This document shows positions 1-64,000 of a DNA stretch of 64,000 nt, piece after piece. The DNA comes from Mesorhizobium sp. M1D.F.Ca.ET.043.01.1.1 (lineage in GTDB: Bacteria > Pseudomonadota > Alphaproteobacteria > Rhizobiales > Rhizobiaceae). The translations under genes and the position numbers were made by a program. The notes under the pieces were generated by a model. That model ran no database searches. It saw only the letters and a list, made by a program, of their open reading frames with translations, and was not told the DNA's origin. Numbering within the stretch: the first letter of the stretch is position 1; each line of letters starts with the position of its first letter. The stretch covers positions 744,001 to 808,000 of the forward strand of contig NZ_CP034444.1 in the NCBI RefSeq assembly GCF_003952385.1, read 5' to 3'.

Positions 1-945
1 AACCGGCAGCCGCCAGGCCTCGGCCATCGAGGCGATCTTGCGCGCCTCCGACAGGCCACCGCACCAGGAGATGTCGAGCATGACGATACCGGCCGCGCCG
101 GTCTCCAGAAGATCGCGGAAGGCCCAGCGACTGCCAAGCGTCTCCGAGGCCGAGATCGGCGCCGGGCTGGCGGCGGCGTAGCGCTTGAGATCGCCGAGGC
201 TGTCCATGCGGATCGGGTCCTCGTGCCAGTAGGTGGCATAGGGCCCCAGCGCCTGCGCGATCTTCATCGCCGGCAGGAGCTGCCACATGGAGTGGAACTC
301 GACCATGATGTCGATTTTGTCGCCGACAGCTTTGCGAATCTTTTCAAAAGGTTCGAGCGCGGCCTTCAGGTCGGCGGCCGAGATATCGTTGCCGCGCGTC
401 TTTTCCGCCGCATGGTCGAACGGCCAGATCTTCATGGCGGTGATGCCGTCGGCAAGCAGTTCCCCGGCCAGCTCATCGGCGCGAGTGAGGAAGGCGTTCA
501 AGTCGTCATAGTCGCGCCCGGCGCCGATGCCGTAATTGGCCGTCGTCTGGCCCTTGGCGTCCTTGATGTATTCGGTGCCGGCGCAGGTGTTGTAGGTGCG
601 GATGGAACGGCGGCTGAAGCCGCCGAGCAACTGGGCGATCGGCAGACCCGTCACCTTGCCGAAAATGTCCCACAGCGCGATGTCGAAGGCGGAGTTGCCG
701 CGCACCTCGGCGCCGCTGGAGCGGAAGCCGAGATAGCCGACGAGGTCGGCGGCGAGGAGATCGATCTCGAGCGGATCGCGGCCGATGACGCGCGGCGCGA
801 CATATTCGTGCAGATATTCCTCGACCGTGCGCGACAGGTAGAAGGTCTCGCCAAGGCCGGTGATGCCCTCGTCGGTGTGGACCTCGACCCAGATGAGGTT
901 GGGCCGCTCCTCGATGCGGACGGTCTCGATGGCGCTGATCTTCAT
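1..945 (-). CDS. Enolase-superfamily (mandelate racemase/muconate lactonizing) dehydratase, C-terminus cut by window edge
   Basis: The frame is open from an ATG at 945 leftwards off the window, so about 315 N-terminal residues are visible. The N-terminal capping domain (begins MKISAIETVRIEE) is followed by the barrel. Visible barrel motifs are MKIW (second-strand Lys), VEFH (first acidic metal ligand plus a His, as in sugar-acid dehydratases of the galactonate/mannonate type), HEDP and SETLG (further Glu metal ligands). The family abstracts an alpha proton from a sugar acid and usually dehydrates it. The start lies 1 bp beyond the stop of the GntR regulator, so the two are co-transcribed, and a lactonase is divergent. 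A sugar-acid dehydratase is therefore the best call. The exact substrate cannot be read from sequence. Confidence 0.85.
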   Translation of the reverse strand, partial: MKISAIETVRIEERPNLIWVEVHTDEGITGLGETFYLSRTVEEYLHEYVAPRVIGRDPLEIDLLAADLVGYLGFRSSGAEVRGNSAFDIALWDIFGKVTGLPIAQLLGGFSRRSIRTYNTCAGTEYIKDAKGQTTANYGIGAGRDYDDLNAFLTRADELAGELLADGITAMKIWPFDHAAEKTRGNDISAADLKAALEPFEKIRKAVGDKIDIMVEFHSMWQLLPAMKIAQALGPYATYWHEDPIRMDSLGDLKRYAAASPAPISASETLGSRWAFRDLLETGAAGIVMLDISWCGGLSEARKIASMAEAWRLPV

Positions 946-946
946 C

Positions 947-1666
947 TCAGGAGATCCCCGCGTCGATGAGCGCCTTGACGCTCTTGTCGAAATGCTCGGC
1001 CATGTGCTCGGCCGCGAGCCGCGGATCGCCCTTGAGGATGGCGTCGGCGATGTCCTCATGGCCCTTGATCATCTTGAGCTGGGCCTCGTCGGAGGAGCGG
1101 GTCCGCCAGCCGATCACCCAGGTGCGCCGCGTCACGCCGCTGAAGGCGGTGACGATCAGCGAAAAGACCGGATTATGCGAGGCCGCCGCGATCGCCTCGT
1201 GGAAGGCGATGTCGTGCTCCATGACGATCTCGGGGTGATTGAAATTCTCGCGCATCAGCCGGGCGGACCGTGCGATCGCCGCCGCTTCCTGGTCGGTGCG
1301 GCGCAGGGCCGCCAGCGCCACGGTGCGCATCTCGATGGTGCGCCTGACATCATAGACCTGCTGGACGCTGATCTGCTGGGTGGTGATGCCGTGCTCGATC
1401 ACCATCGACATTGCGCCAGTGTCGAGCTTGGCGACGGTGGCGCGGCGCCCGGCGCTCATGTCGATCAGGCGCATCGCCGACAGCGAGCGGAAGGCTTCGC
1501 GCACGACGGTGCGGGACACGTTGAGCTGGCGCGTCATGGCGGCTTCGCTGGGCAGCGGATCGCCCGGCGCCAACCCTTCGGAGCGGATGTGCTGGGTGAT
1601 CGCCTGGATCGCCGTGCTGACCAGGCCAGGACTGGGCTCACCCACTGGATCCGTCTCTTCCTGCAT
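947..1666 (-). CDS. GntR-family transcriptional regulator, FadR subfamily (FCD domain)
   Basis: 239 aa. An N-terminal winged helix-turn-helix (about residues 15-80, including LPSEAAMTRQLNVSRTVVRE) is followed by an all-helical FCD ligand domain. The FCD domain shows the usual metal-binding Asp/His pattern (HDIAFHEAI, then GHEDIADAI, then EHMAEHF). FCD regulators typically sense sugar acids or organic acids and repress adjacent catabolic genes. It sits immediately upstream of the dehydratase on the same strand and is divergent from the SMP-30 lactonase. A palindrome fitting the FadR-type half-site lies 13 bp upstream of its start, so autoregulation and control of both transcripts is likely. 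The ligand is not known. Confidence 0.92.
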   Translation of the reverse strand: MQEETDPVGEPSPGLVSTAIQAITQHIRSEGLAPGDPLPSEAAMTRQLNVSRTVVREAFRSLSAMRLIDMSAGRRATVAKLDTGAMSMVIEHGITTQQISVQQVYDVRRTIEMRTVALAALRRTDQEAAAIARSARLMRENFNHPEIVMEHDIAFHEAIAAASHNPVFSLIVTAFSGVTRRTWVIGWRTRSSDEAQLKMIKGHEDIADAILKGDPRLAAEHMAEHFDKSVKALIDAGIS

Positions 1667-1678
1667 CTCGCTCCCTCA

Positions 1679-1695
1679 AACCTGTATGACAGGTT
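1679..1695. promoter_or_regulatory. Perfect palindrome, probable GntR/FCD operator
   Basis: AACCTGT-ATG-ACAGGTT is a perfect inverted repeat with 7-bp arms and a 3-bp centre, lying in the divergent gap between the regulator (start 1666) and the lactonase (start 1765). Its core TGT-N3-ACA fits the GT-N3-AC core typical of FadR-subfamily operators. The position just upstream of the regulator gene fits autorepression. Assignment to this regulator is inference. Confidence 0.65.
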
Positions 1696-1764
1696 GTTAT
1701 TGAATTGCTCATAGCTCTGGCAAAAGATATATGTCAAGCGCATTTCCACGGCGGAGGAAACCCG

Positions 1765-2664
1765 ATGAAGGAAACGGAAGCCGGCCTGATCTTCGACGCG
1801 CGCGACGTGGTCGGCGAAAGCCTGGTGTGGGACGAGCGGCGCGGCAGGCTGGTCTGGGTCGACATCATCGGCCGCAGGATCCATGGGCTCGATCCGGCGA
1901 GCGGAGCGCATGAGTGCTGGGCAACGCCGGATCTAGTCACCGCGGTCGGCCTGCGCTCCGACGGCGGCGCGATCGTCGGTTTGCGCAAGGAGATCGCGCT
2001 TTGGGATTTCGGCGGGCCGTTCCGGACGCTCGCGACGATCGAGGCCGACCGGCCGGGCACGCGGCTCAACGAGGGCGTGGTGGCGCCGGACGGCTCGTTC
2101 TGGGTCGGCACGATGGCCAACAATATCGGGCCGGACGACGCGCCGGCGGCGATCACGAGCGACGAAGGCCAGCTCTACCGGGTGGGCTCCGACGGCGACG
2201 TGAGGCGCCTCGGCGAGGAAAGGTTCGGCATCACCAACACGATGGTGTGGCTGCCGGATGGTCGCTTCGTTACCGCCGACACGATGAAGAACGCTCTCTA
2301 CAGCTATGGCTGGGACGACAGAGCGGGACGGCTTGGCCAAGCCTTTCCCTTCTTTGCCGGTTTCGAGCGTGGTCTGCCGGACGGCTCCTGCCTCGACGCC
2401 GAGGGTCATGTGTGGAACTGCCGCGTGGTGGGCGGAAGCTGCCTCGTGCGCATTGCGCCCGACGGCAGGCTGGATCGGATCGTCGAATTGCCCTGCAGCT
2501 GGCCGACAAGCTGTGCCTTCGGCGGCGCCGACCTCGACACGCTGTTCGTCACCTCCGCGCGCTTCACGATGAGTGCGGAGCATCTTGCCGCCTACCCCTT
2601 CGAGGGCGGCCTGTTCGCGCTGCGCCCGGGCGTGCGCGGCATGCCGGCCAACCGCTTCGGTTAG
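1765..2664 (+). CDS. SMP-30/gluconolactonase/LRE family lactonase
   Basis: 299 aa from the ATG at 1765, chosen over an upstream in-frame start (1705) because GGAGGAAA lies at 1752-1759 with good spacing. The protein is a six-bladed propeller of the SMP-30 family, which hydrolyses sugar lactones with one divalent metal ion. Expected ligand positions are visible: the Glu in VGESLVW, NEGVVAPDG, the Asn in GITNTMVW, and the Asp in LPDGSCLD. It is divergent from the regulator and sugar-acid dehydratase genes, so a lactonase step that feeds the dehydratase is the natural reading. Substrate unassigned. Confidence 0.88.
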   Translation: MKETEAGLIFDARDVVGESLVWDERRGRLVWVDIIGRRIHGLDPASGAHECWATPDLVTAVGLRSDGGAIVGLRKEIALWDFGGPFRTLATIEADRPGTRLNEGVVAPDGSFWVGTMANNIGPDDAPAAITSDEGQLYRVGSDGDVRRLGEERFGITNTMVWLPDGRFVTADTMKNALYSYGWDDRAGRLGQAFPFFAGFERGLPDGSCLDAEGHVWNCRVVGGSCLVRIAPDGRLDRIVELPCSWPTSCAFGGADLDTLFVTSARFTMSAEHLAAYPFEGGLFALRPGVRGMPANRFG

Positions 2665-2792
2665 TCTCCCCTTGCGGGGAAATTACGCGCTTCGGCAACG
2701 GCCGGCCGCAGAAAATCTTCTCCATCGATGTCGGGCTGGCCAAACGCCGTTCGTCATAGGAGCATAGACCGGCAATCATGAGGAGAAACGAT

Positions 2793-3236
2793 ATGCCAAG
2801 CACTGTCCGCCTGCACCGCGTGCTCGCCACCAAGCCCGAGAAAGTCTACCGCGCCTTCATCGAGGCAGACGCGCTGGCGAAGTGGCTGCCGCCGAACGGC
2901 TTCACCTGCACCGTCCATCACTTCGATGCAAAGGTCGGCGGCACCTTCAAGATGTCGTTCCGCAACTTCACCACGGGCGACAGCCACGCCTTCGGCGGCG
3001 ACTATGTCGAGCTCGTCCCGGGCGAGCTCGTGCGCTACACCGACAAGTTCGACGATCCCAACCTGCCCGGCGAGATGCAGGTGACGGTGACCTTGAAGAA
3101 GGTCTCGGTCGGCACCGAGATGGAGATCACCCAGGCCGGCATTCCAGACGCCATTCCGGCCGAGGCCTGCTATCTCGGCTGGCAGGAGTCGCTGAAGAAC
3201 CTGGCAAGGCTCGTCGAGCCCGAGATCAATCAGTAA
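2793..3236 (+). CDS. SRPBCC-fold protein (AHSA1-like, activator of Hsp90 ATPase family)
   Basis: 147 aa. The ATG at 2793 is preceded by AGGAGAAA at 2781-2788; an in-frame ATG at 2778 overlaps the ribosome site and is less likely. N-terminal motifs typical of START/SRPBCC polyketide-cyclase-like proteins are present: VYRAFIEADALAKWLPP, then FGGDYVELVPGELVRYTD, then a C-terminal helix with GWQESLKNLARLVE. This family forms a helix-grip hydrophobic pocket that binds small lipophilic ligands. Specific function is unknown and the gene appears monocistronic. The full fold is present with no sign of truncation. Confidence 0.85.
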   Translation: MPSTVRLHRVLATKPEKVYRAFIEADALAKWLPPNGFTCTVHHFDAKVGGTFKMSFRNFTTGDSHAFGGDYVELVPGELVRYTDKFDDPNLPGEMQVTVTLKKVSVGTEMEITQAGIPDAIPAEACYLGWQESLKNLARLVEPEINQ

Positions 3237-3348
3237 GGCTTCATGCCCCTGTCACAATGATGATGCAAATTGGTAGCCGCCGAACGAATGATCCTTGCTC
3301 GGCGTCCCATCACCTCCGCCCGGCTTGCGACCGGGCTTTCTTTTTCCT

Positions 3349-3551
3349 GGGCGATTCCAGGAAAAACGCGTAACGAGTTTCCGTCCGGAAGGGCGCAAAG
3401 ACAAATAGCCAGAGCAGCTCGGCGTCTCCATGAAACGGTGAACCGCTTAATGCGTATCACCGTTTCACGGAAACGGCGAAACGCCCTATCGCCTTGTTTT
3501 TACGCAATTCCGGACGGAAAACCGCTCACGCTTTTCCTGGAATTGCTCTAG
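3349..3551. repeat. Two facing copies of a dispersed intergenic repeat (family R1)
   Basis: A degenerate plus-orientation copy (about 3349-3438, containing GATTCCAGGAAAAACGCG and TTTCCGTCCGG) faces a better-conserved minus-orientation copy (about 3440-3551; its reverse complement starts GAGCAATTCCAGGAAAAG). They meet at a hairpin with arms GAAACGGTGA and TCACCGTTTC. A third copy lies at 4031-4133. The 311-bp gap 3237-3547 holds nothing else I can support. Confidence 0.75.
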
Positions 3552-3748
3552 GCTTCAGCGGCGTCCAGTTTGGACCGGATGGCGCCGATGGCGTTCACGA
3601 TGGCCTCAGCGGCTTGTCGGTCCAGCGCAATATCCAACAGGCCCTCCGTGGTCCGAATCGAGAGGATGCCGATAGCGCCCTCCTCATCCCTGACCGTGCC
3701 GACATGGATTTCGGTCGGCACAAAAGGCCGTGCCTTGTCCGTACGCAT
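3548..3748 (-). CDS. Small conserved hypothetical protein
   Basis: 66 aa from the second of two adjacent ATG codons (3748; the first is at 3751). Not recognised as a named family. The protein has an alternating hydrophobic pattern (EIHVGTVRDEEGAIGILSI) followed by a helix (RQAAEAIVNAIGAIRSKLDAA). This looks like a small alpha/beta domain and the composition is protein-like. It has no signal peptide or membrane segment. Its 3' end touches the R1 repeat copy. It stands alone between repeat blocks. The call of a real gene rests on coding character only. Confidence 0.55.
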   Translation of the reverse strand: MRTDKARPFVPTEIHVGTVRDEEGAIGILSIRTTEGLLDIALDRQAAEAIVNAIGAIRSKLDAAEA

Positions 3749-3847
3749 CATCGTTCACCTAAGTTGATAGACCACCATCGCCCAATCCGGCGACCTGTTC
3801 AAGCGGGCTCAGGTTGTATCGCCCACCCGATGCGCCCGAACGGACCG

Positions 3848-3955
3848 CCTAAGGCGCGTCGCTCTGAAACGGATTCAGGCGACGCGCCTTAAGTCTTTGT
3901 TTTGATGCATGTCGTCTTCCCAAAATCGCTGCGCACTTTTGGGAGCGATCCGGCC
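3848..3955 (+). repeat. Dispersed intergenic repeat, family R2, copy 1
   Basis: Starts with a GC-rich dyad (GGCGCGTCGC ... GCGACGCGCC), then TTTGTTTTGATGCATGTCGT and CGCTGCGCACTTTTGGG. The same order of blocks occurs at 51405-51502, and a shortened form at 41236-41291. The gap 3752-4152 contains this copy and an R1 copy and no supported gene. Confidence 0.75.
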
Positions 3956-4030
3956 TACGGCGAAGCGATGCGGTTTGCGCTGCAGGCGTCGAAACGCGTG
4001 CTCGTCATCTTCAAGGGCGACCTCGGCCAA

Positions 4031-4133
4031 GAGCAATTCCAGGAAAAGTGTGTAACGGTTTTCCGTCCGGAATTGCGTAAAAACAAATACTTAAGGCGGT
4101 TCGGCGATTCTATGAATCGCTGAAACGCTCTAA
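4031..4133 (+). repeat. Dispersed intergenic repeat, family R1, copy 3
   Basis: Begins GAGCAATTCCAGGAAAAGTG, contains TTTTCCGTCCGGAATTGCG, and ends GAATCGCTGAAACGCTCT. It is near-identical in its first half to the reverse complement of 3440-3551. It lies just downstream of the phospholipase-D-like gene. Confidence 0.75.
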
Positions 4134-4152
4134 GAGACGGGCCGGTCGGCAG

Positions 4153-6227
4153 CTACGAGAGGAAATAGTCGCGGCTGGTCGGGATCGGGTTCGGCTTGAA
4201 CCAGCGTGCCTGCCAGTCGGCCGTGGTTCTCAGGAACCCGCCCGAATTGGCAGCCGGCGGCTTTCCCGTTTCGACCAACGACTTGCGCAGGCGGTCCGAG
4301 AGCTTTGCCCGCATCAGATAGTGATCATAGACATCCAGGACATGGACCGCATAGGCAATCGCTAGCGGCTGGTTGCCACGAATGATGAGCAGGTTCTCGT
4401 CGTTCTGGTAGGAAGCCTTGTAGCCGAAGTTGTGGCTGCCGGTGATCACCGTGCAGGCCTTGGCGTCCAGCGGATCGATAACGATGATCTTGTCGTGGAT
4501 GATGGCGTGGCCGGCCGAGAGGAGTTCCGGCCGCAAGTCCCCGGTTTGCATGGTGACGGCGGCGGCGCGGATGACCGCGACGCGGCTGGCATCGCCTCCC
4601 GGCCACCAGACGGCCGGCTGCGGCAGCTTCTTCGTCGTTCCATCGGGCGCAGTGTAGGTTGTGGGCTCGCCGGCCTTGGCCCGCGGCGGCAGCGCCTTCG
4701 GGTCGCTGACCGCTCCCTGGACAAGGAGTTCCGGACGCTCGGCGGCAAGCTTCGCCGCCTCGCCGATGATGTTCTGGACGCCGTTGTAGCCGGGCAGGAA
4801 AGCCAGGAACAGGATCGCGTTGTTGGCATGCTCCATGAGCGAATAGACCCGGCTGAGATCGACGGGTGTCGGCGAATCGGCGTTCTTCGTCTTGGCCTTG
4901 GTGTTCGGCGAGAAGAGCACCTCGACGGTGGTGCCGCCGGCGAGCGTATCGGGTTTGGCCGGCGTTGCGTTCGCTGCGCGAAGCACGGCCCCCTGCACGC
5001 CGTTGTTCTTCTCGAAGCCCGTTAGCGGCTTGTTCTCGTAGGTGACGGTCAGTTCCTGGCCGGCAGGCTGCGGGTCATCGAACAGGCGCTTCCAATAGGC
5101 GAGATATTGTCCGGCCACCTGCCTGTCGTCGATGATGATCGCGTTGTTGGACTGCGTGCACAGGCCGGTCTCGGTCCAGTTCGTGCTGCCGGTCAGGACG
5201 GACTTGGCTACGCCGTTCTCGACATAGATGGCGAATTTGTTGTGACCGATATGCGCCGTGTTGTTGAAGAGCCTGTCCTGCATATTGGCCGCCGAGGCCG
5301 CATGCAGGCCGGCCCGCGCCGCATGGTTCTCGGTGTCCCAGACGACGGGCTGCTTCTGCTCGGGCGGCGTCTTCGGCCGGTTCGGGTCAGTGGAGCCAGC
5401 CGTCGACAGGATCACATGCGCCTTACCTGCCTTGGTCAGCTTGGTCAGGCGCTCGATGAGTTCCGGGTCATGCAGCTCGTAAAGAGCCATGTAGAGCTCG
5501 GCGCCCTTCTTCTTTTCGGCGCGATCGATCATCGACAGGAGGAATCCCAGCACATCGCCGGTGAGAAAGGTCCTGATCTCGTCGTCCTTGACCGGGATGT
5601 GCTTCAGCAGTGTCTCAACAGGCCGGGCGTGAGCTTCGTGGTCGGGCCGGCGGCAACGTTCGCGGGCTTGGTTCCCTGGACCGCCTCAAGCTGCTGCAGG
5701 AGATTCTGCGTGGACAGGATGCCGTTCGTGTATGTGGCGCGCACGCCGGCGTAATCATGCGAAACGTCGATTGACGGCGTGTCGATGGGATCGCCGATCT
5801 TGGCCAGCGGATGCAGCGGTCCTTCGTATCGGGGATTGCCGTTCTCGTCGAGAAAGGGCGCCGTCGGCGAGGCCGGGAGCGCCGGGCGCCCGGGGCCCGC
5901 AAGGCCCACGGGCGTGATCTCGTAATGGACCCTGAAGTCGATGGGGCGCACCTTGGCCGTGTCGCGGGAACGCCGCAGCGTCAGGTCGCGCCATTCATAT
6001 TGCTGGATCGGCCAGACCGAGCTGTCCTGGTCCAGCCAGTTCGGATTCGATTGGTCGGTGAAGCCGATCCAGGTGGGCAGTATTCGGCGCTGCCCGGCCT
6101 CCGGGCCCGTCTCATGCACGCGCGTGATCATGAACCCAACACAATCGGCGATCGGTCCATCGGCCACCCAAGACAGATAGGCGACCTCGCCATTGCACCA
6201 TGCAGTTGCCTTGACCAGCTTCCCCAT
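4153..6227 (-). pseudogene. Phospholipase-D-like (HKD) protein, interrupted by one frameshift
   Basis: The N-terminal part (207 codons, ATG at 6227) ends in frame at 5604. The C-terminal part reads from beyond 5620 to the stop at 4153. The frames join at about 5616-5624, where ...KLTPGL should continue as VETLLKHIPVKDDEIRTFL. One missing base explains the shift, and a restored product would be about 690 aa. The C-terminal part carries two PLD-type motifs, HNKFAIYVE followed by GSTNWTETG, and a canonical HDKIIVID followed by GSHNFGYKAS. This is the two-HKD layout of phospholipase D, cardiolipin synthase or PLD nucleases. The N-terminal 200 residues match nothing I recognise. It is divergent from the DUF3616-patatin pair. 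It may be a decayed gene, a sequencing error or, least likely, recoding. Confidence 0.8.
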
Positions 6228-6506
6228 GCCTCACCCCTCCGATGGCAATCAAACGATACTTCTCTACTTACTTTAAGCTCTTTTCGAACCCACTATTTCG
6301 CCGGCAAACAGCTCAAGCGCCTTGCCCGACCGCGTTTCCATATATAATACTTTAGTTTACTACGCTCGCAGATTTTGATCACAACAACATGTGATCTATT
6401 TCACAGTTCGCTAATGAAATTTCGGCACCTTCGGCCTGATATCCTGACGATTTGACCGCGCCGGAGTCCGGCGCAAGCTCGCGGAATCCATTCGGAGACG
6501 ACTGAT

Positions 6507-7465
6507 TTGACACCGTCGCTCGCGCAGCTTCAGCTCACACGCGAAATCACCTTCGACTACGCCGGCGCCCGCGACATCGACAATGTGATCGGCAACATCT
6601 CCGGCATCGGCATCGGTGGCGGTTCCGCCTGGACCGTCTCGGACGAAGGGCGGACTTTCGAGCGCCTCGCGGTCGCCGATGGCGGCTTCGCGCTGGTCGA
6701 GCAATACGATCTCGACGATTTCTTCCCCGGTCTGCCCGAGGGCCATGAGGCCGACCTCGAATCCGTCGATGTCTTTGACGGCAGGCTGTGGCTTTGCGGC
6801 TCGCACTGCCGCGTCCGGCGCGAGGCGGAGGAGCCCGGTACGCTGGATCCCAACTTCAAGCGCCGCCCGAGCCGGCATCTCCTCGGCTCGATTGCGCTCG
6901 GCGGCTCCGGCAAGCCCAAGAAGGGCACCGGGCTGGCCCTGCCTTACACCGGCGCCGGCAGCCTGCGGCGCCGGCTGCGCGAGAATCCCTATCTCTCCAG
7001 CTTCCTCGACCTGCCGAGCAAGGAGAACGGGCTCGACATCGAAGGCCTCACCCTGCTGCCGAACCGACTGCTGCTCGGCCTGCGCGGCCCGGTCACAGCT
7101 ACGCAGTGGTCGTCTCGCTGCCGCGCAGGGCCGCATCGCCTACCGATGACAAGCCGCACCTGCATATGCTCGACCTCGGCGGGCTCGGTGTGCGCGACCT
7201 TGCCCGACGCGACGACCACGTGCTGGTGTTGGCAGGCCCGGTGACGGCCGCGGACGGGCCGTTTCGCATCCATGGCTGGCAGCCCTCCGGCGCCGGCCGG
7301 ATCGAGACCGCCAACGTGCTTTACGAATGGACGTCCAGTCGTGAGCATCCGGAAGGGCTCTGCCCGTTTGCGCTCGACAACTGGCCGGGTATGCTCGTCG
7401 CCTACGACACGCCGGACGGGCGCCGTCGCTCAGGCGCCAAGGTGAGCGTCGACTGGTTCGCATAA
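6507..7465 (+). pseudogene. DUF3616 family protein, interrupted by one frameshift
   Basis: Reading starts at a TTG at 6507 preceded by CGGAGACG. It proceeds through DUF3616-like blocks (SGIGIGGGSAWTVSDEGRTF, ESVDVFDGRLWLCGSH, ENGLDIEGLTLLPNRLLLGL) to LRGPV near 7090. The conserved continuation (HSYAVVVSLPRRAAS, HLHMLDLGGLGVRDLA, YEWTSSREHPEGLCP) is in the next frame and ends at 7465. One missing base near 7090-7095 explains this. The restored length is about 319 aa. The family is a beta-rich, propeller-like domain of unknown function. It lies 35 bp upstream of the patatin gene in the same direction, suggesting an operon, and is divergent from the PLD-like gene. Confidence 0.78.
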
Positions 7466-7500
7466 GCTCGCCGGCCAGCGAGGAGGCAGGGGGGACTACA

Positions 7501-8733
7501 ATGGGCCCGGATACGGTCGAGGTCTTGTCGGCAAACGGCGAGACGACAACGCGCCAGGGCCTCGGCCTCTGCCTTTCGGGTGGCGGCTACCGCGCCATGC
7601 TGTTCCATGCCGGCGCGCTCTGCCGGCTGAACGAGGCCGGCCTGCTCCAAGAAATCGACATGGTGAGCTCGGTCTCGGGCGGCTCGATCGCCGCCGGGCT
7701 GCTGGCGGTTATCTGGCCGCGCCTCACCTTCGCCAATGGCGTCGCCGGCAATTTCCGCGAGCTTTACCTGGAAAAGATCCTCGCCTTCTCGCAGGTCTTC
7801 CTCGACGCGCCCTCGATCCTCAAGGGCCTGCTCAACCCGTTTTCGAGCGCGGCGGCGGAAGTCGCCGCCTGCTACGAGCGCCATCTGTTCGATGGCGCGA
7901 GGCCGATGCTGAAGGGCCTGACCGGGCGCCCCTGGTTCGTGTTCTGCTCCAGCAATCTCAGCACCGGCTCGCTGTTTCGCATGTCCAACCGCTATATCGC
8001 CGATTATCGCATCGGCGTCGCCTACCATGCCGACCTGACGGTCGCGACCGCGATCGCGGCGTCGTCCGCCTTCCCGCCGTTCCTATCCCCGCTCAGGCTC
8101 GACCTGACGCAATTCGAGTGGCGGAACGACAAGCTCGACGCCAGCGTCGGCCCCGCGGTTCCGGCCGGCCGCGCCGTGCTCACCGATGGCGGCGTCTACG
8201 ACAATCACGGCATCGAGCCGGCGCTGAAGCGCTGCCGCTGGCTCTTGGTCAGCGATGCCGGCGCGCCCTGGCGGGCGTCGGGCTCCGGCTACTGGAACTG
8301 GTTCTCACAAGTGAACCGCGTGCTCGACACCACCGACAATCAGGTGCGGTCGCTCAGGCGGCGCGATCTCGTCGCCCGTTTCCTGGCTGCCAAGGACGCC
8401 GAGGGCCTGCCCAGCGAGGCGACCCGCCCCGATTATGCGGCCACGCGCGGCGTCTATTGGTCGATCGCCAGCAAGCCGGACGCAACAGAGCCGACCTTCG
8501 TGCAAACCGCGGCAATCGCGCCCGCCGACATCGGCACCTCGCTGCATTTCCTAGGAAGCGAAGAGACGATCGACCTCGTCAACTGGGGCTACTCAGCCAG
8601 CGATCAGGCGCTGCGCAGCTGGTACGAACCGGCCGTGCCGCCCGGAAAGGGCGTGCCGCTGGCGGCGGGCGCGGTGAAGCCCGGCCGCTGCGCGGTGGTG
8701 TCGAAGGCAATCATGAGCGCTTTCAAGATTTGA
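7501..8733 (+). CDS. Patatin-like phospholipase
   Basis: 410 aa with an intact frame. The N-terminus has the oxyanion loop GGGYR (residues 28-31 region) and the nucleophile elbow SSVSGGS, with Ser59 as likely nucleophile; the first Gly of the classic GxSxG is Ser here. The second catalytic residue is Asp229 in VLTDGGVYDNHG. Patatins are Ser-Asp dyad lipid acyl hydrolases that cleave membrane phospholipids. There is no signal peptide, so the enzyme is probably cytoplasmic or peripherally membrane-bound. It follows the DUF3616 gene and lies opposite a PLD-like gene, so two lipid-cleaving families are clustered. Start at ATG 7501, with AGGAGGCAGGGGGG upstream. Confidence 0.9.
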   Translation: MGPDTVEVLSANGETTTRQGLGLCLSGGGYRAMLFHAGALCRLNEAGLLQEIDMVSSVSGGSIAAGLLAVIWPRLTFANGVAGNFRELYLEKILAFSQVFLDAPSILKGLLNPFSSAAAEVAACYERHLFDGARPMLKGLTGRPWFVFCSSNLSTGSLFRMSNRYIADYRIGVAYHADLTVATAIAASSAFPPFLSPLRLDLTQFEWRNDKLDASVGPAVPAGRAVLTDGGVYDNHGIEPALKRCRWLLVSDAGAPWRASGSGYWNWFSQVNRVLDTTDNQVRSLRRRDLVARFLAAKDAEGLPSEATRPDYAATRGVYWSIASKPDATEPTFVQTAAIAPADIGTSLHFLGSEETIDLVNWGYSASDQALRSWYEPAVPPGKGVPLAAGAVKPGRCAVVSKAIMSAFKI

Positions 8734-8936
8734 GCACGGCGCGACCTGCCGGTTTCCTCCTCAGAGAGGGAGATCATGCGCTCCGCCGCTTTCGCCCATC
8801 GCCATGCGCTGTTGAATCCCTTGCCCGCAGCGCGTAACACTGTGGCGGGCGTGACGCCGCGCCAATCTCCCCGAAAATCTGAGCATGCCGACCGCCGAAA
8901 GACGGGCGGCGCTTTTATCCAACCACGAGGCAGCCC

Positions 8937-9313
8937 ATGCGAACCGCATCCTGTGCCTGCGGGCAGCTGAAGATCTCTTGTCACGGCGAGCCGCAACTGG
9001 TCGCGCTCTGCCATTGCCTGGACTGCCAGCGGCGGACCGGCAGCAGCTATGGCATCGGGGCTTTCTATGCTCGCGAGAAGGCGAAGGCCGAAGGCGACGC
9101 CAAGACCTTAGGCGATCGTCCCACAGCGGCCATGCCGTCACCTTCCATTTCTGCCCGAACTGCGGGTCGAGCGTCTTCTGGGAACCGGAGCGCAAGCCGG
9201 AGGTCATAGCGGTTGCCATGGGCTGCTTTGCCGACCCGGCCTTTCCAGCGCCGACACGCATCGGGTGGGAGGAGCGGCGGCATGGGTGGGTTCACAATCC
9301 CGAAGCGAAATAG
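8937..9313 (+). pseudogene. GFA-type (glutathione-dependent formaldehyde-activating fold) protein, interrupted by one frameshift
   Basis: From ATG 8937 the frame encodes MRTASCACGQLKI and CHCLDCQRRTGSSYG, the N-terminal Cys clusters of the GFA/CENP-V zinc fold. The conserved second half (HAVTFHFCPNCGSSVFWE, GCFADPAFPAPT) is in the next frame and ends at 9313. The break is at about 9106-9110 (AAGACC TT AGG), again one missing base. The restored length would be about 125 aa, normal for the family. Members bind zinc through CxxC and CxC motifs; most have no proven activity. It is the third such lesion within 3.5 kb. Confidence 0.78.
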
Positions 9314-9432
9314 CTGGCGCCGGCGCCGTCGTCTTGGCGCAATCCAAACCGGTTCGTGCCTTCCCGCTCTCGTGCTAACAGAGGCGCCTTCATCAACAGG
9401 CGGCCTCCCCGCCTCAACGAATGGATTGAGAA

Positions 9433-10134
9433 ATGGTGGACAAAGTAGCTCTGGTGACGGCGGGCGGCAGCGGCATGGGCGCTGCGGCGGCGAAGCGGCT
9501 GGCGGCGGACGGCTTCAAGGTCGGCGTGCTCTCCTCCTCCGGTAAGGGCGAGGCGCTGGGCCAGGAACTCGGCGGCTTCGGCGTCACCGGCTCCAACCAG
9601 TCGAACGAGGACCTGAAGCGCCTCACCGACGGCGCGCTGGAGCGCTGGGGCCGCATCGACGTCCTGGTCAACAGCGCCGGCCATGGGCCGCGCGCGCAGA
9701 TCATCGAGATCAGCGACGAGGACTGGCATAAGGGCATCGACACCTATTTCCTCAACGTCGTGCGCCCGACCCGGCTGGTGACGCCGGTGATGCAAAAACA
9801 AAAGTCGGGAGCCATCATCAACATCTCGACCGCCTGGGCGTTCGAGCCGAGCGTCGGCTTCCCGACCTCGGCGGTGGCGCGCGCCGGGCTCGCCGCCTTC
9901 ACCAAGATCTTCGCCGACACCTATGCGGCCGACAACATCCGCATCAACAACGTGCTGCCGGGCTGGATCGACAGCCTGCCGGCGACCGAAGAGCGGCGTG
10001 GCAGCGTGCCCATGCAACGCTATGGCACCTCGGAAGAGATCGCCGCGACGATCTCGTTCCTGGCCTCGGATGGGGCGGCCTATATCACCGGCCAGAACAT
10101 CCGCGTCGATGGTGGGATAACGAGGGCGGTTTGA
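9433..10134 (+). CDS. SDR-family oxidoreductase, atypical active site
   Basis: 233 aa. The Rossmann motif TAGGSGMG (residues 9-16), NSAGHGP, the catalytic-Ser region NISTAWAFEPS and the C-terminal SDR tail (SDGAAYITGQNIRVDGG) are all present. At the place where classical SDRs have YxxxK the sequence reads FPTSAVARAGLAAFTK, so the catalytic Tyr and Lys are not where expected. It may be a divergent SDR subgroup or may have altered chemistry. Start at ATG 9433 with weak upstream purines. It is not evidently in an operon. NAD(P) binding is well supported, the substrate is not. Confidence 0.85.
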   Translation: MVDKVALVTAGGSGMGAAAAKRLAADGFKVGVLSSSGKGEALGQELGGFGVTGSNQSNEDLKRLTDGALERWGRIDVLVNSAGHGPRAQIIEISDEDWHKGIDTYFLNVVRPTRLVTPVMQKQKSGAIINISTAWAFEPSVGFPTSAVARAGLAAFTKIFADTYAADNIRINNVLPGWIDSLPATEERRGSVPMQRYGTSEEIAATISFLASDGAAYITGQNIRVDGGITRAV

Positions 10135-10157
10135 GGTGAAGCCGGCGTCGCCTCAAG

Positions 10158-10388
10158 TCATCCGGGTCTGCGGGAATTGAGCACCAACAGAAAGGCTATC
10201 GAAGCCACCAGGACAATCGAATTGCCGACCACGATGTTCCAAAATCGGGTCGGATCGTCTGCCAGGGCGACCCAATGCGAGCTGCCCCGGACTTCGCCTG
10301 TCTTGATGCCGCAGGCAATGTTGTAGATCGCCATGGCGGCAAGCGCTGCCATCAGGACAAAGATGTCGTTGTTCTTGTTGCGATCCAT
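10158..10388 (-). CDS. Small two-helix membrane protein, hypothetical
   Basis: 76 aa. Not recognised. A charged N-terminus (MDRNKNNDI) precedes one hydrophobic segment (FVLMAALAAMAIYNIACGI). A polar linker with SSHWVALADDPTRFW follows, then a second hydrophobic segment (NIVVGNSIVLVASIAFLLVL) and a basic tail. This pattern predicts two transmembrane helices. It is convergent with the SDR gene and divergent from the ProC-like gene. No catalytic motif is visible. Confidence 0.6.
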   Translation of the reverse strand: MDRNKNNDIFVLMAALAAMAIYNIACGIKTGEVRGSSHWVALADDPTRFWNIVVGNSIVLVASIAFLLVLNSRRPG

Positions 10389-10526
10389 GGGAGCGGCTTC
10401 TAACAGCGCTTGGTGAAATTTTGCTTACCTTGGGTAAGGCGGCGGCCGTGACATGGGCCGCCGTGCACTTTCGCTGTCAAATTGTTTGCGAGGCGGCTAC
10501 CGTGCGGCCCTGCAACGGAGGCAGGA

Positions 10527-11318
10527 ATGAGCGCTTCGATCAAGCTCGGCGTCGTCGGCGGCGCGGGCTGGCTGGGCGGCGCCATCGCAGGAGCTGCGCT
10601 TGCGGCCGGCGTGCTGCGCGCCGAAGACCTCGCCCTCTCCTATCGCAGCGCGAAGCCCGACCGCTTTCCAGGCGCCTTCTGGACCGACGATAACCAGGCG
10701 CTCGCCGACCGCTCCGATGTCATCGTGCTTTCGGTGCGGCCGCAGGACTGGCCCTCGCTCGAGCTCGATGCAAAAGGCAAGCTGGTGATTTCGGTAATGG
10801 CCGGCATTCGGCTGGCCGAGATCGGCGAGAAGCACGGCACGCGCCGCGTGGTGCGCACGCTGCCCAATGCGGCGGCCGAGGTCGCGAAATCCTACACGCC
10901 GTGGATCGCAAGCAGCGAAGCGACCGAGCAGGACCGCACAACCGTGCGCGCGATCTTCGCCGCCTGCGGCGTTGAGGACGAGGTCGGCAGCGAGCGCGAC
11001 ATCGACTACCTCACCGGTCTGACGGGTTCGGGCCCGGCCTTCCCTGCCCTGCTGGCGAACGCGATGATGCGGGATGCGATCGCCTTCGGCCTCTCGACCG
11101 ACGTCGCGCGGCGCGCCGTCAATACGGTGCTCACCGGTACCGGCCGGCTGCTGGAACTCAGCGACGCATCACCCGCCGACACGGTGGAAGCCTTCCTCGA
11201 CTATCGCGGCACGACCGCCGCCGCGATCGAGACGATGCGTGAAGCCGGCTTCGAGGAGGCGGTGGCTAAAGGACTGGCGGCGGCTTTCCGGAAGTCGATC
11301 GCGATGGGGAAGAAGTGA
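10527..11318 (+). CDS. Pyrroline-5-carboxylate reductase family protein (ProC-like)
   Basis: 263 aa from ATG 10527, with ACGGAGGCAGG immediately upstream; longer in-frame starts lack a ribosome site. The N-terminal Rossmann domain (GVVGGAGWLGGAIAGAAL) and segments such as VIVLSVRPQDWPSL and ISVMAGIRLAEI match the ProC family. So does the C-terminal dimerisation domain containing LTGLTGSGPAFPALL, close to the ProC signature. ProC reduces pyrroline-5-carboxylate to proline with NAD(P)H. The divergence and genomic isolation make it likely to be a paralogue rather than the housekeeping enzyme, so I give no gene symbol. Confidence 0.82.
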   Translation: MSASIKLGVVGGAGWLGGAIAGAALAAGVLRAEDLALSYRSAKPDRFPGAFWTDDNQALADRSDVIVLSVRPQDWPSLELDAKGKLVISVMAGIRLAEIGEKHGTRRVVRTLPNAAAEVAKSYTPWIASSEATEQDRTTVRAIFAACGVEDEVGSERDIDYLTGLTGSGPAFPALLANAMMRDAIAFGLSTDVARRAVNTVLTGTGRLLELSDASPADTVEAFLDYRGTTAAAIETMREAGFEEAVAKGLAAAFRKSIAMGKK

Positions 11319-11703
11319 GCGGGCGCGCACGCAACCGCCAATCTCAAATGTCCACCACGGTCGGCTGAAGCGGTCCTCAGCGACAACTTCGATGGCTTGG
11401 CCGATTCGAACCGTCGCTCTGACAGCAGAAGCAAAATGCATCCATTCGTTTCGATATGCCTAATCTTTCGGCAGAAATTCCTGCAATATTAAGTAAAATT
11501 TGTCGAGCTTCGCGCTTAAATTGCATTAGAGCCCCCTTATTCTCTCTGGCTTAAAGAATTGATCGCTGAAATATAACTTTTCTCTGTACTATATGGCGAT
11601 TCCTTGGAACGATAACCTGAATTACAAGTTGATCCGGCATCGATCGGTTGAACTCGTATCGCCCGATTCAAGCAAGACGTGCACCACGAGGAAGGATTGT
11701 CCG
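11319..11703. other. AT-rich intergenic region upstream of the RTX/GH16 gene
   Basis: 385 bp without a supported gene. The stretch about 11460-11600 is markedly AT-rich for this window and includes possible sigma70-like elements (TTGATC near 11558 and TATAAC near 11572). It probably carries the promoter of the secreted glycanase. The listed promoter elements are visual guesses. Confidence 0.35.
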
Positions 11704-13236
11704 ATGGCCAGCTTCGTCAATGCCGTAGGCGTTCCTCTCCCCTATAGCGGCACGTCCACCCATTGGTTCTCGGCATCCGGGTCCGGGCCGGACTTGTGGG
11801 GCACCTCCGGAAACGACACTTTCTATGGAGCCTCCGGTGTCAATGTCACCATGCACGGCAGCTACGGCGATGACATCTATTACCTCTATGCGGCGGGCAA
11901 CAAGGTGGCCGAGGGCTATGGGGCAGGCATCGACACCATCAGCACATGGATGAGCTACAAGCTCCCCGACAACGTCGAGAACCTCATCGTCACCAACGCC
12001 AAGAACTTCGCCTTCGGAAACGACCTGGACAACATCATCACCGCCAAGGCCGGTCACCAGACGCTGGACGGCGGCAAGGGCAATGATGTGCTCATCGACG
12101 GTGGCGGCGGTTACGACACGTTCATCATCGCAAAAGGCAACGGAAGCGATCTGATCGCCAATTTTGCCGCGACCGACACTGTCCGCCTCGACGGCTATGG
12201 GTTCACTTCCTTCGACGCCATTCACTCAAACATGATCCAGGCGGGATCGAACGTCATCTTGAACCTCGGATCCGGCGAGATCCTCGAGTTCAAGGACACG
12301 ACCATCGACAAGCTGCAGCCCAGCCAGTTCGAGCTGCCGATAGACAAGTTCGGCATGACGCTGTCCTTCAGCGATGAGTTCAACACGCTGAACCTCCACA
12401 ACAGCCAAGGCGGCACCTGGGACACCAACTTCTGGTGGGGCGCGCCGAATGGCAGCACGCTCACCCAGAACAACGAGCTGCAGTGGTATATCGACGCCAA
12501 TTACGCCCCGACGAGCTCCGTCCACCCGTTCAGCGTCAACAACGGCGTTCTCACCATCACCGCGGCGCAGGCGCCGGCGGACATCAAGCCGCTGATCAAC
12601 AACTACGAATACACCTCCGGCATCCTGACCACGCACGATAGCTTCTCGCAGACCTATGGCTATTTCGAAATGCGGGCCGACCTGCCGGAAAACGCCGGCG
12701 CCTGGCCAGCCTTCTGGCTGCTGCCTCAGGACGGCTCGTGGCCGCCGGAGTTGGACGCCGTTGAAATGTACGGCCAGAACCCGAACTCGCTTCTGATGAC
12801 CGCGCACTCGAATGCGACGGGAACGCACACCACGGTCTCGTCCACGGTGAACGTCATGGATACCGCCGGCTTCCACACCTACGGCGTGCTGTGGACGCCG
12901 GACAAGCTGGTGTGGACCTATGACGGCGTGCAGGTCGCGGAAGCGGCGACACCGTCGGACATGAACAAGCCCATGTATATGCTGGTCGATCTTGCGATCG
13001 GCGGTCAGGCCGGCGCGCCGCCGGATCATCTGGCGACCCCGGCTCAGATGAAGATCGACTACATCCACGCCTACACGCTGGGCACTGTGCAGGCGAACCC
13101 GCTGATTATGACGAGCAGCACCACCACCTCAACGCAAAGCACCGCCACGCAAAGCACCGCCACGCACAGCTTCGCCACGCATAGCTTCGCCGACAGCACG
13201 CTGCACCACGGTTCCGAGTTTGGGGGCCACGCGTAA
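11704..13236 (+). CDS. Secreted RTX-type glycoside hydrolase family 16 (ExsH-like endo-beta-glycanase)
   Basis: 510 aa from ATG 11704, chosen for CGAGGAAGG just upstream. The N-terminal third holds RTX-like calcium-binding stretches (GTSGNDTFYGASG, GGKGNDVLIDGGGGYDTF) and a DTVRLDGYGFTSFDAI block. The C-terminal half is a GH16 domain with the catalytic signature ELDAVEM (Glu349, Asp351, Glu354) after GAWPAFWLLPQDG. The tail is Thr/Ser-rich with 15-bp tandem repeats. GH16 enzymes of this type (ExsH, ExoK in Sinorhizobium) cleave beta-glucan backbones such as succinoglycan. There is no Sec signal, and the next two genes encode a type I exporter, so export by that system is likely. Natural substrate here is unproven. 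Confidence 0.9.
   Translation: MASFVNAVGVPLPYSGTSTHWFSASGSGPDLWGTSGNDTFYGASGVNVTMHGSYGDDIYYLYAAGNKVAEGYGAGIDTISTWMSYKLPDNVENLIVTNAKNFAFGNDLDNIITAKAGHQTLDGGKGNDVLIDGGGGYDTFIIAKGNGSDLIANFAATDTVRLDGYGFTSFDAIHSNMIQAGSNVILNLGSGEILEFKDTTIDKLQPSQFELPIDKFGMTLSFSDEFNTLNLHNSQGGTWDTNFWWGAPNGSTLTQNNELQWYIDANYAPTSSVHPFSVNNGVLTITAAQAPADIKPLINNYEYTSGILTTHDSFSQTYGYFEMRADLPENAGAWPAFWLLPQDGSWPPELDAVEMYGQNPNSLLMTAHSNATGTHTTVSSTVNVMDTAGFHTYGVLWTPDKLVWTYDGVQVAEAATPSDMNKPMYMLVDLAIGGQAGAPPDHLATPAQMKIDYIHAYTLGTVQANPLIMTSSTTTSTQSTATQSTATHSFATHSFADSTLHHGSEFGGHA
13123..13200 (+). repeat. Tandem 15-bp repeats in the 3' end of the GH16 gene
   Basis: ACGCAAAGCACCGCC occurs twice and is followed by two variants, ACGCACAGCTTCGCC and ACGCATAGCTTCGCC. 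They encode T-(Q/H)-S-(T/F)-A units within the low-complexity tail just before the C-terminus. Confidence 0.8.
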
Positions 13237-13268
13237 GGGCTCGGAATCATGCAACGGGGAACGCGTAA

Positions 13269-15026
13269 ATGACTGGACCGTCCGGCCTGCGGCCGGTCTT
13301 CCTGCGCGCCATGGCCGATGTCGGCGTCTTCTCTGTGCTGATCAACATCCTGTTGTTGGTAATCCCGCTCTACCTGCTCCAGGTCTATGATCGCGTGCTG
13401 CCGTCCTCCAGCGTCGAGACGCTATTTTACCTCTCGCTCATCGCGGTGCTGGCTCTCGCCTTCCTCGGCTTCCTCGACGCGGTGCGCGCCATCTACACGC
13501 AACGAGTCGCCGCGACCGTCGACCGGAGGCTGGGTGCCGGAACGTTCGCGCTTTCGCTGGCGCCCAAATATGCCGGCGGCCTGTCGCCTCTCAGCGACCT
13601 CGCCTCGGTCTGCGCCTTCATCCGGTCGCGCGGCGTCGCGGTGCTGTTCGACCTGCCCTTCGCTCCGATCTTCCTCGCTTTGCTCTATCTCATCCATCCG
13701 ATCCTGTTCTGGGTGACGCTCGCCGGCACGGTGCTGCTCGTTCTGCTGGTCATCGCGAACCAGCTTGCCATCGGCAGGAACGATGCCCTGTCCGCGGAAC
13801 GTTCGGCTTTGGCCAGCCAGGCCGAGCAGGTCTTTGCCCGCAATGCCGAAACGTTGCGCGCCATGGGCATGGTCGAGAACGCCGCACGCGTCTGGGGACG
13901 GCATATCGGCGAAGCGCTCATCCTGCACGACCGCTCTGCCGGCGCCAACGCGATCTTCAGCGGCGCCTCGCGGGCCTTCCGCATGATGCTGCAGCTCGCG
14001 ATCCTCGGCGCTGGCGCATGGCTGGTCGTCGAGGGGCAGATGACGGCCGGCATGATCTTCGCCTCGTCGCTGGTGTCGTCGCGCGCGCTGCAACCGCTCG
14101 ATCAGCTGATCGGCGCCTGGCGGCAGATCCTCGAGGCCAAACGAGCATGGAAGCGGCTGGAAAAGGCGCTTGCGGCGCAGCCGGCGGAAGCGCGCAAGCT
14201 CGCCCTGCCCGACCCGTCAGGCGCGATTGCCGTGCAGGAGGTTTTCTTCATGGCGCCGAATGCCCAGCCCGGCACCGAACCCATCCTCAAGCGGCTGAGT
14301 TTCCAGATCGGCGCCGGCGAAGCGGTGGCGATCATCGGCCCGAGCGGCGCCGGCAAATCGACGCTGGCACGGCTGCTCGTCGGCGCCGCCCAGCCGACCG
14401 GGGGGGCCGTTAGGATCGACGGCGCCGACCTCCGGACCTGGGACGAGAACCAGCTCGGAAAATATATCGGCTATCTCGCGCAGGAGGTGGAGCTCTTCCC
14501 CGGATCGATTGCGCAGAATGTCGCCCGCTTCGACGCGCAGGCGGAAGACGCCGCGATCGTCGAGGCGGCCAGGCGCGCCGAGGCGCATGAGCTGATCCTG
14601 GCGCAGCGCGACGGCTACCAGACCATGATCGGCCCCTCGAACAGGACGCTGTCGGGCGGCGAGCGGCAGCGGATAGGGCTGGCGCGCGCCTTCTACGGCA
14701 ATCCGCGCATGATGGTCCTCGACGAGCCCAGCTCCCATCTCGACGGCAGCGGCGAAGTGGCGCTCGAAGCGGTGCTCGCCGCCGCGAAAGCCGCGGGCGT
14801 CACGGTGATCGTGATCACGCATCGCCCTTCGATCGCCGCCGCCTGCGACCGCGTGATGCTCTTGCGCGGCGGCGTGGTCGAAGCCTTCGGACCGAGCGGC
14901 GAGGTGCTACGGCGGCCGACTGTCGAAAAGGGCGCCGCAAAGAGCTCTGTCGCGCAGCCGGGTACGGTGGTGACGGGCTCGTTCATCCCGACGATCCGCA
15001 CGCACGGCGTGCGCCTGGGATCGTAG
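13269..15026 (+). CDS. prsD: Type I secretion system ABC transporter, permease/ATPase (PrsD-like)
   Basis: 585 aa. The N-terminal membrane domain has several hydrophobic segments (VFSVLINILLLVIPLYLLQV, FLALLYLIHPILFW). The ATPase domain has Walker A GPSGAGKST (about residue 357), signature LSGGERQR (about 460) and Walker B MMVLDEP. Length and order match the PrtD/PrsD/HlyB exporters without an N-terminal peptidase domain. It lies 32 bp downstream of the RTX/GH16 gene and 3 bp upstream of the HlyD-like adaptor, which is the PrsD-PrsE layout that exports ExsH-type glycanases in rhizobia. The outer-membrane TolC partner is not in the window. The symbol is by analogy. Confidence 0.9.
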   Translation: MTGPSGLRPVFLRAMADVGVFSVLINILLLVIPLYLLQVYDRVLPSSSVETLFYLSLIAVLALAFLGFLDAVRAIYTQRVAATVDRRLGAGTFALSLAPKYAGGLSPLSDLASVCAFIRSRGVAVLFDLPFAPIFLALLYLIHPILFWVTLAGTVLLVLLVIANQLAIGRNDALSAERSALASQAEQVFARNAETLRAMGMVENAARVWGRHIGEALILHDRSAGANAIFSGASRAFRMMLQLAILGAGAWLVVEGQMTAGMIFASSLVSSRALQPLDQLIGAWRQILEAKRAWKRLEKALAAQPAEARKLALPDPSGAIAVQEVFFMAPNAQPGTEPILKRLSFQIGAGEAVAIIGPSGAGKSTLARLLVGAAQPTGGAVRIDGADLRTWDENQLGKYIGYLAQEVELFPGSIAQNVARFDAQAEDAAIVEAARRAEAHELILAQRDGYQTMIGPSNRTLSGGERQRIGLARAFYGNPRMMVLDEPSSHLDGSGEVALEAVLAAAKAAGVTVIVITHRPSIAAACDRVMLLRGGVVEAFGPSGEVLRRPTVEKGAAKSSVAQPGTVVTGSFIPTIRTHGVRLGS

Positions 15027-15029
15027 ACG

Positions 15030-16349
15030 ATGACCGTCGAGAGCCTCGCCTGGAACGGCCAGCCACGCACCGATTTCCGGCGCATGGCGCTGGCCGGATA
15101 TGCGGCAATCGCACTCTTCGTCGGTTGCTTTGGCTATTGGGCGGTGAGCGCGCCGCTCTCCGGCGCGGTGATCACGCAAGGCACGATTTCGGCGACCGGC
15201 GGCAACATCCTTATCCAGCAGCCCGAGGGTGGGATCGTCCAGCAACTGCTGGTCCATGAAGGCGATCGCGTGCAGCAGGGCCAGGACCTCATCCTCCTCG
15301 ACCGGACGGCGGCGCAGGCAGATCTCAACCGGCTGACCAGGCAGTCGATCGCGCTCAAGGCGACCGCGGCACGGCTGGAGGCGGAGCGCGACGGACTGGA
15401 CAGGCTGGCGCCGATCACCGAGGCGGCAGCGGCGCCGTTCCAGCAGGATTTCCAGAACCTCATCCGCGAACAGCAGAAGGAATTCGACGCCAGACTCGCC
15501 CGCTTCCGCTCCGAACAGTCGATCATGGCGCAGCGCGTCGCCATGCACCGCGAGTCGGTGATCGGCCTGAACGCCCAGAAGCTTGCCATCGAGCAGCAGT
15601 CCGACGTGGTGAAGAAGGAGCTCGGCATCAAGACCGGGCTTTTGGACAAGGGCCTCACCAACCGCACCGAATATTCGCAGCTTTTGCGCTCGGAGGCCGA
15701 TCTCGTCGGCCAGGCCGGCGCGCTGGAGGCAAACCTCGCCGCGGCCAACAGCCAGATCGTCGAAGCGCAGGTGCAAGTCGAGCGCCTGACCACGCAGCGC
15801 GTGGAGGAAGCGTTGACCAAGCTCGACGACGTCCGCACCAACCTCGCCGACATCGAGGAGCGGATGCGCGCGGCCGAGGCGGTGCTTCAGCGCACGACGA
15901 TCAAGGCGCCGGCAGCGGGCATCGTGGTGTCGTCGACCTATAATTCGAAGGGCAGCGTGATCGCGCCCGGCGAGAAGATCATGGAGATCCTGCCCACGGC
16001 TTCAGGCCTCAACGTCGACGCCAAGCTCAGGCCGAAGGACATCGACCAGGTGCGCGTCGGCCAGCAGGCGAAACTAAGGCTGTCGGCGCTCAACATGCGC
16101 CTGACGCCCGAAGTGTCGGCGACCGTGAGCGAGATCTCCGCCGACCGGCTGATCGACCAGGCGACGCGCGAACCGTATTTCCGCGCCAAGCTGAAGATCG
16201 CCGATGCCCTGCCCCCCGGCGTGAAAGCCGAGCAGCTTTATCCGGGAACGCCGGTGGAGGCCTTCATCAGCACGGGGGATAGAACCTTCTTCGAATATCT
16301 GGCGCGGCCGATGATGGACTCGTTTGCAAGGGCGTTTGCGGAGCGGTAG
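15030..16349 (+). CDS. prsE: HlyD-family type I secretion periplasmic adaptor (PrsE-like)
   Basis: 439 aa. One N-terminal membrane anchor (GYAAIALFVGCFGYWAVSA) is followed by a lipoyl-like half (GGNILIQQPEGGIVQQLLV), a long alpha-hairpin or coiled coil (about residues 90-290), and the second lipoyl half plus beta-barrel (TTIKAPAAGIVVSSTY, then GLNVDAKLRPKDIDQVRVGQ). This is the full length of the PrsE/HlyD/PrtE adaptors that bridge the inner-membrane ATPase to TolC. It starts 3 bp after the exporter gene, so the two are translationally linked. It belongs to the GH16-prsD-prsE secretion unit. Confidence 0.9.
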   Translation: MTVESLAWNGQPRTDFRRMALAGYAAIALFVGCFGYWAVSAPLSGAVITQGTISATGGNILIQQPEGGIVQQLLVHEGDRVQQGQDLILLDRTAAQADLNRLTRQSIALKATAARLEAERDGLDRLAPITEAAAAPFQQDFQNLIREQQKEFDARLARFRSEQSIMAQRVAMHRESVIGLNAQKLAIEQQSDVVKKELGIKTGLLDKGLTNRTEYSQLLRSEADLVGQAGALEANLAAANSQIVEAQVQVERLTTQRVEEALTKLDDVRTNLADIEERMRAAEAVLQRTTIKAPAAGIVVSSTYNSKGSVIAPGEKIMEILPTASGLNVDAKLRPKDIDQVRVGQQAKLRLSALNMRLTPEVSATVSEISADRLIDQATREPYFRAKLKIADALPPGVKAEQLYPGTPVEAFISTGDRTFFEYLARPMMDSFARAFAER

Positions 16350-16533
16350 GGCGGCAGGCTACCGGGATCTCAAGACCATGTTCGCCACCGCCTCGTTCCG
16401 TGGCGGTCTCCCGCAGCGGAATTCAGTCCGCGAGCGCTGGAACCAAAGACGTGCGAGACTGTTCAGCTATACTTTGATACGACGCTGACGTGCCCGGCCG
16501 GTTGGGCAAGCGGCGCTCTTGAGGAGTCTTATC

Positions 16534-16965
16534 ATGTCCATATTTCGTTCTGTCGCGATTGCCGTTTTCGCGGCCGCGGGCGTCAGCCTTGCCAGCGCAG
16601 CACACGCCGACAGCGGCACGATCCGCTTTTCCGTCTACAAGGCGGCCTTCTTCATCGGTGGATCCGGTGGCGAGGGCACGCTGACCTTCCACGGCCGCCG
16701 CTATCCGATCTCCATCGGCGGCATCTCGGGCGGTCTCGCCTTCGGAGCCTCCAAAACCTATTTCCAGGGCACCGTGCGCCACATACGCCGCGCCCGGGAT
16801 GTGACGGGAGTGTATGGCGCAGCCGGCGGCGGCGGCGCGCTCGGCAAAGGGGCCCAGGTGATCGTCATGACCAACGACAAGGGCGCTGAACTCGAACTCA
16901 CGGGCCGGCAGGTAGGCCTGCAAGTCAACGCCGATCTCAGCGGCATGAGCATCGGGTTGAGGTAA
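16534..16965 (+). CDS. Exported conserved hypothetical protein
   Basis: 143 aa from ATG 16534, with GAGGAG at 16521-16526; a longer in-frame start at 16519 has none. There is an N-terminal Sec signal peptide (basic n-region, hydrophobic VAIAVFAAAGVSLASAAHA, cleavage probably after AHA). The mature part is Gly-rich and beta-patterned (GGSGGEGTLTFHGRRYPISI, SIGGISGGLAFGASKT, GAAGGGGALGKG). It ends in SGMSIGLR. I do not recognise a named family with confidence. It is probably periplasmic or outer-membrane associated, and stands alone. Confidence 0.7.
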   Translation: MSIFRSVAIAVFAAAGVSLASAAHADSGTIRFSVYKAAFFIGGSGGEGTLTFHGRRYPISIGGISGGLAFGASKTYFQGTVRHIRRARDVTGVYGAAGGGGALGKGAQVIVMTNDKGAELELTGRQVGLQVNADLSGMSIGLR

Positions 16966-17041
16966 GGGCCGCCGCTCCGTTTGCCATCGCTTGGAGCATC
17001 GGGGATTGAACGATTTCGGCATGCTGTCGGAGAACCGCAGC

Positions 17042-18000
17042 CTATGCGGCGCGAGCGGGGCTCGGCCTGGGCTTGATTAGCGTCGCAAGCACGATGCCGG
17101 CGACGATGAAGGCCGCGCCGAGCAGGTCGTAGTCGTGCAGGCTCTCGCCAAGCAGCAGGTAGGCAAGGATGGCGACGAACAGCGTCTGCAGATAGAGCAG
17201 CATGCTCGCGCGGCTGGCGCCCAGCGTGTCCACGCTGCGGTTGTAGAGATAGTACATCAGCGCCCCGCCAGGGCCGGCCAGATAGGCGAGCGCGAGCCAG
17301 CCATGAACGTTCAAGGCGGAGCGTTCGTCGTTGAACCATTCCCAGACGTGAAACGGCAGAGCGACGAGCGCGCCGGCGCCGAGCAACAGCACAACCAGCG
17401 GCAGGAGCTCGATGCCGAATTTGGAACGGCGCACAAGCACGGTGTAGAGCGCCCAGCAGAAGGCACTGCCGACGATCCACAATTCGCCGAGGTTGAAGCG
17501 CAGCTGCAGCAGCGCCGTGAGATCCCCATGCGCGACGATGACCAGCATGCCCGCGAGCGCAACCGCCGCGCCGAGCGATTTCCAGAGCCCGAGCGGCTCG
17601 CCGAGCACGAAACGCGCGAGCACCATGGTCATGACCGGCGACAGCGCCATGATGATGCCGGCCGTGGTCGCGTCGGTGGCAGCGAGGCCATGGTAGATCA
17701 TGCCTTGGCACAGCGTCAGGCCGATCGCCCCCACGGCGACGATCTCCAGGGGCCGGGATTTGAGAAGCGCTACCATCGCGCCGTGATGACGGTGCACGAT
17801 CGGCAGCAGGATGGCGCAGGCCAACGCAAGCCGCCAGAAGCAAAGCCCCCAGGGCGGCATTTCCGGCGCCACCCATTTGGCCGCGATATAGACGCCGCCG
17901 ACAGAAGCCAGCACAGCACGGCGGCCGGATAGCCGGAGAGCGAGGGTATCGAGGCGACCGCAGGCTGGTCTGCTTGATGCGCTATCGGCACTGCCTGCAT
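17042..18000 (-). pseudogene. EamA/DMT-superfamily transporter, apparent frameshift near the 5' end
   Basis: The main frame (17042 to about 17911) encodes about 290 aa with roughly ten membrane helices and two EamA repeats, including GLTLCQGMIYHGLAATDATT and YLAGPGGALMYYLYNRSVDT. The expected N-terminus (ATG at 18000, AAGGGGG upstream, MQAVPIAHQADQ to LSGYPAAVL) is in another frame. The two join at about 17910-17915, where one missing base would give AVL-W-LASVGGVYIAAKW. Without the join, a GTG at 17914 would start inside helix 1. EamA proteins export metabolites or amino acids. This is the fourth single-base lesion in the left third of the window; it may be a sequencing error, and a functional GTG start is possible. 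Confidence 0.75.
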
Positions 18001-18123
18001 GTCATCCCCCTTCGATGCACGTCAGACGCAACTGCAATATATCACCGTCCTCGAATGTTACCTATCTGTGCGGATGACGGTGATGGCGGGGATGCTTGCG
18101 TCGCACGGGAAGATGGATCGGCG

Positions 18124-18405
18124 TCAGTTCGGCGAACCGTCGGACGAGTGCAGAAGCCTCCAGGTCGAGCCGATGCGACCGTGAAACTGTGAGGCAAAAT
18201 CTTCGGCGGCGGCATCTTCCAGGCCATCGTCGACGAGCGCCTCGATGCTGCGCCGCATCAAGGCGAGTTGCATCGCCCTTGCGTGCGTCGCGTTCGTCTC
18301 TCTCATGATTGCCGTGACGTGGTAGGCAACAACAGGCTGGCCTAGGCAAGATACAAGCGCGCCGTCTTCGGCCGTCGCTGCAGCAACTGCGTCTTCGATC
18401 TGCAT
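18124..18405 (-). CDS. Hypothetical protein, helical
   Basis: 93 aa from ATG 18405, with GAGGAG 7 bp upstream. It is mostly helical by pattern (ATHARAMQLALMRRSIEALV, DGLEDAAAEDFASQFHGR). It has no signal peptide, membrane segment or known motif, and I recognise no family. A TTAA-N7-TTAA motif lies about 140 bp upstream. The coding call rests on ribosome site and amino-acid pattern. Confidence 0.5.
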   Translation of the reverse strand: MQIEDAVAAATAEDGALVSCLGQPVVAYHVTAIMRETNATHARAMQLALMRRSIEALVDDGLEDAAAEDFASQFHGRIGSTWRLLHSSDGSPN

Positions 18406-18931
18406 TTGGCGCTCCTCATCAAAGCCGATGCAGGCGCCTCCCCGGGAGACGACGGTATTCCGTCGCTTCTTTTCAACTCAGCCGCGCTGACTCTCGCGGC
18501 TAGAACCAATATCCTCCAGGATCGTATCGAAGGCCATCGAATAGTTAACTGATGGTTAACACGAAGGTTCGCATCTTAAGCGTCGCCTGAGGAACTCGGC
18601 CTAGCATGGCGGCAGGCGGTTGCCGAGGTGCAGAAGGCCGATGGCGACAAGGGCGCCAATGTCGCGCCGCGATACGCAACCGACAGACTGTCAAGGAAGC
18701 GGTTGATGCGATGGCGCGGCGGCGCCGGCCAGAGGCTATTCGTTCGTTCTAATGTTTGGTATCTTTATGTCAGACCGATAATAGAACCAACGCCTCGTCC
18801 ATTCAAATGGCCCCTCACAGATCGCCTTAAGTGGCCTGCTTTGAAACCCTGACCGCTATCAATCTCCCCCATACGATGACGGCGTGAGGCGGTGAGCAAG
18901 TGCGGGACCATAGCCCATCATTGGCAGCCAT
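18406..18931. other. 526-bp intergenic region with a CtrA-like box
   Basis: At 18545-18559 TTAACTGATGGTTAA fits TTAA-N7-TTAA, the CtrA recognition pattern in alphaproteobacteria. It would sit upstream of the helical protein ending at 18405. One isolated match could be chance. A short open stretch after 18605 (AWRQAVAEVQKADGDKG) reads like protein but has no credible start, ribosome site or match. Nothing else is supported. Confidence 0.35.
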
Positions 18932-19345
18932 CTACCGGTAAAGCTTCGGGTACTTGGCCTTCTCGGTTTGGCAATTTCCCGCTCTCTGGACTGCCATGGC
19001 GTAAGCTCTTTCATAGGCGTGGACGGCCCTTTGGAACTTTCGTGGATTAGGCGTTAGGTGTTTATCCAACCCCTCGTACAAAAGGACGGGGACAGTAATG
19101 ACGGCTTTCCCGTCTGCAGTCGGCATTAGCCGACACCTTTTCATTACGCCGTTCATATCGCCCGCCATCGTTGCGGCCTTATTCAACCAGCCATCGTCCT
19201 TCCGAGCCAGGAAGTTGATGTTTTGCTGTTCTCCCTGTCCGGCCGAAGCTGCCGATGATGCAAAGCAAATTCCTGCAGCGAGTGTAACCAAAATTCGACT
19301 CAAAGAGGCGTTCGCAATTGCTCCAATAACGTATCCAATTTTCAT
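18932..19345 (-). CDS. Exported hypothetical protein
   Basis: 137 aa from ATG 19345, preceded by GGGGAGGTGAA; this start is far better than an upstream in-frame one. A long signal peptide contains RILVTLAAGICFASSAASAG with likely cleavage after ASA. The mature part is charged (NINFLARKDDGWLNKAATMA, KRCRLMPTADGKAVITVPVL) and has three Cys residues that could form disulphides. I do not recognise a family. The sequence is less GC-rich than its neighbours, which may hint at acquisition. Confidence 0.65.
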   Translation of the reverse strand: MKIGYVIGAIANASLSRILVTLAAGICFASSAASAGQGEQQNINFLARKDDGWLNKAATMAGDMNGVMKRCRLMPTADGKAVITVPVLLYEGLDKHLTPNPRKFQRAVHAYERAYAMAVQRAGNCQTEKAKYPKLYR

Positions 19346-19578
19346 TTCACCTCCCCAGATAATGTCCGCATGAAGCACGTTTTAGCCCAGCTGAATAGCC
19401 ACTGGCGCGGTATCCAGATCCCCATCCACAAGCGGCTTACAGTTTCGCGACAGCCAACATGATCATCTGCTCAATCGATAGATTGGAGCAGTTATGCCGC
19501 GCGCTGGTCGAGTTTACTCTGCCCCTCCGGGCGCCCTATTGTGTTTGTGTGACCTGCAAGCACAAGCGGAGCCCCGCC

Positions 19579-20727
19579 ATGACCCTCACCAATCGAGATC
19601 TCATCGAGCTTACCGCGTGGCGCCGGAAGCTGCACCGGCAGCCGGAGATCTCCAACGAGGAAGAGAAGACCGCGCAAGAGGTCGTCGCCTTCCTCGCCGA
19701 TACCGGAGCGGACAAGGTGCTGACCGGACTGGGCGGGCACGGCGTGGCGGCGGTCTATGACAGCGGCCAAGCCGGGCCGACTGTGCTGTTCCGCTCGGAG
19801 CTCGACGCGCTGCCGATCGAGGAGCTTTCGGGGGTCGAGCATTCCTCGCAGGTGCCCGGCAAGTCGCATATGTGCGGCCATGACGGGCACACCGCGATCC
19901 TCGCCGCGCTCGGCCGTCAGCTCGGGCGCAAGAGGCCGGCGCGCGGCCGCGTGGTTTTGATGTTCCAGCCGGCGGAGGAGACCGGCAATGGCGCGGCCGG
20001 CGTTGTCGCCGATCCGCGCTTTTCAGAGATCGCGCCGGATTTCGCCTTCTCGCTGCACAACCTGCCGGGCGTGCCGTTCGGCGAGGTGCGGCTCAAGGCG
20101 GGCGTGGTGAACTGCGCCTCGCGCGGCATGCGGATCATCCTGGAGGGCAAGACCGCGCATTCCTCCATGCCCGAAACCGGCGTGTCGCCGATGCTGGCAG
20201 TGAGCGAGCTGATGCCGCGGTTGCCCGCGCTCGGGCACGGCTCCTTCGCCGACGACGATTTCAGCATGGTCACCGTTACCCATGCCGCGATGGGCGAGGC
20301 CGTGTTCGGCATCGCGCCCGGTTACGCTGAGGTGTGGGCGACGCTGCGCACAAGGCGCGACGAGGGCATGGCGGAGCTGGTCGCCGCCGCGGAAGCGCTG
20401 GCGGCGAAGATCGGGGCCGAGCATCGCCTTGCCGTGCGCTTCGACTATCATGAGATCTTCGTCGCCAGCGTCAACGCGCCGGATGCGGTGGAGCATCTCG
20501 CGCGGGCGCTCGACGAGGAAGGTGTTTCGCGCGGCGAGGAAGCCCTGCCGATGCGCGCATCGGAGGATTTCGGCATCTTCGGCCATAATGCCAAATCCGC
20601 AATGTTCTTCCTCGGCGCCGGCGAGCGCTACCCTGCCCTTCACAATCCCGACTACGACTTTCCCGACGACCTGATCCCGATCGGCTCGAAAATCTTCATG
20701 CGCACGGTGCGCAATCTTTTGGGGTGA
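19579..20727 (+). CDS. M20-family amidohydrolase (hippurate/N-acyl-amino-acid hydrolase-like)
   Basis: 382 aa from ATG 19579; longer in-frame starts reach into non-conserved sequence. The family hallmarks are present: LHRQPEISNEEEKTAQEV at the N-terminus, the metal-site CGHDGHTAILAAL, and FQPAEETGNGAAG with the catalytic Glu pair. The lid domain includes LEGKTAHSSMPETGVSP, and ASEDFGIFG and HNPDYDFPDDLIPIG close the protein. These dinuclear-metal enzymes cleave N-acyl or peptide-like bonds, for example of hippurate or indole-acetyl amino acids. It is cytoplasmic, of normal family length. Substrate is not assignable. Confidence 0.9.
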   Translation: MTLTNRDLIELTAWRRKLHRQPEISNEEEKTAQEVVAFLADTGADKVLTGLGGHGVAAVYDSGQAGPTVLFRSELDALPIEELSGVEHSSQVPGKSHMCGHDGHTAILAALGRQLGRKRPARGRVVLMFQPAEETGNGAAGVVADPRFSEIAPDFAFSLHNLPGVPFGEVRLKAGVVNCASRGMRIILEGKTAHSSMPETGVSPMLAVSELMPRLPALGHGSFADDDFSMVTVTHAAMGEAVFGIAPGYAEVWATLRTRRDEGMAELVAAAEALAAKIGAEHRLAVRFDYHEIFVASVNAPDAVEHLARALDEEGVSRGEEALPMRASEDFGIFGHNAKSAMFFLGAGERYPALHNPDYDFPDDLIPIGSKIFMRTVRNLLG

Positions 20728-20813
20728 GCGGCTGGCTTCTCCTTCGACAAGCCTTAGCTATATCGCGGCAGGAACCAAATCTCGGAAATCGTGTGGGCAG
20801 CAGGGAGCAGGCC

Positions 20814-21815
20814 ATGTCCCGCATCGTCGTCATCGGAGGCAGTGGTCACGTCGGAAGCTATCTGGTGCCTCGGCTCGTCGAGCTCGGACATGATGTCGTG
20901 AATGTAAGCCGCGGCATGGCGGTGCCCTATCGTCCCCATTTCGCCTGGAATTCGATCGAGAACATCGCCATCGATCGCGCCGCCGAAGAGAAGGCGGGAC
21001 GGTTCGGCACGATGATCGCGGAGCTGCGTCCGGAGATCGTCGTCGACATGATATCGTTCGATCTGCCAAGCGCCCGGCAACTTGTCGAGGCGCTGCGCGG
21101 CAGGATCGAGCACTATCTGTTCTGCAGCTCGATCTGGGTACACGGTCGTTTCTTCACCATCCCGTCGACCGAGGCGGACCCGCCAAACCCCATCGACACA
21201 TACGGGGCGGACAAGGCCGCGATCGAGGCCTGGCTGTTGCGGCAGGCACGGCTGACCGGTTTTCCGGCGACCTGCTTTCGGCCCGGCCATATCGTGGGAG
21301 AGGGATGGATCCCGATCAACCCGCTCGGCAATGCCAATCCCGCCGTCTGTTCCTTGATCGCCCGCGGCGACGAGCTGGTTCTGCCGAATCTCGGGCTCGA
21401 GACGGTGCATCACGTTCATGCCGATGACGTCGCCCAGTGGATCATCCGCGCGATCGAAAACCGGACGGCCTCGATCGGCGAGGCATTCAACACGGTTTCC
21501 GAGCAGGCGGTCACGCTGCGGGGCTATGCCGAAACAGTCTATCGCTGGTTCGGCAAGGAGCCGCGGATCGCGTTCAAACCCTTCGACGAATGGATCCTCG
21601 ATCTGGAAGGCGATGATGCCGTGGGCTCGCGAGGACATGTCATGCGCAGCTCATGCCACTCGATCGAGAAAAGCCGTCAGCGCCTCGGCTACAAGCCTCG
21701 CTATACGAGCTTCGAGGCAATCCAGGAGTCCGTCCGGGCGCTGATAGCCGCGGGGACGGTTGCCGCCCCGGATCCCGGCTTTGCGGGAGAGGCCGCTGAC
21801 CGTTCTGTTGCGTGA
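20814..21815 (+). CDS. NAD-dependent epimerase/dehydratase family protein
   Basis: 333 aa from ATG 20814, with CAGGGAGCAGG upstream. The N-terminal Rossmann motif [12 protein letters not shown] and an active-site-like [14 protein letters not shown] (Tyr-x3-Lys) place it in the extended SDR group. The middle contains [19 protein letters not shown] and [12 protein letters not shown]. Extended SDRs of this type act on nucleotide sugars or other carbonyl substrates. It overlaps the glycosylase gene downstream by about 56 bp if the glycosylase starts at 21760. No further context fixes the substrate. Confidence 0.88.
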
Positions 21816-22350
21816 TTTCTTTGCCCGTGACGCGCTTGTGGTCGCGCGCGAGCTCATCGGCGCGCGGCTTGGTCTCGCCGGCGTCGGCGGCATCATCGTC
21901 GAGAGCGAGGCCTATAGCCCCGACGACCCGGCCTCGCACAGCTATCGCGGCCGCACGCCGCGCAACGCGCCGATGTACGGTGCTCCGGGCACTGCCTATG
22001 TCTATCGCTCCTACGGCCTGCACTGGTGCCTGAATGCGGTGTGCCTGCCGGGCAGCGCGGTGCTGATCCGGGCGATCCAGCCGCAATCCGGCATCGCCGC
22101 CATGCGCGGCAGGCGGGGAACCGACGACGACAGGCTGCTGTGCTCCGGTCCGGGCAAGCTCTGCCAGGCGCTTGGCATCGACGGCTCGCACAACGGGCTG
22201 TCGTTGAGCGCGCCGCCCTTCGAGTTCGCCCGCTCCGAGACCGACGCCGCCGCGGTCCTCAGCGGACGCAGGATCGGGATTTCCAGGGGCGTGGAAGCCG
22301 AGTGGAGGTTCGGCCTTGGCGGATCGTCCTATCTCAGCCGGAAATTCTGA
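21760..22350 (+). CDS. DNA-3-methyladenine glycosylase (AAG/MPG family)
   Basis: 196 aa. It matches the AAG/MPG fold: [20 protein letters not shown] at the N-terminus, then [20 protein letters not shown] (catalytic-type Glu plus the TRRN-like loop TPRNAPMYG), [16 protein letters not shown], and the C-terminal [13 protein letters not shown]. The enzyme removes alkylated purines in base-excision repair. The ATG at 21760 lies inside the epimerase gene, and a later non-ATG start is possible. A degraded duplicate of its central part lies at about 22910-23010, beyond the GYD gene. Confidence 0.9.
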
Positions 22351-22485
22351 GCGGCCAAGCGGTGTAAAGATCGCGGCCCTCGTCGAGCCGCGAACCTCTT
22401 TCTTATGCCGCGGGCTGTGGTCATGGATCAGGAGGCCGTCGCCCGACTTGATTTGGACGATCTGCGCGCTGCAGCGCGGTGGCGA

Positions 22486-22779
22486 TCAAGCCACCTTTGC
22501 CAATATCTTGGTCATATCGGCCGTATCAAATGCCCTCAATGTCTGAGTTCTGATGTTGCCTAAAGATGCGATCGATAAGGAGAGTGCGGTAGCGGCAATG
22601 TCGTCTTCGGCTTCAGTGATCCCCACGACATCATATTGACCCAGCGTCCACAACAGCGTGTGAACCTTGACGCCGCTTTTGCTGGCCGCCGCCTTGAAGG
22701 CCTCGGCACGCTTCTGAGTATCCTTTATTGCCTTGATACCCTGGTCTGTGAAATTCGACAGGAATACGTAATAGGCCAT
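22486..22779 (-). CDS. GYD-domain protein
   Basis: 97 aa from ATG 22779, with GGGAGGAAC upstream. MAYYVFLSNFTDQGIKAIKD and VHTLLWTLGQYDVVGITEAE match the GYD domain, where the name-giving motif here reads GQYD. This is a small ferredoxin-like alpha/beta fold of unknown function. It is convergent with the glycosylase gene and lies between that gene and its decayed partial duplicate, suggesting a rearrangement around it. Confidence 0.82.
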   Translation of the reverse strand: MAYYVFLSNFTDQGIKAIKDTQKRAEAFKAAASKSGVKVHTLLWTLGQYDVVGITEAEDDIAATALSLSIASLGNIRTQTLRAFDTADMTKILAKVA

Positions 22780-22909
22780 TTGTTCCTCCCACAACGGGGA
22801 GCGGGCGGGCGCTCACGGCGCGTCCGCCGTCTCCCGCAGCAACGATACCACGAGGTGGGTGCGCAAACCACAGGCGGCCCGAAAAGCGCCGTCTGCAAGG
22901 ACAGCTCCC

Positions 22910-23010
22910 GCAGACCCTGCCAAGCGCTCGGCGTGGACGGCTCGCATGGCGGCCTTTGTTGGGCGCGCCGCCCTTCGCGTTCGCCCGGTCCGGATCCGGC
23001 ACGGTCGGGC
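22910..23010 (+). pseudogene. Remnant of a 3-methyladenine DNA glycosylase gene
   Basis: CTGCCAAGCGCTCGGCGTGG and GGCGCGCCGCCCTTCGCG align with 22161-22245 of the intact gene (CTGCCAGGCGCTTGGCATCG, AGCGCGCCGCCCTTCGAG). Translation gives CQALGVDGSHGGL and then, one frame over, GAPPFAFARSGSG, against [13 protein letters not shown] and [13 protein letters not shown]. It is a frame-broken fragment of about 100 bp in the 308-bp gap 22795-23102. Confidence 0.7.
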
Positions 23011-23102
23011 GGACAAGGGCGGCAGCTGTTGGCCTCGGATATCCTCCTTGTGGGAAGAAGGGTTCCTGTGTACTCCCACCCTGCTTTAGGAGAGGCTTAA
23101 GG

Positions 23103-23462
23103 ATGAGATATGCAATGGCCGTCGCTTTGAGCGCGGTGGTGGCTGGATGCGTCAGCTCTCCGGTCGACTATGGATCGTCGCTCTCGCAGCAGGACCCGAA
23201 ATGGGCATCGCCGGAATGCCAGCAAGCCCGCTTGGCGGCCTCGGACTACGCCACCCGTGAAAAAGAGCACCCCGGCTGGGGTTTCGGCGTCTTGCTCGGC
23301 CCCTACAGCATGGGAATGGTGGCGGCGGTCAAGGAGCATGAGCAGCAGCAGCGACGGCTTCTCGCCCGGCAGATGCATCTGCAGTGCTCCAGCCAGCCAC
23401 TGCCGAAGGAACTGGATTTCGATCCTGCGATCTACGCGCCAAAGAAGGCGAAGTATCCATAA
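23103..23462 (+). CDS. Small lipoprotein, hypothetical
   Basis: 119 aa from ATG 23103, with AGGAGAGG upstream; the open frame that extends leftwards runs into the glycosylase remnant and is not the gene start. A lipoprotein signal peptide (MRYAMAVALSAVVAGC) has the lipobox VAGC with Cys16 as the lipid site. The mature part has SPECQQARLAASDYATREKE, a Gly-rich hydrophobic patch (WGFGVLLGPYSMGMVAAVKE), and a basic end. I recognise no family. It is probably in the inner or outer membrane, facing the periplasm. Confidence 0.7.
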   Translation: MRYAMAVALSAVVAGCVSSPVDYGSSLSQQDPKWASPECQQARLAASDYATREKEHPGWGFGVLLGPYSMGMVAAVKEHEQQQRRLLARQMHLQCSSQPLPKELDFDPAIYAPKKAKYP

Positions 23463-23485
23463 GCGGTGGCCGCGCGTTCCGATCC

Positions 23486-24085
23486 CTACTCCGGCCGTGC
23501 AGCCTTCTTGTCGAAGGCGTAGGTGAGGATTGCCACGCCCGTTTCGGTCGCGACCTGGCTCAACAGTTTCAACGTCGAGGGCGCCTGCCCCGGCTCGAAA
23601 AGGCGAAAACCTTCGCCCAGCACCAGCGGGTGGACCACCAGCACCAGTTCATCGACCAGCCCATGCCGCATCAGCGCGCGGAGCAGCTTGCCGCTGCCGA
23701 ACATGACCAGCGGCTTGTCATGAGCTTGCTTGAGCTGGCGCATGGCTGCCTCGCCGGCAAGCAGCGTCGAATTTTCCCAACGCGGTTCGTAGCCTGGGTC
23801 GTGGGAAGCTACGAATTTCCGCACGTCGGTCAGCGCCTTGGTCATCGGACTGGCAGGCTGGCGGACGACCCAACCTTCGTAGAGGTCCTCATAGGTAGTC
23901 CGGCCGGCGAGCAGCGACCATCCGCCGGCCATGGCGTGTCCAATGACCTCCTGCATCTTGCGGTCGCTGCCCGGATTGCCCCAGCCGCCATGGGCAAAAC
24001 CATTGCGCGTATCCTCATCGGCGCGCGCTGGCGCCTGGTACACACCGTCCAGCGTCAGATGCTCGATGGCGACGATCCGTGCCAT
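23486..24085 (-). CDS. Dihydrofolate-reductase-like / RibD C-terminal domain protein
   Basis: 199 aa from ATG 24085. The sequence shows ARIVAIEHLTLDGVYQAPAR, LLAGRTTYEDLYEGW, LKQAHDKPLVMFGSGKLLRA and DELVLVVHPLVLGEGFRLF, the standard pattern of the stand-alone RibD_C/DfrA-like family. These NADPH-binding proteins are presumed reductases with unknown substrates. Its ATG overlaps the TGA of the upstream cupin gene (TGATG at 24087-24083), so the two are translationally coupled and probably act together. Confidence 0.85.
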   Translation of the reverse strand: MARIVAIEHLTLDGVYQAPARADEDTRNGFAHGGWGNPGSDRKMQEVIGHAMAGGWSLLAGRTTYEDLYEGWVVRQPASPMTKALTDVRKFVASHDPGYEPRWENSTLLAGEAAMRQLKQAHDKPLVMFGSGKLLRALMRHGLVDELVLVVHPLVLGEGFRLFEPGQAPSTLKLLSQVATETGVAILTYAFDKKAARPE

Positions 24086-24633
24086 CAGCCTTCCTGCCAT
24101 GCGGCAAGCAGCGGGCCTTCGCTGCCATAGACGGGGTCCTTCTCAGGACGGCCGACCTTGGGGATGGTGCGCAGCGCCTCTTCGTGCTGCTCGGCGCGCG
24201 TGCACAGATCGTAGGTGCCGAAAGGCGGATAGGCGCCGACGACGAGCAGGTCAGATGACGACGACAGGCGCTGGTGGCCGGTGCCGGCCGGCAGGATCGC
24301 GACGTCGCCGGCCTTGACCGTCAGCACCTTGCCCTTGCCGCCGCCGAAGCGCACTTCGGCCGTGCCGCGCGCGATGCCCAGCACTTCGTGGATGCGCGAA
24401 TGGTAGTGGACGTAATCGTAGATGCCGTTGCGCCAGCCGTCGCCCCAGCCGTTCGTGCTGAAGAGATCCTCGAAGACGGAAGCCGGATCGACACCGTCCG
24501 GCAGCGTCACGGCCTCTCGGTAGACGAGCATCGGCCAGCGTGGATGGTTGGGCACCAGGCCGTCATCCTCGAAGCGGAAGGTGAGCGGTTCACGCTGCTC
24601 GACAAGTTCCCTGAGCTTTGCTTGTCCTGGCAT
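24085..24633 (-). CDS. Cupin-domain protein
   Basis: 182 aa. The single cupin barrel carries YVHYHSRIHEVLGIARG and the second motif AGDVAILPAGTGHQRL, the likely metal-binding His/Glu set. An N-terminal helical extension (AKLRELVEQREPLTFRF) precedes it. Members of this group (annotated as cupins or YjlB-like proteins) have no settled function. It is the first gene of a two-gene unit with the RibD-like reductase through a TGATG overlap. Confidence 0.8.
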   Translation of the reverse strand: MPGQAKLRELVEQREPLTFRFEDDGLVPNHPRWPMLVYREAVTLPDGVDPASVFEDLFSTNGWGDGWRNGIYDYVHYHSRIHEVLGIARGTAEVRFGGGKGKVLTVKAGDVAILPAGTGHQRLSSSSDLLVVGAYPPFGTYDLCTRAEQHEEALRTIPKVGRPEKDPVYGSEGPLLAAWQEG

Positions 24634-24735
24634 GCCGTGACCTTTCCGCCACTCGATTGCCGACCGTTCTCAACCAGCGGCGGCGCGCTTTGTTCCCGCC
24701 CCTTGCGGCGATTGGCGAAGGCGAACGTGACATCC

Positions 24736-24920
24736 GATCTCCCCCCTTGTGGGGGAGATGGTCGGCAGCCCAGAGGGGGGCGCGAAGGAATGCAGCGTTG
24801 GCGCTTGCCAAAGTGCGCCCCTCGCAAGGATGCAGGTACGATCGACCGGCAAGGCCGGCGGGACAGCGCCCCTCTGTCCTACCGGACATCTCCCCCACAA
24901 GGGGGAAATTGGCAGTTTTG
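24736..24920. repeat. Inverted pair of palindromic intergenic repeats (family R3)
   Basis: CTCCCCCCTTGTGGGGGAGA near 24741-24760 and, about 130 bp away in opposite orientation, CTCCCCCACAAGGGGGAAAT near 24891-24910. Each is itself a hairpin and the pair flanks a variable core. Related forms occur at 59338-59430 and, short, at 2667-2682. This fills most of the 311-bp gap 24634-24944, in which I see no gene. Confidence 0.7.
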
Positions 24921-24944
24921 CCGCCGGCTCTCCCTTGCAGAGAC

Positions 24945-25961
24945 CTACACCTCGAGCATGACCTTGATCGCGCGGCGCTCGTTCATGGCGCGGTAGCCTT
25001 CCGCCACCTCGGCCAGCGGCAGCTTGAGGTCGAAGACCTTGCCGGGCTTGATCCTGCCCTTGAGCACGCGGTCCATCAGATCGGGCAGGAAGCGGCGCAC
25101 CGGCGCCGGGCCGCCCAGCATGCGTTTTTGGCCGAAGAACAGGCGCTGGCCATCGAAGCTCACGCCATGCGGCACGCCGACATAGCCGATGGTGCCGCCG
25201 GGCCGCGAGCAGGCAAGCGCCTGGTCGAAGGATTCGGCCGTGCCGACGCATTCCAGCACCGAATCCGCGCCGACGCCCTTGGTGAGTTCCTTGATGCGGG
25301 CAATGCCTTCCTCGCCGCGTTCGGCTACGATGTCGGTCGCGCCGAATTCGCGGGCGAGTTTCTGACGGCTCTCGTGCCGGCTCATGGCGATGATGCGCTC
25401 CGCACCCATCTCCCTGGCAGCGAGCACGCCCATCAGGCCGACCGCGCCGTCGCCGACAACGACCACCGTCGACCCCTCGCGAACCTCGGCCGCGTCGGCT
25501 GCATACCAGCCGGTGCCGAGCACGTCCGAAACGGCCAACAGGTCAGCCACCAGCTCGGCGGGCGGAACCTCGGCGGTGGCGACCAGCGTGCCGTCGGCCA
25601 GTGGCACGCGGGCATAGGGCGCCTGCGCGCCCGACATGAACTCGCGCTGCTCGCAGGAGGACTGGAAGCCGAAGCGGCAGTGCGGGCAGGTGTTGTCGGA
25701 AAGGCAGAAGGAGCCGACGACGAACTGGCCGGGGCGCACGTTGCGCACCTCGCTGCCCACCTCGACGACGATGCCGCAATATTCGTGGCCCATATGCATG
25801 GGGCCGTCGACCGGCTGCAGCCCGCGATAGGGCCACAGATCCGAACCGCAGATGCAGCTTGCCGAGAGCTTGATGATGGCGTCCGTCGGGCGAAGGATTT
25901 TCGGTTCCTCGATTTCCTCGCAGCGGATGTCGCCGGGCCTGTGAAGAACGGTTGCGAGCAT
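24945..25961 (-). CDS. Zinc-dependent alcohol dehydrogenase (MDR superfamily)
   Basis: 338 aa. The catalytic zinc ligands are seen in SCICGSDLWPYRG and MGHEYCG, and the structural-zinc cluster in CPHCRFGFQSSC (reduced spacing compared with the usual four-Cys loop). The Rossmann motif is VVVVGDGAVGLMGVLAA. The family oxidises alcohols or polyols with NAD(P). It lies 27 bp downstream of a small cupin gene on the same strand and both are divergent from a LysR regulator, which probably controls them. Confidence 0.9.
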   Translation of the reverse strand: MLATVLHRPGDIRCEEIEEPKILRPTDAIIKLSASCICGSDLWPYRGLQPVDGPMHMGHEYCGIVVEVGSEVRNVRPGQFVVGSFCLSDNTCPHCRFGFQSSCEQREFMSGAQAPYARVPLADGTLVATAEVPPAELVADLLAVSDVLGTGWYAADAAEVREGSTVVVVGDGAVGLMGVLAAREMGAERIIAMSRHESRQKLAREFGATDIVAERGEEGIARIKELTKGVGADSVLECVGTAESFDQALACSRPGGTIGYVGVPHGVSFDGQRLFFGQKRMLGGPAPVRRFLPDLMDRVLKGRIKPGKVFDLKLPLAEVAEGYRAMNERRAIKVMLEV

Positions 25962-25988
25962 TTTGCTTTCCTTTCGTTCGCGAGAGGG

Positions 25989-26384
25989 TCAGGCGCCGTA
26001 GTCGGCGTCGCTGACATGTTCCAGCCATTCGACGACCCTGCCGTCCTTGACCTCCTGGACGGCAATGTGGGTCATGGCGGTCTCGGGCGATGCGCCGTGC
26101 CAGTGCTTCTCGCCGGGCGCGAACCAGACGACGTCGCCGGGCCTGATCTCCTCGACCGGGCGGCCCTCGCGCTGGACGCGGCCGCGGCCGGAGACGACGA
26201 TCAGTGTCTGCCCGAGCGGGTGTGTGTGCCACGCGGTGCGGGCGCCGGGCTCGAAGGTGACCTGCGCGCCCTGCGTGCGGGCGGCGCCGAAGGGGTTGAA
26301 GAGCGGATCGATGCGGACGGTGCCGGTGAACCAGTCAGCCGGACCCTTGCCGGACGGCCGCGTGCCTGCGCGAAGAATGTCCAT
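25989..26384 (-). CDS. Small cupin protein (mandelonitrile-lyase/quercetinase-like fold)
   Basis: 131 aa. Single-domain cupin with motif 1 [20 protein letters not shown] (HxH metal pair) and motif 2 [20 protein letters not shown]. Such small cupins are often found beside alcohol dehydrogenases and LysR regulators in proteobacteria; several are metal-dependent and a few show hydroxynitrile-lyase activity. It is upstream of the alcohol dehydrogenase gene in the same transcript, with the LysR gene divergent across about 220 bp. Confidence 0.85.
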
Positions 26385-26605
26385 GGTGATCTCCTGTCAG
26401 ATGCGTTCGATGCGAAGCGGAAACTCGCCGCTCTGCCGAGGGCGTCTTGATCCTCATTGAGGCGGCCGAGCCTCACGGGGGGCGCGGGCTGGCCCGCACG
26501 GACTTGCCAGGGAAGATATTGCAGCGAAGCTCGTGGGATTAGATGAGATAATCCGCATGGACTTATCGGCCTGTGATATAAATCTGAAACCGAAGAAGGT
26601 TTCCG

Positions 26606-27499
26606 ATGCAGCGCGACGACATGAAGGATCTGCTGTGGTTCCTTGCGGTCGCCCGCGAGCGCAGCTTCACCAAGGCGGCGGCGGGGCTCGGCACCTCGCA
26701 GTCGACGCTCAGCCACACCATAAAGGAGCTGGAGGCGCGGCTCGGCGTTCGCCTGCTCACGCGCACGACGCGCAGCGTGGCGCCCACCGAAGCCGGCGAG
26801 CGGCTGTTCCAGTCGCTTGCGCCGCGCTTCGAGGAGATCGAGGCGGACCTCGCCGGCCTGGTCGCCTTTCGCGACAAGCCCTCGGGCACGGTCCGCCTCA
26901 CGCTGTCTGACCATGCGCTGCAGACGGTCGTCTGGCCGAAGCTTGAGCCGGCGCTGCGCGACTATCCGGATCTCCGCGTCGAGCTCTACAGTGATAACGG
27001 CATGCGCAACATCGTGGCGGAGCGTTTTGACGCCGGCGTGCGGCTCGGCGAGAGCGTCGATCGCGACATGATCGCGGTGCGCATCGGCCCGGACTGGCGG
27101 CTGGTGGCCGTCGCCTCGCCCGACTATTTCTCGCGCCGCCCCGCCCCGAGGATACCTCAGGATCTGGTCACGCATGACTGCATCTGCCTGCGGCAGGCGA
27201 CGTTCGGCGGGCTCTATGCCTGGGAGTTCGAGAAAAAGGGCCGCGAGCTTCGGGTGCGAGTGGACGGCCAGCTGACCTTCAACACGACGCTTCCCATGGT
27301 CGACGCGGCGCTGAGCGGTTACGGCATCTGCTACGTCCCGGAAAACCTCGTCAGCCACCACATCGCGGAGGGACGGCTGACGCTCGTGCTCGACGACTGG
27401 AGCCTGCCCTTCCCGGGCTATCACCTCTACTATCCGAGCCGACGGCAGCTTTCACCGGCGATGGCGGTGGTCGTCGAGGCGCTGCGGCATCGGAGTTGA
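26606..27499 (+). CDS. LysR-family transcriptional regulator
   Basis: 297 aa. The N-terminal HTH (LLWFLAVARERSFTKAAAGL, then QSTLSHTIKELEARLGVRLL) is followed by the periplasmic-binding-like effector domain (RLGESVDRDMIAVRIGPDWR, then GYGICYVPENLVSHHIAEG). Length is typical. Start at ATG 26606, or the second Met five codons on. It is divergent from the cupin and alcohol dehydrogenase genes and is their probable regulator, acting in the 221-bp gap 26385-26605. The effector is unknown. Confidence 0.93.
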   Translation: MQRDDMKDLLWFLAVARERSFTKAAAGLGTSQSTLSHTIKELEARLGVRLLTRTTRSVAPTEAGERLFQSLAPRFEEIEADLAGLVAFRDKPSGTVRLTLSDHALQTVVWPKLEPALRDYPDLRVELYSDNGMRNIVAERFDAGVRLGESVDRDMIAVRIGPDWRLVAVASPDYFSRRPAPRIPQDLVTHDCICLRQATFGGLYAWEFEKKGRELRVRVDGQLTFNTTLPMVDAALSGYGICYVPENLVSHHIAEGRLTLVLDDWSLPFPGYHLYYPSRRQLSPAMAVVVEALRHRS

Positions 27500-27547
27500 A
27501 GCCGCGGCCGGATCGATCGCTGCTGAGCCATCGCAGCCGCTCGCCTC

Positions 27548-29542
27548 TCAGGCAGCGCTGCCGGTTCGTCGTGAGGGCCCGGGATCGAAGGAAGCTTTGG
27601 CAGAGCCGTCGAAATGCCTTGGTTCGAAGGCAAGAGCGTCATGCATGGGAAGCGCTGCCGAGAAGAGAAATCCCTGGGCGATCATGCAATCGAGCGAGCG
27701 CAGGATCAGGCGGTCGGCGTCCGTCTCGACGCCCTCGGCCATCACTTCTATTCCCAGCGTTCGCCCGAGATCGATGACCGCCTTGACGAGCGCCTGGTCT
27801 TCTACGGACTTCGGCAGATCGCGAACGAAGTCCTTGTCGATCTTGATCTTGCGGATGCGGCTGTCTTTCAGCGACACCAGGGTCGAGAAGCCGGTGCCGA
27901 AATCATCCAGCACGATCGATATGCCCGCGTCCGCCAGGCGTTCCAGCTTTTCGTCGACCCTCTCGCGATCCACGGGCGCCTCTTCCGTGATCTCTATCTC
28001 GAGCATGGCCGCGGGCACGTTGTTTGCCCTGAGGCCGTCGAGGATCATGTCGTCGACATTGCCGGCCTCGAGCTCGCGCGGCGAAAGATTCATCGCTACG
28101 CGCACATCCTGGCGACCGTCCCTCGCGAGTTCTTCGATCATGGAGCAGCAGTTGAGAAACACGGTCTCCGTCAGCAAGGAAAGCAGACCGGTTTCACGCG
28201 CCGCCGTGACGATCTCCGGCGGCGGAATGGCCCCATGGACCGGATGCTGCCACCGCAGGAGCGCTTCGAAGCCGACGACCGCATGGGTGTCCAGCCGCAC
28301 GATCGGCTGGAACCACGAGCAAAGAGCGCCGCTCTCGATGGCTGCGCGCAGGTCGCGCTCGATGCAATGCTTGCGTTCGAGCCCTTGGTCGAGTTCGGCA
28401 TCGAAGAGACAGTATTCGTTCCTGCCGCTGTGCTTGGCCGCATAAAGCGCGAAGTCCGCGCGCAGCAGCATCTCCGTCAATTGCGGTTTCTCCGATGCGT
28501 AGATTCCGATCGACGCGCCGACACGCACCGAATTCAGCGCCGGATCAGGATCTGCGATGGCCGCGATGATCGAGGAGGCAAGCTCTTCCGTCGAATGCGG
28601 GGATCGCGAGGCGGGAAACAGCAGCACAAACTCGTCGCCGCCGATGCGCGCAATTGTTGCCCCTGGCGGAGCATGGTTCTCTATCCTGCGCGCGACCCTG
28701 ACCAGCAGGTCGTCGCCGATATTGTGACCATAGGTGTCGTTGACGGATTTGAAGCCGTCCAGATCGATCAGCATGGCCACGAACGGACCGTCGGAACGCC
28801 CCAGACATGAGATGGCCTGCTCGAGCCCGTATCTGTTGAGCAAATTCGTCAGCGGATCCCGCCTGGAATTCCGTTCCATCTGGGCGGCGAAGGCCCTCGC
28901 CTCGTATTTGAGGCGGCTTGTCTCCTTGAAGCGGGCCTCACCGAGAAGCGAGCTCCTGATCATTCCGCAGAGAAAAAGCAGGACCGTGAAACCGAGGACG
29001 TAGTTCTCGATATTGCCTTTCGCCAACACGCATCCGGCAGCGATCAGCAGCGGCAGCGTCATGAAGTTGATCGAAGCCGGTGCGTATGACGCTCCGTAGG
29101 TTACCGAACCGGCCGACAGGCCCGCAAGAACGACCAGGTAGAGCGGCGCCTGCGGCGTGGTGTACCCGTCAGACAGCGCGGCCAGAAAAGACCACGCGAC
29201 GCCGGATGCCAGAGCCAACAGCCCGTAAAAGGAAAGTCGGGCAGCGACCGGCTTCAACCCGCCATCGGGCCCACTATCGGGAACGTCCGACCGGGCAAGC
29301 GCCAGCCCTATGCGGGCGCCATTTATGATGGTGACCGCCGCGAACCACAGCACCGCCGCGAGGCGGCCGCCCGAGAGCATCTGCACCGCCAGGACCAGGG
29401 CCGAGAGCACCGTGCCGACGGGCATCGAGATGAAGAGGCCCTTCCTCAGGTCAGCGAGCTGATCCCGGAGTATCCCGTCCTCCACGGATTCGCTTTGCCC
29501 CTGAGGGCCCGGGCCTGAGCCAGGCGGCTTGAGATGTCCCAT
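27548..29542 (-). CDS. Membrane-bound GGDEF-EAL protein (cyclic di-GMP turnover)
   Basis: 664 aa from ATG 29542; a GTG at 29578 is the alternative and neither has a good ribosome site. Five or six N-terminal hydrophobic segments (about residues 35-210) anchor it in the inner membrane. The GGDEF domain has the intact motif RIGGDEF and FVAMLIDLDGFKSVNDTYG. The EAL domain follows with GFEALLRWQHP, NLSPRELEAG, LDDFGTGFSTLVSLK and AEGVETD. Both catalytic motifs look intact, so it could make or degrade cyclic di-GMP. I see no RxxD inhibitory site just before GGDEF. It is convergent with the LysR gene. Confidence 0.92.
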   Translation of the reverse strand: MGHLKPPGSGPGPQGQSESVEDGILRDQLADLRKGLFISMPVGTVLSALVLAVQMLSGGRLAAVLWFAAVTIINGARIGLALARSDVPDSGPDGGLKPVAARLSFYGLLALASGVAWSFLAALSDGYTTPQAPLYLVVLAGLSAGSVTYGASYAPASINFMTLPLLIAAGCVLAKGNIENYVLGFTVLLFLCGMIRSSLLGEARFKETSRLKYEARAFAAQMERNSRRDPLTNLLNRYGLEQAISCLGRSDGPFVAMLIDLDGFKSVNDTYGHNIGDDLLVRVARRIENHAPPGATIARIGGDEFVLLFPASRSPHSTEELASSIIAAIADPDPALNSVRVGASIGIYASEKPQLTEMLLRADFALYAAKHSGRNEYCLFDAELDQGLERKHCIERDLRAAIESGALCSWFQPIVRLDTHAVVGFEALLRWQHPVHGAIPPPEIVTAARETGLLSLLTETVFLNCCSMIEELARDGRQDVRVAMNLSPRELEAGNVDDMILDGLRANNVPAAMLEIEITEEAPVDRERVDEKLERLADAGISIVLDDFGTGFSTLVSLKDSRIRKIKIDKDFVRDLPKSVEDQALVKAVIDLGRTLGIEVMAEGVETDADRLILRSLDCMIAQGFLFSAALPMHDALAFEPRHFDGSAKASFDPGPSRRTGSAA

Positions 29543-29928
29543 GATACTAAGTGTGTAGGTGAGCGGGATGAAAATCACGTTAAGGATTTCAGCAGCTTAC
29601 GGCGTATCCGGCAGATACAGGCGCGCGCGGCGTCGGGGTCGAGGCTGCCCACAGCCCGACGGGCAGGGTTTGCACGAGCGGAGATCCCTGACCCGATCCG
29701 ACCGTGCGGCCGGGCCGCGAAAATTGATCGGTCCGTTGGAACCGATCCGACGAAACTTCATCTAATCATCGGTCGGTCTCCACGGTCAGGGAAGGATGGC
29801 GCACCGATGTCGCAACAAGGCCCCGAACCTTCACCGACTGGAGTAAGCAGGCCAAGCGATCGTGTGATTGCCCAAAACATGGCCCGGAGTCACTCTGGCA
29901 GGTTCTAGATGGCATAAGGGAGGAGAAG
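29543..29928. other. Intergenic region, no gene supported
   Basis: 386 bp between the divergent GGDEF-EAL and Rieske-FAD genes. Open stretches here have poor protein character and no convincing ribosome site. It must carry both promoters, but I cannot point to clear elements. Confidence 0.4.
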
Positions 29929-31467
29929 ATGGCTCAAGACCATTCCAAATCGAATGGACCGGATTTGACCCAAGGCATCGCGCAATCCGACCTTCCCGAT
30001 GGCGGAAAGCTGGTCGGTCACTGCGGCGATGAACAGGTGCTGCTGGTGCGCAGCGGGACGGAAGTCTTCGCAATCGGAGCGACGTGCACGCATTACGGCG
30101 GGCCGCTGGTTGACGGTCTTGTCGTGGAGGATACCGTTCGATGCCCCTGGCACCATGCATGCTTTGATTTGCGCACCGGCGAAGCCTTGCGCGCGCCTGC
30201 CTTCAGTCCGCTCGCCTGCTGGTCGGTGGACCAGCGGGGTGACCGGATATTCGTGGGCGAGAAACGCAAACGGGTGGCTCGGAAGCCCGCCGGCGGAGAC
30301 GCCGGCCAGTTTGCCGGTAAAGTCGTGATCATCGGCGGCGGCGCGGCAGGTTTCGCGGCCGCCGAAAGACTACGGCGCGAAGGCCATCGGGGCAGCATCC
30401 TGATGCTCAGCGACGACGAGGCGCCGCCCGTCGATCGTCCCAACCTTTCCAAGGACTACCTCGCCGGCAAGGCGCCGTCGGACTGGGTTCCACTGCGTGG
30501 CGCAAGCTTTTATGCAAAGAATGACATCGATCTGCGTCTCAAAACCACCGTCGCCGACATCGATGTCCGGTCCGGCGAGGTCGTGCTCGCCGACGGAACC
30601 CGGGCTGCTTACGACCGATTGCTGCTTGCAACGGGAGCCGAACCGGTCCGCCTCACCATTCCGGGCGCCGATCAGCCGCACGTTCACACGCTGCGCTCGT
30701 TCGCAGACTGCAGCACGATCATCGACCGGGCCAAGACGGCCCGCAGCGCCATCGTTCTGGGCGTCAGTTTCATCGGCCTCGAGGTTGCCGCGTCGCTGCG
30801 CGCGCGAAACATCGAAGTTCATGTCGTCGCTCCCGACGAACGCCCGATGGAACGGGTCCTCGGGCCGCAAATGGGCGACTTCATCCGCAGCCTCCACGAA
30901 CAGAACGGCGTCGTCTTTCATCTCAAGGACACCGCGACCGGCATCGACGGCGCGAACGTGCAACTGAGCAGCGGCCTTGCCCTGACCGCGGATCTTGTCG
31001 TAGCCGGCATCGGCGTGCGGCCGCGGCTCGGGCTCGCCGAGAAAGCCGGGCTCAGGCTCGACCGCGGCGTCATGGTGGACGCCTTCCTGGAGACGAGCGT
31101 GCCGGGCATTTTCGCGGCCGGCGACATTGCGCGGTGGCCCGATCCCCACACCGGCGAAAACATCAGGGTCGAGCACTGGGTGGTCGCGGAAAGGCAGGGG
31201 CAAACGGCAGCACTGAACATGCTCGGACGCCGGGAGAAATACACTGCCGTCCCGTTCTTCTGGAGCCAGCACTATGACGTCCCGATCAACTACGTCGGGC
31301 ATGCGGAGCGATGGGACGAGATAGCGGTGGAAGGCGACATTGCCGCCAGAGATTGCCTGCTGCGTTTCAAGCGCAAGGGACGCACGCTGGCGGTCGCTTC
31401 GATTTTCCGCGACATCGAAAGCCTGCAGGCCGAGATGGAAATGGAACGCCAGACGGCCAACGGATGA
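29929..31467 (+). CDS. Rieske [2Fe-2S] and FAD/NAD-dependent oxidoreductase (AIFM3-like reductase)
   Basis: 512 aa. An N-terminal Rieske domain has CTHYGGPLVDG and CPWHHACFDL, the full C-x-H and C-x2-H cluster set. A pyridine nucleotide-disulphide reductase domain follows with FAD motif VVIIGGGAAGFAAAERL, NAD-binding core IVLGVSFIGLEVAASLRA and the FAD-tail motif VPGIFAAGDIARWPD. A C-terminal reductase domain completes it. The architecture matches ferredoxin-reductase-like or AIF-type proteins in which the Rieske centre is fused to the reductase. It moves electrons from NAD(P)H through FAD to the cluster or a partner. The partner is not in the window. GGAGGAG precedes the ATG. Confidence 0.9.
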   Translation: MAQDHSKSNGPDLTQGIAQSDLPDGGKLVGHCGDEQVLLVRSGTEVFAIGATCTHYGGPLVDGLVVEDTVRCPWHHACFDLRTGEALRAPAFSPLACWSVDQRGDRIFVGEKRKRVARKPAGGDAGQFAGKVVIIGGGAAGFAAAERLRREGHRGSILMLSDDEAPPVDRPNLSKDYLAGKAPSDWVPLRGASFYAKNDIDLRLKTTVADIDVRSGEVVLADGTRAAYDRLLLATGAEPVRLTIPGADQPHVHTLRSFADCSTIIDRAKTARSAIVLGVSFIGLEVAASLRARNIEVHVVAPDERPMERVLGPQMGDFIRSLHEQNGVVFHLKDTATGIDGANVQLSSGLALTADLVVAGIGVRPRLGLAEKAGLRLDRGVMVDAFLETSVPGIFAAGDIARWPDPHTGENIRVEHWVVAERQGQTAALNMLGRREKYTAVPFFWSQHYDVPINYVGHAERWDEIAVEGDIAARDCLLRFKRKGRTLAVASIFRDIESLQAEMEMERQTANG

Positions 31468-31520
31468 ATGATACAGGAGGCGGTCAGATCGGGATGACGA
31501 CCTGGGAGCGACGAGCCGTA

Positions 31521-31862
31521 CTACCTTGGCGTCGGCAGCAAAAGAGAGATCTTAGCCCGTGGCGCGAAAAAGCAGCGCAAATAGGGCTGATTGGTTATGA
31601 CGTAATGATTCTCGCAGATATGGTATTGGCCGTCCGGCGATTCCTGCACGCGATCTCGCGGGATGTTGAAACCGTCGGGCACATAGGTATAGCCCCCGTC
31701 AACCCTCGACTGTACCGAAGACTGAGGTATGGCGCGGCAGTCATAACCGCCGCAGCATTTGAACTTCGTCACCGGATCAACCTTGTTTTCGTACCAGTCA
31801 TGCGCGTTGGCGCCTGTTGCGGCGGCGGCGATGCACATGGCTGTGAGAATGAAGCTTCGCAC
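31521..31862 (-). CDS. Exported Cys-containing hypothetical protein
   Basis: 113 aa. A Sec signal peptide (FILTAMCIAAAATGANAH, cleavage likely after ANA) precedes a mature part that starts HDWYENKVDP. It contains KFKCCGGYDCRAI and later YHICENHYVI and YLRCFF, five Cys in all, suggesting disulphides in the periplasm. This HDWY...CCxxxDC layout recurs in short rhizobial proteins of unknown role. It is convergent with the Rieske-FAD gene. Confidence 0.75.
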   Translation of the reverse strand: MRSFILTAMCIAAAATGANAHDWYENKVDPVTKFKCCGGYDCRAIPQSSVQSRVDGGYTYVPDGFNIPRDRVQESPDGQYHICENHYVITNQPYLRCFFAPRAKISLLLPTPR

Positions 31863-32017
31863 GGCATTCCTCGTCTGCGGAGACGCTGCTCATTCGAGCG
31901 TCATGTATATTAGCGTTCCGCCAAAAACGCCATTGGTCCGCGAATGCCCAGCAAAGCCCCAGCAGGCGACGTTCGGCCCTGGTGAGAGCAGGACACCAGG
32001 TCTTCCGCCCTGGCCGC

Positions 32018-32170
32018 TCAGACCAGCCGCTGCCCGCCGTCGATGTGGATGGTCTCGCCGGTCATGAAATCGTTCTCCAGCAGATAGAGATAGACCGGCG
32101 CAACATCGGCGGGCGTCGCGATCCTTCCCGCGGGAATGCTAGCGCCCATCTGGTCGAAATGGCGGCGTGG
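32018..32170 (-). pseudogene. C-terminal remnant of an SDR gene
   Basis: The stretch reading MGASIPAGRIATPADVAP, VYLYLLENDFMTGETIHIDG and ending GGQRLV is the C-terminal 45-50 residues of an SDR. The Rossmann and catalytic parts are missing, and upstream sequence in this frame is not SDR-like. There is no other gene in the gap 31863-32347. Confidence 0.7.
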
Positions 32171-32347
32171 CTGGCCAGCGCCAGCGAACAGGCGGGCCGG
32201 CGCGCCTTGCATTGAGTCAGGGCCTGTATGGAGACGAGACAATCGATCGCTCTAACAGACTGACTAAACGATTTTATTAGTGAATCGCGGAACATCTTTT
32301 GGCCGACGACGTTTGACGCCCGGGATGGCTGTTCAGGTGGGCTATCA

Positions 32348-32542
32348 ATGAACAAGTCAATCGTAATGGATTCGGTAGAGATCGACGCATTGGAGGACAG
32401 GTATTACGTGCGCGTCATCGAAGACGGTGTTGTAACCATAAAGGGGTTCGGGTCCGAACCGGACGCGAAATCTTTCGCCGAGGGCGAAAACACACGACTG
32501 GGACTTGACGCTGTCAAGCGGCCGGGTGCCGGCCAAAAGTAG
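32348..32542 (+). CDS. Small conserved hypothetical protein
   Basis: 64 aa. Not a named family to my knowledge. The central part, YYVRVIEDGVVTIKGFGSEP followed by DAKSFAEGENTRLGL, has the same pattern as the 60-aa protein at 44461 (WTVRVTAYGTTLTFPFEAEQ, YARSYADGQAFRLGV). Both look like a small beta sheet followed by one helix. The upstream region is AT-rich. No export signal. Confidence 0.6.
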   Translation: MNKSIVMDSVEIDALEDRYYVRVIEDGVVTIKGFGSEPDAKSFAEGENTRLGLDAVKRPGAGQK

Positions 32543-32637
32543 CCTCGTAGAGATCTCCAGCAAGTTGATGCATCGGCGATGCAACCTAGACAGCCAGGCT
32601 CGCTGCCGGTGGTGCGGACTCGGCAGCGCCGCGGTTA

Positions 32638-32892
32638 TCAATAACGATTCATTCCGGACCTCGCGGCAGACAGCGAAGGTCCCTTCGCCGTGAACACCAC
32701 GCCGGCCATCTCAAACGCGCGGCGGATGCGGGTTCGTTTCTCGACCCGCAGAATTCTAATCCCGTTCTCGAATTCGCGAATGGTCCCTTCGCCAAGGCCG
32801 GCTTTGGCGCCGAGGCGCACTTGGGACCAGTGCAATAGTTCTCGTGCGGCTCGGGACTGCTCTGGCGTCAAATCTATCAAGGGGCTCTCCAC
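32638..32892 (-). CDS. XRE-family (Cro/CI-type HTH) small regulator
   Basis: 84 aa. The HTH is visible in SRAARELLHWSQVRLGAKAG followed by GEGTIREFENGIRI. A short C-terminal tail includes RAFEMAGVVFTAKG, common in rhizobial mini-XRE regulators. It is small and stands alone among orphans and remnants, so it may be an accessory or prophage-derived regulator. No target is apparent. Confidence 0.75.
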   Translation of the reverse strand: MESPLIDLTPEQSRAARELLHWSQVRLGAKAGLGEGTIREFENGIRILRVEKRTRIRRAFEMAGVVFTAKGPSLSAARSGMNRY

Positions 32893-33062
32893 TAAGACCT
32901 TTCAGCTGTCCATTTCCGGCGGCTTGTGCCCCGCTGCTCATGCCAGATCACCGGCCTGAGGTCGGGCCCAATCTAGTGCCTGCAGGCGCGACGGACCTGG
33001 AACCGATCGTCTTCCTTGGCAGTTGCACTGACCGCAGTCGGCCAAAGATCGGCGGTCCCAAA

Positions 33063-33257
33063 TTAGAAAGCTTTGTCACCTAGCTTCCTGGCCTCACGTT
33101 GCAAAGTCTTGCGGTCGTTACCGTGCTCACTGATCAGTTCCCGAACCTGTTCGGCCGTGATGCGGTGCTGCTTGGCGAAGTAGCGAACCTCGTAGTCCTC
33201 GTCTGCCGACACACGGTCGCGGTCCCGGAAATCGCGCTTCATTTTGACGCCTGCCAT
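33063..33257 (-). CDS. DUF3606-like small protein
   Basis: 64 aa from ATG 33257, with AGGAGGAG upstream; a longer in-frame start lacks a ribosome site. After a charged N-terminus it contains YEVRYFAKQHRITAEQVREL and ISEHGNDRKTLQREARKL. This is the DUF3606-type helical module with the GNDR signature that also occurs in the proteins at 38560 and 43769. Function unknown. Gene is isolated. Confidence 0.75.
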   Translation of the reverse strand: MAGVKMKRDFRDRDRVSADEDYEVRYFAKQHRITAEQVRELISEHGNDRKTLQREARKLGDKAF

Positions 33258-33705
33258 GGGTGCTCCTCCTGGCAAACGAACACCCGGGAAGCAGGAATGT
33301 TCCAGAACGCTAATATAGGCGTGCGGCGCTACCATTTGCCTCGGTCGGCGACCTTGGCGCATCGGTCGCTTTGAATCGAATGCACGCCGGGTCGGCCTCG
33401 GCATTGCTCGATTTTGAGGCGCTCAAATGGGGCAACCGACGGCATGGGCGGGGGCGTTGGGGAGCCGCCGGTCACCAGGACGGGGGCCATGGAATCAGAG
33501 AAATGCATAGGCCCTTATATAAGCATGCCATCAATCTGCGTTTTTGGGAACTGGTTCCGGCTTAAAATTCAAACGCATATGCCTAGGAGTGCACATTCAC
33601 GGTGATGTTCGCGCGACTCTCGTGACAGGAACCAGATCGGCCGCGCCGCGTCATTAGGACAGGTACATGGGAGACAGGTATTGGCGCGGTCCTGGAGTGA
33701 CGTCG
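33258..33705. other. Intergenic region, no gene supported
   Basis: 448 bp between the DUF3606-like gene and the divergent L,D-transpeptidase gene. An AT-rich patch near 33510-33590 may carry a promoter. Open frames here lack protein character. Confidence 0.4.
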
Positions 33706-34704
33706 ATGGTCAGGTTCCTTCTTGTCATTGCGATGGCGCTTGCGCTCGCATGCGGCGCGGCGCAGGCGGCCAGGTTCGACCTCGACGCGGTCAATCAGGC
33801 GCAGTTCATCGAGGGCGAGCCAAAGGCCGTCGATCCGATGCTGCTCAAGGCGCAGATCCTTCTCGATCGCGCCCGCTTCTCGCCCGGCCTGATCGACGGC
33901 CGGCTTTCCGACAATTTCGCGAGGGCCGTCGCGGCTTTCCAGGCGGCGAACGGGCTGCCGTCCGACGGCAAGCTCACGCGAGAGACCTGGGACAGGCTCA
34001 CGGCAACCTTCGCCGGTCCGGTGCTGACAAACTACGAGGTCACGGCCAGGGATGTGCGCGGGCCCTTCACCAGGCGCATCCCTGCCCGCATGGAGCGCAT
34101 GGCGCAATTGAAGCGGCTCGGCTACCGCAACGCGCGGGAGAAACTGGCCGAGCGCTTCCATCTCAGCGAACAAGTGCTGAGAATGCTCAATCCCAGAAGC
34201 GGTTTCAGGAAGGCCGGCACCACGCTGGTTGTGCCCAATGTCGGCCGAGGCGATCCTCCCGCAGCGGTCGCAAGCGTCGAGGTCGACAAGGCGTCCCGCG
34301 AGGTGCGCGTGCTCGATCCATCGGGCAAGCCGCTCGCGGTCTACCCCGCCTCGATCGGCAGCGAGGAAAAGCCGGCGCCGAGCGCCGCGGCCGAGGTCAG
34401 GCGCGTGGTGCGCAATCCGACCTACCACTACAATCCGAAATTCGCCTTCAAGGGCGTCAGGAGCCAGCGGCCCTTCACCATCGCCAGGGGGCCGAACAAT
34501 CCGGTCGGATCGGTCTGGATCGACCTCTCGATCGAAAGCTACGGCATCCACGGCACGCCCGACCCCGGCAAGATCGGCACGACCTTCTCGCATGGCTGCA
34601 TCCGCTTGACCAACTGGGACGCCGAAGACCTCGCCGCCATGGTCAAGCCGGGCACGAAAGTCGACTTCAAGGACGAGACGGCGCAGGACGGGCAAAGTCA
34701 GTGA
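33706..34704 (+). CDS. L,D-transpeptidase (YkuD domain) with peptidoglycan-binding domain
   Basis: 332 aa from ATG 33706, with GGAGTGA upstream. The order is signal peptide (VRFLLVIAMALALACGAAQA), a PG_binding_1-like helical domain (LLDRARFSPGLIDGRLSDNF, AAFQAANGLPSDGKL), a linker, then a YkuD catalytic domain. The active site is HGTPDPGKIG and SHGCIRLTNWD, with Cys298 as nucleophile. The enzyme makes 3-3 cross-links in peptidoglycan or attaches proteins to it, in the periplasm. Such enzymes are numerous in Hyphomicrobiales, where polar growth depends on them. It appears monocistronic. Confidence 0.92.
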   Translation: MVRFLLVIAMALALACGAAQAARFDLDAVNQAQFIEGEPKAVDPMLLKAQILLDRARFSPGLIDGRLSDNFARAVAAFQAANGLPSDGKLTRETWDRLTATFAGPVLTNYEVTARDVRGPFTRRIPARMERMAQLKRLGYRNAREKLAERFHLSEQVLRMLNPRSGFRKAGTTLVVPNVGRGDPPAAVASVEVDKASREVRVLDPSGKPLAVYPASIGSEEKPAPSAAAEVRRVVRNPTYHYNPKFAFKGVRSQRPFTIARGPNNPVGSVWIDLSIESYGIHGTPDPGKIGTTFSHGCIRLTNWDAEDLAAMVKPGTKVDFKDETAQDGQSQ

Positions 34705-34849
34705 AATGCTGCCAGTGTGCCAAACCGCCGAAGCGGACCGCTGCATAAGTCGAGCTTATCGTCACCCCTAGTTTTTCAGAACGTTACACGGCGTTCCACC
34801 GCCTGTAGCTTCGGCGTCGCGCTTTTGAAAACGGTCAATTGGCGGTTCG

Positions 34850-37288
34850 ATGCAAGCACATGCGAGAGTGGTGATCGTCGGCGGCGGATGCGTCGGGGCA
34901 GGTATCCTGTATGGTCTGGCTAAGCGCGGCTGGACCGATGTCGCGCTGCTCGAGCGCACCCAATTGACCGCAGGCTCGACATGGCACGCCGCGGGCCTGG
35001 TCCCGTCCTATGCCCGCAACATCAATGTCGGGCGCATGATCAAGAAGACCATCGAAATCTATGAAGGGCTGGAGGCCGAGACCGGGCAGCCGGTCGGCTG
35101 GCACAAATGCGGCCAGTTGCGCATCGCCAATTCCCGGGACCGGCTGGACGAGTTCAAGAGCTATATGAGCGTCGCCGACGTCCAGGGCATGCGGGCGCAA
35201 TTGCTGACGCCGGCGGAGGCCAGGGAGCTTTGCCCGCTGCTCCACAACGACCACATGCTCGGCGCGCTTTATCACCCCGATGATGGCCACATCGCGCCGG
35301 CCGACGTGACGCATGCCATGGCCCGAGGCGCCCGGGATCTGGGTGCCAAGGTCTACTTGAACACCGAGGTGACCGGCTTCAAACGAACGCCCGGTGGCGA
35401 ATGGCTCGTTGAGACGAACCAGGGCGACATCACCTGCGAGCACGTGATCTCAGCCACCGGCAACTATGCGCGCCAGACCGGCGCGCTGCTCGGCCTCGAT
35501 ATCCCGGCTATCCCGATCCTGCACCAATACTGGATCACCGAGGCGGTGCCGGAGGTCGTGGAGCGGAAACGGCAGGGACGGCCCGAGATGCCGATCCTGC
35601 GCGACGAGGGTTTCGAGGGGTATCTGCGCGAAGAAGGCGACGGCCTGATGTTCGGCCCCTACGAGCGCACCGCGAACCTCAAACTCTTCGCCGAGGACGG
35701 CGTGCCCGCCTGGTTCGGCGCCGATCTCGTCGAAGAGGATTTCGAGGCGGTGTCGTGGAACTGGGAGCAGGCTTTGCAGCTCGTCCCGGCGCTCGGACGG
35801 GTGGGCATCAAGGCCAATGTGCGCGGGCCCTTCCAGATGACCGCGGACGAGCTTCCGCTGATGGGACCGGCCTGGGGCCTGCCCAATGTCTGGCTGGCCG
35901 AAGGCGTGCCGGGCGGCATCCTGTGGGGCGGCACGATCGGCTACTATCTGTCGGAGCGGATCGTCGAAGGCGGCAACAGCCTCGACACCTCCGATCTCGA
36001 CCCGCGCCGCTTCGGCGACTACGCCAACAAGGCCTGGACGCGCGAGAAGGTCCGCGAGGCCTGGGGCACGCATGCGGAGCAGAAATATCCGGGACAGGAC
36101 ATGCCCGCAGCCCGGCCGCAGAAGACCGCGCCCTCCTATGACAGGCTGACCGAGCTCGGCGCGGTCTGGGGCGTGCTCAATGGCTGGGAAATGCCCAACT
36201 GGTTCGCGCCGAAGGGCATCGAGGCGAAGGACCAGTACAGCTGGCGCTGGACGACCAAGGGGAATTTCGTCGCCGAGGAAGTTCAGGCGGTGCGCAACGC
36301 CGTCGGCCTGGTCGAGATGACGCCGATGACCAAGTTCGAGGTGTCGGGGCCGAGTGCCGCCGCCTGGCTCGACAATATCCTCGCCAACCGCCTGCCGGCG
36401 ACCGGCAAGGTGACGCTGGCGCATCATCTGACGGCGGCCGGCGGTGTGCAGGCTGAGTACATGGTGGCGCGCCTCGAAGAAGACAGCTTCTACCTGATCT
36501 CGACGCCGCGCGCGGAGCGCTGGAATTTCGACGACCTCTCGAAGTTGCTTCCGGCCGACGGCAGCGTGAGCCTGAAGAACGTCACCAACGATCGCGGCTG
36601 CTTCACCGTCGTCGGGCCGAAGGCGCGAGACGTGCTGCAACCTCTCACCGAGATCGACCTTTCGAACGAAAAGTTCCCGTGGTTCAGCGTGAAGAGCGGC
36701 AGCGTCGCCTTGGCCAGCGACGTGCGGCTGCTGCGCGTCAACTACGAGGGCGAGCTTGGCTGGGAACTCTACCATCCCCTCGCCTACCAGCGGCAGCTGC
36801 TGGATGCGATCCTGAAGGAAGGCGAGAAGCACGACATGCGGCTGGTCGGGCTGCACGCGCTGGAATCGCTCAGGCTCGAAAAATCCTACCGCGCCATGTA
36901 TCGCGACATGAACCCGGAGCTCAACGCGCTGGAGAGCGGGCTCGAGCGTTTCATCCGCCTCGACAAGAGCGATTTCGTCGGACGCGGGGCTGTCTTGAAA
37001 TACAAGGCGAGGAACGACCAGCGCCGGTCGGTGACGCTCAAGATCGAAACCGACGGCGCGAGCACGCTTGCCTCCGAGGGCCTCTACATCGACGGCGCGC
37101 TGGTCGGGCGCATCACGTCCGGCGGCTATGGCTACGCGCTCGGGCATGACGTGGCGCTGGCGCTGCTGCCCGAGCGCCTGAGCCGGCCCGGCACCAAGCT
37201 CGACGTCGCGGTCCTCGGACAATGGAAGATCGCCGAAGTCATCGCGGATTCGCCTTATGACCCGACCTCGGCCAGAGCGCGGATGTAG
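34850..37288 (+). CDS. Dimethylglycine/sarcosine dehydrogenase-like FAD enzyme with GcvT domains
   Basis: 812 aa. The N-terminal DAO-type FAD domain has VVIVGGGCVGAGILYGLAKR and STWHAAGLVPSYARN (the flavin-linking His region of DMGDH-like enzymes). An FAO_M linker (PRRFGDYANKAWTREKVREA) follows, then GcvT and GcvT_C folate-binding domains (NRLPATGKVTLAHHLTAAGG, LGWELYHPLAYQRQLL, GAVLKYKARNDQRRSVTL). These enzymes oxidatively remove N-methyl groups and pass the one-carbon unit to tetrahydrofolate. The HpbD-like epimerase starts 54 bp downstream, suggesting demethylation of a proline-betaine-type compound. Substrate is inference. Confidence 0.9.
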   Translation: MQAHARVVIVGGGCVGAGILYGLAKRGWTDVALLERTQLTAGSTWHAAGLVPSYARNINVGRMIKKTIEIYEGLEAETGQPVGWHKCGQLRIANSRDRLDEFKSYMSVADVQGMRAQLLTPAEARELCPLLHNDHMLGALYHPDDGHIAPADVTHAMARGARDLGAKVYLNTEVTGFKRTPGGEWLVETNQGDITCEHVISATGNYARQTGALLGLDIPAIPILHQYWITEAVPEVVERKRQGRPEMPILRDEGFEGYLREEGDGLMFGPYERTANLKLFAEDGVPAWFGADLVEEDFEAVSWNWEQALQLVPALGRVGIKANVRGPFQMTADELPLMGPAWGLPNVWLAEGVPGGILWGGTIGYYLSERIVEGGNSLDTSDLDPRRFGDYANKAWTREKVREAWGTHAEQKYPGQDMPAARPQKTAPSYDRLTELGAVWGVLNGWEMPNWFAPKGIEAKDQYSWRWTTKGNFVAEEVQAVRNAVGLVEMTPMTKFEVSGPSAAAWLDNILANRLPATGKVTLAHHLTAAGGVQAEYMVARLEEDSFYLISTPRAERWNFDDLSKLLPADGSVSLKNVTNDRGCFTVVGPKARDVLQPLTEIDLSNEKFPWFSVKSGSVALASDVRLLRVNYEGELGWELYHPLAYQRQLLDAILKEGEKHDMRLVGLHALESLRLEKSYRAMYRDMNPELNALESGLERFIRLDKSDFVGRGAVLKYKARNDQRRSVTLKIETDGASTLASEGLYIDGALVGRITSGGYGYALGHDVALALLPERLSRPGTKLDVAVLGQWKIAEVIADSPYDPTSARARM

Positions 37289-37342
37289 CAGACGGGGCCG
37301 TCGAGCCCCCGTAGCTGATGCAGCCCTTGAGTGGAGCCGAGC

Positions 37343-38452
37343 ATGCGCATCGATCGGATCAATGTCTACTCGGTGCAGCTGCCCGTCAAAGGCGGCGTCT
37401 ACCGGATGGCCAGCGCCGACGTGGAGGCGCTGGACTCGACGCTCGTCGAGATCGTGACGGATGATGGTTTCACCGGCTGGGGCGAGACCTGCCCGGTCGG
37501 CCCGGTCTACCAGCCGCATCATGCGCTTGGCGCCCGCGCGGCGATCGCCGAAATCGCCCCGGGTCTGATCGGCGCGGAGATCGCCTCGATCAGGCTGCTG
37601 GCGAAACGCATGGACGAGCGGCTCAACGGACATGGCTACGCCAAGGCCGCCTTCGACATGGCCTTTCTCGACCTGCTTGGCCAGAAGCTCGGCGTGCCGG
37701 TCTCGACGCTGCTCGGCGGCGCGCTGACCGACCGCGTGCCGGCCTATTATTCGCTGATCGTCGGCCCGCCGGACGAAACCGCCAGGATCGCGGCCGACAA
37801 GGTGAAGGCGGGCTATCCGCGCCTGCAGGTCAAGATCGGCGGACGCAATCTGGAAGAGGACGTGGCCGTCGTCCACAAGGTCTGGGAGACGGTCGGCTAC
37901 AAGGCGCGGCTGGCGGTCGACGGCAACAGGGGCCTGACGGTCGCCGCCGCGATCCATCTCGACAGGCTCTGCCAGGCGATCCCTTTCGTTTTCGAGCAGC
38001 CCTGCAACACGATGGACGAGGTCGCGACGCTGAAAGGCCGCGTGACGCATCCGGTCTATCTCGACGAGAGCACCGAGGACCAGAACGCCGTGCTCAGGGC
38101 AATCTCGACGGGCATCGCGGACGGGTTCGGCTTCAAGGTCACCCGTCTCGGCGGCCTCACCAAGATGACGACGGTGCGCGACCTTTGCGCCATCCGCTCG
38201 CTGCCGCACAGCTGCGACGACGCCTGGGGCGGCGACATCATCGCGGCGGCCTGCGTGCATCTCGCGGCAACCGTGGAGCCGCGCCGCATGGAAGGCGCCT
38301 GGATCGCGCAGGAGTACATCAAAGGGCATTTCGACGCGAAACACCCCGTCGTGATCCGCCAGGGCCATATCGCCGTGCCGCAACGGCCGGGGCTGGGCGT
38401 GAAACCCGAGCCCGGCATGTTCGGCAAGCCGCTGGCCATATACGGGCCCTGA
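37343..38452 (+). CDS. Enolase-superfamily epimerase, resembling 4-hydroxyproline betaine 2-epimerase (HpbD)
   Basis: 369 aa from ATG 37343, with GTGGAG upstream. Enolase-superfamily capping and barrel domains are complete. Visible features are GWGETCPVGPVY, the base motif RLQVKIGGR, the metal ligands in AVDGNRG, FEQPCN and LDESTED, the second base region FKVTRLGGLTK, and SCDDAWGGD. The N-terminal RMASADV, the GETCPVGP stretch and the CDDAWGGDI block closely recall HpbD, which epimerises 4-hydroxyproline betaine in marine and soil alphaproteobacteria. The neighbouring demethylating flavoenzyme fits that pathway. The match is from memory of the family and needs alignment. Confidence 0.82.
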   Translation: MRIDRINVYSVQLPVKGGVYRMASADVEALDSTLVEIVTDDGFTGWGETCPVGPVYQPHHALGARAAIAEIAPGLIGAEIASIRLLAKRMDERLNGHGYAKAAFDMAFLDLLGQKLGVPVSTLLGGALTDRVPAYYSLIVGPPDETARIAADKVKAGYPRLQVKIGGRNLEEDVAVVHKVWETVGYKARLAVDGNRGLTVAAAIHLDRLCQAIPFVFEQPCNTMDEVATLKGRVTHPVYLDESTEDQNAVLRAISTGIADGFGFKVTRLGGLTKMTTVRDLCAIRSLPHSCDDAWGGDIIAAACVHLAATVEPRRMEGAWIAQEYIKGHFDAKHPVVIRQGHIAVPQRPGLGVKPEPGMFGKPLAIYGP

Positions 38453-38559
38453 CCGGCACGCCGGCCAACCCGGTTCTGGCCGGTCGCCGATCATTTCTCG
38501 AAAAGCGCGGATCGTTCCGCCTCGCCCTGCGTTGAGGACGACGCACGGAGGAAAAGGCG

Positions 38560-38880
38560 ATGGACGACGACCGGATCGAGAAGATCAGGCAGCGTGCCTA
38601 TGAGATCTGGCAGCGCGAAGGCAGCTTCGATGGCGACCACGAGCGCCACTGGCACCAGGCCGAGAAGGAGATCGATCGCGAGGCGGCCCTGCCGCTGACG
38701 GCGGACGATGCGCTGCCGGAAACCCGCGAGATCGACAGCTCCGACGTGCTGACGGTCGAGGCGCTGGCGATACGTACCGGAATCAGCAGTGGAGAGGCAC
38801 AGGAACTGCTCGACCGGCTGGGCAACGACCGCGCCGCGATCGAGCAGGCGGCGCGGGCCATCCAGGCGCGGAAAGGCTGA
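38560..38880 (+). CDS. DUF2934 protein with a C-terminal GNDR helical module
   Basis: 106 aa. The N-terminal half (RIEKIRQRAYEIWQREGSFD, HERHWHQAEKEI) is the DUF2934 motif found in many rhizobial small proteins. The C-terminal half (VEALAIRTGISSGEAQELLD, RLGNDRAAIEQAARAIQ) repeats the GNDR module of the DUF3606-like proteins at 33063 and 43769. Cytoplasmic, function unknown. ACGGAGGAAAAGG precedes the ATG. Confidence 0.8.
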   Translation: MDDDRIEKIRQRAYEIWQREGSFDGDHERHWHQAEKEIDREAALPLTADDALPETREIDSSDVLTVEALAIRTGISSGEAQELLDRLGNDRAAIEQAARAIQARKG

Positions 38881-39186
38881 GCCAAATACGACAGGCAGGA
38901 CGCGACGCAGCCGGCGCTACGCGAGCTGGCGGCGGATAGTTTTGCCGGCCGGTCAATGTCTCGAACCGGCGCTTCTGGGCAACTGGCCCCATCTTCTCGC
39001 AAGGGTCGCCCATTGGCCAGAGCATCTGCAACGCGCCGGCCATCGCAGGTCTGCCGGATCGTCATGCTTGCGCCACTCATCGTCGCGACAAACACGTTGC
39101 GCGGGAACCCGCTTGTTTGTGACACCCGCCTCCGCTGTACTTTCCAGGACGAAACCTTGTTTGAGGTTGTTTGAGGAGGCGGGGCG
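38881..39186. other. Intergenic region, no gene supported
   Basis: 306 bp. A short inverted repeat (AAACACGTTGCGCGGGAACC region near 39091) lies about 90 bp before the nuclease gene and might be regulatory. Nothing else seen. Confidence 0.35.
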
Positions 39187-40134
39187 ATGAACTGGAAAGC
39201 GGCGGTTTCCTGTCTGGCGACGATGTCGATGGGTGGAGTGATGCCCGGCCAGGCGCTGGCCTGGGGCCAGGAAGGCCATGCAGTGATCGCCGAGATCGCG
39301 CAGCATAGGCTCGGCCAAAGCGCCTATGGCACGATCGAGCAGCTGTTGCGCGCGCATCTCAAGCTCAAGCCGCCGGCGACGGTGTCGCTGGCCTCGGTGG
39401 CGAGCTGGCCCGACGACTATCGCGCCGAGAACCACAAGGAAACGTCGAACTGGCATTTCGTCGACATCCCGTTGGCGTCGAAGCCCGGCGATGCGACGGC
39501 CAGTTCCATCGCCTACGACCCGGCGCGCGACTGCAAGGACGACCCGGCTTTCGGTTTCTGCCTGATGAAGGCGCTGCCGGCGCAGGAAAAAATCCTCGCC
39601 GATCCGAAGAAGAGCGACGAGGAGCGTTGGAAGGCGCTCGCCTTCGTCATCCATCTGGTCGGCGACCTGTCGCAGCCGCTGCACTGCGTCGAGCGCCTCG
39701 ACGGCAACCAGGGCGATCAGGGCGGCAACACGCTGACGGTGACCTTCAACGTCTCGCGGCCGAAGCCGGACGGCTCCACCTACCGCGACCTCACCACCTT
39801 CCATGCGGTCTGGGATTCGAGCCTGATCCTGTTCAGATACTATGACTGGGGCAAGGTCGCGCTCGACCTCGAGACCGACGTCATCCCAAATCTCGCGCCG
39901 TTGCCCGCCGCCGACCAGACGCCTGAGAAATGGCTGGCGGCGTGCCATGCGATTGCGGAGGACGCCTATCGCGCGCTGCCCAAAGGCACGTCGATCAAGG
40001 CGGACAACCCGCACGCGGTGATCCTCGACCAGGCCTATTTCGAAAAATTCTCGCCGGTCGCCGTAAAGCAGCTCGCGCTCGGCGGCCTGCACCTGGCCGC
40101 CGTGCTCAATGAGACGCTGGCGGTGGACAAGTAG
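39187..40134 (+). CDS. S1/P1-type zinc nuclease, exported
   Basis: 315 aa. A signal peptide (about residues 1-25, ending GQALA) leaves a mature N-terminal Trp (WGQEGHAVIAEIAQ), which is the first zinc ligand in this family. Further ligands are visible in ASWPDDYR, NWHFVDIPL, FVIHLVGDLSQPLHC and DQGGNTLTV. S1/P1 nucleases use three zinc ions to cut single-stranded DNA or RNA and release 5' mononucleotides. The protein should be periplasmic or secreted, with a role in nutrient scavenging or defence against foreign nucleic acid. The ribosome site is GAGGAGGCGGGGCG. Confidence 0.9.
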   Translation: MNWKAAVSCLATMSMGGVMPGQALAWGQEGHAVIAEIAQHRLGQSAYGTIEQLLRAHLKLKPPATVSLASVASWPDDYRAENHKETSNWHFVDIPLASKPGDATASSIAYDPARDCKDDPAFGFCLMKALPAQEKILADPKKSDEERWKALAFVIHLVGDLSQPLHCVERLDGNQGDQGGNTLTVTFNVSRPKPDGSTYRDLTTFHAVWDSSLILFRYYDWGKVALDLETDVIPNLAPLPAADQTPEKWLAACHAIAEDAYRALPKGTSIKADNPHAVILDQAYFEKFSPVAVKQLALGGLHLAAVLNETLAVDK

Positions 40135-40233
40135 GCGGCGGGTCGGACTCGGGCAGGCGCCGATTGCCGCTTCGTCTGTGCGGATGCATAGTGCCGGCTC
40201 GGCAATGGCGCCTCGTTTCGAGGACTATCGGAA

Positions 40234-40707
40234 ATGGCCATGAGCGACGAAAAAGACAATCCCGGCGTCGCGGCGTTCCCGCCGCTGCTGTTCCTTGTGA
40301 CGGTGATCCTGATGCTGGCGCTGCGCTATGTCTGGCCGCTGGCGATCGGCGGCAGGCCGGCGACCTTGGTGCTGGGCCTCGTGCTGGCGGCGGTTGCGAT
40401 TGCCGGCATCGCCTGGGGACGCATGACGATGCAGCGCGGCGGCACCAATATCGACCCGACGAAGCCGACGCTGGCCATCATCACCGGCGGCCCGTTCGGC
40501 TACAGCCGCAACCCGCTCTATGTCGGCCTGATGGGGCTGCTTCTCGGGATCGGGCTCGTGTTCGATACCTGGTGGGGCGTGGTCGCGCTGGTCCCGGTCT
40601 TTTTCATCCTGCATTCCGGCGTGGTGCTGCGCGAAGAGGCCTATCTGGAGCGCAAGTTCGGCGAGCCCTACCGCGCCTACAAGGCAAGCGTGCGCCGCTA
40701 TCTCTGA
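40234..40707 (+). CDS. Isoprenylcysteine carboxyl methyltransferase-like (ICMT/PEMT) membrane methyltransferase
   Basis: 157 aa. Four hydrophobic segments flank the methyltransferase core. The SAM-binding signature is GPFGYSRNPLYVGLMGLLLG, and the C-terminal LREEAYLERKFGEPYRAYKA is diagnostic. In bacteria these enzymes methylate unknown small lipids or isoprenoids. ATG 40234 is followed within two codons by a second ATG. The gene is 99 bp after the nuclease gene on the same strand, which may or may not be co-transcribed. Confidence 0.88.
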   Translation: MAMSDEKDNPGVAAFPPLLFLVTVILMLALRYVWPLAIGGRPATLVLGLVLAAVAIAGIAWGRMTMQRGGTNIDPTKPTLAIITGGPFGYSRNPLYVGLMGLLLGIGLVFDTWWGVVALVPVFFILHSGVVLREEAYLERKFGEPYRAYKASVRRYL

Positions 40708-40768
40708 GACGATGCCGCATACCGGGTCCACGCGACCGGCGTGACAGCAGGTGGGCGTGTTTCGGGCG

Positions 40769-41041
40769 TCAGGCCTTCATCGAATTGCTGAACATCTGCA
40801 CGCCGACGCGCTCGTTGCGCCGCCAGCGCACAACGGCACGATAGACGGCATCATCGTCGGGAACGATGAGCGTGAAGCCTTCCGGTATCTCCACCTGCGC
40901 ACCGACGCGCAGCTCGGCGCCATGCTCGTGCTGGTTACGGATGGAGCACCTGATGCGGGCGTCGGCGGTGACGATCGTGGCCTCCTTCAGCACGAATTCT
41001 CGTGAATGAAGACGGCGCTCGGTGTGGGGAAAGGTGGCCAT
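40769..41041 (-). CDS. PilZ-like domain protein
   Basis: 90 aa. It has ERRLHSRE near the start and CSIRNQHEHGAELRV in place of the RxxxR and (D/N)xSxxG cyclic-di-GMP motifs, and a beta-rich body ending FTLIVPDDDAVYRAVVRWRR. The second motif reads NxHxxG, so ligand binding may be weakened. Short single-domain PilZ proteins are frequent in rhizobia. A cyclic-di-GMP turnover protein is encoded elsewhere in the window (27548). Confidence 0.75.
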   Translation of the reverse strand: MATFPHTERRLHSREFVLKEATIVTADARIRCSIRNQHEHGAELRVGAQVEIPEGFTLIVPDDDAVYRAVVRWRRNERVGVQMFSNSMKA

Positions 41042-41235
41042 TGTGCACTTGTCCCGGAACTTCCTCGGCGGGCTCAGCCTCCCTCACCCGAAGCCGCATG
41101 GTAACAGCGAGGCGTTTCCTTTCCGTTAGCGATTGCTAATTGCGGCATCATCCCGTTCCACACAAATGCGGCGCCGTTTGTGCCGGCACATCGCTTCGGT
41201 CATCGATTGCCGCCCAGGCGCCCGCAACCTGCTTC

Positions 41236-41291
41236 TAAAGCGCGTCACGCCGAAACGGTTCCCAAAACTGCCGCACATTTTTCTGCGACAC
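41236..41291 (+). repeat. Dispersed intergenic repeat, family R2, shortened copy
   Basis: AAGCGCGTCACGCCGAAACG followed by TTCCCAAAACTGCCGCACAT and TTTCTGCGACACGC. It is the R2 block order seen at 3848 and 51405 with the middle part missing. Confidence 0.6.
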
Positions 41292-41295
41292 GCAT

Positions 41296-42012
41296 TCAGA
41301 CACCCAGGACCTGATGGAGCGCCGCGCCGATCAGGATCAGCCCGGTCGCCACCTCCAGTAAAGTTGCGAGCCGCGCGGTGCTCGAGCCGAACCGCTCGAG
41401 GATGGCGACCGAGCCGCGGCGGAAGAGCACCGCCAGGGCGACCACCATGCCGAGCGTGATCGCGACGCCCGCCATCATGGCGACCGCGAACGCGAGTCCG
41501 GCCCAGGGCACGCCCCGCGCAATCGCGAAGGTCATGACGAACAGCGTCAGCGGACACGGGATCAGTCCGGCCATGACGCCGACGACCTCGCCTTCACGGG
41601 CGTGATGATGGTGACGGCCGCGCAGCGCCCGCCAGATCATCCAGACGCCTACCAATCCGAGAAGGCCCCGGCTAAGTGTTTCCAGGGCGGGAGCGCGGCC
41701 AACGCTGCCCAGCGCAATCGAGACCAGCGGCAGCGCCAGCACCGCAATCAGCACGGCAAGGGTGATGTGGGTGAAGGATAACGCCAGCGACGCCAGCAGC
41801 CCCCGCGACAGCCGCACGCGCGAGCCGGTTATATAGGCGGCGAGCCGGGTCTTGCTATGGCCGGGCGTGATTGCATGGGCGGCGCCGAACATAACGCCCA
41901 TTGGCAATACAGCAAGAAGCGCCAGCCAACTGCCATTGGCGGCGAAGGATTTCAGATGTTGCGCCACCGCGATGTAGATCTCGCGCTGGTAGTCAAAAAG
42001 CGCCTGTATCAT
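41296..42012 (-). CDS. NicO/RcnA-type nickel-cobalt efflux permease
   Basis: 238 aa. About six membrane helices; the metal-site motif HAITPGHSKT in helix 2 is the hallmark of the NicO/RcnA family, and a His cluster (RGRHHHHARE) lies in a loop. ATG 42012 overlaps the TGA of dmeF by 4 bp (ATGA), so it is coupled to the CDF transporter and the DmeR repressor. It should export Ni(II) or Co(II) across the inner membrane alongside DmeF. Confidence 0.88.
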   Translation of the reverse strand: MIQALFDYQREIYIAVAQHLKSFAANGSWLALLAVLPMGVMFGAAHAITPGHSKTRLAAYITGSRVRLSRGLLASLALSFTHITLAVLIAVLALPLVSIALGSVGRAPALETLSRGLLGLVGVWMIWRALRGRHHHHAREGEVVGVMAGLIPCPLTLFVMTFAIARGVPWAGLAFAVAMMAGVAITLGMVVALAVLFRRGSVAILERFGSSTARLATLLEVATGLILIGAALHQVLGV

Positions 42013-43337
42013 CCATGCGCGTGCTCGTGATGATGGCCTTCCGGTTCGGCCATGGCGAAGGGCAGTTCTTCGCTGTCGGCGCCGGCGGCCAGTTGCAGCC
42101 TGGCGGAAAATTCATGCGGCTCGGCCGGCGCCACGATGCTTTGGAGATAGTGATGGTCGCCGCCGACAGGCGACAGCGGCAGGCGCTCCACCGCACCGCC
42201 CGGCCGCTCGATGGCGACATTCGCCCGCAAGCCCTCGGCGTGGCGCGACAGCCGCAGGCGCATGCGCTCGCCCTGCGGCGTGTCGACGATCTCCAACAGT
42301 CCGCTCGCCAGCTTGCCCGACACCAGGAACGGATCGGGCGCGTGATGATGCCCGGCCCGTGCGTAGGATTCAGCGAAACGGACGGTAGCGACATCGAGGG
42401 CCGGAATGTGCGCGAACAGTTCGGTTTTCAGCGACACGGCGATATTGTTGGCGGCGGCAAGCAGCAGCCCGTCATTGACCGCGATCGCCACATCCACATG
42501 CAGCTTGTGGCCGAGCCATCGGGCTTTCGCCTCGACCACCTTCTCGATGCCGGGGACATGTTCGGCGGCGTGGTGGATTTCGTTCACGAGGCCGGGCTCG
42601 ACGCCGTCAAGCATCCGCGTCAGCACCGAGCGCGCCGACTGCCACACGATGCCGAAGATGGCGGCGGTGATGAGCAGGCCGATGATCGGGTCGGCCAGCG
42701 GATAGCCAAGCCAGACGCCGATCGCGCCGGCGACGACGGCAAGGCTGGTGAGCCCGTCGGTGCGGGCGTGATAGCCGTCGGCGATCAGCGCGGCGCTGTT
42801 GATCTGGCGGCCGACTCGGATCCGGAACACGGCCACCGCCTCGTTGCCGAGGAAGCCGACGACGCCGGCGGAGGCAAGCCAGCCGAGGAACCGCACCGGC
42901 TTCGGGTCGAGCAGGCGGTCAATCGCCTCATAACCGGCGACCAGCGCGCTTGCCAGGATGATCAGCACGATGACGATGCCGGCCAAGTCCTCGACACGGC
43001 CGAGGCCATAGGTGAAGGTCGTGGTCGGCTTGCGGCGCGCCAGCACGAAGGCGATCCAGAGCGGTATGGCGGTGGTCGCGTCCGCGACATTGTGGATGGT
43101 GTCGGCGAGCAACGCCACGCTGCCCGAAAACACGACAACGGCGATCTGCAAAGCCGCGGTTATCGCGAGGATCACGAACGACCATTTGATCGCCCAGATG
43201 CCGCGATCTGTGGTCGCGATCGTAGCGTCGATCACGCCATGCGTATGGCCGTGCGGCCCGTGGCGATCATGGCTGTGCCCACCATGGTCGTGACCATGCG
43301 CCTCGAACCCGAACCAGGCGAGAATCCTTGCCCACAT
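42009..43337 (-). CDS. dmeF: Cation diffusion facilitator, DmeF-like Co/Ni exporter
   Basis: 442 aa. The N-terminus is His-rich (HGHDHGGHSHDRHGPHGHTH). Membrane domain metal sites LLADTIHNVADATT and ALIADGYHARTDGLT are the HxxxD-type CDF signatures. A C-terminal extension beyond the CDF cytoplasmic domain carries more His (HHHAPDPF, ending HHHEHAHG). DmeF proteins export Co(II) and Ni(II). It lies 7 bp downstream of the DmeR-type repressor and overlaps the NicO gene, matching the dmeRF operon described in Rhizobium leguminosarum. Confidence 0.9.
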   Translation of the reverse strand: MWARILAWFGFEAHGHDHGGHSHDRHGPHGHTHGVIDATIATTDRGIWAIKWSFVILAITAALQIAVVVFSGSVALLADTIHNVADATTAIPLWIAFVLARRKPTTTFTYGLGRVEDLAGIVIVLIILASALVAGYEAIDRLLDPKPVRFLGWLASAGVVGFLGNEAVAVFRIRVGRQINSAALIADGYHARTDGLTSLAVVAGAIGVWLGYPLADPIIGLLITAAIFGIVWQSARSVLTRMLDGVEPGLVNEIHHAAEHVPGIEKVVEAKARWLGHKLHVDVAIAVNDGLLLAAANNIAVSLKTELFAHIPALDVATVRFAESYARAGHHHAPDPFLVSGKLASGLLEIVDTPQGERMRLRLSRHAEGLRANVAIERPGGAVERLPLSPVGGDHHYLQSIVAPAEPHEFSARLQLAAGADSEELPFAMAEPEGHHHEHAHG

Positions 43338-43344
43338 GGTTGCC

Positions 43345-43602
43345 TCACAGGTATTTGGTGAGCTGTTTCAGCTCCTTGAGCGTGTCGCTGGTCGGCGCGC
43401 CGCCTTCGACCAGGCAGTGCTCCATATGATCGTGGATCAGCTCGCGCTTGGCGTTGCCGACGGCGCTTTCGACGGCATGAAGCTGTTGCGCCAAGTCAAG
43501 GCAGGAGCGCCCCTGCTCGAACATGGTGAGCACGGCGGCGAGATGGCCGTGCGCGCGCTTGAGCCGGACGATGATATCGGGATGGGAACTGTGTACCGTC
43601 AT
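43345..43602 (-). CDS. dmeR: RcnR/CsoR-family metal-sensing repressor, DmeR-like
   Basis: 85 aa, all-helical. The family core is RLKRAHGHLAAVLTMFEQGR, then SCLDLAQQLHAVESAVGNAK and LIHDHMEHCLVEGG. His4, the Cys in RSCLD and the His residues in IHDHMEH form the His-Cys-His-His set of Ni/Co sensors such as RcnR and DmeR. It represses until metal binds. The first gene of the operon, it has a palindrome directly upstream (43612-43632). Confidence 0.9.
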   Translation of the reverse strand: MTVHSSHPDIIVRLKRAHGHLAAVLTMFEQGRSCLDLAQQLHAVESAVGNAKRELIHDHMEHCLVEGGAPTSDTLKELKQLTKYL

Positions 43603-43611
43603 GGCGTTATC

Positions 43612-43632
43612 CTATCCTCCGGGGTAGGATAG
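43612..43632. promoter_or_regulatory. Palindrome with GC-rich centre, probable DmeR operator
   Basis: CTATCCT-CCGGGGT-AGGATAG is a perfect inverted repeat with 7-bp arms around a G-tract centre, 9 bp upstream of the dmeR start. RcnR/DmeR-type repressors recognise a G/C tract flanked by AT-rich inverted arms, so this is a strong operator candidate. Confidence 0.7.
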
Positions 43633-43768
43633 CGCAATGGAGAACCACCCGAAGCCGACCATGCGGATTTGGCCGCGAATCCTCCGCGCATCCGTTACGC
43701 ATCGCTTGGAAAACAATCCGGAACCATGGCGTCGCGCGCGCCTTTCTTCCGTCAGGAGGAATTTTTCG

Positions 43769-43975
43769 ATGTCAGACAATGAAAGCTCACGCGACGCGGC
43801 TGATCACGTCTTGATCGGCGAGGATTTCGACGTCGCCTGTTTCGCGAGGAAGTTCCAGCTTACGATCCCTGAAGCTCGGCAGCTCTTTGCCAAATATGGC
43901 AATGATCGCGTGGCGCTGGAGCGCGAAGCCCACGCGCTTGGTTCGAGCCCGAACGGCGGCCGCACGACGGACTAG
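43769..43975 (+). CDS. DUF3606-like small protein
   Basis: 68 aa from ATG 43769, with CAGGAGGA upstream. The core DFDVACFARKFQLTIPEARQ followed by LFAKYGNDRVALEREAHALG matches the GNDR module of the proteins at 33063 and 38560. It is divergent from dmeR but starts beyond its operator region. Function unknown. Confidence 0.75.
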   Translation: MSDNESSRDAADHVLIGEDFDVACFARKFQLTIPEARQLFAKYGNDRVALEREAHALGSSPNGGRTTD

Positions 43976-44105
43976 AACGCACCTGCTTGCTTGCCCGCGA
44001 AGTGCTGCGACATGGGCGATGACGCTGCTCATTCGAAAGGCCGAGCATCGCCGGTTTCGACAGCAGGAACCCGAGAAGATCGAAAGCAACGGGCCTCAAA
44101 AGCCG

Positions 44106-44255
44106 CTAGTGCCGCTTGAAGTATTGCACCTCGCGCTCGTGCTTCTCGGCGGCCTCGCGCGACTTGAAGGTGCCGAGGTTCCGGCGCTTGCCGGTCCTAG
44201 GGTCCACTTTGCGCGAATAGAGACGGTATTCGCCGGACTTCAGCTTGCGGATCAT
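44106..44255 (-). CDS. Short conserved basic protein
   Basis: 49 aa from ATG 44255, with GGGAGGCAG upstream. The sequence is highly basic: MIRKLKSGEYRLYSRKVDPR, then RRNLGTFKSREAAEKHEREV. It recalls the N-terminal arm of integrase-like or AP2-type DNA-binding three-strand sheets, and very similar short proteins are widespread in Hyphomicrobiales. The gene is too short for confident function. Nucleic-acid binding is a guess from charge and pattern. Confidence 0.7.
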   Translation of the reverse strand: MIRKLKSGEYRLYSRKVDPRTGKRRNLGTFKSREAAEKHEREVQYFKRH

Positions 44256-44460
44256 GGCTGCCTCCCTTGAGATTTCATAACCTCTAACCCCCTCAAGCTG
44301 TCCGGGTTCCGCAGGCCGAACGTGATCCATTTCACGGAAGCGGCGGGCCGAATGTCGGAATCGACAGGGCGGCGACATAATTCGGTCGGATTATTTGCAT
44401 TCAAATGATTTCCGTGACGTTAGGGTAACGTTGCGGGCATGCGGACTGGAGGAGGGTGAG

Positions 44461-44643
44461 ATGATGACGGCGAAGCTTCACGGCGTCGAACTCGTCAAGG
44501 GCCAGAAGTGGACGGTGCGCGTCACCGCCTATGGCACCACGCTGACCTTCCCCTTCGAAGCCGAGCAATATGCCCGCTCCTATGCCGACGGCCAGGCCTT
44601 CCGCCTCGGCGTCGAGGTGATCGAGCTGAAGGACTGCGCGTGA
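44461..44643 (+). CDS. Small conserved hypothetical protein
   Basis: 60 aa from ATG 44461, with GGAGGAGGGTG upstream. LVKGQKWTVRVTAYGTTLTF and EAEQYARSYADGQAFRLGVE form three or four strands and a helix. The pattern matches the 64-aa protein at 32348. Function unknown, no export signal. Confidence 0.65.
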   Translation: MMTAKLHGVELVKGQKWTVRVTAYGTTLTFPFEAEQYARSYADGQAFRLGVEVIELKDCA

Positions 44644-45372
44644 CTAGGTCCGGCGCACAGACACCACCAGGCAGACACAGAGCCTCACATTGAGCGTTGC
44701 GGCAAGCGCCAGCGTCGTCAGGACGAGGTTGGCCCCGCCCGCGCCGAGAAGCAGCGCCCCAATCGAGGGAGCTGCCGCCTGGACGATCAGGCTCGGCGTC
44801 GCGAGCCTGCCCATGAGCGCGGCGTATCGTTGCGGATCGAACAGGACGAGCGGCAGGGCGCCGCGCGCGATCGTATGGATGCCGTTGCCGGCGCCATAGA
44901 GGATCAATGCCAGGGCGATGAGGGCCGGGCTCGCAAGCAGCAGCCAGACGCCGGCCGCAAGCAGCGATACGGATCTCAGCATCGTCCAGATCGGGTGATG
45001 CCGGTTGCGGCCGATCAGCATCTCGGCCACGCGCGCGCCGACCTGTGACGGACCGACCAAAGCTCCAAGGCCGACCGCGGCCGCCAGGCCCACCCCGCGA
45101 AGCTGCAGCAGGGCAAGGAGATGGACTGAGAGCATGGATGCTATCAGTGCCGCCACGGTCTGGATGGAGGCGAGCAGGATGAGACGTGTCCTCGTCCGGC
45201 CGGTGGTCGACGGCTGCTTCAGCCCGGTTGCAGCCGGCGCCGGCGTCGGGAGCGGCGGAGGCGGCGGTATCGCCCAGAGGTGAAGCGGCAGGCAGAGCAG
45301 AAGGTGGATCGCGGCGCCAAGCGCCGAGACGAGGACATGGCGATTGCGAGCGACAGGTGCCGCGGCTTCCAA
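44644..45372 (-). pseudogene. MFS transporter, C-terminal half only, in frame behind arsC
   Basis: The open stretch starts with TTG at 45372, directly after the arsC stop TGA and in the same frame. It encodes about 242 aa: one hydrophobic segment, a Pro-rich linker (AIPPPPPLPTPAPAA), then five or six helices of an MFS C-terminal half (GLAAAVGLGALVGPSQVGAR, LILYGAGNGIHTIARGALPL). The N-terminal half that MFS proteins need is absent and the arsC coding region occupies its place. It may be a 5'-truncated remnant, less likely a half-size partner translated by reinitiation. Confidence 0.65.
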
Positions 45373-45786
45373 TCAGGCTTGCCCCGGCACGTAGCCGACC
45401 TTCTCGCCATCCTCCTTGACGAACTCGCGCACCGGATTGTCAAGCAGCGGGAGCACCGCCTCCGACGGACGGCTGAGCTTGGTGCCCTTAGGCGTCTCGA
45501 CGATCGGCCGGTTGATGAGGATGGGATGGGCGAGCATGAAGTCGACCAGCTCGTCGCCGCTCCATTTCGGGTCGCCAAGGCCGAGCTCGGCATAAGGCGT
45601 TCCCTTCTCCCTGAGTAGCTCGCGCGGGGTGATGCCCATCGCCGCGATCAGTTCGAGCAGCCGCTCGCGGGCGGGCGGGGTCTTCAGATATTCGATCACC
45701 ACCGGGTCCTCGCCGCTGGCGCGGATCATGGCGAGCGTGTTGCGCGAGGTGCCGCAGGCGGGGTTGTGATAGATCGTGACGGTCAT
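45373..45786 (-). CDS. arsC: Arsenate reductase (glutaredoxin-dependent)
   Basis: 137 aa from ATG 45786. YHNPACGTSRNTLAMI carries the catalytic Cys11 of the ArsC/glutaredoxin family, and the downstream VEYLKTPP-like segment, NRPIV and LSRPSE with their arginines complete the arsenate site. It reduces As(V) to As(III), which leaves through the aquaporin encoded just upstream. Its start overlaps the aquaporin stop by 4 bp. Third gene of arsR-aqpS-arsC. Confidence 0.93.
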   Translation of the reverse strand: MTVTIYHNPACGTSRNTLAMIRASGEDPVVIEYLKTPPARERLLELIAAMGITPRELLREKGTPYAELGLGDPKWSGDELVDFMLAHPILINRPIVETPKGTKLSRPSEAVLPLLDNPVREFVKEDGEKVGYVPGQA

Positions 45787-46493
45787 GGGTTGGCTCTCGG
45801 GCTCGGCTCTCGGGGGTTGGGATGCTCGATGGTTTCGGGCTGCAGCAGCCAGCCCATCAGCGCCAGCGCGATCAAGGCGCCAAGCAGCTCGGCGACGATG
45901 AAGCCGGGCAGATCGGCCGGCCTGATGCCGGAAAACGTGTCGGTGAGCGAACGCGCCAGCGCGACGGCCGGATTGGCGAAGGAGGTGGAGGCGGTGAACC
46001 AGTAGGCGGCGGTGATGAAGAGGCCGACCAGCCAGGGCACGGCCCGCCGCTCGAAGCGAATGCCGGCGAGGATGACGGCGACCAGCCCGAAGGTCGCGAC
46101 AACTTCCGAGAACCATTGCGCCGGTCCGGCGCGCAGCTTCGTCGCGAACTCCAGCACCGGCAGCGCGAACATGAGATGCGCGGCAATGGTGCCGGCGATG
46201 CCGCCGGCGCCCTGCGCGGCGAGATAGGCCGGCAGATCGCGGGCCGGCAGCGTCCGGTTCAAACAGAAGACAAGCGAGACGGCCGGATTGAAATGGGCGC
46301 CGGAGATCGGTCCGAGGATGGTGATCAGCACCACCAGCATGGCGCCGGTCGCAAGCGTGTTGCCGAGCAGCGCCAGCGCCGTGTCATGCGTCAGCGTCTC
46401 GGCCATGATGCCGGAGCCGACCACGGTCGCCACCAGGAGACCGGTGCCCAGGGCTTCGGCAACGGCGCGTCGCGGAAGATCGTAGGCGGTCAC
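45783..46493 (-). CDS. aqpS: Arsenite-conducting aquaglyceroporin, AqpS-like
   Basis: 236 aa from GTG 46493, chosen because it overlaps the arsR stop as GTGA and no upstream ATG fits. Six membrane helices with the two pore motifs: SGAHFNPAVSLVF and a second TSFANPAVALARS. In Sinorhizobium meliloti AqpS replaces ArsB and lets As(III) made by ArsC diffuse out. Gene order and overlap here are the same as in that operon. Confidence 0.9.
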   Translation of the reverse strand: MTAYDLPRRAVAEALGTGLLVATVVGSGIMAETLTHDTALALLGNTLATGAMLVVLITILGPISGAHFNPAVSLVFCLNRTLPARDLPAYLAAQGAGGIAGTIAAHLMFALPVLEFATKLRAGPAQWFSEVVATFGLVAVILAGIRFERRAVPWLVGLFITAAYWFTASTSFANPAVALARSLTDTFSGIRPADLPGFIVAELLGALIALALMGWLLQPETIEHPNPREPSPRANP

Positions 46494-46840
46494 TGCCGGC
46501 TCCCCTCGCCCGGCCGGCAGCAAGGCGCGGCAAGCGCCGGCGCGCAGATTTCGGGGCGGCCCGAGCAGCAATCCTCCATCAGGAACCGGATCAGGCCGGA
46601 CAGCGCGTCATATTCGGCGCTGTAGACGATCGAGCGTGCGTCCCGCCGCGCGCTGATCAGGCCGGCGCGCTCGAGTTCCTTGAGGTGGAAGCTGACATTG
46701 GAGGGCGAGACCTCGACCTGCTCGGCGAGCGAACCGGCGGCGATGCCATCCGGCCCGGCGACAACCAGCAACCGAAGCAGCCTCAGCCGCGTGTCCTGCG
46801 ACAGCGCGCCAAAGGCGATCAGGGCTTGACGTTCATCCAC
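46490..46840 (-). CDS. arsR: ArsR-family arsenite-responsive repressor
   Basis: 116 aa. Winged HTH with SQDTRLRLLRLLVVAGPDGI, AEQVEVSPSNVSFHLKELER and a C-terminal Cys-rich tail (MEDCCSGRPEIC, PCCRPG). The Cys pairs are the likely As(III) site, placed C-terminally rather than in the classical alpha-3 position, as in several proteobacterial ArsR types. It is the first gene of the ars operon and is divergent from the DUF6428 gene across a 42-bp gap containing an inverted repeat. Confidence 0.92.
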   Translation of the reverse strand: MDERQALIAFGALSQDTRLRLLRLLVVAGPDGIAAGSLAEQVEVSPSNVSFHLKELERAGLISARRDARSIVYSAEYDALSGLIRFLMEDCCSGRPEICAPALAAPCCRPGEGSRQ

Positions 46841-46841
46841 G

Positions 46842-46867
46842 TTTCAATAATCCTTGAAATGTTGAAA
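46842..46867. promoter_or_regulatory. Inverted repeat, probable ArsR operator
   Basis: TTTCAA-TAATCC-TTGAAA (46842-46859) is followed by another TTGAAA at 46862-46867. It fills the 42-bp gap between divergent arsR and the DUF6428 gene and so could control both. AT-rich inverted repeats of this kind are typical ArsR sites. Confidence 0.6.
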
Positions 46868-46882
46868 TGAGGATTAGCCGAC

Positions 46883-47422
46883 ATGCTCTCTCCTGACAAC
46901 CGCAAAATCGCCCCCATCCTCGCCATCGACCCGTCGGATCTCACCATCGGCGACCTGCTCGACGCGCTGGCTGACCACAAGGACAAGCCGCTGGTGTTCC
47001 GCTATGGCGGACGGCCGGTTAAGCCGGGCTACCATGTGACCGAGGTCAAGGCCGGGCAGTTCTCGGCGCTGGATTGCGGCGCCAACCCGGAATCCTGGTC
47101 GGAAATCTTCGTCCAGCTATGGGACGTCGACGAAGGCGGGCCGGTGCACATGCCGACCGGCAAATTCGCTGCCATCATCCGCAAGGTCGCCGACCACGTC
47201 GCTCTCGACCAGTCCGCCAGGCTGACCTTCGAAGTCAGCGACGGCATCAGGCCGATGGAGCTTCACCGGGCAACGCAGCCGACACTGGTCGGCGGCACCG
47301 TCGAGGTCGAGTTGTCGCCGCGGCCGGCAAGCTGCAAGCCCCGCGACCGCTGGCTGGAAGAGCAGAAGGCGGCCGATGCATCGCTTTGTTCGCCCGCGAG
47401 AGACAAAGCCTGTTGCGCCTAG
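46883..47422 (+). CDS. DUF6428 family protein, divergent from arsR
   Basis: 179 aa. TIGDLLDALADHKDKPLVFR, YHVTEVKAGQFSALDCGANP and FVQLWDVDEGGPVHMPTGKF are the features I associate with DUF6428, proteins often next to ArsR genes in alphaproteobacteria. The C-terminus has three Cys (SCKPRDR, ending KACCA). Cys placement and the shared operator region suggest a role in metalloid response, which is inference. No export signal. Confidence 0.75.
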   Translation: MLSPDNRKIAPILAIDPSDLTIGDLLDALADHKDKPLVFRYGGRPVKPGYHVTEVKAGQFSALDCGANPESWSEIFVQLWDVDEGGPVHMPTGKFAAIIRKVADHVALDQSARLTFEVSDGIRPMELHRATQPTLVGGTVEVELSPRPASCKPRDRWLEEQKAADASLCSPARDKACCA

Positions 47423-47455
47423 GCGGTCGACAGCGCCAATCTGAGGCCCCCGGAC

Positions 47456-47797
47456 CTATCTGCCCGTGCTCCGATAGCGGTGCACCCTTACCCTGCTCCC
47501 GTTTATTCCGTGCCAGGGTTCGCAGGCGATGCCGTCATGGTCGGCGTCGTGCGTCGGCCAGTAGCCGGGCTGCCCGGCGCGTGCCGGCGCGAGGCCGACC
47601 AGTCGGGCGGTGGCGCAATTGGGAAAGGCAGCTATGTGCCGCAGCACCGAAAAGGGAGACGCGAAACGGATGCCGATTGAACCATAGACGACATAGCCGG
47701 ACAAAAGGATAAAGGGCGCAGCCAAGGCCACCCACCTCCACGCGCCCAGGCGGCGGCGGTGATGGACCGAAGGCCAATGGAAGAACGGCAGCAACAT
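47456..47797 (-). CDS. Excalibur calcium-binding domain membrane protein
   Basis: 113 aa. One N-terminal membrane segment (WVALAAPFILLSGYVVYGS) is followed by a C-terminal Excalibur domain: FPNCATARLVGLAP, then YWPTHDADHDGIACEP with the DxDxDG calcium loop and the two Cys. The domain lies outside the cytoplasm. In other bacteria it accompanies nucleases or surface proteins, but here it is alone. Confidence 0.82.
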   Translation of the reverse strand: MLLPFFHWPSVHHRRRLGAWRWVALAAPFILLSGYVVYGSIGIRFASPFSVLRHIAAFPNCATARLVGLAPARAGQPGYWPTHDADHDGIACEPWHGINGSRVRVHRYRSTGR

Positions 47798-47917
47798 CGG
47801 CCCCCGGCTGACAGCGCTCCTCTCAAATTAGCGATCTCTTGTATTTCTCGCAAATGAGGCTCATGCTGGGATCAATGTATGGCAACCTGATGCGCAGCGG
47901 GGTGGTCTAAAGGCGTC

Positions 47918-48082
47918 ATGGGATTTGCAGTCTGCTATGATCACGGCGGGATCGATCTGGCTTTGTCGATCTTCTTTGGTGTCACGGCGGTTTTCATACT
48001 CATGGCGCCGTTGGCCGTTGCGCGGCTGATCGCGATATCGCGGGCGGATCCGAATTCAGTCGGACAGCTTCAGACGGCATAA
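47918..48082 (+). CDS. Possible 54-aa single-helix membrane protein
   Basis: A short frame from ATG 47918 to TAA 48080-48082, with AAAGGCG upstream. It encodes MGFAVCYDHGGID, one clear membrane helix (LALSIFFGVTAVFILMAPLA) and a basic/polar tail (RLIAISRADPNSVG). Hydrophobic pattern and ribosome site favour a real gene. No family recognised. Confidence 0.4.
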   Translation: MGFAVCYDHGGIDLALSIFFGVTAVFILMAPLAVARLIAISRADPNSVGQLQTA

Positions 48083-48097
48083 CGGCCGAGGGCCGCC

Positions 48098-48454
48098 CTA
48101 CCGCCGGGTGACCTTTGGCATAGGAGCATCACCGAACAGCGCCGAGCAGTCGATCTCGTCGCGGAAAAGCGCATCGGGATCGAGCACCAGCCATGACGTG
48201 TGCGTGCGAAGGTCCCTTAGCCTGGCGTTCTTTTCGGCGCGCGCCTGGCGCTCCGCCTCGGCAAGCGAGGCAAGGGCCGGTCTCTCGGCCTTGTGAGCGA
48301 AAGAATTCTTCGGCATAGCGACACAAAAACGCGGTCGCCCCGCTTTGCGTTCCGCCGGAAACCGCGCCGTCAATGCCGCCTTTTCTCTATCGCGAGCCGC
48401 CTGAATCCGTTTCAGCGCGATGCGCTTTTGGCACTTTCCAACGGCCATTCGCAT
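48098..48454 (-). CDS. Hypothetical protein, charged
   Basis: Up to 118 aa from ATG 48454; a shorter start at 48316 (MPKNSFAHKAERPAL) is equally possible. The C-terminal part is helical and charged (ASLAEAERQARAEKNARLRD) and ends with SWLVLDPDALFRDEIDCSAL. I recognise no family. The N-terminal half is basic and may not be translated. Confidence 0.4.
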   Translation of the reverse strand: MRMAVGKCQKRIALKRIQAARDREKAALTARFPAERKAGRPRFCVAMPKNSFAHKAERPALASLAEAERQARAEKNARLRDLRTHTSWLVLDPDALFRDEIDCSALFGDAPMPKVTRR

Positions 48455-48564
48455 CCGGCCGCCGCGATGGCGTTAACCCCTTCCCGGGACGCAGGACCAA
48501 GGTCGGTGTCGCATTCGCTGCGACTGGCCTATAATCTTTGCCAGTGGCGGGGTGAATCGCGCGT

Positions 48565-49965
48565 ATGCTCAGCGAGACTTTGAAACGACTTTTGCAAGTC
48601 TGGAGCGGGCTGTCGCTGGCCTGGCAGTTCGTGATTGCCGGCGGTATCGGACTTTTGGCCGTGATGCTCGTCGTCGGCCTCTGGGTGACGTCGCAGATCC
48701 GCGAAGGCGTGATGCACAACTCCGCCACCACGACAGCGCTCTATGTCGACAGCGTGATTGCGCCGCTTTTGCCGGACCTGCGCAAGAGCCGTGAGCTCGA
48801 CGACACGGTCAAGCGGGCGCTGGACGAGACGCTTGGCCAGGGCGCGCTCGGCAAGAGGCTGGTGTCGTTCAAGCTGTGGCGGCGCGACGGCACGGTGCTC
48901 TACGCTGACGACTCGTCGCTGATCGGCAAGAGCTTTCCTGCCAACCCGAATCTGATCTCGGCCTTCGGCGGCAATGTCGTGGCCGAGTACAACGACCTCG
49001 ACGACGATCCCGAAGCGGGCGAAGAGAAAGCGGTGAACGCGCCGCTGTTCGAGATCTACAACCCCGTGCGCGAGCCCTGGTCGGGCGAAGTGGTGGCGGT
49101 GTCGGAATTCTATGAGATCGCCGACGACTTCCAGCAGACGCTGAACTCGGCGCTCAGATGGACCTGGCTGGTGGTGGCCGGCGCCACGGCGGCCTCGCTG
49201 GCGCTGTTGTCGGGCATCGTCTTTCGCGGCAGCCGCACCATCCAGACACAGCGCGCAGCGCTCGAGGCCAAGGTCACCGAGCTGCAGTCGGCGCTGGCGC
49301 AGAACTCATCGCTTCGCCAGCGCGTGCAGCGCGCATCGCGCCGCGCCACCGCCATCAACGAGCGCTATCTGCGGCGCATCGGCGCCGACCTGCACGACGG
49401 CCCGGCGCAACTGGTGGCGCTTGCCGCGCTCAGGATGGACAGTCCGGTGCTGGTCGACCCCGCCACGCCCAGACCGCAGCGCGAAGCCGAGATCGCAGGC
49501 ATCCACAAGACGCTCGGCGAGGCGATGCGAGAGATACGCGGCATCTGCAACGGCCTGGTGCTGCCGCAGATCGAGACGCAGGCGGTCGCCGACATATTGC
49601 GGCTGGCGGTCGCCGAGCATGAGCGACGCACCGACACCAAAGTGCTGCTGACGCTGCCGGAGCGCTTGCCCGAACTCGGCACCTCGGAGAAGATCAGCAT
49701 CTATCGGTTCGTGCAGGAGGGGCTGAACAACGCCTACCGGCACGGCAAGGGCAAGGGCCAGCAGGTGAGGGCCACGATGAAGGGCGGCAAGCTTCTGGTC
49801 GAGGTGCAGGACACAGGTCCGGGCTTCAACCCCGCACGGAGCGAAGGCCTGGGGCTCGCCGGCCTCAGGGAGCGTATCGAAAGCATCGGCGGGCAATTCG
49901 AGACGCTTTCGGGTCCTGGAGGAACGAGACTGGTAATCACATTGTCTGTCGAGGAGCAGCCGTGA
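48565..49965 (+). CDS. NarL-type sensor histidine kinase
   Basis: 466 aa. Two membrane helices (about residues 20-45 and 195-220) flank a periplasmic sensor of about 150 aa. The cytoplasmic part is a coiled coil, then the HisKA_3 dimerisation helix with RIGADLHDGPAQLVALAALR (His277), and an HATPase domain with YRFVQEGLNNAYRHGKG and VQDTGPGFNP. The paired response regulator overlaps its stop codon by 4 bp (GTGA). Signal unknown; a duplicated upstream element before two nearby exported proteins makes them possible targets. Confidence 0.92.
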   Translation: MLSETLKRLLQVWSGLSLAWQFVIAGGIGLLAVMLVVGLWVTSQIREGVMHNSATTTALYVDSVIAPLLPDLRKSRELDDTVKRALDETLGQGALGKRLVSFKLWRRDGTVLYADDSSLIGKSFPANPNLISAFGGNVVAEYNDLDDDPEAGEEKAVNAPLFEIYNPVREPWSGEVVAVSEFYEIADDFQQTLNSALRWTWLVVAGATAASLALLSGIVFRGSRTIQTQRAALEAKVTELQSALAQNSSLRQRVQRASRRATAINERYLRRIGADLHDGPAQLVALAALRMDSPVLVDPATPRPQREAEIAGIHKTLGEAMREIRGICNGLVLPQIETQAVADILRLAVAEHERRTDTKVLLTLPERLPELGTSEKISIYRFVQEGLNNAYRHGKGKGQQVRATMKGGKLLVEVQDTGPGFNPARSEGLGLAGLRERIESIGGQFETLSGPGGTRLVITLSVEEQP

Positions 49966-50606
49966 CCACACCCATCCGCATCGCTATTGTCGACGACCAT
50001 CCGCTGTTTCGTGAGGGCGTGGCGCGCAGCCTCGGCGAGATCGGCGGCTTCGAGCTTGTGGGCGAAGGCGCCAGCGCCGAGGACGCCGAAAGGCTGGTCC
50101 GCGGCAGCACGCCCGACGTGCTGCTGCTCGACATCAGCATGCCGGGCGGCGGCCTCAACGCATTGGCCAGCATCCTTTCGGCGGCGCCTGAGCAGAAGAT
50201 CGTAATGCTCACCGTGTCCGAGACCAATGCCGACGTCGCCCAGGCGCTAAAGGCTGGCGCGCGCGGCTATGTGCTGAAAGGCGTCGGCTCCAAGTCGCTG
50301 GCCGAGATCCTGCGCGACGTCGCCAACGGCCAGAGCTACGTCTCGCCGACACTCTCGGCGCGGCTGCTGTCGGACCTCTTGCAGCCCACCAGCCGCAAGC
50401 CCGACCCGCTCAGCCAGCTCACCGGCCGCGAAGCCGAGATCCTGAGGCTGGTGGCCGAGGGCCTGAGCAACAAGGAGGTCGCCGCCCGGCTGTCGCTGCA
50501 GGAAAAGACGGTCAAGCACCACATGACCCGAGTGCTCGCCAAGCTCAACGTGCGCAACCGGACGGAGGCAGCGCTCTTGATGCATGAAGCGAAGGAAAGA
50601 CCGTAG
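49962..50606 (+). CDS. LuxR/NarL-family response regulator
   Basis: 214 aa from GTG 49962. The receiver domain has IVDDHPLFREG, the phospho-acceptor in LLLDISMPGGG (Asp57) and LKAGARGYVLKG (conserved Lys). The output HTH is LTGREAEILRLVAEGLSNKE followed by KTVKHHMTRVLAKLNVRNRT. It is phosphorylated by the kinase encoded just upstream. Length and order are standard for the family. Confidence 0.93.
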   Translation: MTTPIRIAIVDDHPLFREGVARSLGEIGGFELVGEGASAEDAERLVRGSTPDVLLLDISMPGGGLNALASILSAAPEQKIVMLTVSETNADVAQALKAGARGYVLKGVGSKSLAEILRDVANGQSYVSPTLSARLLSDLLQPTSRKPDPLSQLTGREAEILRLVAEGLSNKEVAARLSLQEKTVKHHMTRVLAKLNVRNRTEAALLMHEAKERP

Positions 50607-50678
50607 TTAGGGAGTAGAGCAGTAAGGGAGTAGGAAAGAAAGCATTCTGCCCCACTCCCTATTCCCCTACACTCCCCT

Positions 50679-50717
50679 AAAAAGGCAATCACCCCCGCCT
50701 CCGGACGGCGGGGGTGA
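50679..50717 (-). terminator. Rho-independent terminator for the Gly/Asn-rich gene at 50758
   Basis: A perfect 11-bp stem (TCACCCCCGCC at 50689-50699 and its complement at 50707-50717) with a 7-base loop. On the minus strand it is followed by GATTGCCTTTTT. It lies 41 bp beyond the stop at 50758. Confidence 0.75.
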
Positions 50718-50757
50718 CATGCGAGGGTGCGGAAAAGGGGGTAGCCTCTCTCAACCC

Positions 50758-51216
50758 TCACAAGCCCAGCAGACGGGCCTGATCCTTCTCGGTCGCCCGG
50801 CGCTCGACGATGGTGCGGCCTTGCGCATCCGTCATCTCGAAGCGTCCGTTCTCGATCTCTTCCTTCATGCCGTTGCGGTGGGTGACGGTGATCTTATTGC
50901 CGTCGATCTCGACGATGTCGCCCGTCGTCGCATTGACATGGCTGGCGGCACCGCCGCCCGGGTTGGTGTTGCCTTTGCCGTTGTTGTTGCCCGGACCGGC
51001 ATTGGCATTGCCGCCACCGGCATTGCTGTTGCCTGAATTGCCACCGCTGTTGCCGCCACCGTTGCCGCCGCCATGACCGTTGCCGGCATAAGCGGTGGGC
51101 ACCAGAAGCTTGGCGAGGCTATCGGGGGTGAAATGACCAGTCGCGACAACAAGCGCCAGCGCGGCCGCAGCGCGCAGCGTAAGGCGGACAAACCTTCTGG
51201 AGGCGGGTTCGCGCAT
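50758..51216 (-). CDS. Exported Gly/Asn-rich protein, paralogue 1
   Basis: 152 aa. A signal peptide (VRLTLRAAAALALVVATGHF) leads to a cleavage region near TAYAG. A low-complexity segment of Gly/Asn (GNGHGGGNGGGNSGGN...) follows, then a conserved C-terminal domain of about 60 aa: VNATTGDIVEIDGNKITVTH, RNGMKEEIENGRFEMTD, RTIVERRATEKD. The same layout occurs at 51934. The C-terminal domain looks like a short beta repeat and I know no name for it. Likely periplasmic or cell-surface. A 49-bp element shared with its paralogue lies 116 bp upstream. Confidence 0.82.
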   Translation of the reverse strand: MREPASRRFVRLTLRAAAALALVVATGHFTPDSLAKLLVPTAYAGNGHGGGNGGGNSGGNSGNSNAGGGNANAGPGNNNGKGNTNPGGGAASHVNATTGDIVEIDGNKITVTHRNGMKEEIENGRFEMTDAQGRTIVERRATEKDQARLLGL

Positions 51217-51331
51217 GCTATCCTTGGTTCATGCCGGTTCCGCCTCGGCCCTGCCGAAGTTCCGCTCTCAGCCGGGCCAAGGCGAAACCGGTTTACTAAC
51301 CGGAAAAAGATTCACGGTTTGGTAAGCCTAC

Positions 51332-51380
51332 GGAAGCGGCCCACGACCCATGCCATGCCCGGTCGGACCTTTTTAGCAAC
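51332..51380 (-). promoter_or_regulatory. 49-bp upstream element, copy A
   Basis: An 18-bp block (GGAAGCGGCCCACGACCC), a 13-bp variable spacer and an 18-bp block (TCGGACCTTTTTAGCAAC). Each block differs from copy B (52593-52641) at one base, and the spacer is exactly 13 bp in both while its sequence differs. Position is 116 bp upstream of paralogue 1. Likely a promoter or dual activator site; the factor is unknown. Confidence 0.7.
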
Positions 51381-51404
51381 CACCTGGGGACCATCGTCGC
51401 AACT

Positions 51405-51502
51405 AGAGCGCGTCGCGGTGAAGCGTACCCAGGCGACGCGCTTAGTCCTTATTTTGCGCATGTCACCGTCCCCAAACCGCTGCGCACTTTTGGACGACAT
51501 AC
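51405..51502 (+). repeat. Dispersed intergenic repeat, family R2, copy 2
   Basis: AGAGCGCGTCGC ... GGCGACGCGCTTAGTCC dyad, then TTATTTTGCGCATGTCACCG and CGCTGCGCACTTTTGGACGA. It matches 3848-3955 block for block. The 717-bp gap 51217-51933 holds this repeat, element A and a terminator, and no supported gene. Confidence 0.8.
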
Positions 51503-51763
51503 TTGGAGGGAGAAGGAATTCGAAGCCGCGACTGCAGCTGCGTTAACCAAATCGCTTGGAAATTGTCCGGCAATTCATTATGACTATGGCCTGCGAGAAC
51601 CACGCGGACGCCCAACGAGCCGCGGCATTCTACGGCGCAGCTGTTTCTACTTGGACGCGAAAAGCACCGTAACTCTTTGATTTGCGTATGGATTGTGTCT
51701 TCCCGCCTTGCGGGGCCATGCGCCAAGAGCCCGCCTTACCCGGCAGCCATCCCAAGGGCCCCA

Positions 51764-51790
51764 AAAAGTACCCCCGCCAAAAGGCGGGGG
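51764..51790 (-). terminator. Rho-independent terminator, minus strand
   Basis: Stem CCCCCGCC (51771-51778), loop AAAA, complement GGCGGGGG (51783-51790). On the minus strand it is followed by TACTTTTTGG. It lies about 145 bp beyond the stop of the gene at 51934. Confidence 0.7.
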
Positions 51791-51933
51791 CAAGGTGAGT
51801 AGCGGGAGTTCTGTCATAAGATGATCAGGACCGAAGAGACGAAGCAAAAGGTGGCAACCTGATTTTGCAGCGCTGGCCTTTGGTCCCTTAAAGATCTAAT
51901 CCAGATAGAACCTCGCTCTCACAAACTTTGTTC

Positions 51934-52500
51934 TCACAAACTCTTCAGGCGATTGAGATCGGCCATTGTGGCCTTGCGCTCGACGATGGTGCGACCAAAC
52001 TTGTCCTCCATCCTGAACCTGCCGTCCTCAACCGTCTCCTTCATTCCGTTCCGGTGCGTGACCTGGATCCCGCTGGCACTGACCTCGACCTTGTCGCCGG
52101 TCGCGGCGGTCACATGATCGTCGACATCGGCGGTGCTGCTTGCGGCACTGTTGGAGGCACTGTTCGTTGCGCCCTTGCTGTTGCCGTTGTTGCCGCCCGA
52201 GTTGCTGTTTCCGTTGTTGCCGCCCGAGTTGCCGTTCCCGTTGTTACCGCCGCCGTTACGGTTTCCGTTGCCGCCGCCGCCGCTGTTTCCGCCGCCGCTG
52301 TTTCCGCCCCCGCTATTGCCGCCGCCGCTATTTCCACCGCCGTTGTTTCCACCGCCGTTGCCGTTGCCATTGCCGCCCTTGCCGGCATAGGCCTTGGCCA
52401 CGACAGGACCATCGAGGGAGAGATGAAAAGGCGCGACAACAAGCGCCAGCGCAGTGAGCGCCCGCAAGACATGCCTGCAGCCCATGCGCGATACGCGCAT
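51934..52500 (-). CDS. Exported Gly/Asn-rich protein, paralogue 2
   Basis: 188 aa from ATG 52500, with AAGGGGAGAATGGG upstream. A signal peptide (HVLRALTALALVVAPFHLSL, cleavage near KAYAG) is followed by about 75 residues of Gly/Asn/Ser repeats (GNGNGGGNNGGGNSGGGNSG and so on). The conserved C-terminal domain follows: VTAATGDKVEVSASGIQVTH, RNGMKETVEDGRFRMED, RTIVERKATMADLNRLKSL. It is a longer sister of the protein at 50758, probably by tandem duplication. No membrane anchor; likely periplasmic or surface. Repeat length is prone to slippage. Confidence 0.82.
   Translation of the reverse strand: MRVSRMGCRHVLRALTALALVVAPFHLSLDGPVVAKAYAGKGGNGNGNGGGNNGGGNSGGGNSGGGNSGGGNSGGGGNGNRNGGGNNGNGNSGGNNGNSNSGGNNGNSKGATNSASNSAASSTADVDDHVTAATGDKVEVSASGIQVTHRNGMKETVEDGRFRMEDKFGRTIVERKATMADLNRLKSL
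52160..52385 (-). repeat. Low-complexity Gly/Asn-coding repeat
   Basis: Tandem GGN/AAY-type codons on the minus strand (seen on the plus strand as CCGCCGCTGTTTCCG units of 15 bp and 12 bp) encode GGGNS and NGNGG units inside paralogue 2. A shorter tract lies in paralogue 1 at about 50960-51085. Confidence 0.8.
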
Positions 52501-52592
52501 CCCATTCTCCCCTTGCCAGCCATCCGACCCTTCGGCCGAACTACCCCACCGGCAATGTCGCAGCATCAGCATCCCCAATCAGCGCGTCGTGG

Positions 52593-52641
52593 GGAAGTGG
52601 CCCACGACCCTTGTCTTGTTTTATCGGACCTTTTTCGCAAC
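52593..52641 (-). promoter_or_regulatory. 49-bp upstream element, copy B
   Basis: GGAAGTGGCCCACGACCC, a 13-bp spacer, then TCGGACCTTTTTCGCAAC. It is the counterpart of copy A at 51332-51380, here 93 bp upstream of paralogue 2. The flanking DNA is not similar, so the element is conserved above its surroundings. Confidence 0.7.
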
Positions 52642-52726
52642 GATATCGGACCTAAGTCCTATCTCAACCACCGGATGCGGTCGGGCGCGGCTGCGCGCAC
52701 AGCTTTTTTGGCGGCATGCATCGGGC

Positions 52727-53614
52727 TCAACCAGTCGACGGAACCGGCGCTCTCGCTGTCACGGCCGCGCCGAAGGCGGCGGCGATCACGGCACCGATAC
52801 CGGCGCATTGCAACGCGCTCAGGCTCTCGTGCAGGAACAAAAAACCTGTCAGCGCGCCGCCTGCGGGCTCCAGGCAGACGATCATGCCATAGACTTTCGC
52901 CGGCATTCTGGCGAGCACCATCATCTCCAGCCAGAAGGGCAGCGCGCTGGAGAACAGCCCGACGACGACCGCGGTCGCCATGACATGCGGGTCGGCGAGA
53001 TAAGGTTCCGCGGCGGTGAAACCGAAAGGCAGCGCGACCAGCGCGGCGATCGCCATGCCGTAGGCCGAGGTGCGGGCGCCAAGCTCGGCGCCGGCCTTCT
53101 GCGCGAAGATGATATAGAGTCCCCAACAGCCGCCGGCGGCAAGCGCAAGCAGCACGCCCACCGGATCGAGCCCGCGGCTGACATCGGCGAAAGGAGAAAG
53201 CAGCACGATGCCGGCGACCGCCAGCACCACCCAGACGAGGTCGAGCAAACGCCTGGAGCCGAGTGTGGCGACGAAAAGCGGGCCGGTGAATTCGAGCGCC
53301 ACGCAGATGCCCAGCGGAATGCGCTCGAGCGCGGCATAGAATAGCAGGTTCATGACCGAAACGGTGACGCCATAGGCGGCAAGCCAGGGCAGCCCCCTCG
53401 GTGTCGGCAGCACTTTCCATGGCCTGAGGACCGCCGCCAGCATCAGCGCGCCGATGACGAGCCTCAGCATCGTCGTGCCCTCCGCCCCGAGGACCGGAAA
53501 CAGGCCCTTGGCAAAGGCGGCGCCCACCTGCACCGAAAGAATGGCGCCAAGCAGGCCCACGACGGGCAAGGCGCCCAGCTGCGCCTCCGGTTTTGCGATC
53601 GGCGTCGACGTCAC
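52727..53614 (-). CDS. EamA/RhtA-like amino-acid or metabolite exporter
   Basis: 295 aa from GTG 53614, with AGGGGGGATGGA upstream; the open frame extends to 53758 but the added residues are not family-like. About ten membrane helices with two EamA repeats. VGLLGAILSVQVGAAFAKGL at the N-terminus, LGICVALEFTGPLFVATLGS and ALSALQCAGIG-type ending match the RhtA group that exports threonine and homoserine. Inner membrane. Monocistronic. Confidence 0.88.
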   Translation of the reverse strand: MTSTPIAKPEAQLGALPVVGLLGAILSVQVGAAFAKGLFPVLGAEGTTMLRLVIGALMLAAVLRPWKVLPTPRGLPWLAAYGVTVSVMNLLFYAALERIPLGICVALEFTGPLFVATLGSRRLLDLVWVVLAVAGIVLLSPFADVSRGLDPVGVLLALAAGGCWGLYIIFAQKAGAELGARTSAYGMAIAALVALPFGFTAAEPYLADPHVMATAVVVGLFSSALPFWLEMMVLARMPAKVYGMIVCLEPAGGALTGFLFLHESLSALQCAGIGAVIAAAFGAAVTARAPVPSTG

Positions 53615-53767
53615 TCCATCCCCCCTGCCCGCATGGTCGGATGCGGAGATAGGACCTGGCGGCCGCGCTGTCGTGAGGCAGCGGGCGAAGGATGATGGGA
53701 CAAGGCGCCCGTCACGTTGCCGGCAGGCTGCTGCGCTGCACAAAGCCTTGAGATTCAAGGGACTTTC

Positions 53768-53965
53768 TCACAAGTTCGAACGGGGATCGGCGCGCAACGA
53801 CCGAGCCTTTCTTTCAATACTCCTAACATACTCGTTATGGTTGTCGGCGTGATCGCCCAACATCTCTTGCGATAATACTGCTCGAAACTCAGACCAACTG
53901 CCCATGAGTACATAGGACCATTGGACGCCGCGGGAATATTTTTGAACGAAAACTATTTCCTCCAC
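53768..53965 (-). CDS. Possible small hypothetical protein
   Basis: 65 aa from GTG 53965, with GGGGAGG a few bases upstream (spacing short). The sequence (IVFVQKYSRGVQWSYVLMGS, EFRAVLSQEMLGDHADNHNE) looks protein-like and its codons are unusually AT-rich for this window, which could mean recent acquisition. No family recognised. The rest of the gap 53615-54207 shows nothing. Confidence 0.4.
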   Translation of the reverse strand: MEEIVFVQKYSRGVQWSYVLMGSWSEFRAVLSQEMLGDHADNHNEYVRSIERKARSLRADPRSNL

Positions 53966-54207
53966 GCCTCCCCATCACATCTTTATTTCAAAGCCGTAAG
54001 GATTTTGTGTTGCGCTGCAACATAGGCCGCGACAATCGTGGACCGGGGGCATGCCTGGTTGGAGGCTGCCATTATTTTGACTCGGATGGGTATTGCGCTG
54101 GCCGGCAAGGAAAGCACCGTCGGCTTGGACGGCGATTTCTCGGCAGGCGGCCGCGCGGTTTGCGCGTCCTATGCTCCCTGTCACCGCAAAGCTGCCGGAC
54201 GCCGCTG

Positions 54208-55347
54208 ATGGCGAACGCGCGCGACATCCAGTTGGACGCGTTGCGGGCCGTTGCCGTGACGCTGGTGCTTTACGCGCATTTCCTCGCGCCCGGCGGCTCG
54301 TCCTTCCTCGGCCATCTCGGCGTCCGGCTGTTCTTTGTGCTCTCCGGCTTCCTGATCACCCGGCTCCTGCTGGAGGCGCGCGACGCCGCCCAATTCGAGG
54401 CCGGACCGGCGCTGCGTTCCTTCTATGCCAGGCGCGTGATCCGAATCTTCCCGCCCTATTTCGCGGTGCTGGCGCTCGTCTGGTTTACAGACCTGGAACA
54501 ATCCAGATCGTCGCTCGCCTGGCATGCCCTCTATCTCTCGAATTTCTGGTACGCGCTGCGCAACGATTGGAACCCCTGGCTGCTCTGCCATTTCTGGAGC
54601 CTCAGCATCGAGGAGCAGTTCTACCTGGCCTGGCCGCTGATCGTGCTTCTGGCGCCGCGCAGGCGCATCGAGGCGATCACCATCGGCGTCATCTGCTTCT
54701 CGCTCGTCTACCGCTTCTACTGGCCGATCGCCACCGACACCGCGCTGGCGCGGGATCTGCTGCCGCCGGCCTCGATGGATGCGCTTGGCTGCGGCGCGCT
54801 GCTTGCCGTGCGCCGCGCCAGGGGCGCGGACGTGCCGCAATGGATGCGGCGCGGCTGGCCGGCCTTGGCGGCGGTTTTCCTGCTCGTCGTGTGGTCCGAC
54901 CCCGGGCTGGCGAGCTCGACTTGGGAGTGGCCGCGCTGGCTGCTGGTGCAGGTGCTGCCGCTGGTACCGCTGACGGCGGTCGTCGCCGCCTGTTCGAACG
55001 GCCTTGGCGGCGCGCTCGGCAGGCTGGCAGAACTGCCGCCGCTACTCGGGCTCGGCCGCATCAGCTACGGCGTCTATCTCTACCACCCGATCCTTCTCGC
55101 CTATGCCGTCAAGGCGCAGCCGTGGATCCCGCTCAACGTCTCGGAACAGGGACCGGGGCGATTCGTCGTCGCGGGCACGGCGACGCTGATCGCCGCCTCG
55201 CTCTCCTGGGCGTTCTTCGAAAAGCCGCTCAACGGCCTCAAGCGCTATTTTCCTTATGTCGCGCGGCGACGCGCGCCGGGCGAGGCCGATTGGACCAGCC
55301 AAGCGGCTGGCGCGCTCGACCTTCAGCGAACCGAGGCAAGGCGATAA
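54208..55347 (+). CDS. Membrane acyltransferase (acyltransferase_3 / OafA-like)
   Basis: 379 aa from ATG 54208. IQLDALRAVAVTLVLYAHFL near the N-terminus, the GHLGVRLFFVLSGFLITRLL segment and RFYARRVIRIFPPYF-type motifs are those of integral-membrane O-acyltransferases, with about ten helices. They add acetyl or other acyl groups to surface glycans. SLSIEEQFYLAWPL is the conserved mid-protein motif. First gene of a four-gene unit; its TAA overlaps the next ATG (TAATG). Confidence 0.9.
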   Translation: MANARDIQLDALRAVAVTLVLYAHFLAPGGSSFLGHLGVRLFFVLSGFLITRLLLEARDAAQFEAGPALRSFYARRVIRIFPPYFAVLALVWFTDLEQSRSSLAWHALYLSNFWYALRNDWNPWLLCHFWSLSIEEQFYLAWPLIVLLAPRRRIEAITIGVICFSLVYRFYWPIATDTALARDLLPPASMDALGCGALLAVRRARGADVPQWMRRGWPALAAVFLLVVWSDPGLASSTWEWPRWLLVQVLPLVPLTAVVAACSNGLGGALGRLAELPPLLGLGRISYGVYLYHPILLAYAVKAQPWIPLNVSEQGPGRFVVAGTATLIAASLSWAFFEKPLNGLKRYFPYVARRRAPGEADWTSQAAGALDLQRTEARR

Positions 55348-56456
55348 TGGCGAACGCGCCCCTCATCTCCGTGCTGCTGCCGGTCTACAACGCCGAGCCC
55401 TATGTCGCGGCTGCAATCCAATCGATCCTGCGGCAGGACTACGGCCGGCTTGAGGTCATCGCCATCAACGACGGATCGACCGACAAGTCACTGGAGATCC
55501 TCGAGCGCTTCCGCGGGGACGACAGCCGCGTCTCGATCATCTCGCGCGAGAATCGCGGCCTCGTCGCCAGCCTCAACGAAGGGCTGCGGATGGCACAAGG
55601 CGAGCTCGTCGCGCGCATGGACGCTGACGACTTCGCCTATCCGTGGCGACTGTCGCGGCAGGCGGCGCTGTTTGCCGCGCGGCCCGAGCTCGGCTTCTGC
55701 GGCGCGCTCGTCGATCCGCTGCTCCATGGCCGCATCGCGCGAGGCCGGCCCGATCCGGTGTTCCGCCTCGGCCTTCCCGTGCTGTCGAAGTTCTTCACCA
55801 TCTTCATGCACCCGACGGTGGTCTACAACCGCGACGTCATTGCGGAAGCCGACCTCCATTACGACGGCTCCTACCGACATGCCGAGGATTTCGACCTCTT
55901 CCGCCGGCTCACCGACCGCTACCCGGCGGCACTGATGGAGGAAAGCCTTCTCATCTACCGGGTGCACTCCGGCAGCGTGACCAGCCGGCACACCCGAGAG
56001 ATGCGGCGCACGCATCTCAAGATCGTGGCAGAGAATCTCGAACCCGAGGGCCTGGCGGAGGATGGCGCGGACCTGCGCGCCATCGGCGATCGCGTCTCCT
56101 TCGAGACTGTGCGCCGGGTAGCGGAATTCATCCGCGCGCTGGAGGGGCGGATCGCCGCCCTGCCCGATACGACGCGGCCGAGCTTCGAAGCCGGCGCGCT
56201 GAACCTGTTCTATTTCCTCTACCAGCTCGTCAACGATGAGGAGCGGCCGGCGCTGACGCATGAGCTTTTGACGGCGACCGGGAAATGGAACGCGATCCGC
56301 CGCCGCGAGAAATACGCGCTCAGCCCCGGCGCCTGGGCGCCCTGGCTGAGCCAGGCCTCAATGTGGGCCGGCAAACGTGCCGACCGGGTGGCCTACCGCT
56401 TCAAATCCGCGCCGGCGGCGGCGGTGCTTGCGCCTTATCGGATGGGGGCGGCATGA
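55347..56456 (+). CDS. GT2-family glycosyltransferase
   Basis: 369 aa from ATG 55347 (TAATG overlap). The GT-A fold is seen in ISVLLPVYNAEPYVAAAIQS, VIAINDGSTDKSLEI, the metal-binding DxD-like ARMDADDFAYPWRL, and HAEDFDLFRRLT with the likely catalytic Asp. A C-terminal helical part (about residues 220-369) is not assigned. It would add a sugar from a nucleotide donor during synthesis of a surface polysaccharide. It overlaps the next gene by ATGA. Confidence 0.9.
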   Translation: MANAPLISVLLPVYNAEPYVAAAIQSILRQDYGRLEVIAINDGSTDKSLEILERFRGDDSRVSIISRENRGLVASLNEGLRMAQGELVARMDADDFAYPWRLSRQAALFAARPELGFCGALVDPLLHGRIARGRPDPVFRLGLPVLSKFFTIFMHPTVVYNRDVIAEADLHYDGSYRHAEDFDLFRRLTDRYPAALMEESLLIYRVHSGSVTSRHTREMRRTHLKIVAENLEPEGLAEDGADLRAIGDRVSFETVRRVAEFIRALEGRIAALPDTTRPSFEAGALNLFYFLYQLVNDEERPALTHELLTATGKWNAIRRREKYALSPGAWAPWLSQASMWAGKRADRVAYRFKSAPAAAVLAPYRMGAA

Positions 56457-57484
56457 ACGCCGAACGCCATCCGCTGCTGCGAGGCTTCCGGCCGGCCCTG
56501 CCCGCCCCTCCCTGGCCCCGGCAGCGGCCGCAGGTCTCCTTCATCGTCTGCACGCGCGACCGCGTCGCGGTGCTGGAAGCTTGCATCCAGTCAATCCAAG
56601 CGGCGTGCCTTGCGCACCCTGCCTTCGCGGCCGAGCTGGTGGTGGTCGACAACGGCTCGCGCGATGGCACGGCCGAGTACCTTTCGCGGATCGCCGCCGC
56701 GTCCGACATCGCGCTCACCGCAATCTCGCAGCCGCGCCCCGGACTTGCGGCGGCGCGCAATGCCGGGCTGGCGCGGGCGCGCGGTCGCGTGCTGGTCTTC
56801 ATCGACGACGACTGCCGGCTCGAACGCAACTACCTCGTCGACCTCGAGCGGCACTATGCGAGCGGCGAGAAATGGCTCATCCGCGGCGGCCGCGTCGAGA
56901 TCGGCGACGCGCGCGACCTGCCTTTCACGATAAAACGCTGCGAGAAGCGCGAGCGGCTGACGCCATCCGTCCATCCGGGCGGCTTCGTGCTCGGCTGCAA
57001 CATGACCATGCACCGCGACGTCGCCGCCCGCATCGGCCTTTTCGACGAACGCTTCGGCGCCGGCGGCGCGCTGCGTTCGGCCGAGGACACGGACTATCTG
57101 GTGCGCGCCATGCTCGCCGGTGTAGCGGTGGAATACGTGCCCGACATGACGATCTTCCACCATCATGGCCGGCGCGACGGCAAGGCGATCGGCCGGCTGC
57201 ACCGCGACTATCATTTCGGCAACGGCGCGCTCTGCCTAAAGCACATCCGCCGCGCGCCCTGGCTGCTGCGTCATTTCTACTGGGCGGCCCGCGCGGCGAT
57301 GCGCGAGCTCGCCGGCGGTCCGAAGTTCGACGGCGATCTCAAGCTGTCGCACTGGCCGATCGTGCTGATGAACCTCGCCGGCGCGGCGAAGTTCGCGCTT
57401 CTCGTGCTCGCCAGGCGGCCGGACCGGCAGCCACGGCTCGCCGAGGAAACCATCGAGGCCAGCGCGGAGGCCGGCGCGCGATGA
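56453..57484 (+). CDS. GT2-family glycosyltransferase
   Basis: 343 aa from ATG 56453, overlapping the stop of the previous gene. PQVSFIVCTRDRVAVLEACI, LVVVDNGSRDGTAEYL, VLVFIDDDCRLERNYLVDLE (DxD-type metal site) and FGAGGALRSAEDTDYLVRAM mark a GT2 enzyme of the rhamnosyl/galactosyl-transferase kind. A hydrophobic stretch near the C-terminus (IVLMNLAGAAKFALLVLARR) may associate it with the membrane. Third gene of the unit, overlapping the ABC exporter start. Confidence 0.9.
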   Translation: MNAERHPLLRGFRPALPAPPWPRQRPQVSFIVCTRDRVAVLEACIQSIQAACLAHPAFAAELVVVDNGSRDGTAEYLSRIAAASDIALTAISQPRPGLAAARNAGLARARGRVLVFIDDDCRLERNYLVDLERHYASGEKWLIRGGRVEIGDARDLPFTIKRCEKRERLTPSVHPGGFVLGCNMTMHRDVAARIGLFDERFGAGGALRSAEDTDYLVRAMLAGVAVEYVPDMTIFHHHGRRDGKAIGRLHRDYHFGNGALCLKHIRRAPWLLRHFYWAARAAMRELAGGPKFDGDLKLSHWPIVLMNLAGAAKFALLVLARRPDRQPRLAEETIEASAEAGAR

Positions 57485-59253
57485 CCGGGCGCCCGACACT
57501 GTCGATGCTGCGCCGCGCCCTCGGCCGCCGGCAGCTCGGCCTGCTGCCGGCCGTCGTCGCGCTCGGGCTTGCGAGTGCTGCGCTCGAAGGTTTCGGTATC
57601 GGGCTGATCATCCCGTTGCTCGGTATCATTATGGGGCATGGCGACACAAGCGGCATGGCCGGCTTCTCGGCGCTGCTGCAGAAGATCGGCGCCGAGCTCG
57701 GCGAGCGCGAGCGGTTGATCGCGCTTGCGGCCGCGATCCTCGGCTCGATCCTGTTGAAGAACATCCTTGCCTACGCCAATTCGGTGCTCACGGCCCATAT
57801 CTACGGCAGAGCCGGCCAGTCGATCCGCGGCGCGCTGGCCGAGCGCCTGCTCACCGTCGGCTATCCGTTCTTCCTGAGGGAGAGCCCGGGGCGGCTGCTC
57901 AACATCATCTCCAACGAATCCTGGCGGGCGTCGGACGCCATACAGGGGATGCTCGGCGCGGTGGTCAGCGCTTCGGCGGCGGTCATCCTGCTCGGCTTCC
58001 TGCTGCTGTTATCCTGGCAGATGACGCTCCTGGTGATGCTTGGGCTGGCGCTCGTGCAGGCGGCACATATGGCGCTATCGGCGCATCTGAGGGCGCCCAG
58101 CCGCAGCGTGGCGGCGCGCAACAGCGGGCTCGCCTCGCAGATGCTGCATCTCGTCCATGCCGGGCGCCTGATCCGCATCTTCGGCCAGGAGGCGCGCGAG
58201 AAGGCGGCGTTCGAGAAGGCATCGGACGGCGTGCGGCGGGCGGCCTTCCTGCTCTCCAGCCGCCAGGGCGCGCTGGCGCCGCTGACGGAGGTGCTTCACG
58301 CCGTGCTGTTCCTGGCGGTGGTGATCGGCGCCTGGCTGGCCGGCCTGAGCTTCCCGCTGGTTGCCGCCTTTTTGATCCTGCTCTACCGCCTGCAGCCGCA
58401 TGTGAGAGCCCTGCAGATGACCTGGAGCCAGGTGCAGGGGCTTTCCGGCTCGTTGGAAGAGGTGACCTGGCTGCTCGACCCAACCGGCAAGCCGGCGCCG
58501 CCCAGGGGCAGCCGGCCGTTCGCGGCCTTGAGCGAAAAAATCGCCTTCGAGGGCGTGAGCTTCAGCTATGCCAATGAGGAGCAGCGCGCGGCGGTGCTGC
58601 ACGCGGTGAGCTTCGATATCGCAAGCGGCCGCTCGACGGCGCTGATCGGCCGCTCCGGCGCCGGCAAGACGACGATCGTCAATTTGCTTTGCCGCTTCGT
58701 CGAGCCGGATGGCGGCAAGATCCTCGTCGACGGCGCGCCGCTCGGCGAGATCGACCCGGTCGCATGGCGGGCGCATATTGCCTTGGCCAGCCAGGAATTG
58801 GAGCTGGTGGACGGCACCATCCTCGACAACATCACCTACGGCAAGGACGAGGCGACGCCGGAAGAGGCGCGCCGCGCGGCCGAGCTTGCCGAGGCGCACG
58901 GCTTCATCGAAACGCTGCCGCAGGGCTATCAGACGGTGGTCGGCTATCGCGGCCTCAACCTGTCGGCCGGGCAAAGGCAGCGCATCGCGCTCGCTCGCGC
59001 GCTGCTGCGCGACCCCGACATACTGATCCTCGACGAGGCGACCAACGCGGTCGACGGGCTTTCGGAAGCGGCGATCGTTGAAACGCTGAAATCGCGCGCC
59101 GGCCGCCGCACCACCATCGTCATCAGCCACCACCACTCGACGATCTCGTTCTGCGACGACCTGGTGATCCTGGAACATGGCCGGGTGAGGAAGCAGGCGC
59201 CGTTTGCCGAATTGGCGGCCCGCAGCATGGATGAATTGTATCAGCCGGAGTGA
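57481..59253 (+). CDS. ABC exporter, MsbA-like permease-ATPase
   Basis: 590 aa from ATG 57481 (ATGA overlap). Six membrane helices in the N-terminal 310 residues, then an ATPase with Walker A GRSGAGKTT, signature LSAGQRQR (Ala instead of the usual Gly) and Walker B ILILDEATNAVDG. Type IV ABC exporters of this group flip lipid-linked glycans or lipids. As last gene of an acyltransferase-GT2-GT2 unit it probably exports the acylated glycan. No O-antigen ligase or polymerase is present in the window. Confidence 0.9.
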   Translation: MTGRPTLSMLRRALGRRQLGLLPAVVALGLASAALEGFGIGLIIPLLGIIMGHGDTSGMAGFSALLQKIGAELGERERLIALAAAILGSILLKNILAYANSVLTAHIYGRAGQSIRGALAERLLTVGYPFFLRESPGRLLNIISNESWRASDAIQGMLGAVVSASAAVILLGFLLLLSWQMTLLVMLGLALVQAAHMALSAHLRAPSRSVAARNSGLASQMLHLVHAGRLIRIFGQEAREKAAFEKASDGVRRAAFLLSSRQGALAPLTEVLHAVLFLAVVIGAWLAGLSFPLVAAFLILLYRLQPHVRALQMTWSQVQGLSGSLEEVTWLLDPTGKPAPPRGSRPFAALSEKIAFEGVSFSYANEEQRAAVLHAVSFDIASGRSTALIGRSGAGKTTIVNLLCRFVEPDGGKILVDGAPLGEIDPVAWRAHIALASQELELVDGTILDNITYGKDEATPEEARRAAELAEAHGFIETLPQGYQTVVGYRGLNLSAGQRQRIALARALLRDPDILILDEATNAVDGLSEAAIVETLKSRAGRRTTIVISHHHSTISFCDDLVILEHGRVRKQAPFAELAARSMDELYQPE

Positions 59254-59337
59254 GAGATTTTTGCCGGGCTCTGCCCTGAGAAGCTGGCGCGAAGAAGAGG
59301 CGCGGCGGAGCCGCGACGGAGAGGGGATGGCGCCGGC

Positions 59338-59430
59338 GTCCTACCTCCCCCTTGTGGGGATGGGGGTCGGCGCAGTCCCCGCCCCGATCCGCTCCGCGGA
59401 TCGACCCTCCCCACAAGCGGGAGGGTAAAA
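59338..59430. repeat. Palindromic intergenic repeat, family R3
   Basis: CTCCCCCTTGTGGGGATGGG at one end and TCCCCACAAGCGGGAGGG at the other, around a GC-rich palindromic centre (GATCCGCTCCGCGGATCG). Related to the pair at 24736-24920. It lies between the convergent ABC exporter and minE genes and may end both transcripts. Confidence 0.7.
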
Positions 59431-59432
59431 GA

Positions 59433-59705
59433 TCACCCCGCCATGGCGAGCGGCACGGCGCTCTTGTTGGGGATCTGGATGTCGATTTCCAGCGTCGACA
59501 TCGTGGCGCCGCGGTCCATCGAGACCTGGAGATAATCCTGGTCGATCTGCACGTGCTTGGCGATGACGGCCATGATCTCCTCGCGCAGGATGGAGACAAG
59601 GTCGGGCTGGCCGCGGCTCTGGCGCTCATAGGCGAGCAAGAGCTGCAACCGCTCGCGCGCCACTGGGGCGCTGGTGCGCCGCTTGAAGAGGTCGAGGATG
59701 CTCAT
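59433..59705 (-). CDS. minE: Cell division topological specificity factor MinE
   Basis: 90 aa. [20 protein letters not shown] is the membrane-targeting/anti-MinCD N-terminus, followed by [20 protein letters not shown] and the topological-specificity domain. MinE drives pole-to-pole MinD dynamics that keep the Z-ring at midcell. Its ATG overlaps the minD stop by 4 bp (ATGA). Third gene of minCDE. Confidence 0.95.
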
Positions 59706-60517
59706 GCCGCCCTCCTTCCGAGAAGCCGGTCGAGGAAGCCCTTGCGTTCGAAGGGGACGACCACCGGCAGGTCCTCGCCTTCCAGGCGTCTTGCCGCTTC
59801 GAGGTAGGCCTTGGCGGCGGAATTGGTCGGTTCCGAGAGCGTGACCGGCGCGCCGAGGTTCGAGGCCCTGAGCACATCCTGGCTTTCCGGGATGATGCCG
59901 AGCAGCGGCGTCGACAGAATCTCCAGCACGTCGTCGATCGACAGCATCTCGCCGCGCGACGCGCGGGCGGCATCGTAGCGGGTCACAAGCACGTGCTTCT
60001 GGATCAGCTCGCCCTGCTCGGCTTTCATGGTGCGGGCGTCGAGCAGGCCGATGATGCGGTCGGAATCGCGCACCGACGACACTTCCGGGTTGGTGACGAT
60101 GACAGCCTCGTCGGCGAAGCGCATGGCGAGCTGGGCGCCGCGCTCGATGCCGGCCGGGCTATCGCAGAAGACATAGTCGAACACCGAGCGCAGCCGCGCG
60201 ATGACTTCGGCCACGCCCTCTTCGGTCAGCGCGTCCTTGTCGCGTGTCTGCGATGCGGGCAGCAGGTAGAGCGTCTCCAGCCGCTTGTCGCGGATCAGCG
60301 CCTGCGACAGTTTTGCGGTGCCCTGGATGACGTTGACGAGGTCGAACACCACACGGCGTTCGGCGCCCATGATGAGGTCGAGGTTCCTCAAGCCCACGTC
60401 GAAATCGACCAGCGCCACCTTCTTGCCGGTCTTGGCCACGGCAGCGCCGAGCGCGGCCGTCGAGGTCGTCTTGCCGACGCCCCCCTTGCCCGAAGTGACC
60501 ACGACTACCTTGCCCAT
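59702..60517 (-). CDS. minD: Septum-site-determining ATPase MinD
   Basis: 271 aa from ATG 60517, with TGGAGG 9 bp upstream; an ATG five codons earlier overlaps that site. The deviant Walker A is [17 protein letters not shown], followed by [18 protein letters not shown] and [14 protein letters not shown]. The C-terminal amphipathic helix ([14 protein letters not shown]) binds the membrane. MinD recruits MinC to block division at the poles and is displaced by MinE. The order minC-minD-minE is canonical. Confidence 0.97.
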
Positions 60518-60621
60518 ATATCCAGCCTCCATTGGCGTTTTTATTCATGACCGTGCCCGGCACGGCGGGATTCTTTGTCAGCTTCGCACGCGAAACCGGT
60601 CCGAAGCTTGCGGCCAAAAAC

Positions 60622-61461
60622 TCAGCCGAGCGGCACCACGCACAGCGCATCGTTGTCGAGGAAGGCCTGAACTGCCTTGCCGCGCGACACGCCTTCCATC
60701 TCCTCGGCCGTGGTGTACCAGCCGTCGACGGCGAGCAGCTCGGCCTCGTTCTTGCGGCAGAAGATGCGCGCCGAAATATTGCCTTCCGAGCCGGCGATCG
60801 CCCGGCCGCGCAGCGTGCCATAGACATGGATCGAGCCGCCGGCGACGATCTCCGAGCCGGACGCGACCGAGCCCAGCACGATGACGTCGCCATGCGGGTG
60901 GAACACCGACTGCCCGGAGCGGATCGGCGCTTTGATCATCAGCGTGCCGGCGGCGGGCTCATGCCTCTCGACCATCCTGTCCGGCTCGGGCTTCGCCGCT
61001 TCCGGCTTTGCCTCATCGAGCTTCACCAGATCGTCCTGCGGCGCCCTCACCTGCCCGGGCTGAATATCCTCGACCGCGGCCGTGTCGACTGTGATCTCTT
61101 CGGCCTTGGCCTTGCGCGCGGCCCTGCCCAGCAGGCCTTCGGCGGTGGCTTCCTTGGCGCCGCCAAGCAGCGGCGGCAGTTCGGGCCCGAGCTCGGCGCC
61201 CTCGAGCTCGATGGCGTAGACGCGGATGCCGCGCGAGCCGAGCACGCCGACCAGCGCCCCAATCTCTTCCGGCCCCGGCTTCAGCGTGTTCAAATCGAGC
61301 ACCACCGGGCGGCCATTGAAATAGCCCGGCGAGTTGCCGATCCAGTGATCGAGTCCCTCCAGCCAGTCGTCGATGGGAGCTTCCGGGGTGAGCGTGAAAG
61401 CGACGAATGAGCGGGCGCGGAAGCGGATGGATTTGTTGTGCAAAGGGGCGGCGAAGGTCAC
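60622..61461 (-). CDS. minC: Septum-site-determining protein MinC
   Basis: 279 aa from GTG 61461, the only candidate that keeps the N-terminal domain; the ribosome site is weak. The N-terminal FtsZ-inhibiting domain (RSFVAFTLTPEAPIDDWLEG) is followed by a long Glu/Ala/Lys-rich linker (about residues 110-165). The C-terminal beta-helix MinD-binding domain comprises RSGQSVFHPHGDVIVLGSVA, AGGSIHVYGTLRGRAIAG and EGNISARIFCRKNEAELLAV. A CtrA-type box lies 48 bp upstream. Confidence 0.95.
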   Translation of the reverse strand: MTFAAPLHNKSIRFRARSFVAFTLTPEAPIDDWLEGLDHWIGNSPGYFNGRPVVLDLNTLKPGPEEIGALVGVLGSRGIRVYAIELEGAELGPELPPLLGGAKEATAEGLLGRAARKAKAEEITVDTAAVEDIQPGQVRAPQDDLVKLDEAKPEAAKPEPDRMVERHEPAAGTLMIKAPIRSGQSVFHPHGDVIVLGSVASGSEIVAGGSIHVYGTLRGRAIAGSEGNISARIFCRKNEAELLAVDGWYTTAEEMEGVSRGKAVQAFLDNDALCVVPLG

Positions 61462-61508
61462 GACCAGGCGAATCCTTACTCAATGGTTAAAGGGTGCCGG
61501 GCGAATGG

Positions 61509-61523
61509 TTAACAAAAGGTTAA
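61509..61523 (-). promoter_or_regulatory. CtrA-type binding site upstream of minC
   Basis: TTAACAAAAGGTTAA is an exact TTAA-N7-TTAA full site, 48-62 bp upstream of the minC start. CtrA control of min genes is known in Brucella and Sinorhizobium. A further TTAA is at 61487-61490. Confidence 0.7.
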
Positions 61524-61727
61524 TTTCGGGGGTGAGACGCGTTAAGTGCTGACGCGGCTAACTTCTGTGGCGGGGCGGCCACACGGCCTGTCCGCGCACC
61601 GCTGCCCGCTGAAGACCCGCGCCGGTACGGGCCGGACATGTGAAATTCCTAATATACGAAGCGAGCATCCACCGGCACCATCCGGCACGGTTAATTTTCC
61701 ATTTCCTCCAGAGCAAGGGGACCTGGC

Positions 61728-62231
61728 ATGCGCATCGATCAGGCAAGCAGCAGGCAGGCGGGCAGCAAGCAGACGGGCAGCAAGCGGGCAGGCATCAGGC
61801 GGGCAGTCAGGGCAAGCGCGGCAATCGCCGTGTTGTTGGTACTGGCGGGATGCTCGTCATTCCGGATGAGCGGCAGGAGCATGTACCAGACGAGCAGCAT
61901 TGCCGCCTACCAGGCGAACGGCATGGACCAGTGGCTGACGACGGACAACGCCAACGAGGTCGTCAATCAAATGGCCGCGAAGGGATTGATACCGGAGACC
62001 ATCGACTGCCGCTTCGCCGACACCCGGCCCGGCCAAGTGGCCTACGTCTCGAAATTCACCTGGAAGCGAGCGCCCGCCAACACGCGCTATCATTGGGAAA
62101 TCGGCGACCCGACCTACCTTGCGAGCAAGGAAGTCAAGACCAACCGGGTGGGGTTGAGGCGGGTGTTCGCGAAGGTGGTGCGGGACACGGTTACGGGGCA
62201 GAAGGTTGGGTGCTCGGTGTGGACGAATTAG
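61728..62231 (+). CDS. Lipoprotein, hypothetical, with repetitive N-terminus
   Basis: 167 aa. The N-terminus is a repetitive basic stretch (RQAGSKQTGSKRAGIRR) from near-repeats of GGGCAGCAAGC. The lipoprotein signal follows (RASAAIAVLLVLAGC, Cys at residue 42). The mature part has SSIAAYQANGMDQWLTTDNA, IPETIDCRFADTRPGQVAYV and ends GQKVGCSVWTN. The n-region is unusually long for a lipoprotein. No family recognised. Periplasmic face of a membrane. AGGGGACCTGGC precedes the ATG. Confidence 0.7.
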   Translation: MRIDQASSRQAGSKQTGSKRAGIRRAVRASAAIAVLLVLAGCSSFRMSGRSMYQTSSIAAYQANGMDQWLTTDNANEVVNQMAAKGLIPETIDCRFADTRPGQVAYVSKFTWKRAPANTRYHWEIGDPTYLASKEVKTNRVGLRRVFAKVVRDTVTGQKVGCSVWTN

Positions 62232-62495
62232 TCGACGGATTGGCTGCGCCGACAGCGCTCGACAATCGAGGGGAAGCTGCAGTCCTGCATTAAGCGCCCG
62301 CGGCGCTGATGCGGGTCGTCCAATCGCCCTGGCCAGGAATCGCATGCCGCTCGAACGGAATATTTGGGGCTGGGGACTCGTTAATTCCTCAGATAATGCC
62401 AGGTAAGGCAAAGTGGACATATTCGACGATCAAAATCATTGAAGCCGCCAGACAGGCCGCGGCTTGCTCTGGCGTAACCTCGAAGGGAACCAGAG

Positions 62496-63047
62496 ATGAC
62501 AACGGCTGTTTTGGCCTCTTTCACAAGACGATGTGTCGTCACGGGGCTGGCGATTACCGCCGCATCGACGGCTGTATTGCCCGCCGACAACGCACGCGCG
62601 CAGACCAAGCAAACCGCGCCTGCGAAAAGTCTGTATGAGCGGCTGGGGGGCGTGTTCGCCATTGCGGCGGTGGTGGATCACTTCAGCGATGCCGTCGTGA
62701 AGAACCCCATCGTCGGCAAGAAGTCCAAAAACCCGCAACTGCGGAAATGGCACACCAAGAACCTTCAACGACTCCCAGGCCTCAAATTCATGCGCACGCT
62801 GTGGGTCTGCGACGTTTCCGGCGGCCCCTTCAAGTTCGTCGCCACAAGGCCCGGCGCGACGCCGCTCGGCCTTGAAGAGGCTCACCGCGACTTGCGGATC
62901 TCTCCGGCGGAATTCGACGAGGTCGCAGCGGAACTCGGGCGGACCCTGGACCACTTCAAGGTTCCGAAGGCTGAGAAGACGGAGGTGCTGGAGGCCTTCG
63001 CCGCGCACAAGGACGAGGTTACCGAGGGCTACGTCAAAAAGGGCTGA
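62496..63047 (+). CDS. Group 1 truncated hemoglobin-like protein with signal peptide
   Basis: 183 aa. The N-terminal 35 residues form an export signal with a twin-Arg (TRRCVVTGLAITAASTAVLP, cleavage near ARAQ). The globin part begins SLYERLGGVFAIAAVVDHFS and continues FSDAVVKNPIVGKK and LEEAHRDLRISPAEFDEVAA. The proximal-His region is GRTLDHFKVPKAEKTEV. Truncated hemoglobins bind haem and react with O2 or NO, and nearly all known ones are cytoplasmic, so an exported form is unusual. Tat or Sec route cannot be decided by eye. Confidence 0.82.
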   Translation: MTTAVLASFTRRCVVTGLAITAASTAVLPADNARAQTKQTAPAKSLYERLGGVFAIAAVVDHFSDAVVKNPIVGKKSKNPQLRKWHTKNLQRLPGLKFMRTLWVCDVSGGPFKFVATRPGATPLGLEEAHRDLRISPAEFDEVAAELGRTLDHFKVPKAEKTEVLEAFAAHKDEVTEGYVKKG

Positions 63048-63266
63048 AGCACGCCGCCAGGTAGAAGCGGTCCTCTCGTGCTGTTGCGTCCAGCGGACGA
63101 CGGCGCGCACGGCGACGTCCTCGTCGCGCAGGAAATCGAGCGCGGTGCCGCGGCAACGGGCTTGACGCCTGGAAACTGCGCGATCGGCGTCTCGGCAAGC
63201 TCGCGTGACTCCGAGGCTCCGGTTCCTCTATAGGATGGCGCTTTCTCCCCTCCCCGGAGCCGTCCC

Positions 63267-64000
63267 ATGCCCGCCTCCCTTGTCGCCGAATTGCGCGCTA
63301 CCCTCCCTAACGCCACCATCTGGGACGCCGCCGAACTCGCCTCTCGCGATCCGGGCTTCGACGCCCGCAATTTCGGCGCCTCGGCTCTGGTGCGACCGGC
63401 CGATACCGCAGGAGTCGCGGCGCTACCAAAGTTCTGCGCGGAGCGCGGCATCGGGCTGGTCGCGCAGGGCGGGCGCACGGGGCTGGCGGGCGGGGCGGCG
63501 ACTTCCGAGGGCCAGGTGATCTGCGACCTCGGCGGGCTCAACCAAATCGAAGAGATCGACCCGTTCGCGCGGGTGGCGATCGTCCAGGCCGGCGCGACGC
63601 TTGGGGCGCTGCAGGAGGCTGCGGCCCAGCATGGGCTCGACCCCGGCATCGACCTTGCGGCGCGCGGCAGCGCCACCATCGGCGGCATGGTTTCCACCAA
63701 TGCAGGCGGCATCATGGCCTTTCGCAACGGCACGATGCGCCACCGCGTGCTCGGCCTAGAAGCCGTGCTGCCGGACGGGCGCGTGTTCTCCGACCTCACC
63801 CGGGTGCTCAAGACCAGCGCCGGCTATGACCTGAAACACGTGTTCATCGGCGCGGAAGGGACGCTCGGCATCGTCACCCGCGTGGCGCTCAGGCTCGATC
63901 CGGTGGCCGGCGCAAGCGCCACCGCGCTGGTCGGCGTGCCGGATGCGGCCAGCGCGCAGCGCATCGTGCGGCATTTTCTGAGCCAAACCGGCACGCGGCT
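63267..64000 (+). CDS. FAD-binding (GlcD/D-2-hydroxyacid dehydrogenase-type) oxidase, cut by window edge
   Basis: The frame is open from ATG 63267 to the end of the window (about 244 residues), with CCCGGAGCCG upstream. The FAD_binding_4 (PCMH) domain is visible: ALVRPADTAGVAALPKFCAE, the pyrophosphate loop VAQGGRTGLAGGAA, IDLAARGSATIGGMVSTNAG and GTLGIVTRVALRLDP. This family (glycolate oxidase subunit GlcD, D-lactate and D-2-hydroxyglutarate dehydrogenases) oxidises D-2-hydroxy acids. The C-terminal FAD-oxidase domain lies outside the window, so the substrate is open. Confidence 0.88.
   Translation, partial: MPASLVAELRATLPNATIWDAAELASRDPGFDARNFGASALVRPADTAGVAALPKFCAERGIGLVAQGGRTGLAGGAATSEGQVICDLGGLNQIEEIDPFARVAIVQAGATLGALQEAAAQHGLDPGIDLAARGSATIGGMVSTNAGGIMAFRNGTMRHRVLGLEAVLPDGRVFSDLTRVLKTSAGYDLKHVFIGAEGTLGIVTRVALRLDPVAGASATALVGVPDAASAQRIVRHFLSQTGTR

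Follow-up and report, generated by a model that had tools for sequence, protein, structure and literature searches.

Response regulators of the NarL family have been described from several bacteria, and some of them can be set beside the regulator considered here. NarL, VraR and DesR have the same domain order as this protein, with which they are matched over their full length among PDB sequences, and their DNA motifs differ from the boxes presented below. DevR/DosR of Mycobacterium tuberculosis belongs to the same family, and its box is a GGGAC..GTCCC palindrome. The base contacts of DosR are made by Lys179, Lys182 and Asn183 (PMC4082495), and the DevR promoters described in PMC3029386 carry several sites each, one of them overlapping the -35 element; some sites are of high and others of low affinity, and they are bound cooperatively. 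OsdR of Streptomyces coelicolor is a DosR-type protein that, like the regulator of this study, comes from outside the mycobacteria, with a 16-nt palindromic box that is said to "conform well" to the DosR box; its consensus AGGGCCGATCGGCCCT, on the other hand, has a different half-site from that found here, and it belongs to another phylum and another regulon (PMC5069765).

The window, the whole stretch of 64,000 nucleotides of Mesorhizobium DNA that was analysed, contains a sensor histidine kinase and a response regulator that are convergent with two Gly/Asn-rich genes (Table 1). The regulator is of the NarL/FixJ type, with the Pfam domains PF00072 (5.7e-21) and PF00196 (2.7e-20), both above cut-off, and its best PDB match is DevR/DosR (3c3w, 5e-38), ahead of NarL. 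Because its helix-turn-helix aligns without gaps to residues 150-209 of DosR, Lys179 and Lys182 of the latter correspond to K182 and K185, and two of the three contact residues are kept, whereas Asn183 is replaced by a histidine, H186. The EKTVK helix, common to this regulator and DevR/DosR, is missing from the eight readable helices of its paralogues (the genome holds nine other NarL-type matches), and EKT[VI]KH[HY] is kept among the aligned orthologues of the regulator (66 and that of the window). The kinase differs from the haem-GAF kinases DosS and DosT of the DosR system, as a Pfam scan at E<=0.01 found kinase domains and no GAF domain in it. No NCBIfam cut-off was reached by the regulator, the kinase or the targets among the matches listed (for the regulator, the best 25 of 92).

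Table 1. Features of the two-component locus and of its target promoters (positions in the window).
Feature	Position	Strand	Remarks
Kinase-operon promoter box	48494..48505	+	GGACCAAGGTCG; ~70 nt before kinase start
-10-like element, kinase operon	48530..48535	+	TATAAT; putative
Sensor histidine kinase	48565..49965	+	HATPase_c above cut-off, HisKA_3 just below cut-off (Pfam)
NarL/LuxR-type response regulator	49962..50606	+	recognition helix EKTVKHH; proposed box binder
Gly/Asn-rich gene 1	50758..51216	-	152 aa
-10-like element, gene 1	51307..51312	-	AATCTT; putative
-35-like element, gene 1	51331..51336	-	CTTCCG; putative
Site 3, gene 1 array	51344..51355	-	TGGCATGGGTCG; 21 bp after site 2
Site 2, gene 1 array	51365..51376	-	CTAAAAAGGTCC; 23 bp after site 1
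Site 1, gene 1 array	51388..51399	-	CGACGATGGTCC
Gly/Asn-rich gene 2	51934..52500	-	signal-peptide-like N-terminus, low-complexity middle, conserved C-terminal domain
-10-like element, gene 2	52568..52573	-	GATGCT; 18 bp after -35-like element; putative promoter role
-35-like element, gene 2	52592..52597	-	CTTCCC; end of block 2; putative promoter role
Site 3, gene 2 array	52605..52616	-	AGACAAGGGTCG; right half starts block 2; 21 bp after site 2
Site 2, gene 2 array	52626..52637	-	CGAAAAAGGTCC; inside block 1; 22 bp after site 1
Site 1, gene 2 array	52648..52659	-	dyad GGACTTAGGTCC; strict-consensus match G000:C1:796647-796659; conserved column block

An earlier, sequence-only reading had described a repeated element of two 18-bp blocks before the Gly/Asn-rich genes and had taken it for a bipartite protein-binding or promoter site. 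Both copies (51332-51380 and 52593-52641, - strand) are exactly as it gave them, with a 13-bp spacer, and a scan of the 7.13-Mb genome matched the pattern at these two places only, with zero matches for the reversed-pattern control; block 1 alone, with up to three mismatches, is not over-represented genome-wide (9 places vs 16 for the reversed control). A protein-binding or promoter element is still the most likely interpretation, but the bipartite form gives way to a three-site array of dyads in same-genus orthologues. The blocks are real, and their borders cut across functional units: block 1 corresponds to site 2, block 2 runs from the right half of site 3 into a -35-like CTTYC, and a third element, 22-23 bp further upstream, had been missed. 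This is site 1, the full dyad in its best and clearest form, GGACTTAGGTCC. Tandem arrays of GGAC-N4-GTCC, a DosR-type box, stand near the -35 region before the targets, where the regulator is predicted to bind. The -10-like element stands 18 bp after the -35-like one, which would place the sites around -50, -70 and -92 relative to a putative transcription start.

The array and its conservation, as well as the synteny and co-occurrence described further on, emerge from the comparison of genomes. Thirty same-genus gene loci (L011-L040, two of them from the source genome) were read, and in 24 a strict pattern of three [A/G]GTC half-sites, at intervals of 22-23 and 21-22 bp or two turns of the helix, is present; among the six that it missed (L019, L024, L029, L030, L031 and L038), the first two have a block-2-like match further upstream and the last has two box-like sites 23 bp apart. 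Across the 24 promoters, mean majority identity at sites 1, 2 and 3 is 0.78, 0.78 and 0.87 (the -35-like part being counted with the third), as against 0.48 and 0.49 for the two spacers; the -10-like part reaches 0.73, and the stretch that separates it from the -35-like element 0.53. CTTYC is nearly invariant, and the A, T and last T of the -10-like columns are conserved. A three-site regular expression gave 88 matches in 77 loci (76 named ones and the window), compared with a mean of 0.4 matches per set in five sets of base-shuffled loci. By the rule of the script, 84 of the 88 precede a Gly/Asn-rich gene or coincide with its start and four are elsewhere, namely about 0.6 kb before a Gly/Asn-rich open frame (L046, L050, L071) or at a contig end (L091). 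In the source genome, a 96-position model of the whole promoter found only the two known arrays, the next best match having E=0.6 (150 of 2694 candidates scored).

The two genes are tandem paralogues with the element before each, as if the upstream region had recently been duplicated along with the gene and had no function. However, the sites are conserved (78-87%) and the spacers are not (48-49%), so recent duplication is no explanation; the sites are kept across many species while the spacers have diverged, arrays also occur in Sinorhizobium and Agrobacterium, and the duplication reading, already contradicted by this pattern of conservation, has a negligible probability. The sequence-only reading had itself doubted that duplication was the whole story, naming absence of the motif from orthologues, or an equally conserved spacer, as what would speak for it; neither was found, because the element is kept before the orthologues of other species while the spacers vary.

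Synteny and the promoter of the kinase/regulator operon point to the protein that may bind the boxes. In a scan of 76 loci from named genomes, the target gene was found by profile in all 76 and the kinase in 69, and the convergent pair stands beside the target in 69/76; the full-promoter profile matches 48 of the 76, all of them among the 54 loci L045-L098. Seven loci lack the kinase (L075, L078, L091, L098, L102, L111 and L112), and in each of the three that were checked (L075, L078 and L098) it is found elsewhere in the genome. A 20-bp strict form of the box, [AG][CG]ACNAAGGTC[GT][AG][AT]GTCGCA, occurs in 38 of 70 kinase upstream regions, that of the window included (the L059 region is cut by a contig end), with a TATAAT-like element downstream of it in relatives, and deeper lineages have two boxes 22-23 bp apart (L082, L094, L096 and L097, and also Sinorhizobium). 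In the source genome, the single box would make the operon autoregulated. The strict box is absent before the kinase in a Mesorhizobium subclade (L077, L079-L081, L086 and L087), and therefore autoregulation is not general.

The adjoining NarL-type regulator is the best candidate for binding the boxes, judging from these sequences. The earlier statement that no regulator with this site is known fails at the level of the family, since the dyad resembles the DosR/DevR box and the recognition helix of the adjoining regulator is DosR-like. It is quite improbable that another, unlinked regulator binds the boxes and that the kinase/regulator pair is a mere neighbour: a few box-like arrays do stand away from the pair, but the convergent synteny, the recurrence of this box, in many relatives, before the pair itself, the co-absence in three genomes (see below) and a DosR-like recognition helix that none of the paralogues read has besides the adjoining regulator all argue for the neighbouring protein. 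The constant spacing of two blocks would also suit the -35 and -10 of a promoter read by an ECF sigma factor, one of the candidates put forward by the sequence-only reading. That assignment is not needed and is very improbable, as there are three like elements instead of two unlike ones, with dyad symmetry and a separate conserved -10-like element downstream, and a like box precedes a TATAAT-like element in the kinase promoter.

Kinase and target tend to occur together. A search with the gene 1 protein found matches in 21 of 41 genomes (21/25 of the same genus and 0/16 outside it), and the kinase is present in 22 of the 25, none of the 21 target-bearing genomes being without it. Both are missing from G005, G006 and G013, and the kinase of G024, where the target gave no match, is 39% identical. 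Same-genus genomes are related, so this co-occurrence does not amount to 25 independent events. A tandem-box model (R2), built without the source genome, was applied to 20 relatives out of 24 (all but G007, G014, G016 and G024) and matched at E<=1 in 17 of them, the three without a match being again G005, G006 and G013. Since E<=1 permits about one chance match per genome, the stricter count matters: at E<=0.05, 15 of the 17 have a match beside a Gly/Asn-rich or Tad-like gene. Twelve of these 15 had supplied training sequences, and G009, G010 and G022 had not; G017 and G020 have the kinase and weak matches only (best E 0.19 and 0.41). In the source genome, at E<=10 and among the 150 of 681 candidates scored, R2 recovered the gene 2 array (3.6e-6) and the gene 1 array (0.094), and the sole other place was a Tad-like promoter (0.037 and 0.257, on both strands). 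Among 33 R2 loci read, three of them from the source genome, 28 are beside a Gly/Asn-rich or Tad-like gene and five are by neither; these five weak matches in relatives (L211, L213, L214, L226 and L227) are possible targets or chance. A genome scan with the strict single box gave no excess (9 vs 18 for the reversed control), and among its matches only L165, with its tandem partners, was kept; the other strong single boxes, L164 and L167-L172, were set aside, as they have no partner at the right spacing.

The Tad-like promoter, at G000:C1:734018 (L165, L196), separates two divergent genes that both have PF13400 (Tad) and DUF7305. Its three boxes are spaced 23 and 21 bp, and it lies about 60 kb from the kinase/regulator operon and about 10 kb to the left of the window. 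Because a similar array lies in its promoter, this divergent pair is a likely further target. Homologues are present in 17 of 24 relatives (21 rows), and 19 upstream regions were examined, the partial rows L193 and L194 being left out: nine (L175-L179, L181-L183 and L186) have two boxes 22-23 bp apart, both above 9 bits, and ten have no such pair. Three of the ten are the second copies L191 and L192 and the contig-cut L190; the rest include L174, which at 83% identity is the closest homologue. The recurrence of like dyads in the Tad-like and kinase promoters also bears on whether the element is a structured RNA leader instead of a DNA site. Weak Rfam scores do occur in the region, but all are below the gathering cut-off, no family reaching it, and the conserved part is upstream of the putative promoter, which leaves an RNA leader hardly any likelihood.

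A weight matrix from 29 distinct Mesorhizobium-type boxes was applied to 28 other loci, of which one, L090, is by name Mesorhizobium denitrificans and thus no true outgroup. A box of at least 12 bits was found in 18 of 59 outgroup promoter regions, a number that counts some genes of L101 and L105 more than once, with 2.4 expected from the 116 matches that the remaining 921 kb gave. The cut-off of 12 bits was set once the outgroup promoters had been looked at a first time, and the background was then recomputed without promoter regions. The module of kinase, regulator, target and boxes recurs in Sinorhizobium, Agrobacterium and Phyllobacterium. On pSymB of S. meliloti there are three sites before the target (22 and 22 bp apart) and two before the kinase (23 bp apart). 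This module (L150) is flanked by minCDE and, on the other side, by a hypothetical gene and then an EAL-domain gene. From the position beside minCDE, we take its locus tags to be SMb21519-SMb21521, for which a literature search found no paper. Boxes precede both genes in A. tumefaciens HAMBI 105 (the third target site read by eye), and S. fredii NGR234 carries three on the target side and two on the kinase side. A second tandem pair, 21 bp apart and farther from the S. fredii target in the upstream direction (L146, ~5276-5310), was read by eye and is perhaps for another transcript.

A box precedes the target in Phyllobacterium and in Ruegeria, where the record shows a pair that is not convergent with that target; L090, L099, L104 and L148 have a box in only one of the two promoters, the boxes of L101 and L105 stay below 12 bits, and none was found in Nitratireductor L147. 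In the Rhizobium group (15 loci: L100, L103, L106-L110 and L113-L120), a box near kinase or target is mostly absent, only L103 (target side) and L115 and L119 (kinase side) reaching 12 bits, despite a nearly identical regulator helix. Much of this group (kinase upstream regions of L113-L120) has other upstream sequence in common, such as TGGAAAA-TTCT...GCGATAGGTATCGG, in place of the box, which suggests that the kinase promoter has been rewired.

Probably, then, the element is where an activator binds in a promoter, and through it the adjoining regulator, phosphorylated by the kinase, switches on both Gly/Asn-rich genes. The working model of the array is taken from the DevR promoters (PMC3029386). 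The identity of the binding protein, activation rather than repression, phosphorylation and cooperativity are inferred. The partner kinase would phosphorylate the regulator, whose dimers would bind the three dyads, set at intervals of about 22 bp along the same side of the helix; the dyad farthest upstream would be strong and the two nearer ones weaker and probably filled cooperatively. Because the last site lies directly against a -35 element of the sigma70 type, the bound regulator would then recruit RNA polymerase and turn the genes on. Repression, with site 3 blocking RNA polymerase until a signal removes the regulator, is unlikely. Site 3 does stand only a short way before the -35-like element, and the kinase-promoter box ends at the putative -35 region, but the -35 and -10 elements are weak and several upstream sites stand in one helical phase, as is typical of activated promoters. 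Moreover, DevR promoters with a site overlapping -35 are activated (PMC3029386). Activation by the adjoining regulator would have in common with DevR two or more boxes per promoter, a start-proximal box overlapping -35, and autoregulation (PMC3029386, PMC5069765). Differences are found in the output, since the targets here are Gly/Asn-rich proteins, apparently exported, and Tad-like ones, and in the size of the regulon, a handful of promoters here compared with about 48 genes for DosR (PMC4973870).

The starts of the Gly/Asn-rich genes were chosen by inspection from signal-peptide-like N-termini, which also suggest that the proteins are exported. They belong to no Pfam family, and "glycine-rich cell wall protein" and "hypothetical" are the database names among the 120 of 203 matches listed. 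The last 66 residues, the C-terminal domain, are conserved and are confidently predicted to form six strands and a helix (pLDDT 92), with no PDB match at E<=0.001 (best 0.03). The low-complexity Gly/Asn tracts (50945-51080 and 52170-52385) vary in length between species.

These sequences are best read as a small two-component regulon that governs surface proteins and is in part autoregulated. More tentatively, and rather less likely than not, an undescribed two-component system of Rhizobiales and Rhodobacterales may run a small cell-surface programme by means of DosR-type triple-box promoters, the exported Gly/Asn-rich proteins, with their beta-sheet C-terminal domain, and the Tad-like proteins forming an extracellular or envelope structure. 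A search of mainly openly available literature, PMC11387232 included, found no description of such a system. The two-component system gains a predicted binding site, a promoter layout and a list of targets, and common laboratory rhizobia, S. meliloti for example, would allow these predictions to be tested. They would also place a DosR-type box architecture far from the mycobacteria and make a "hypothetical" family of Gly/Asn-rich secreted proteins a regulated output with a defined partner.
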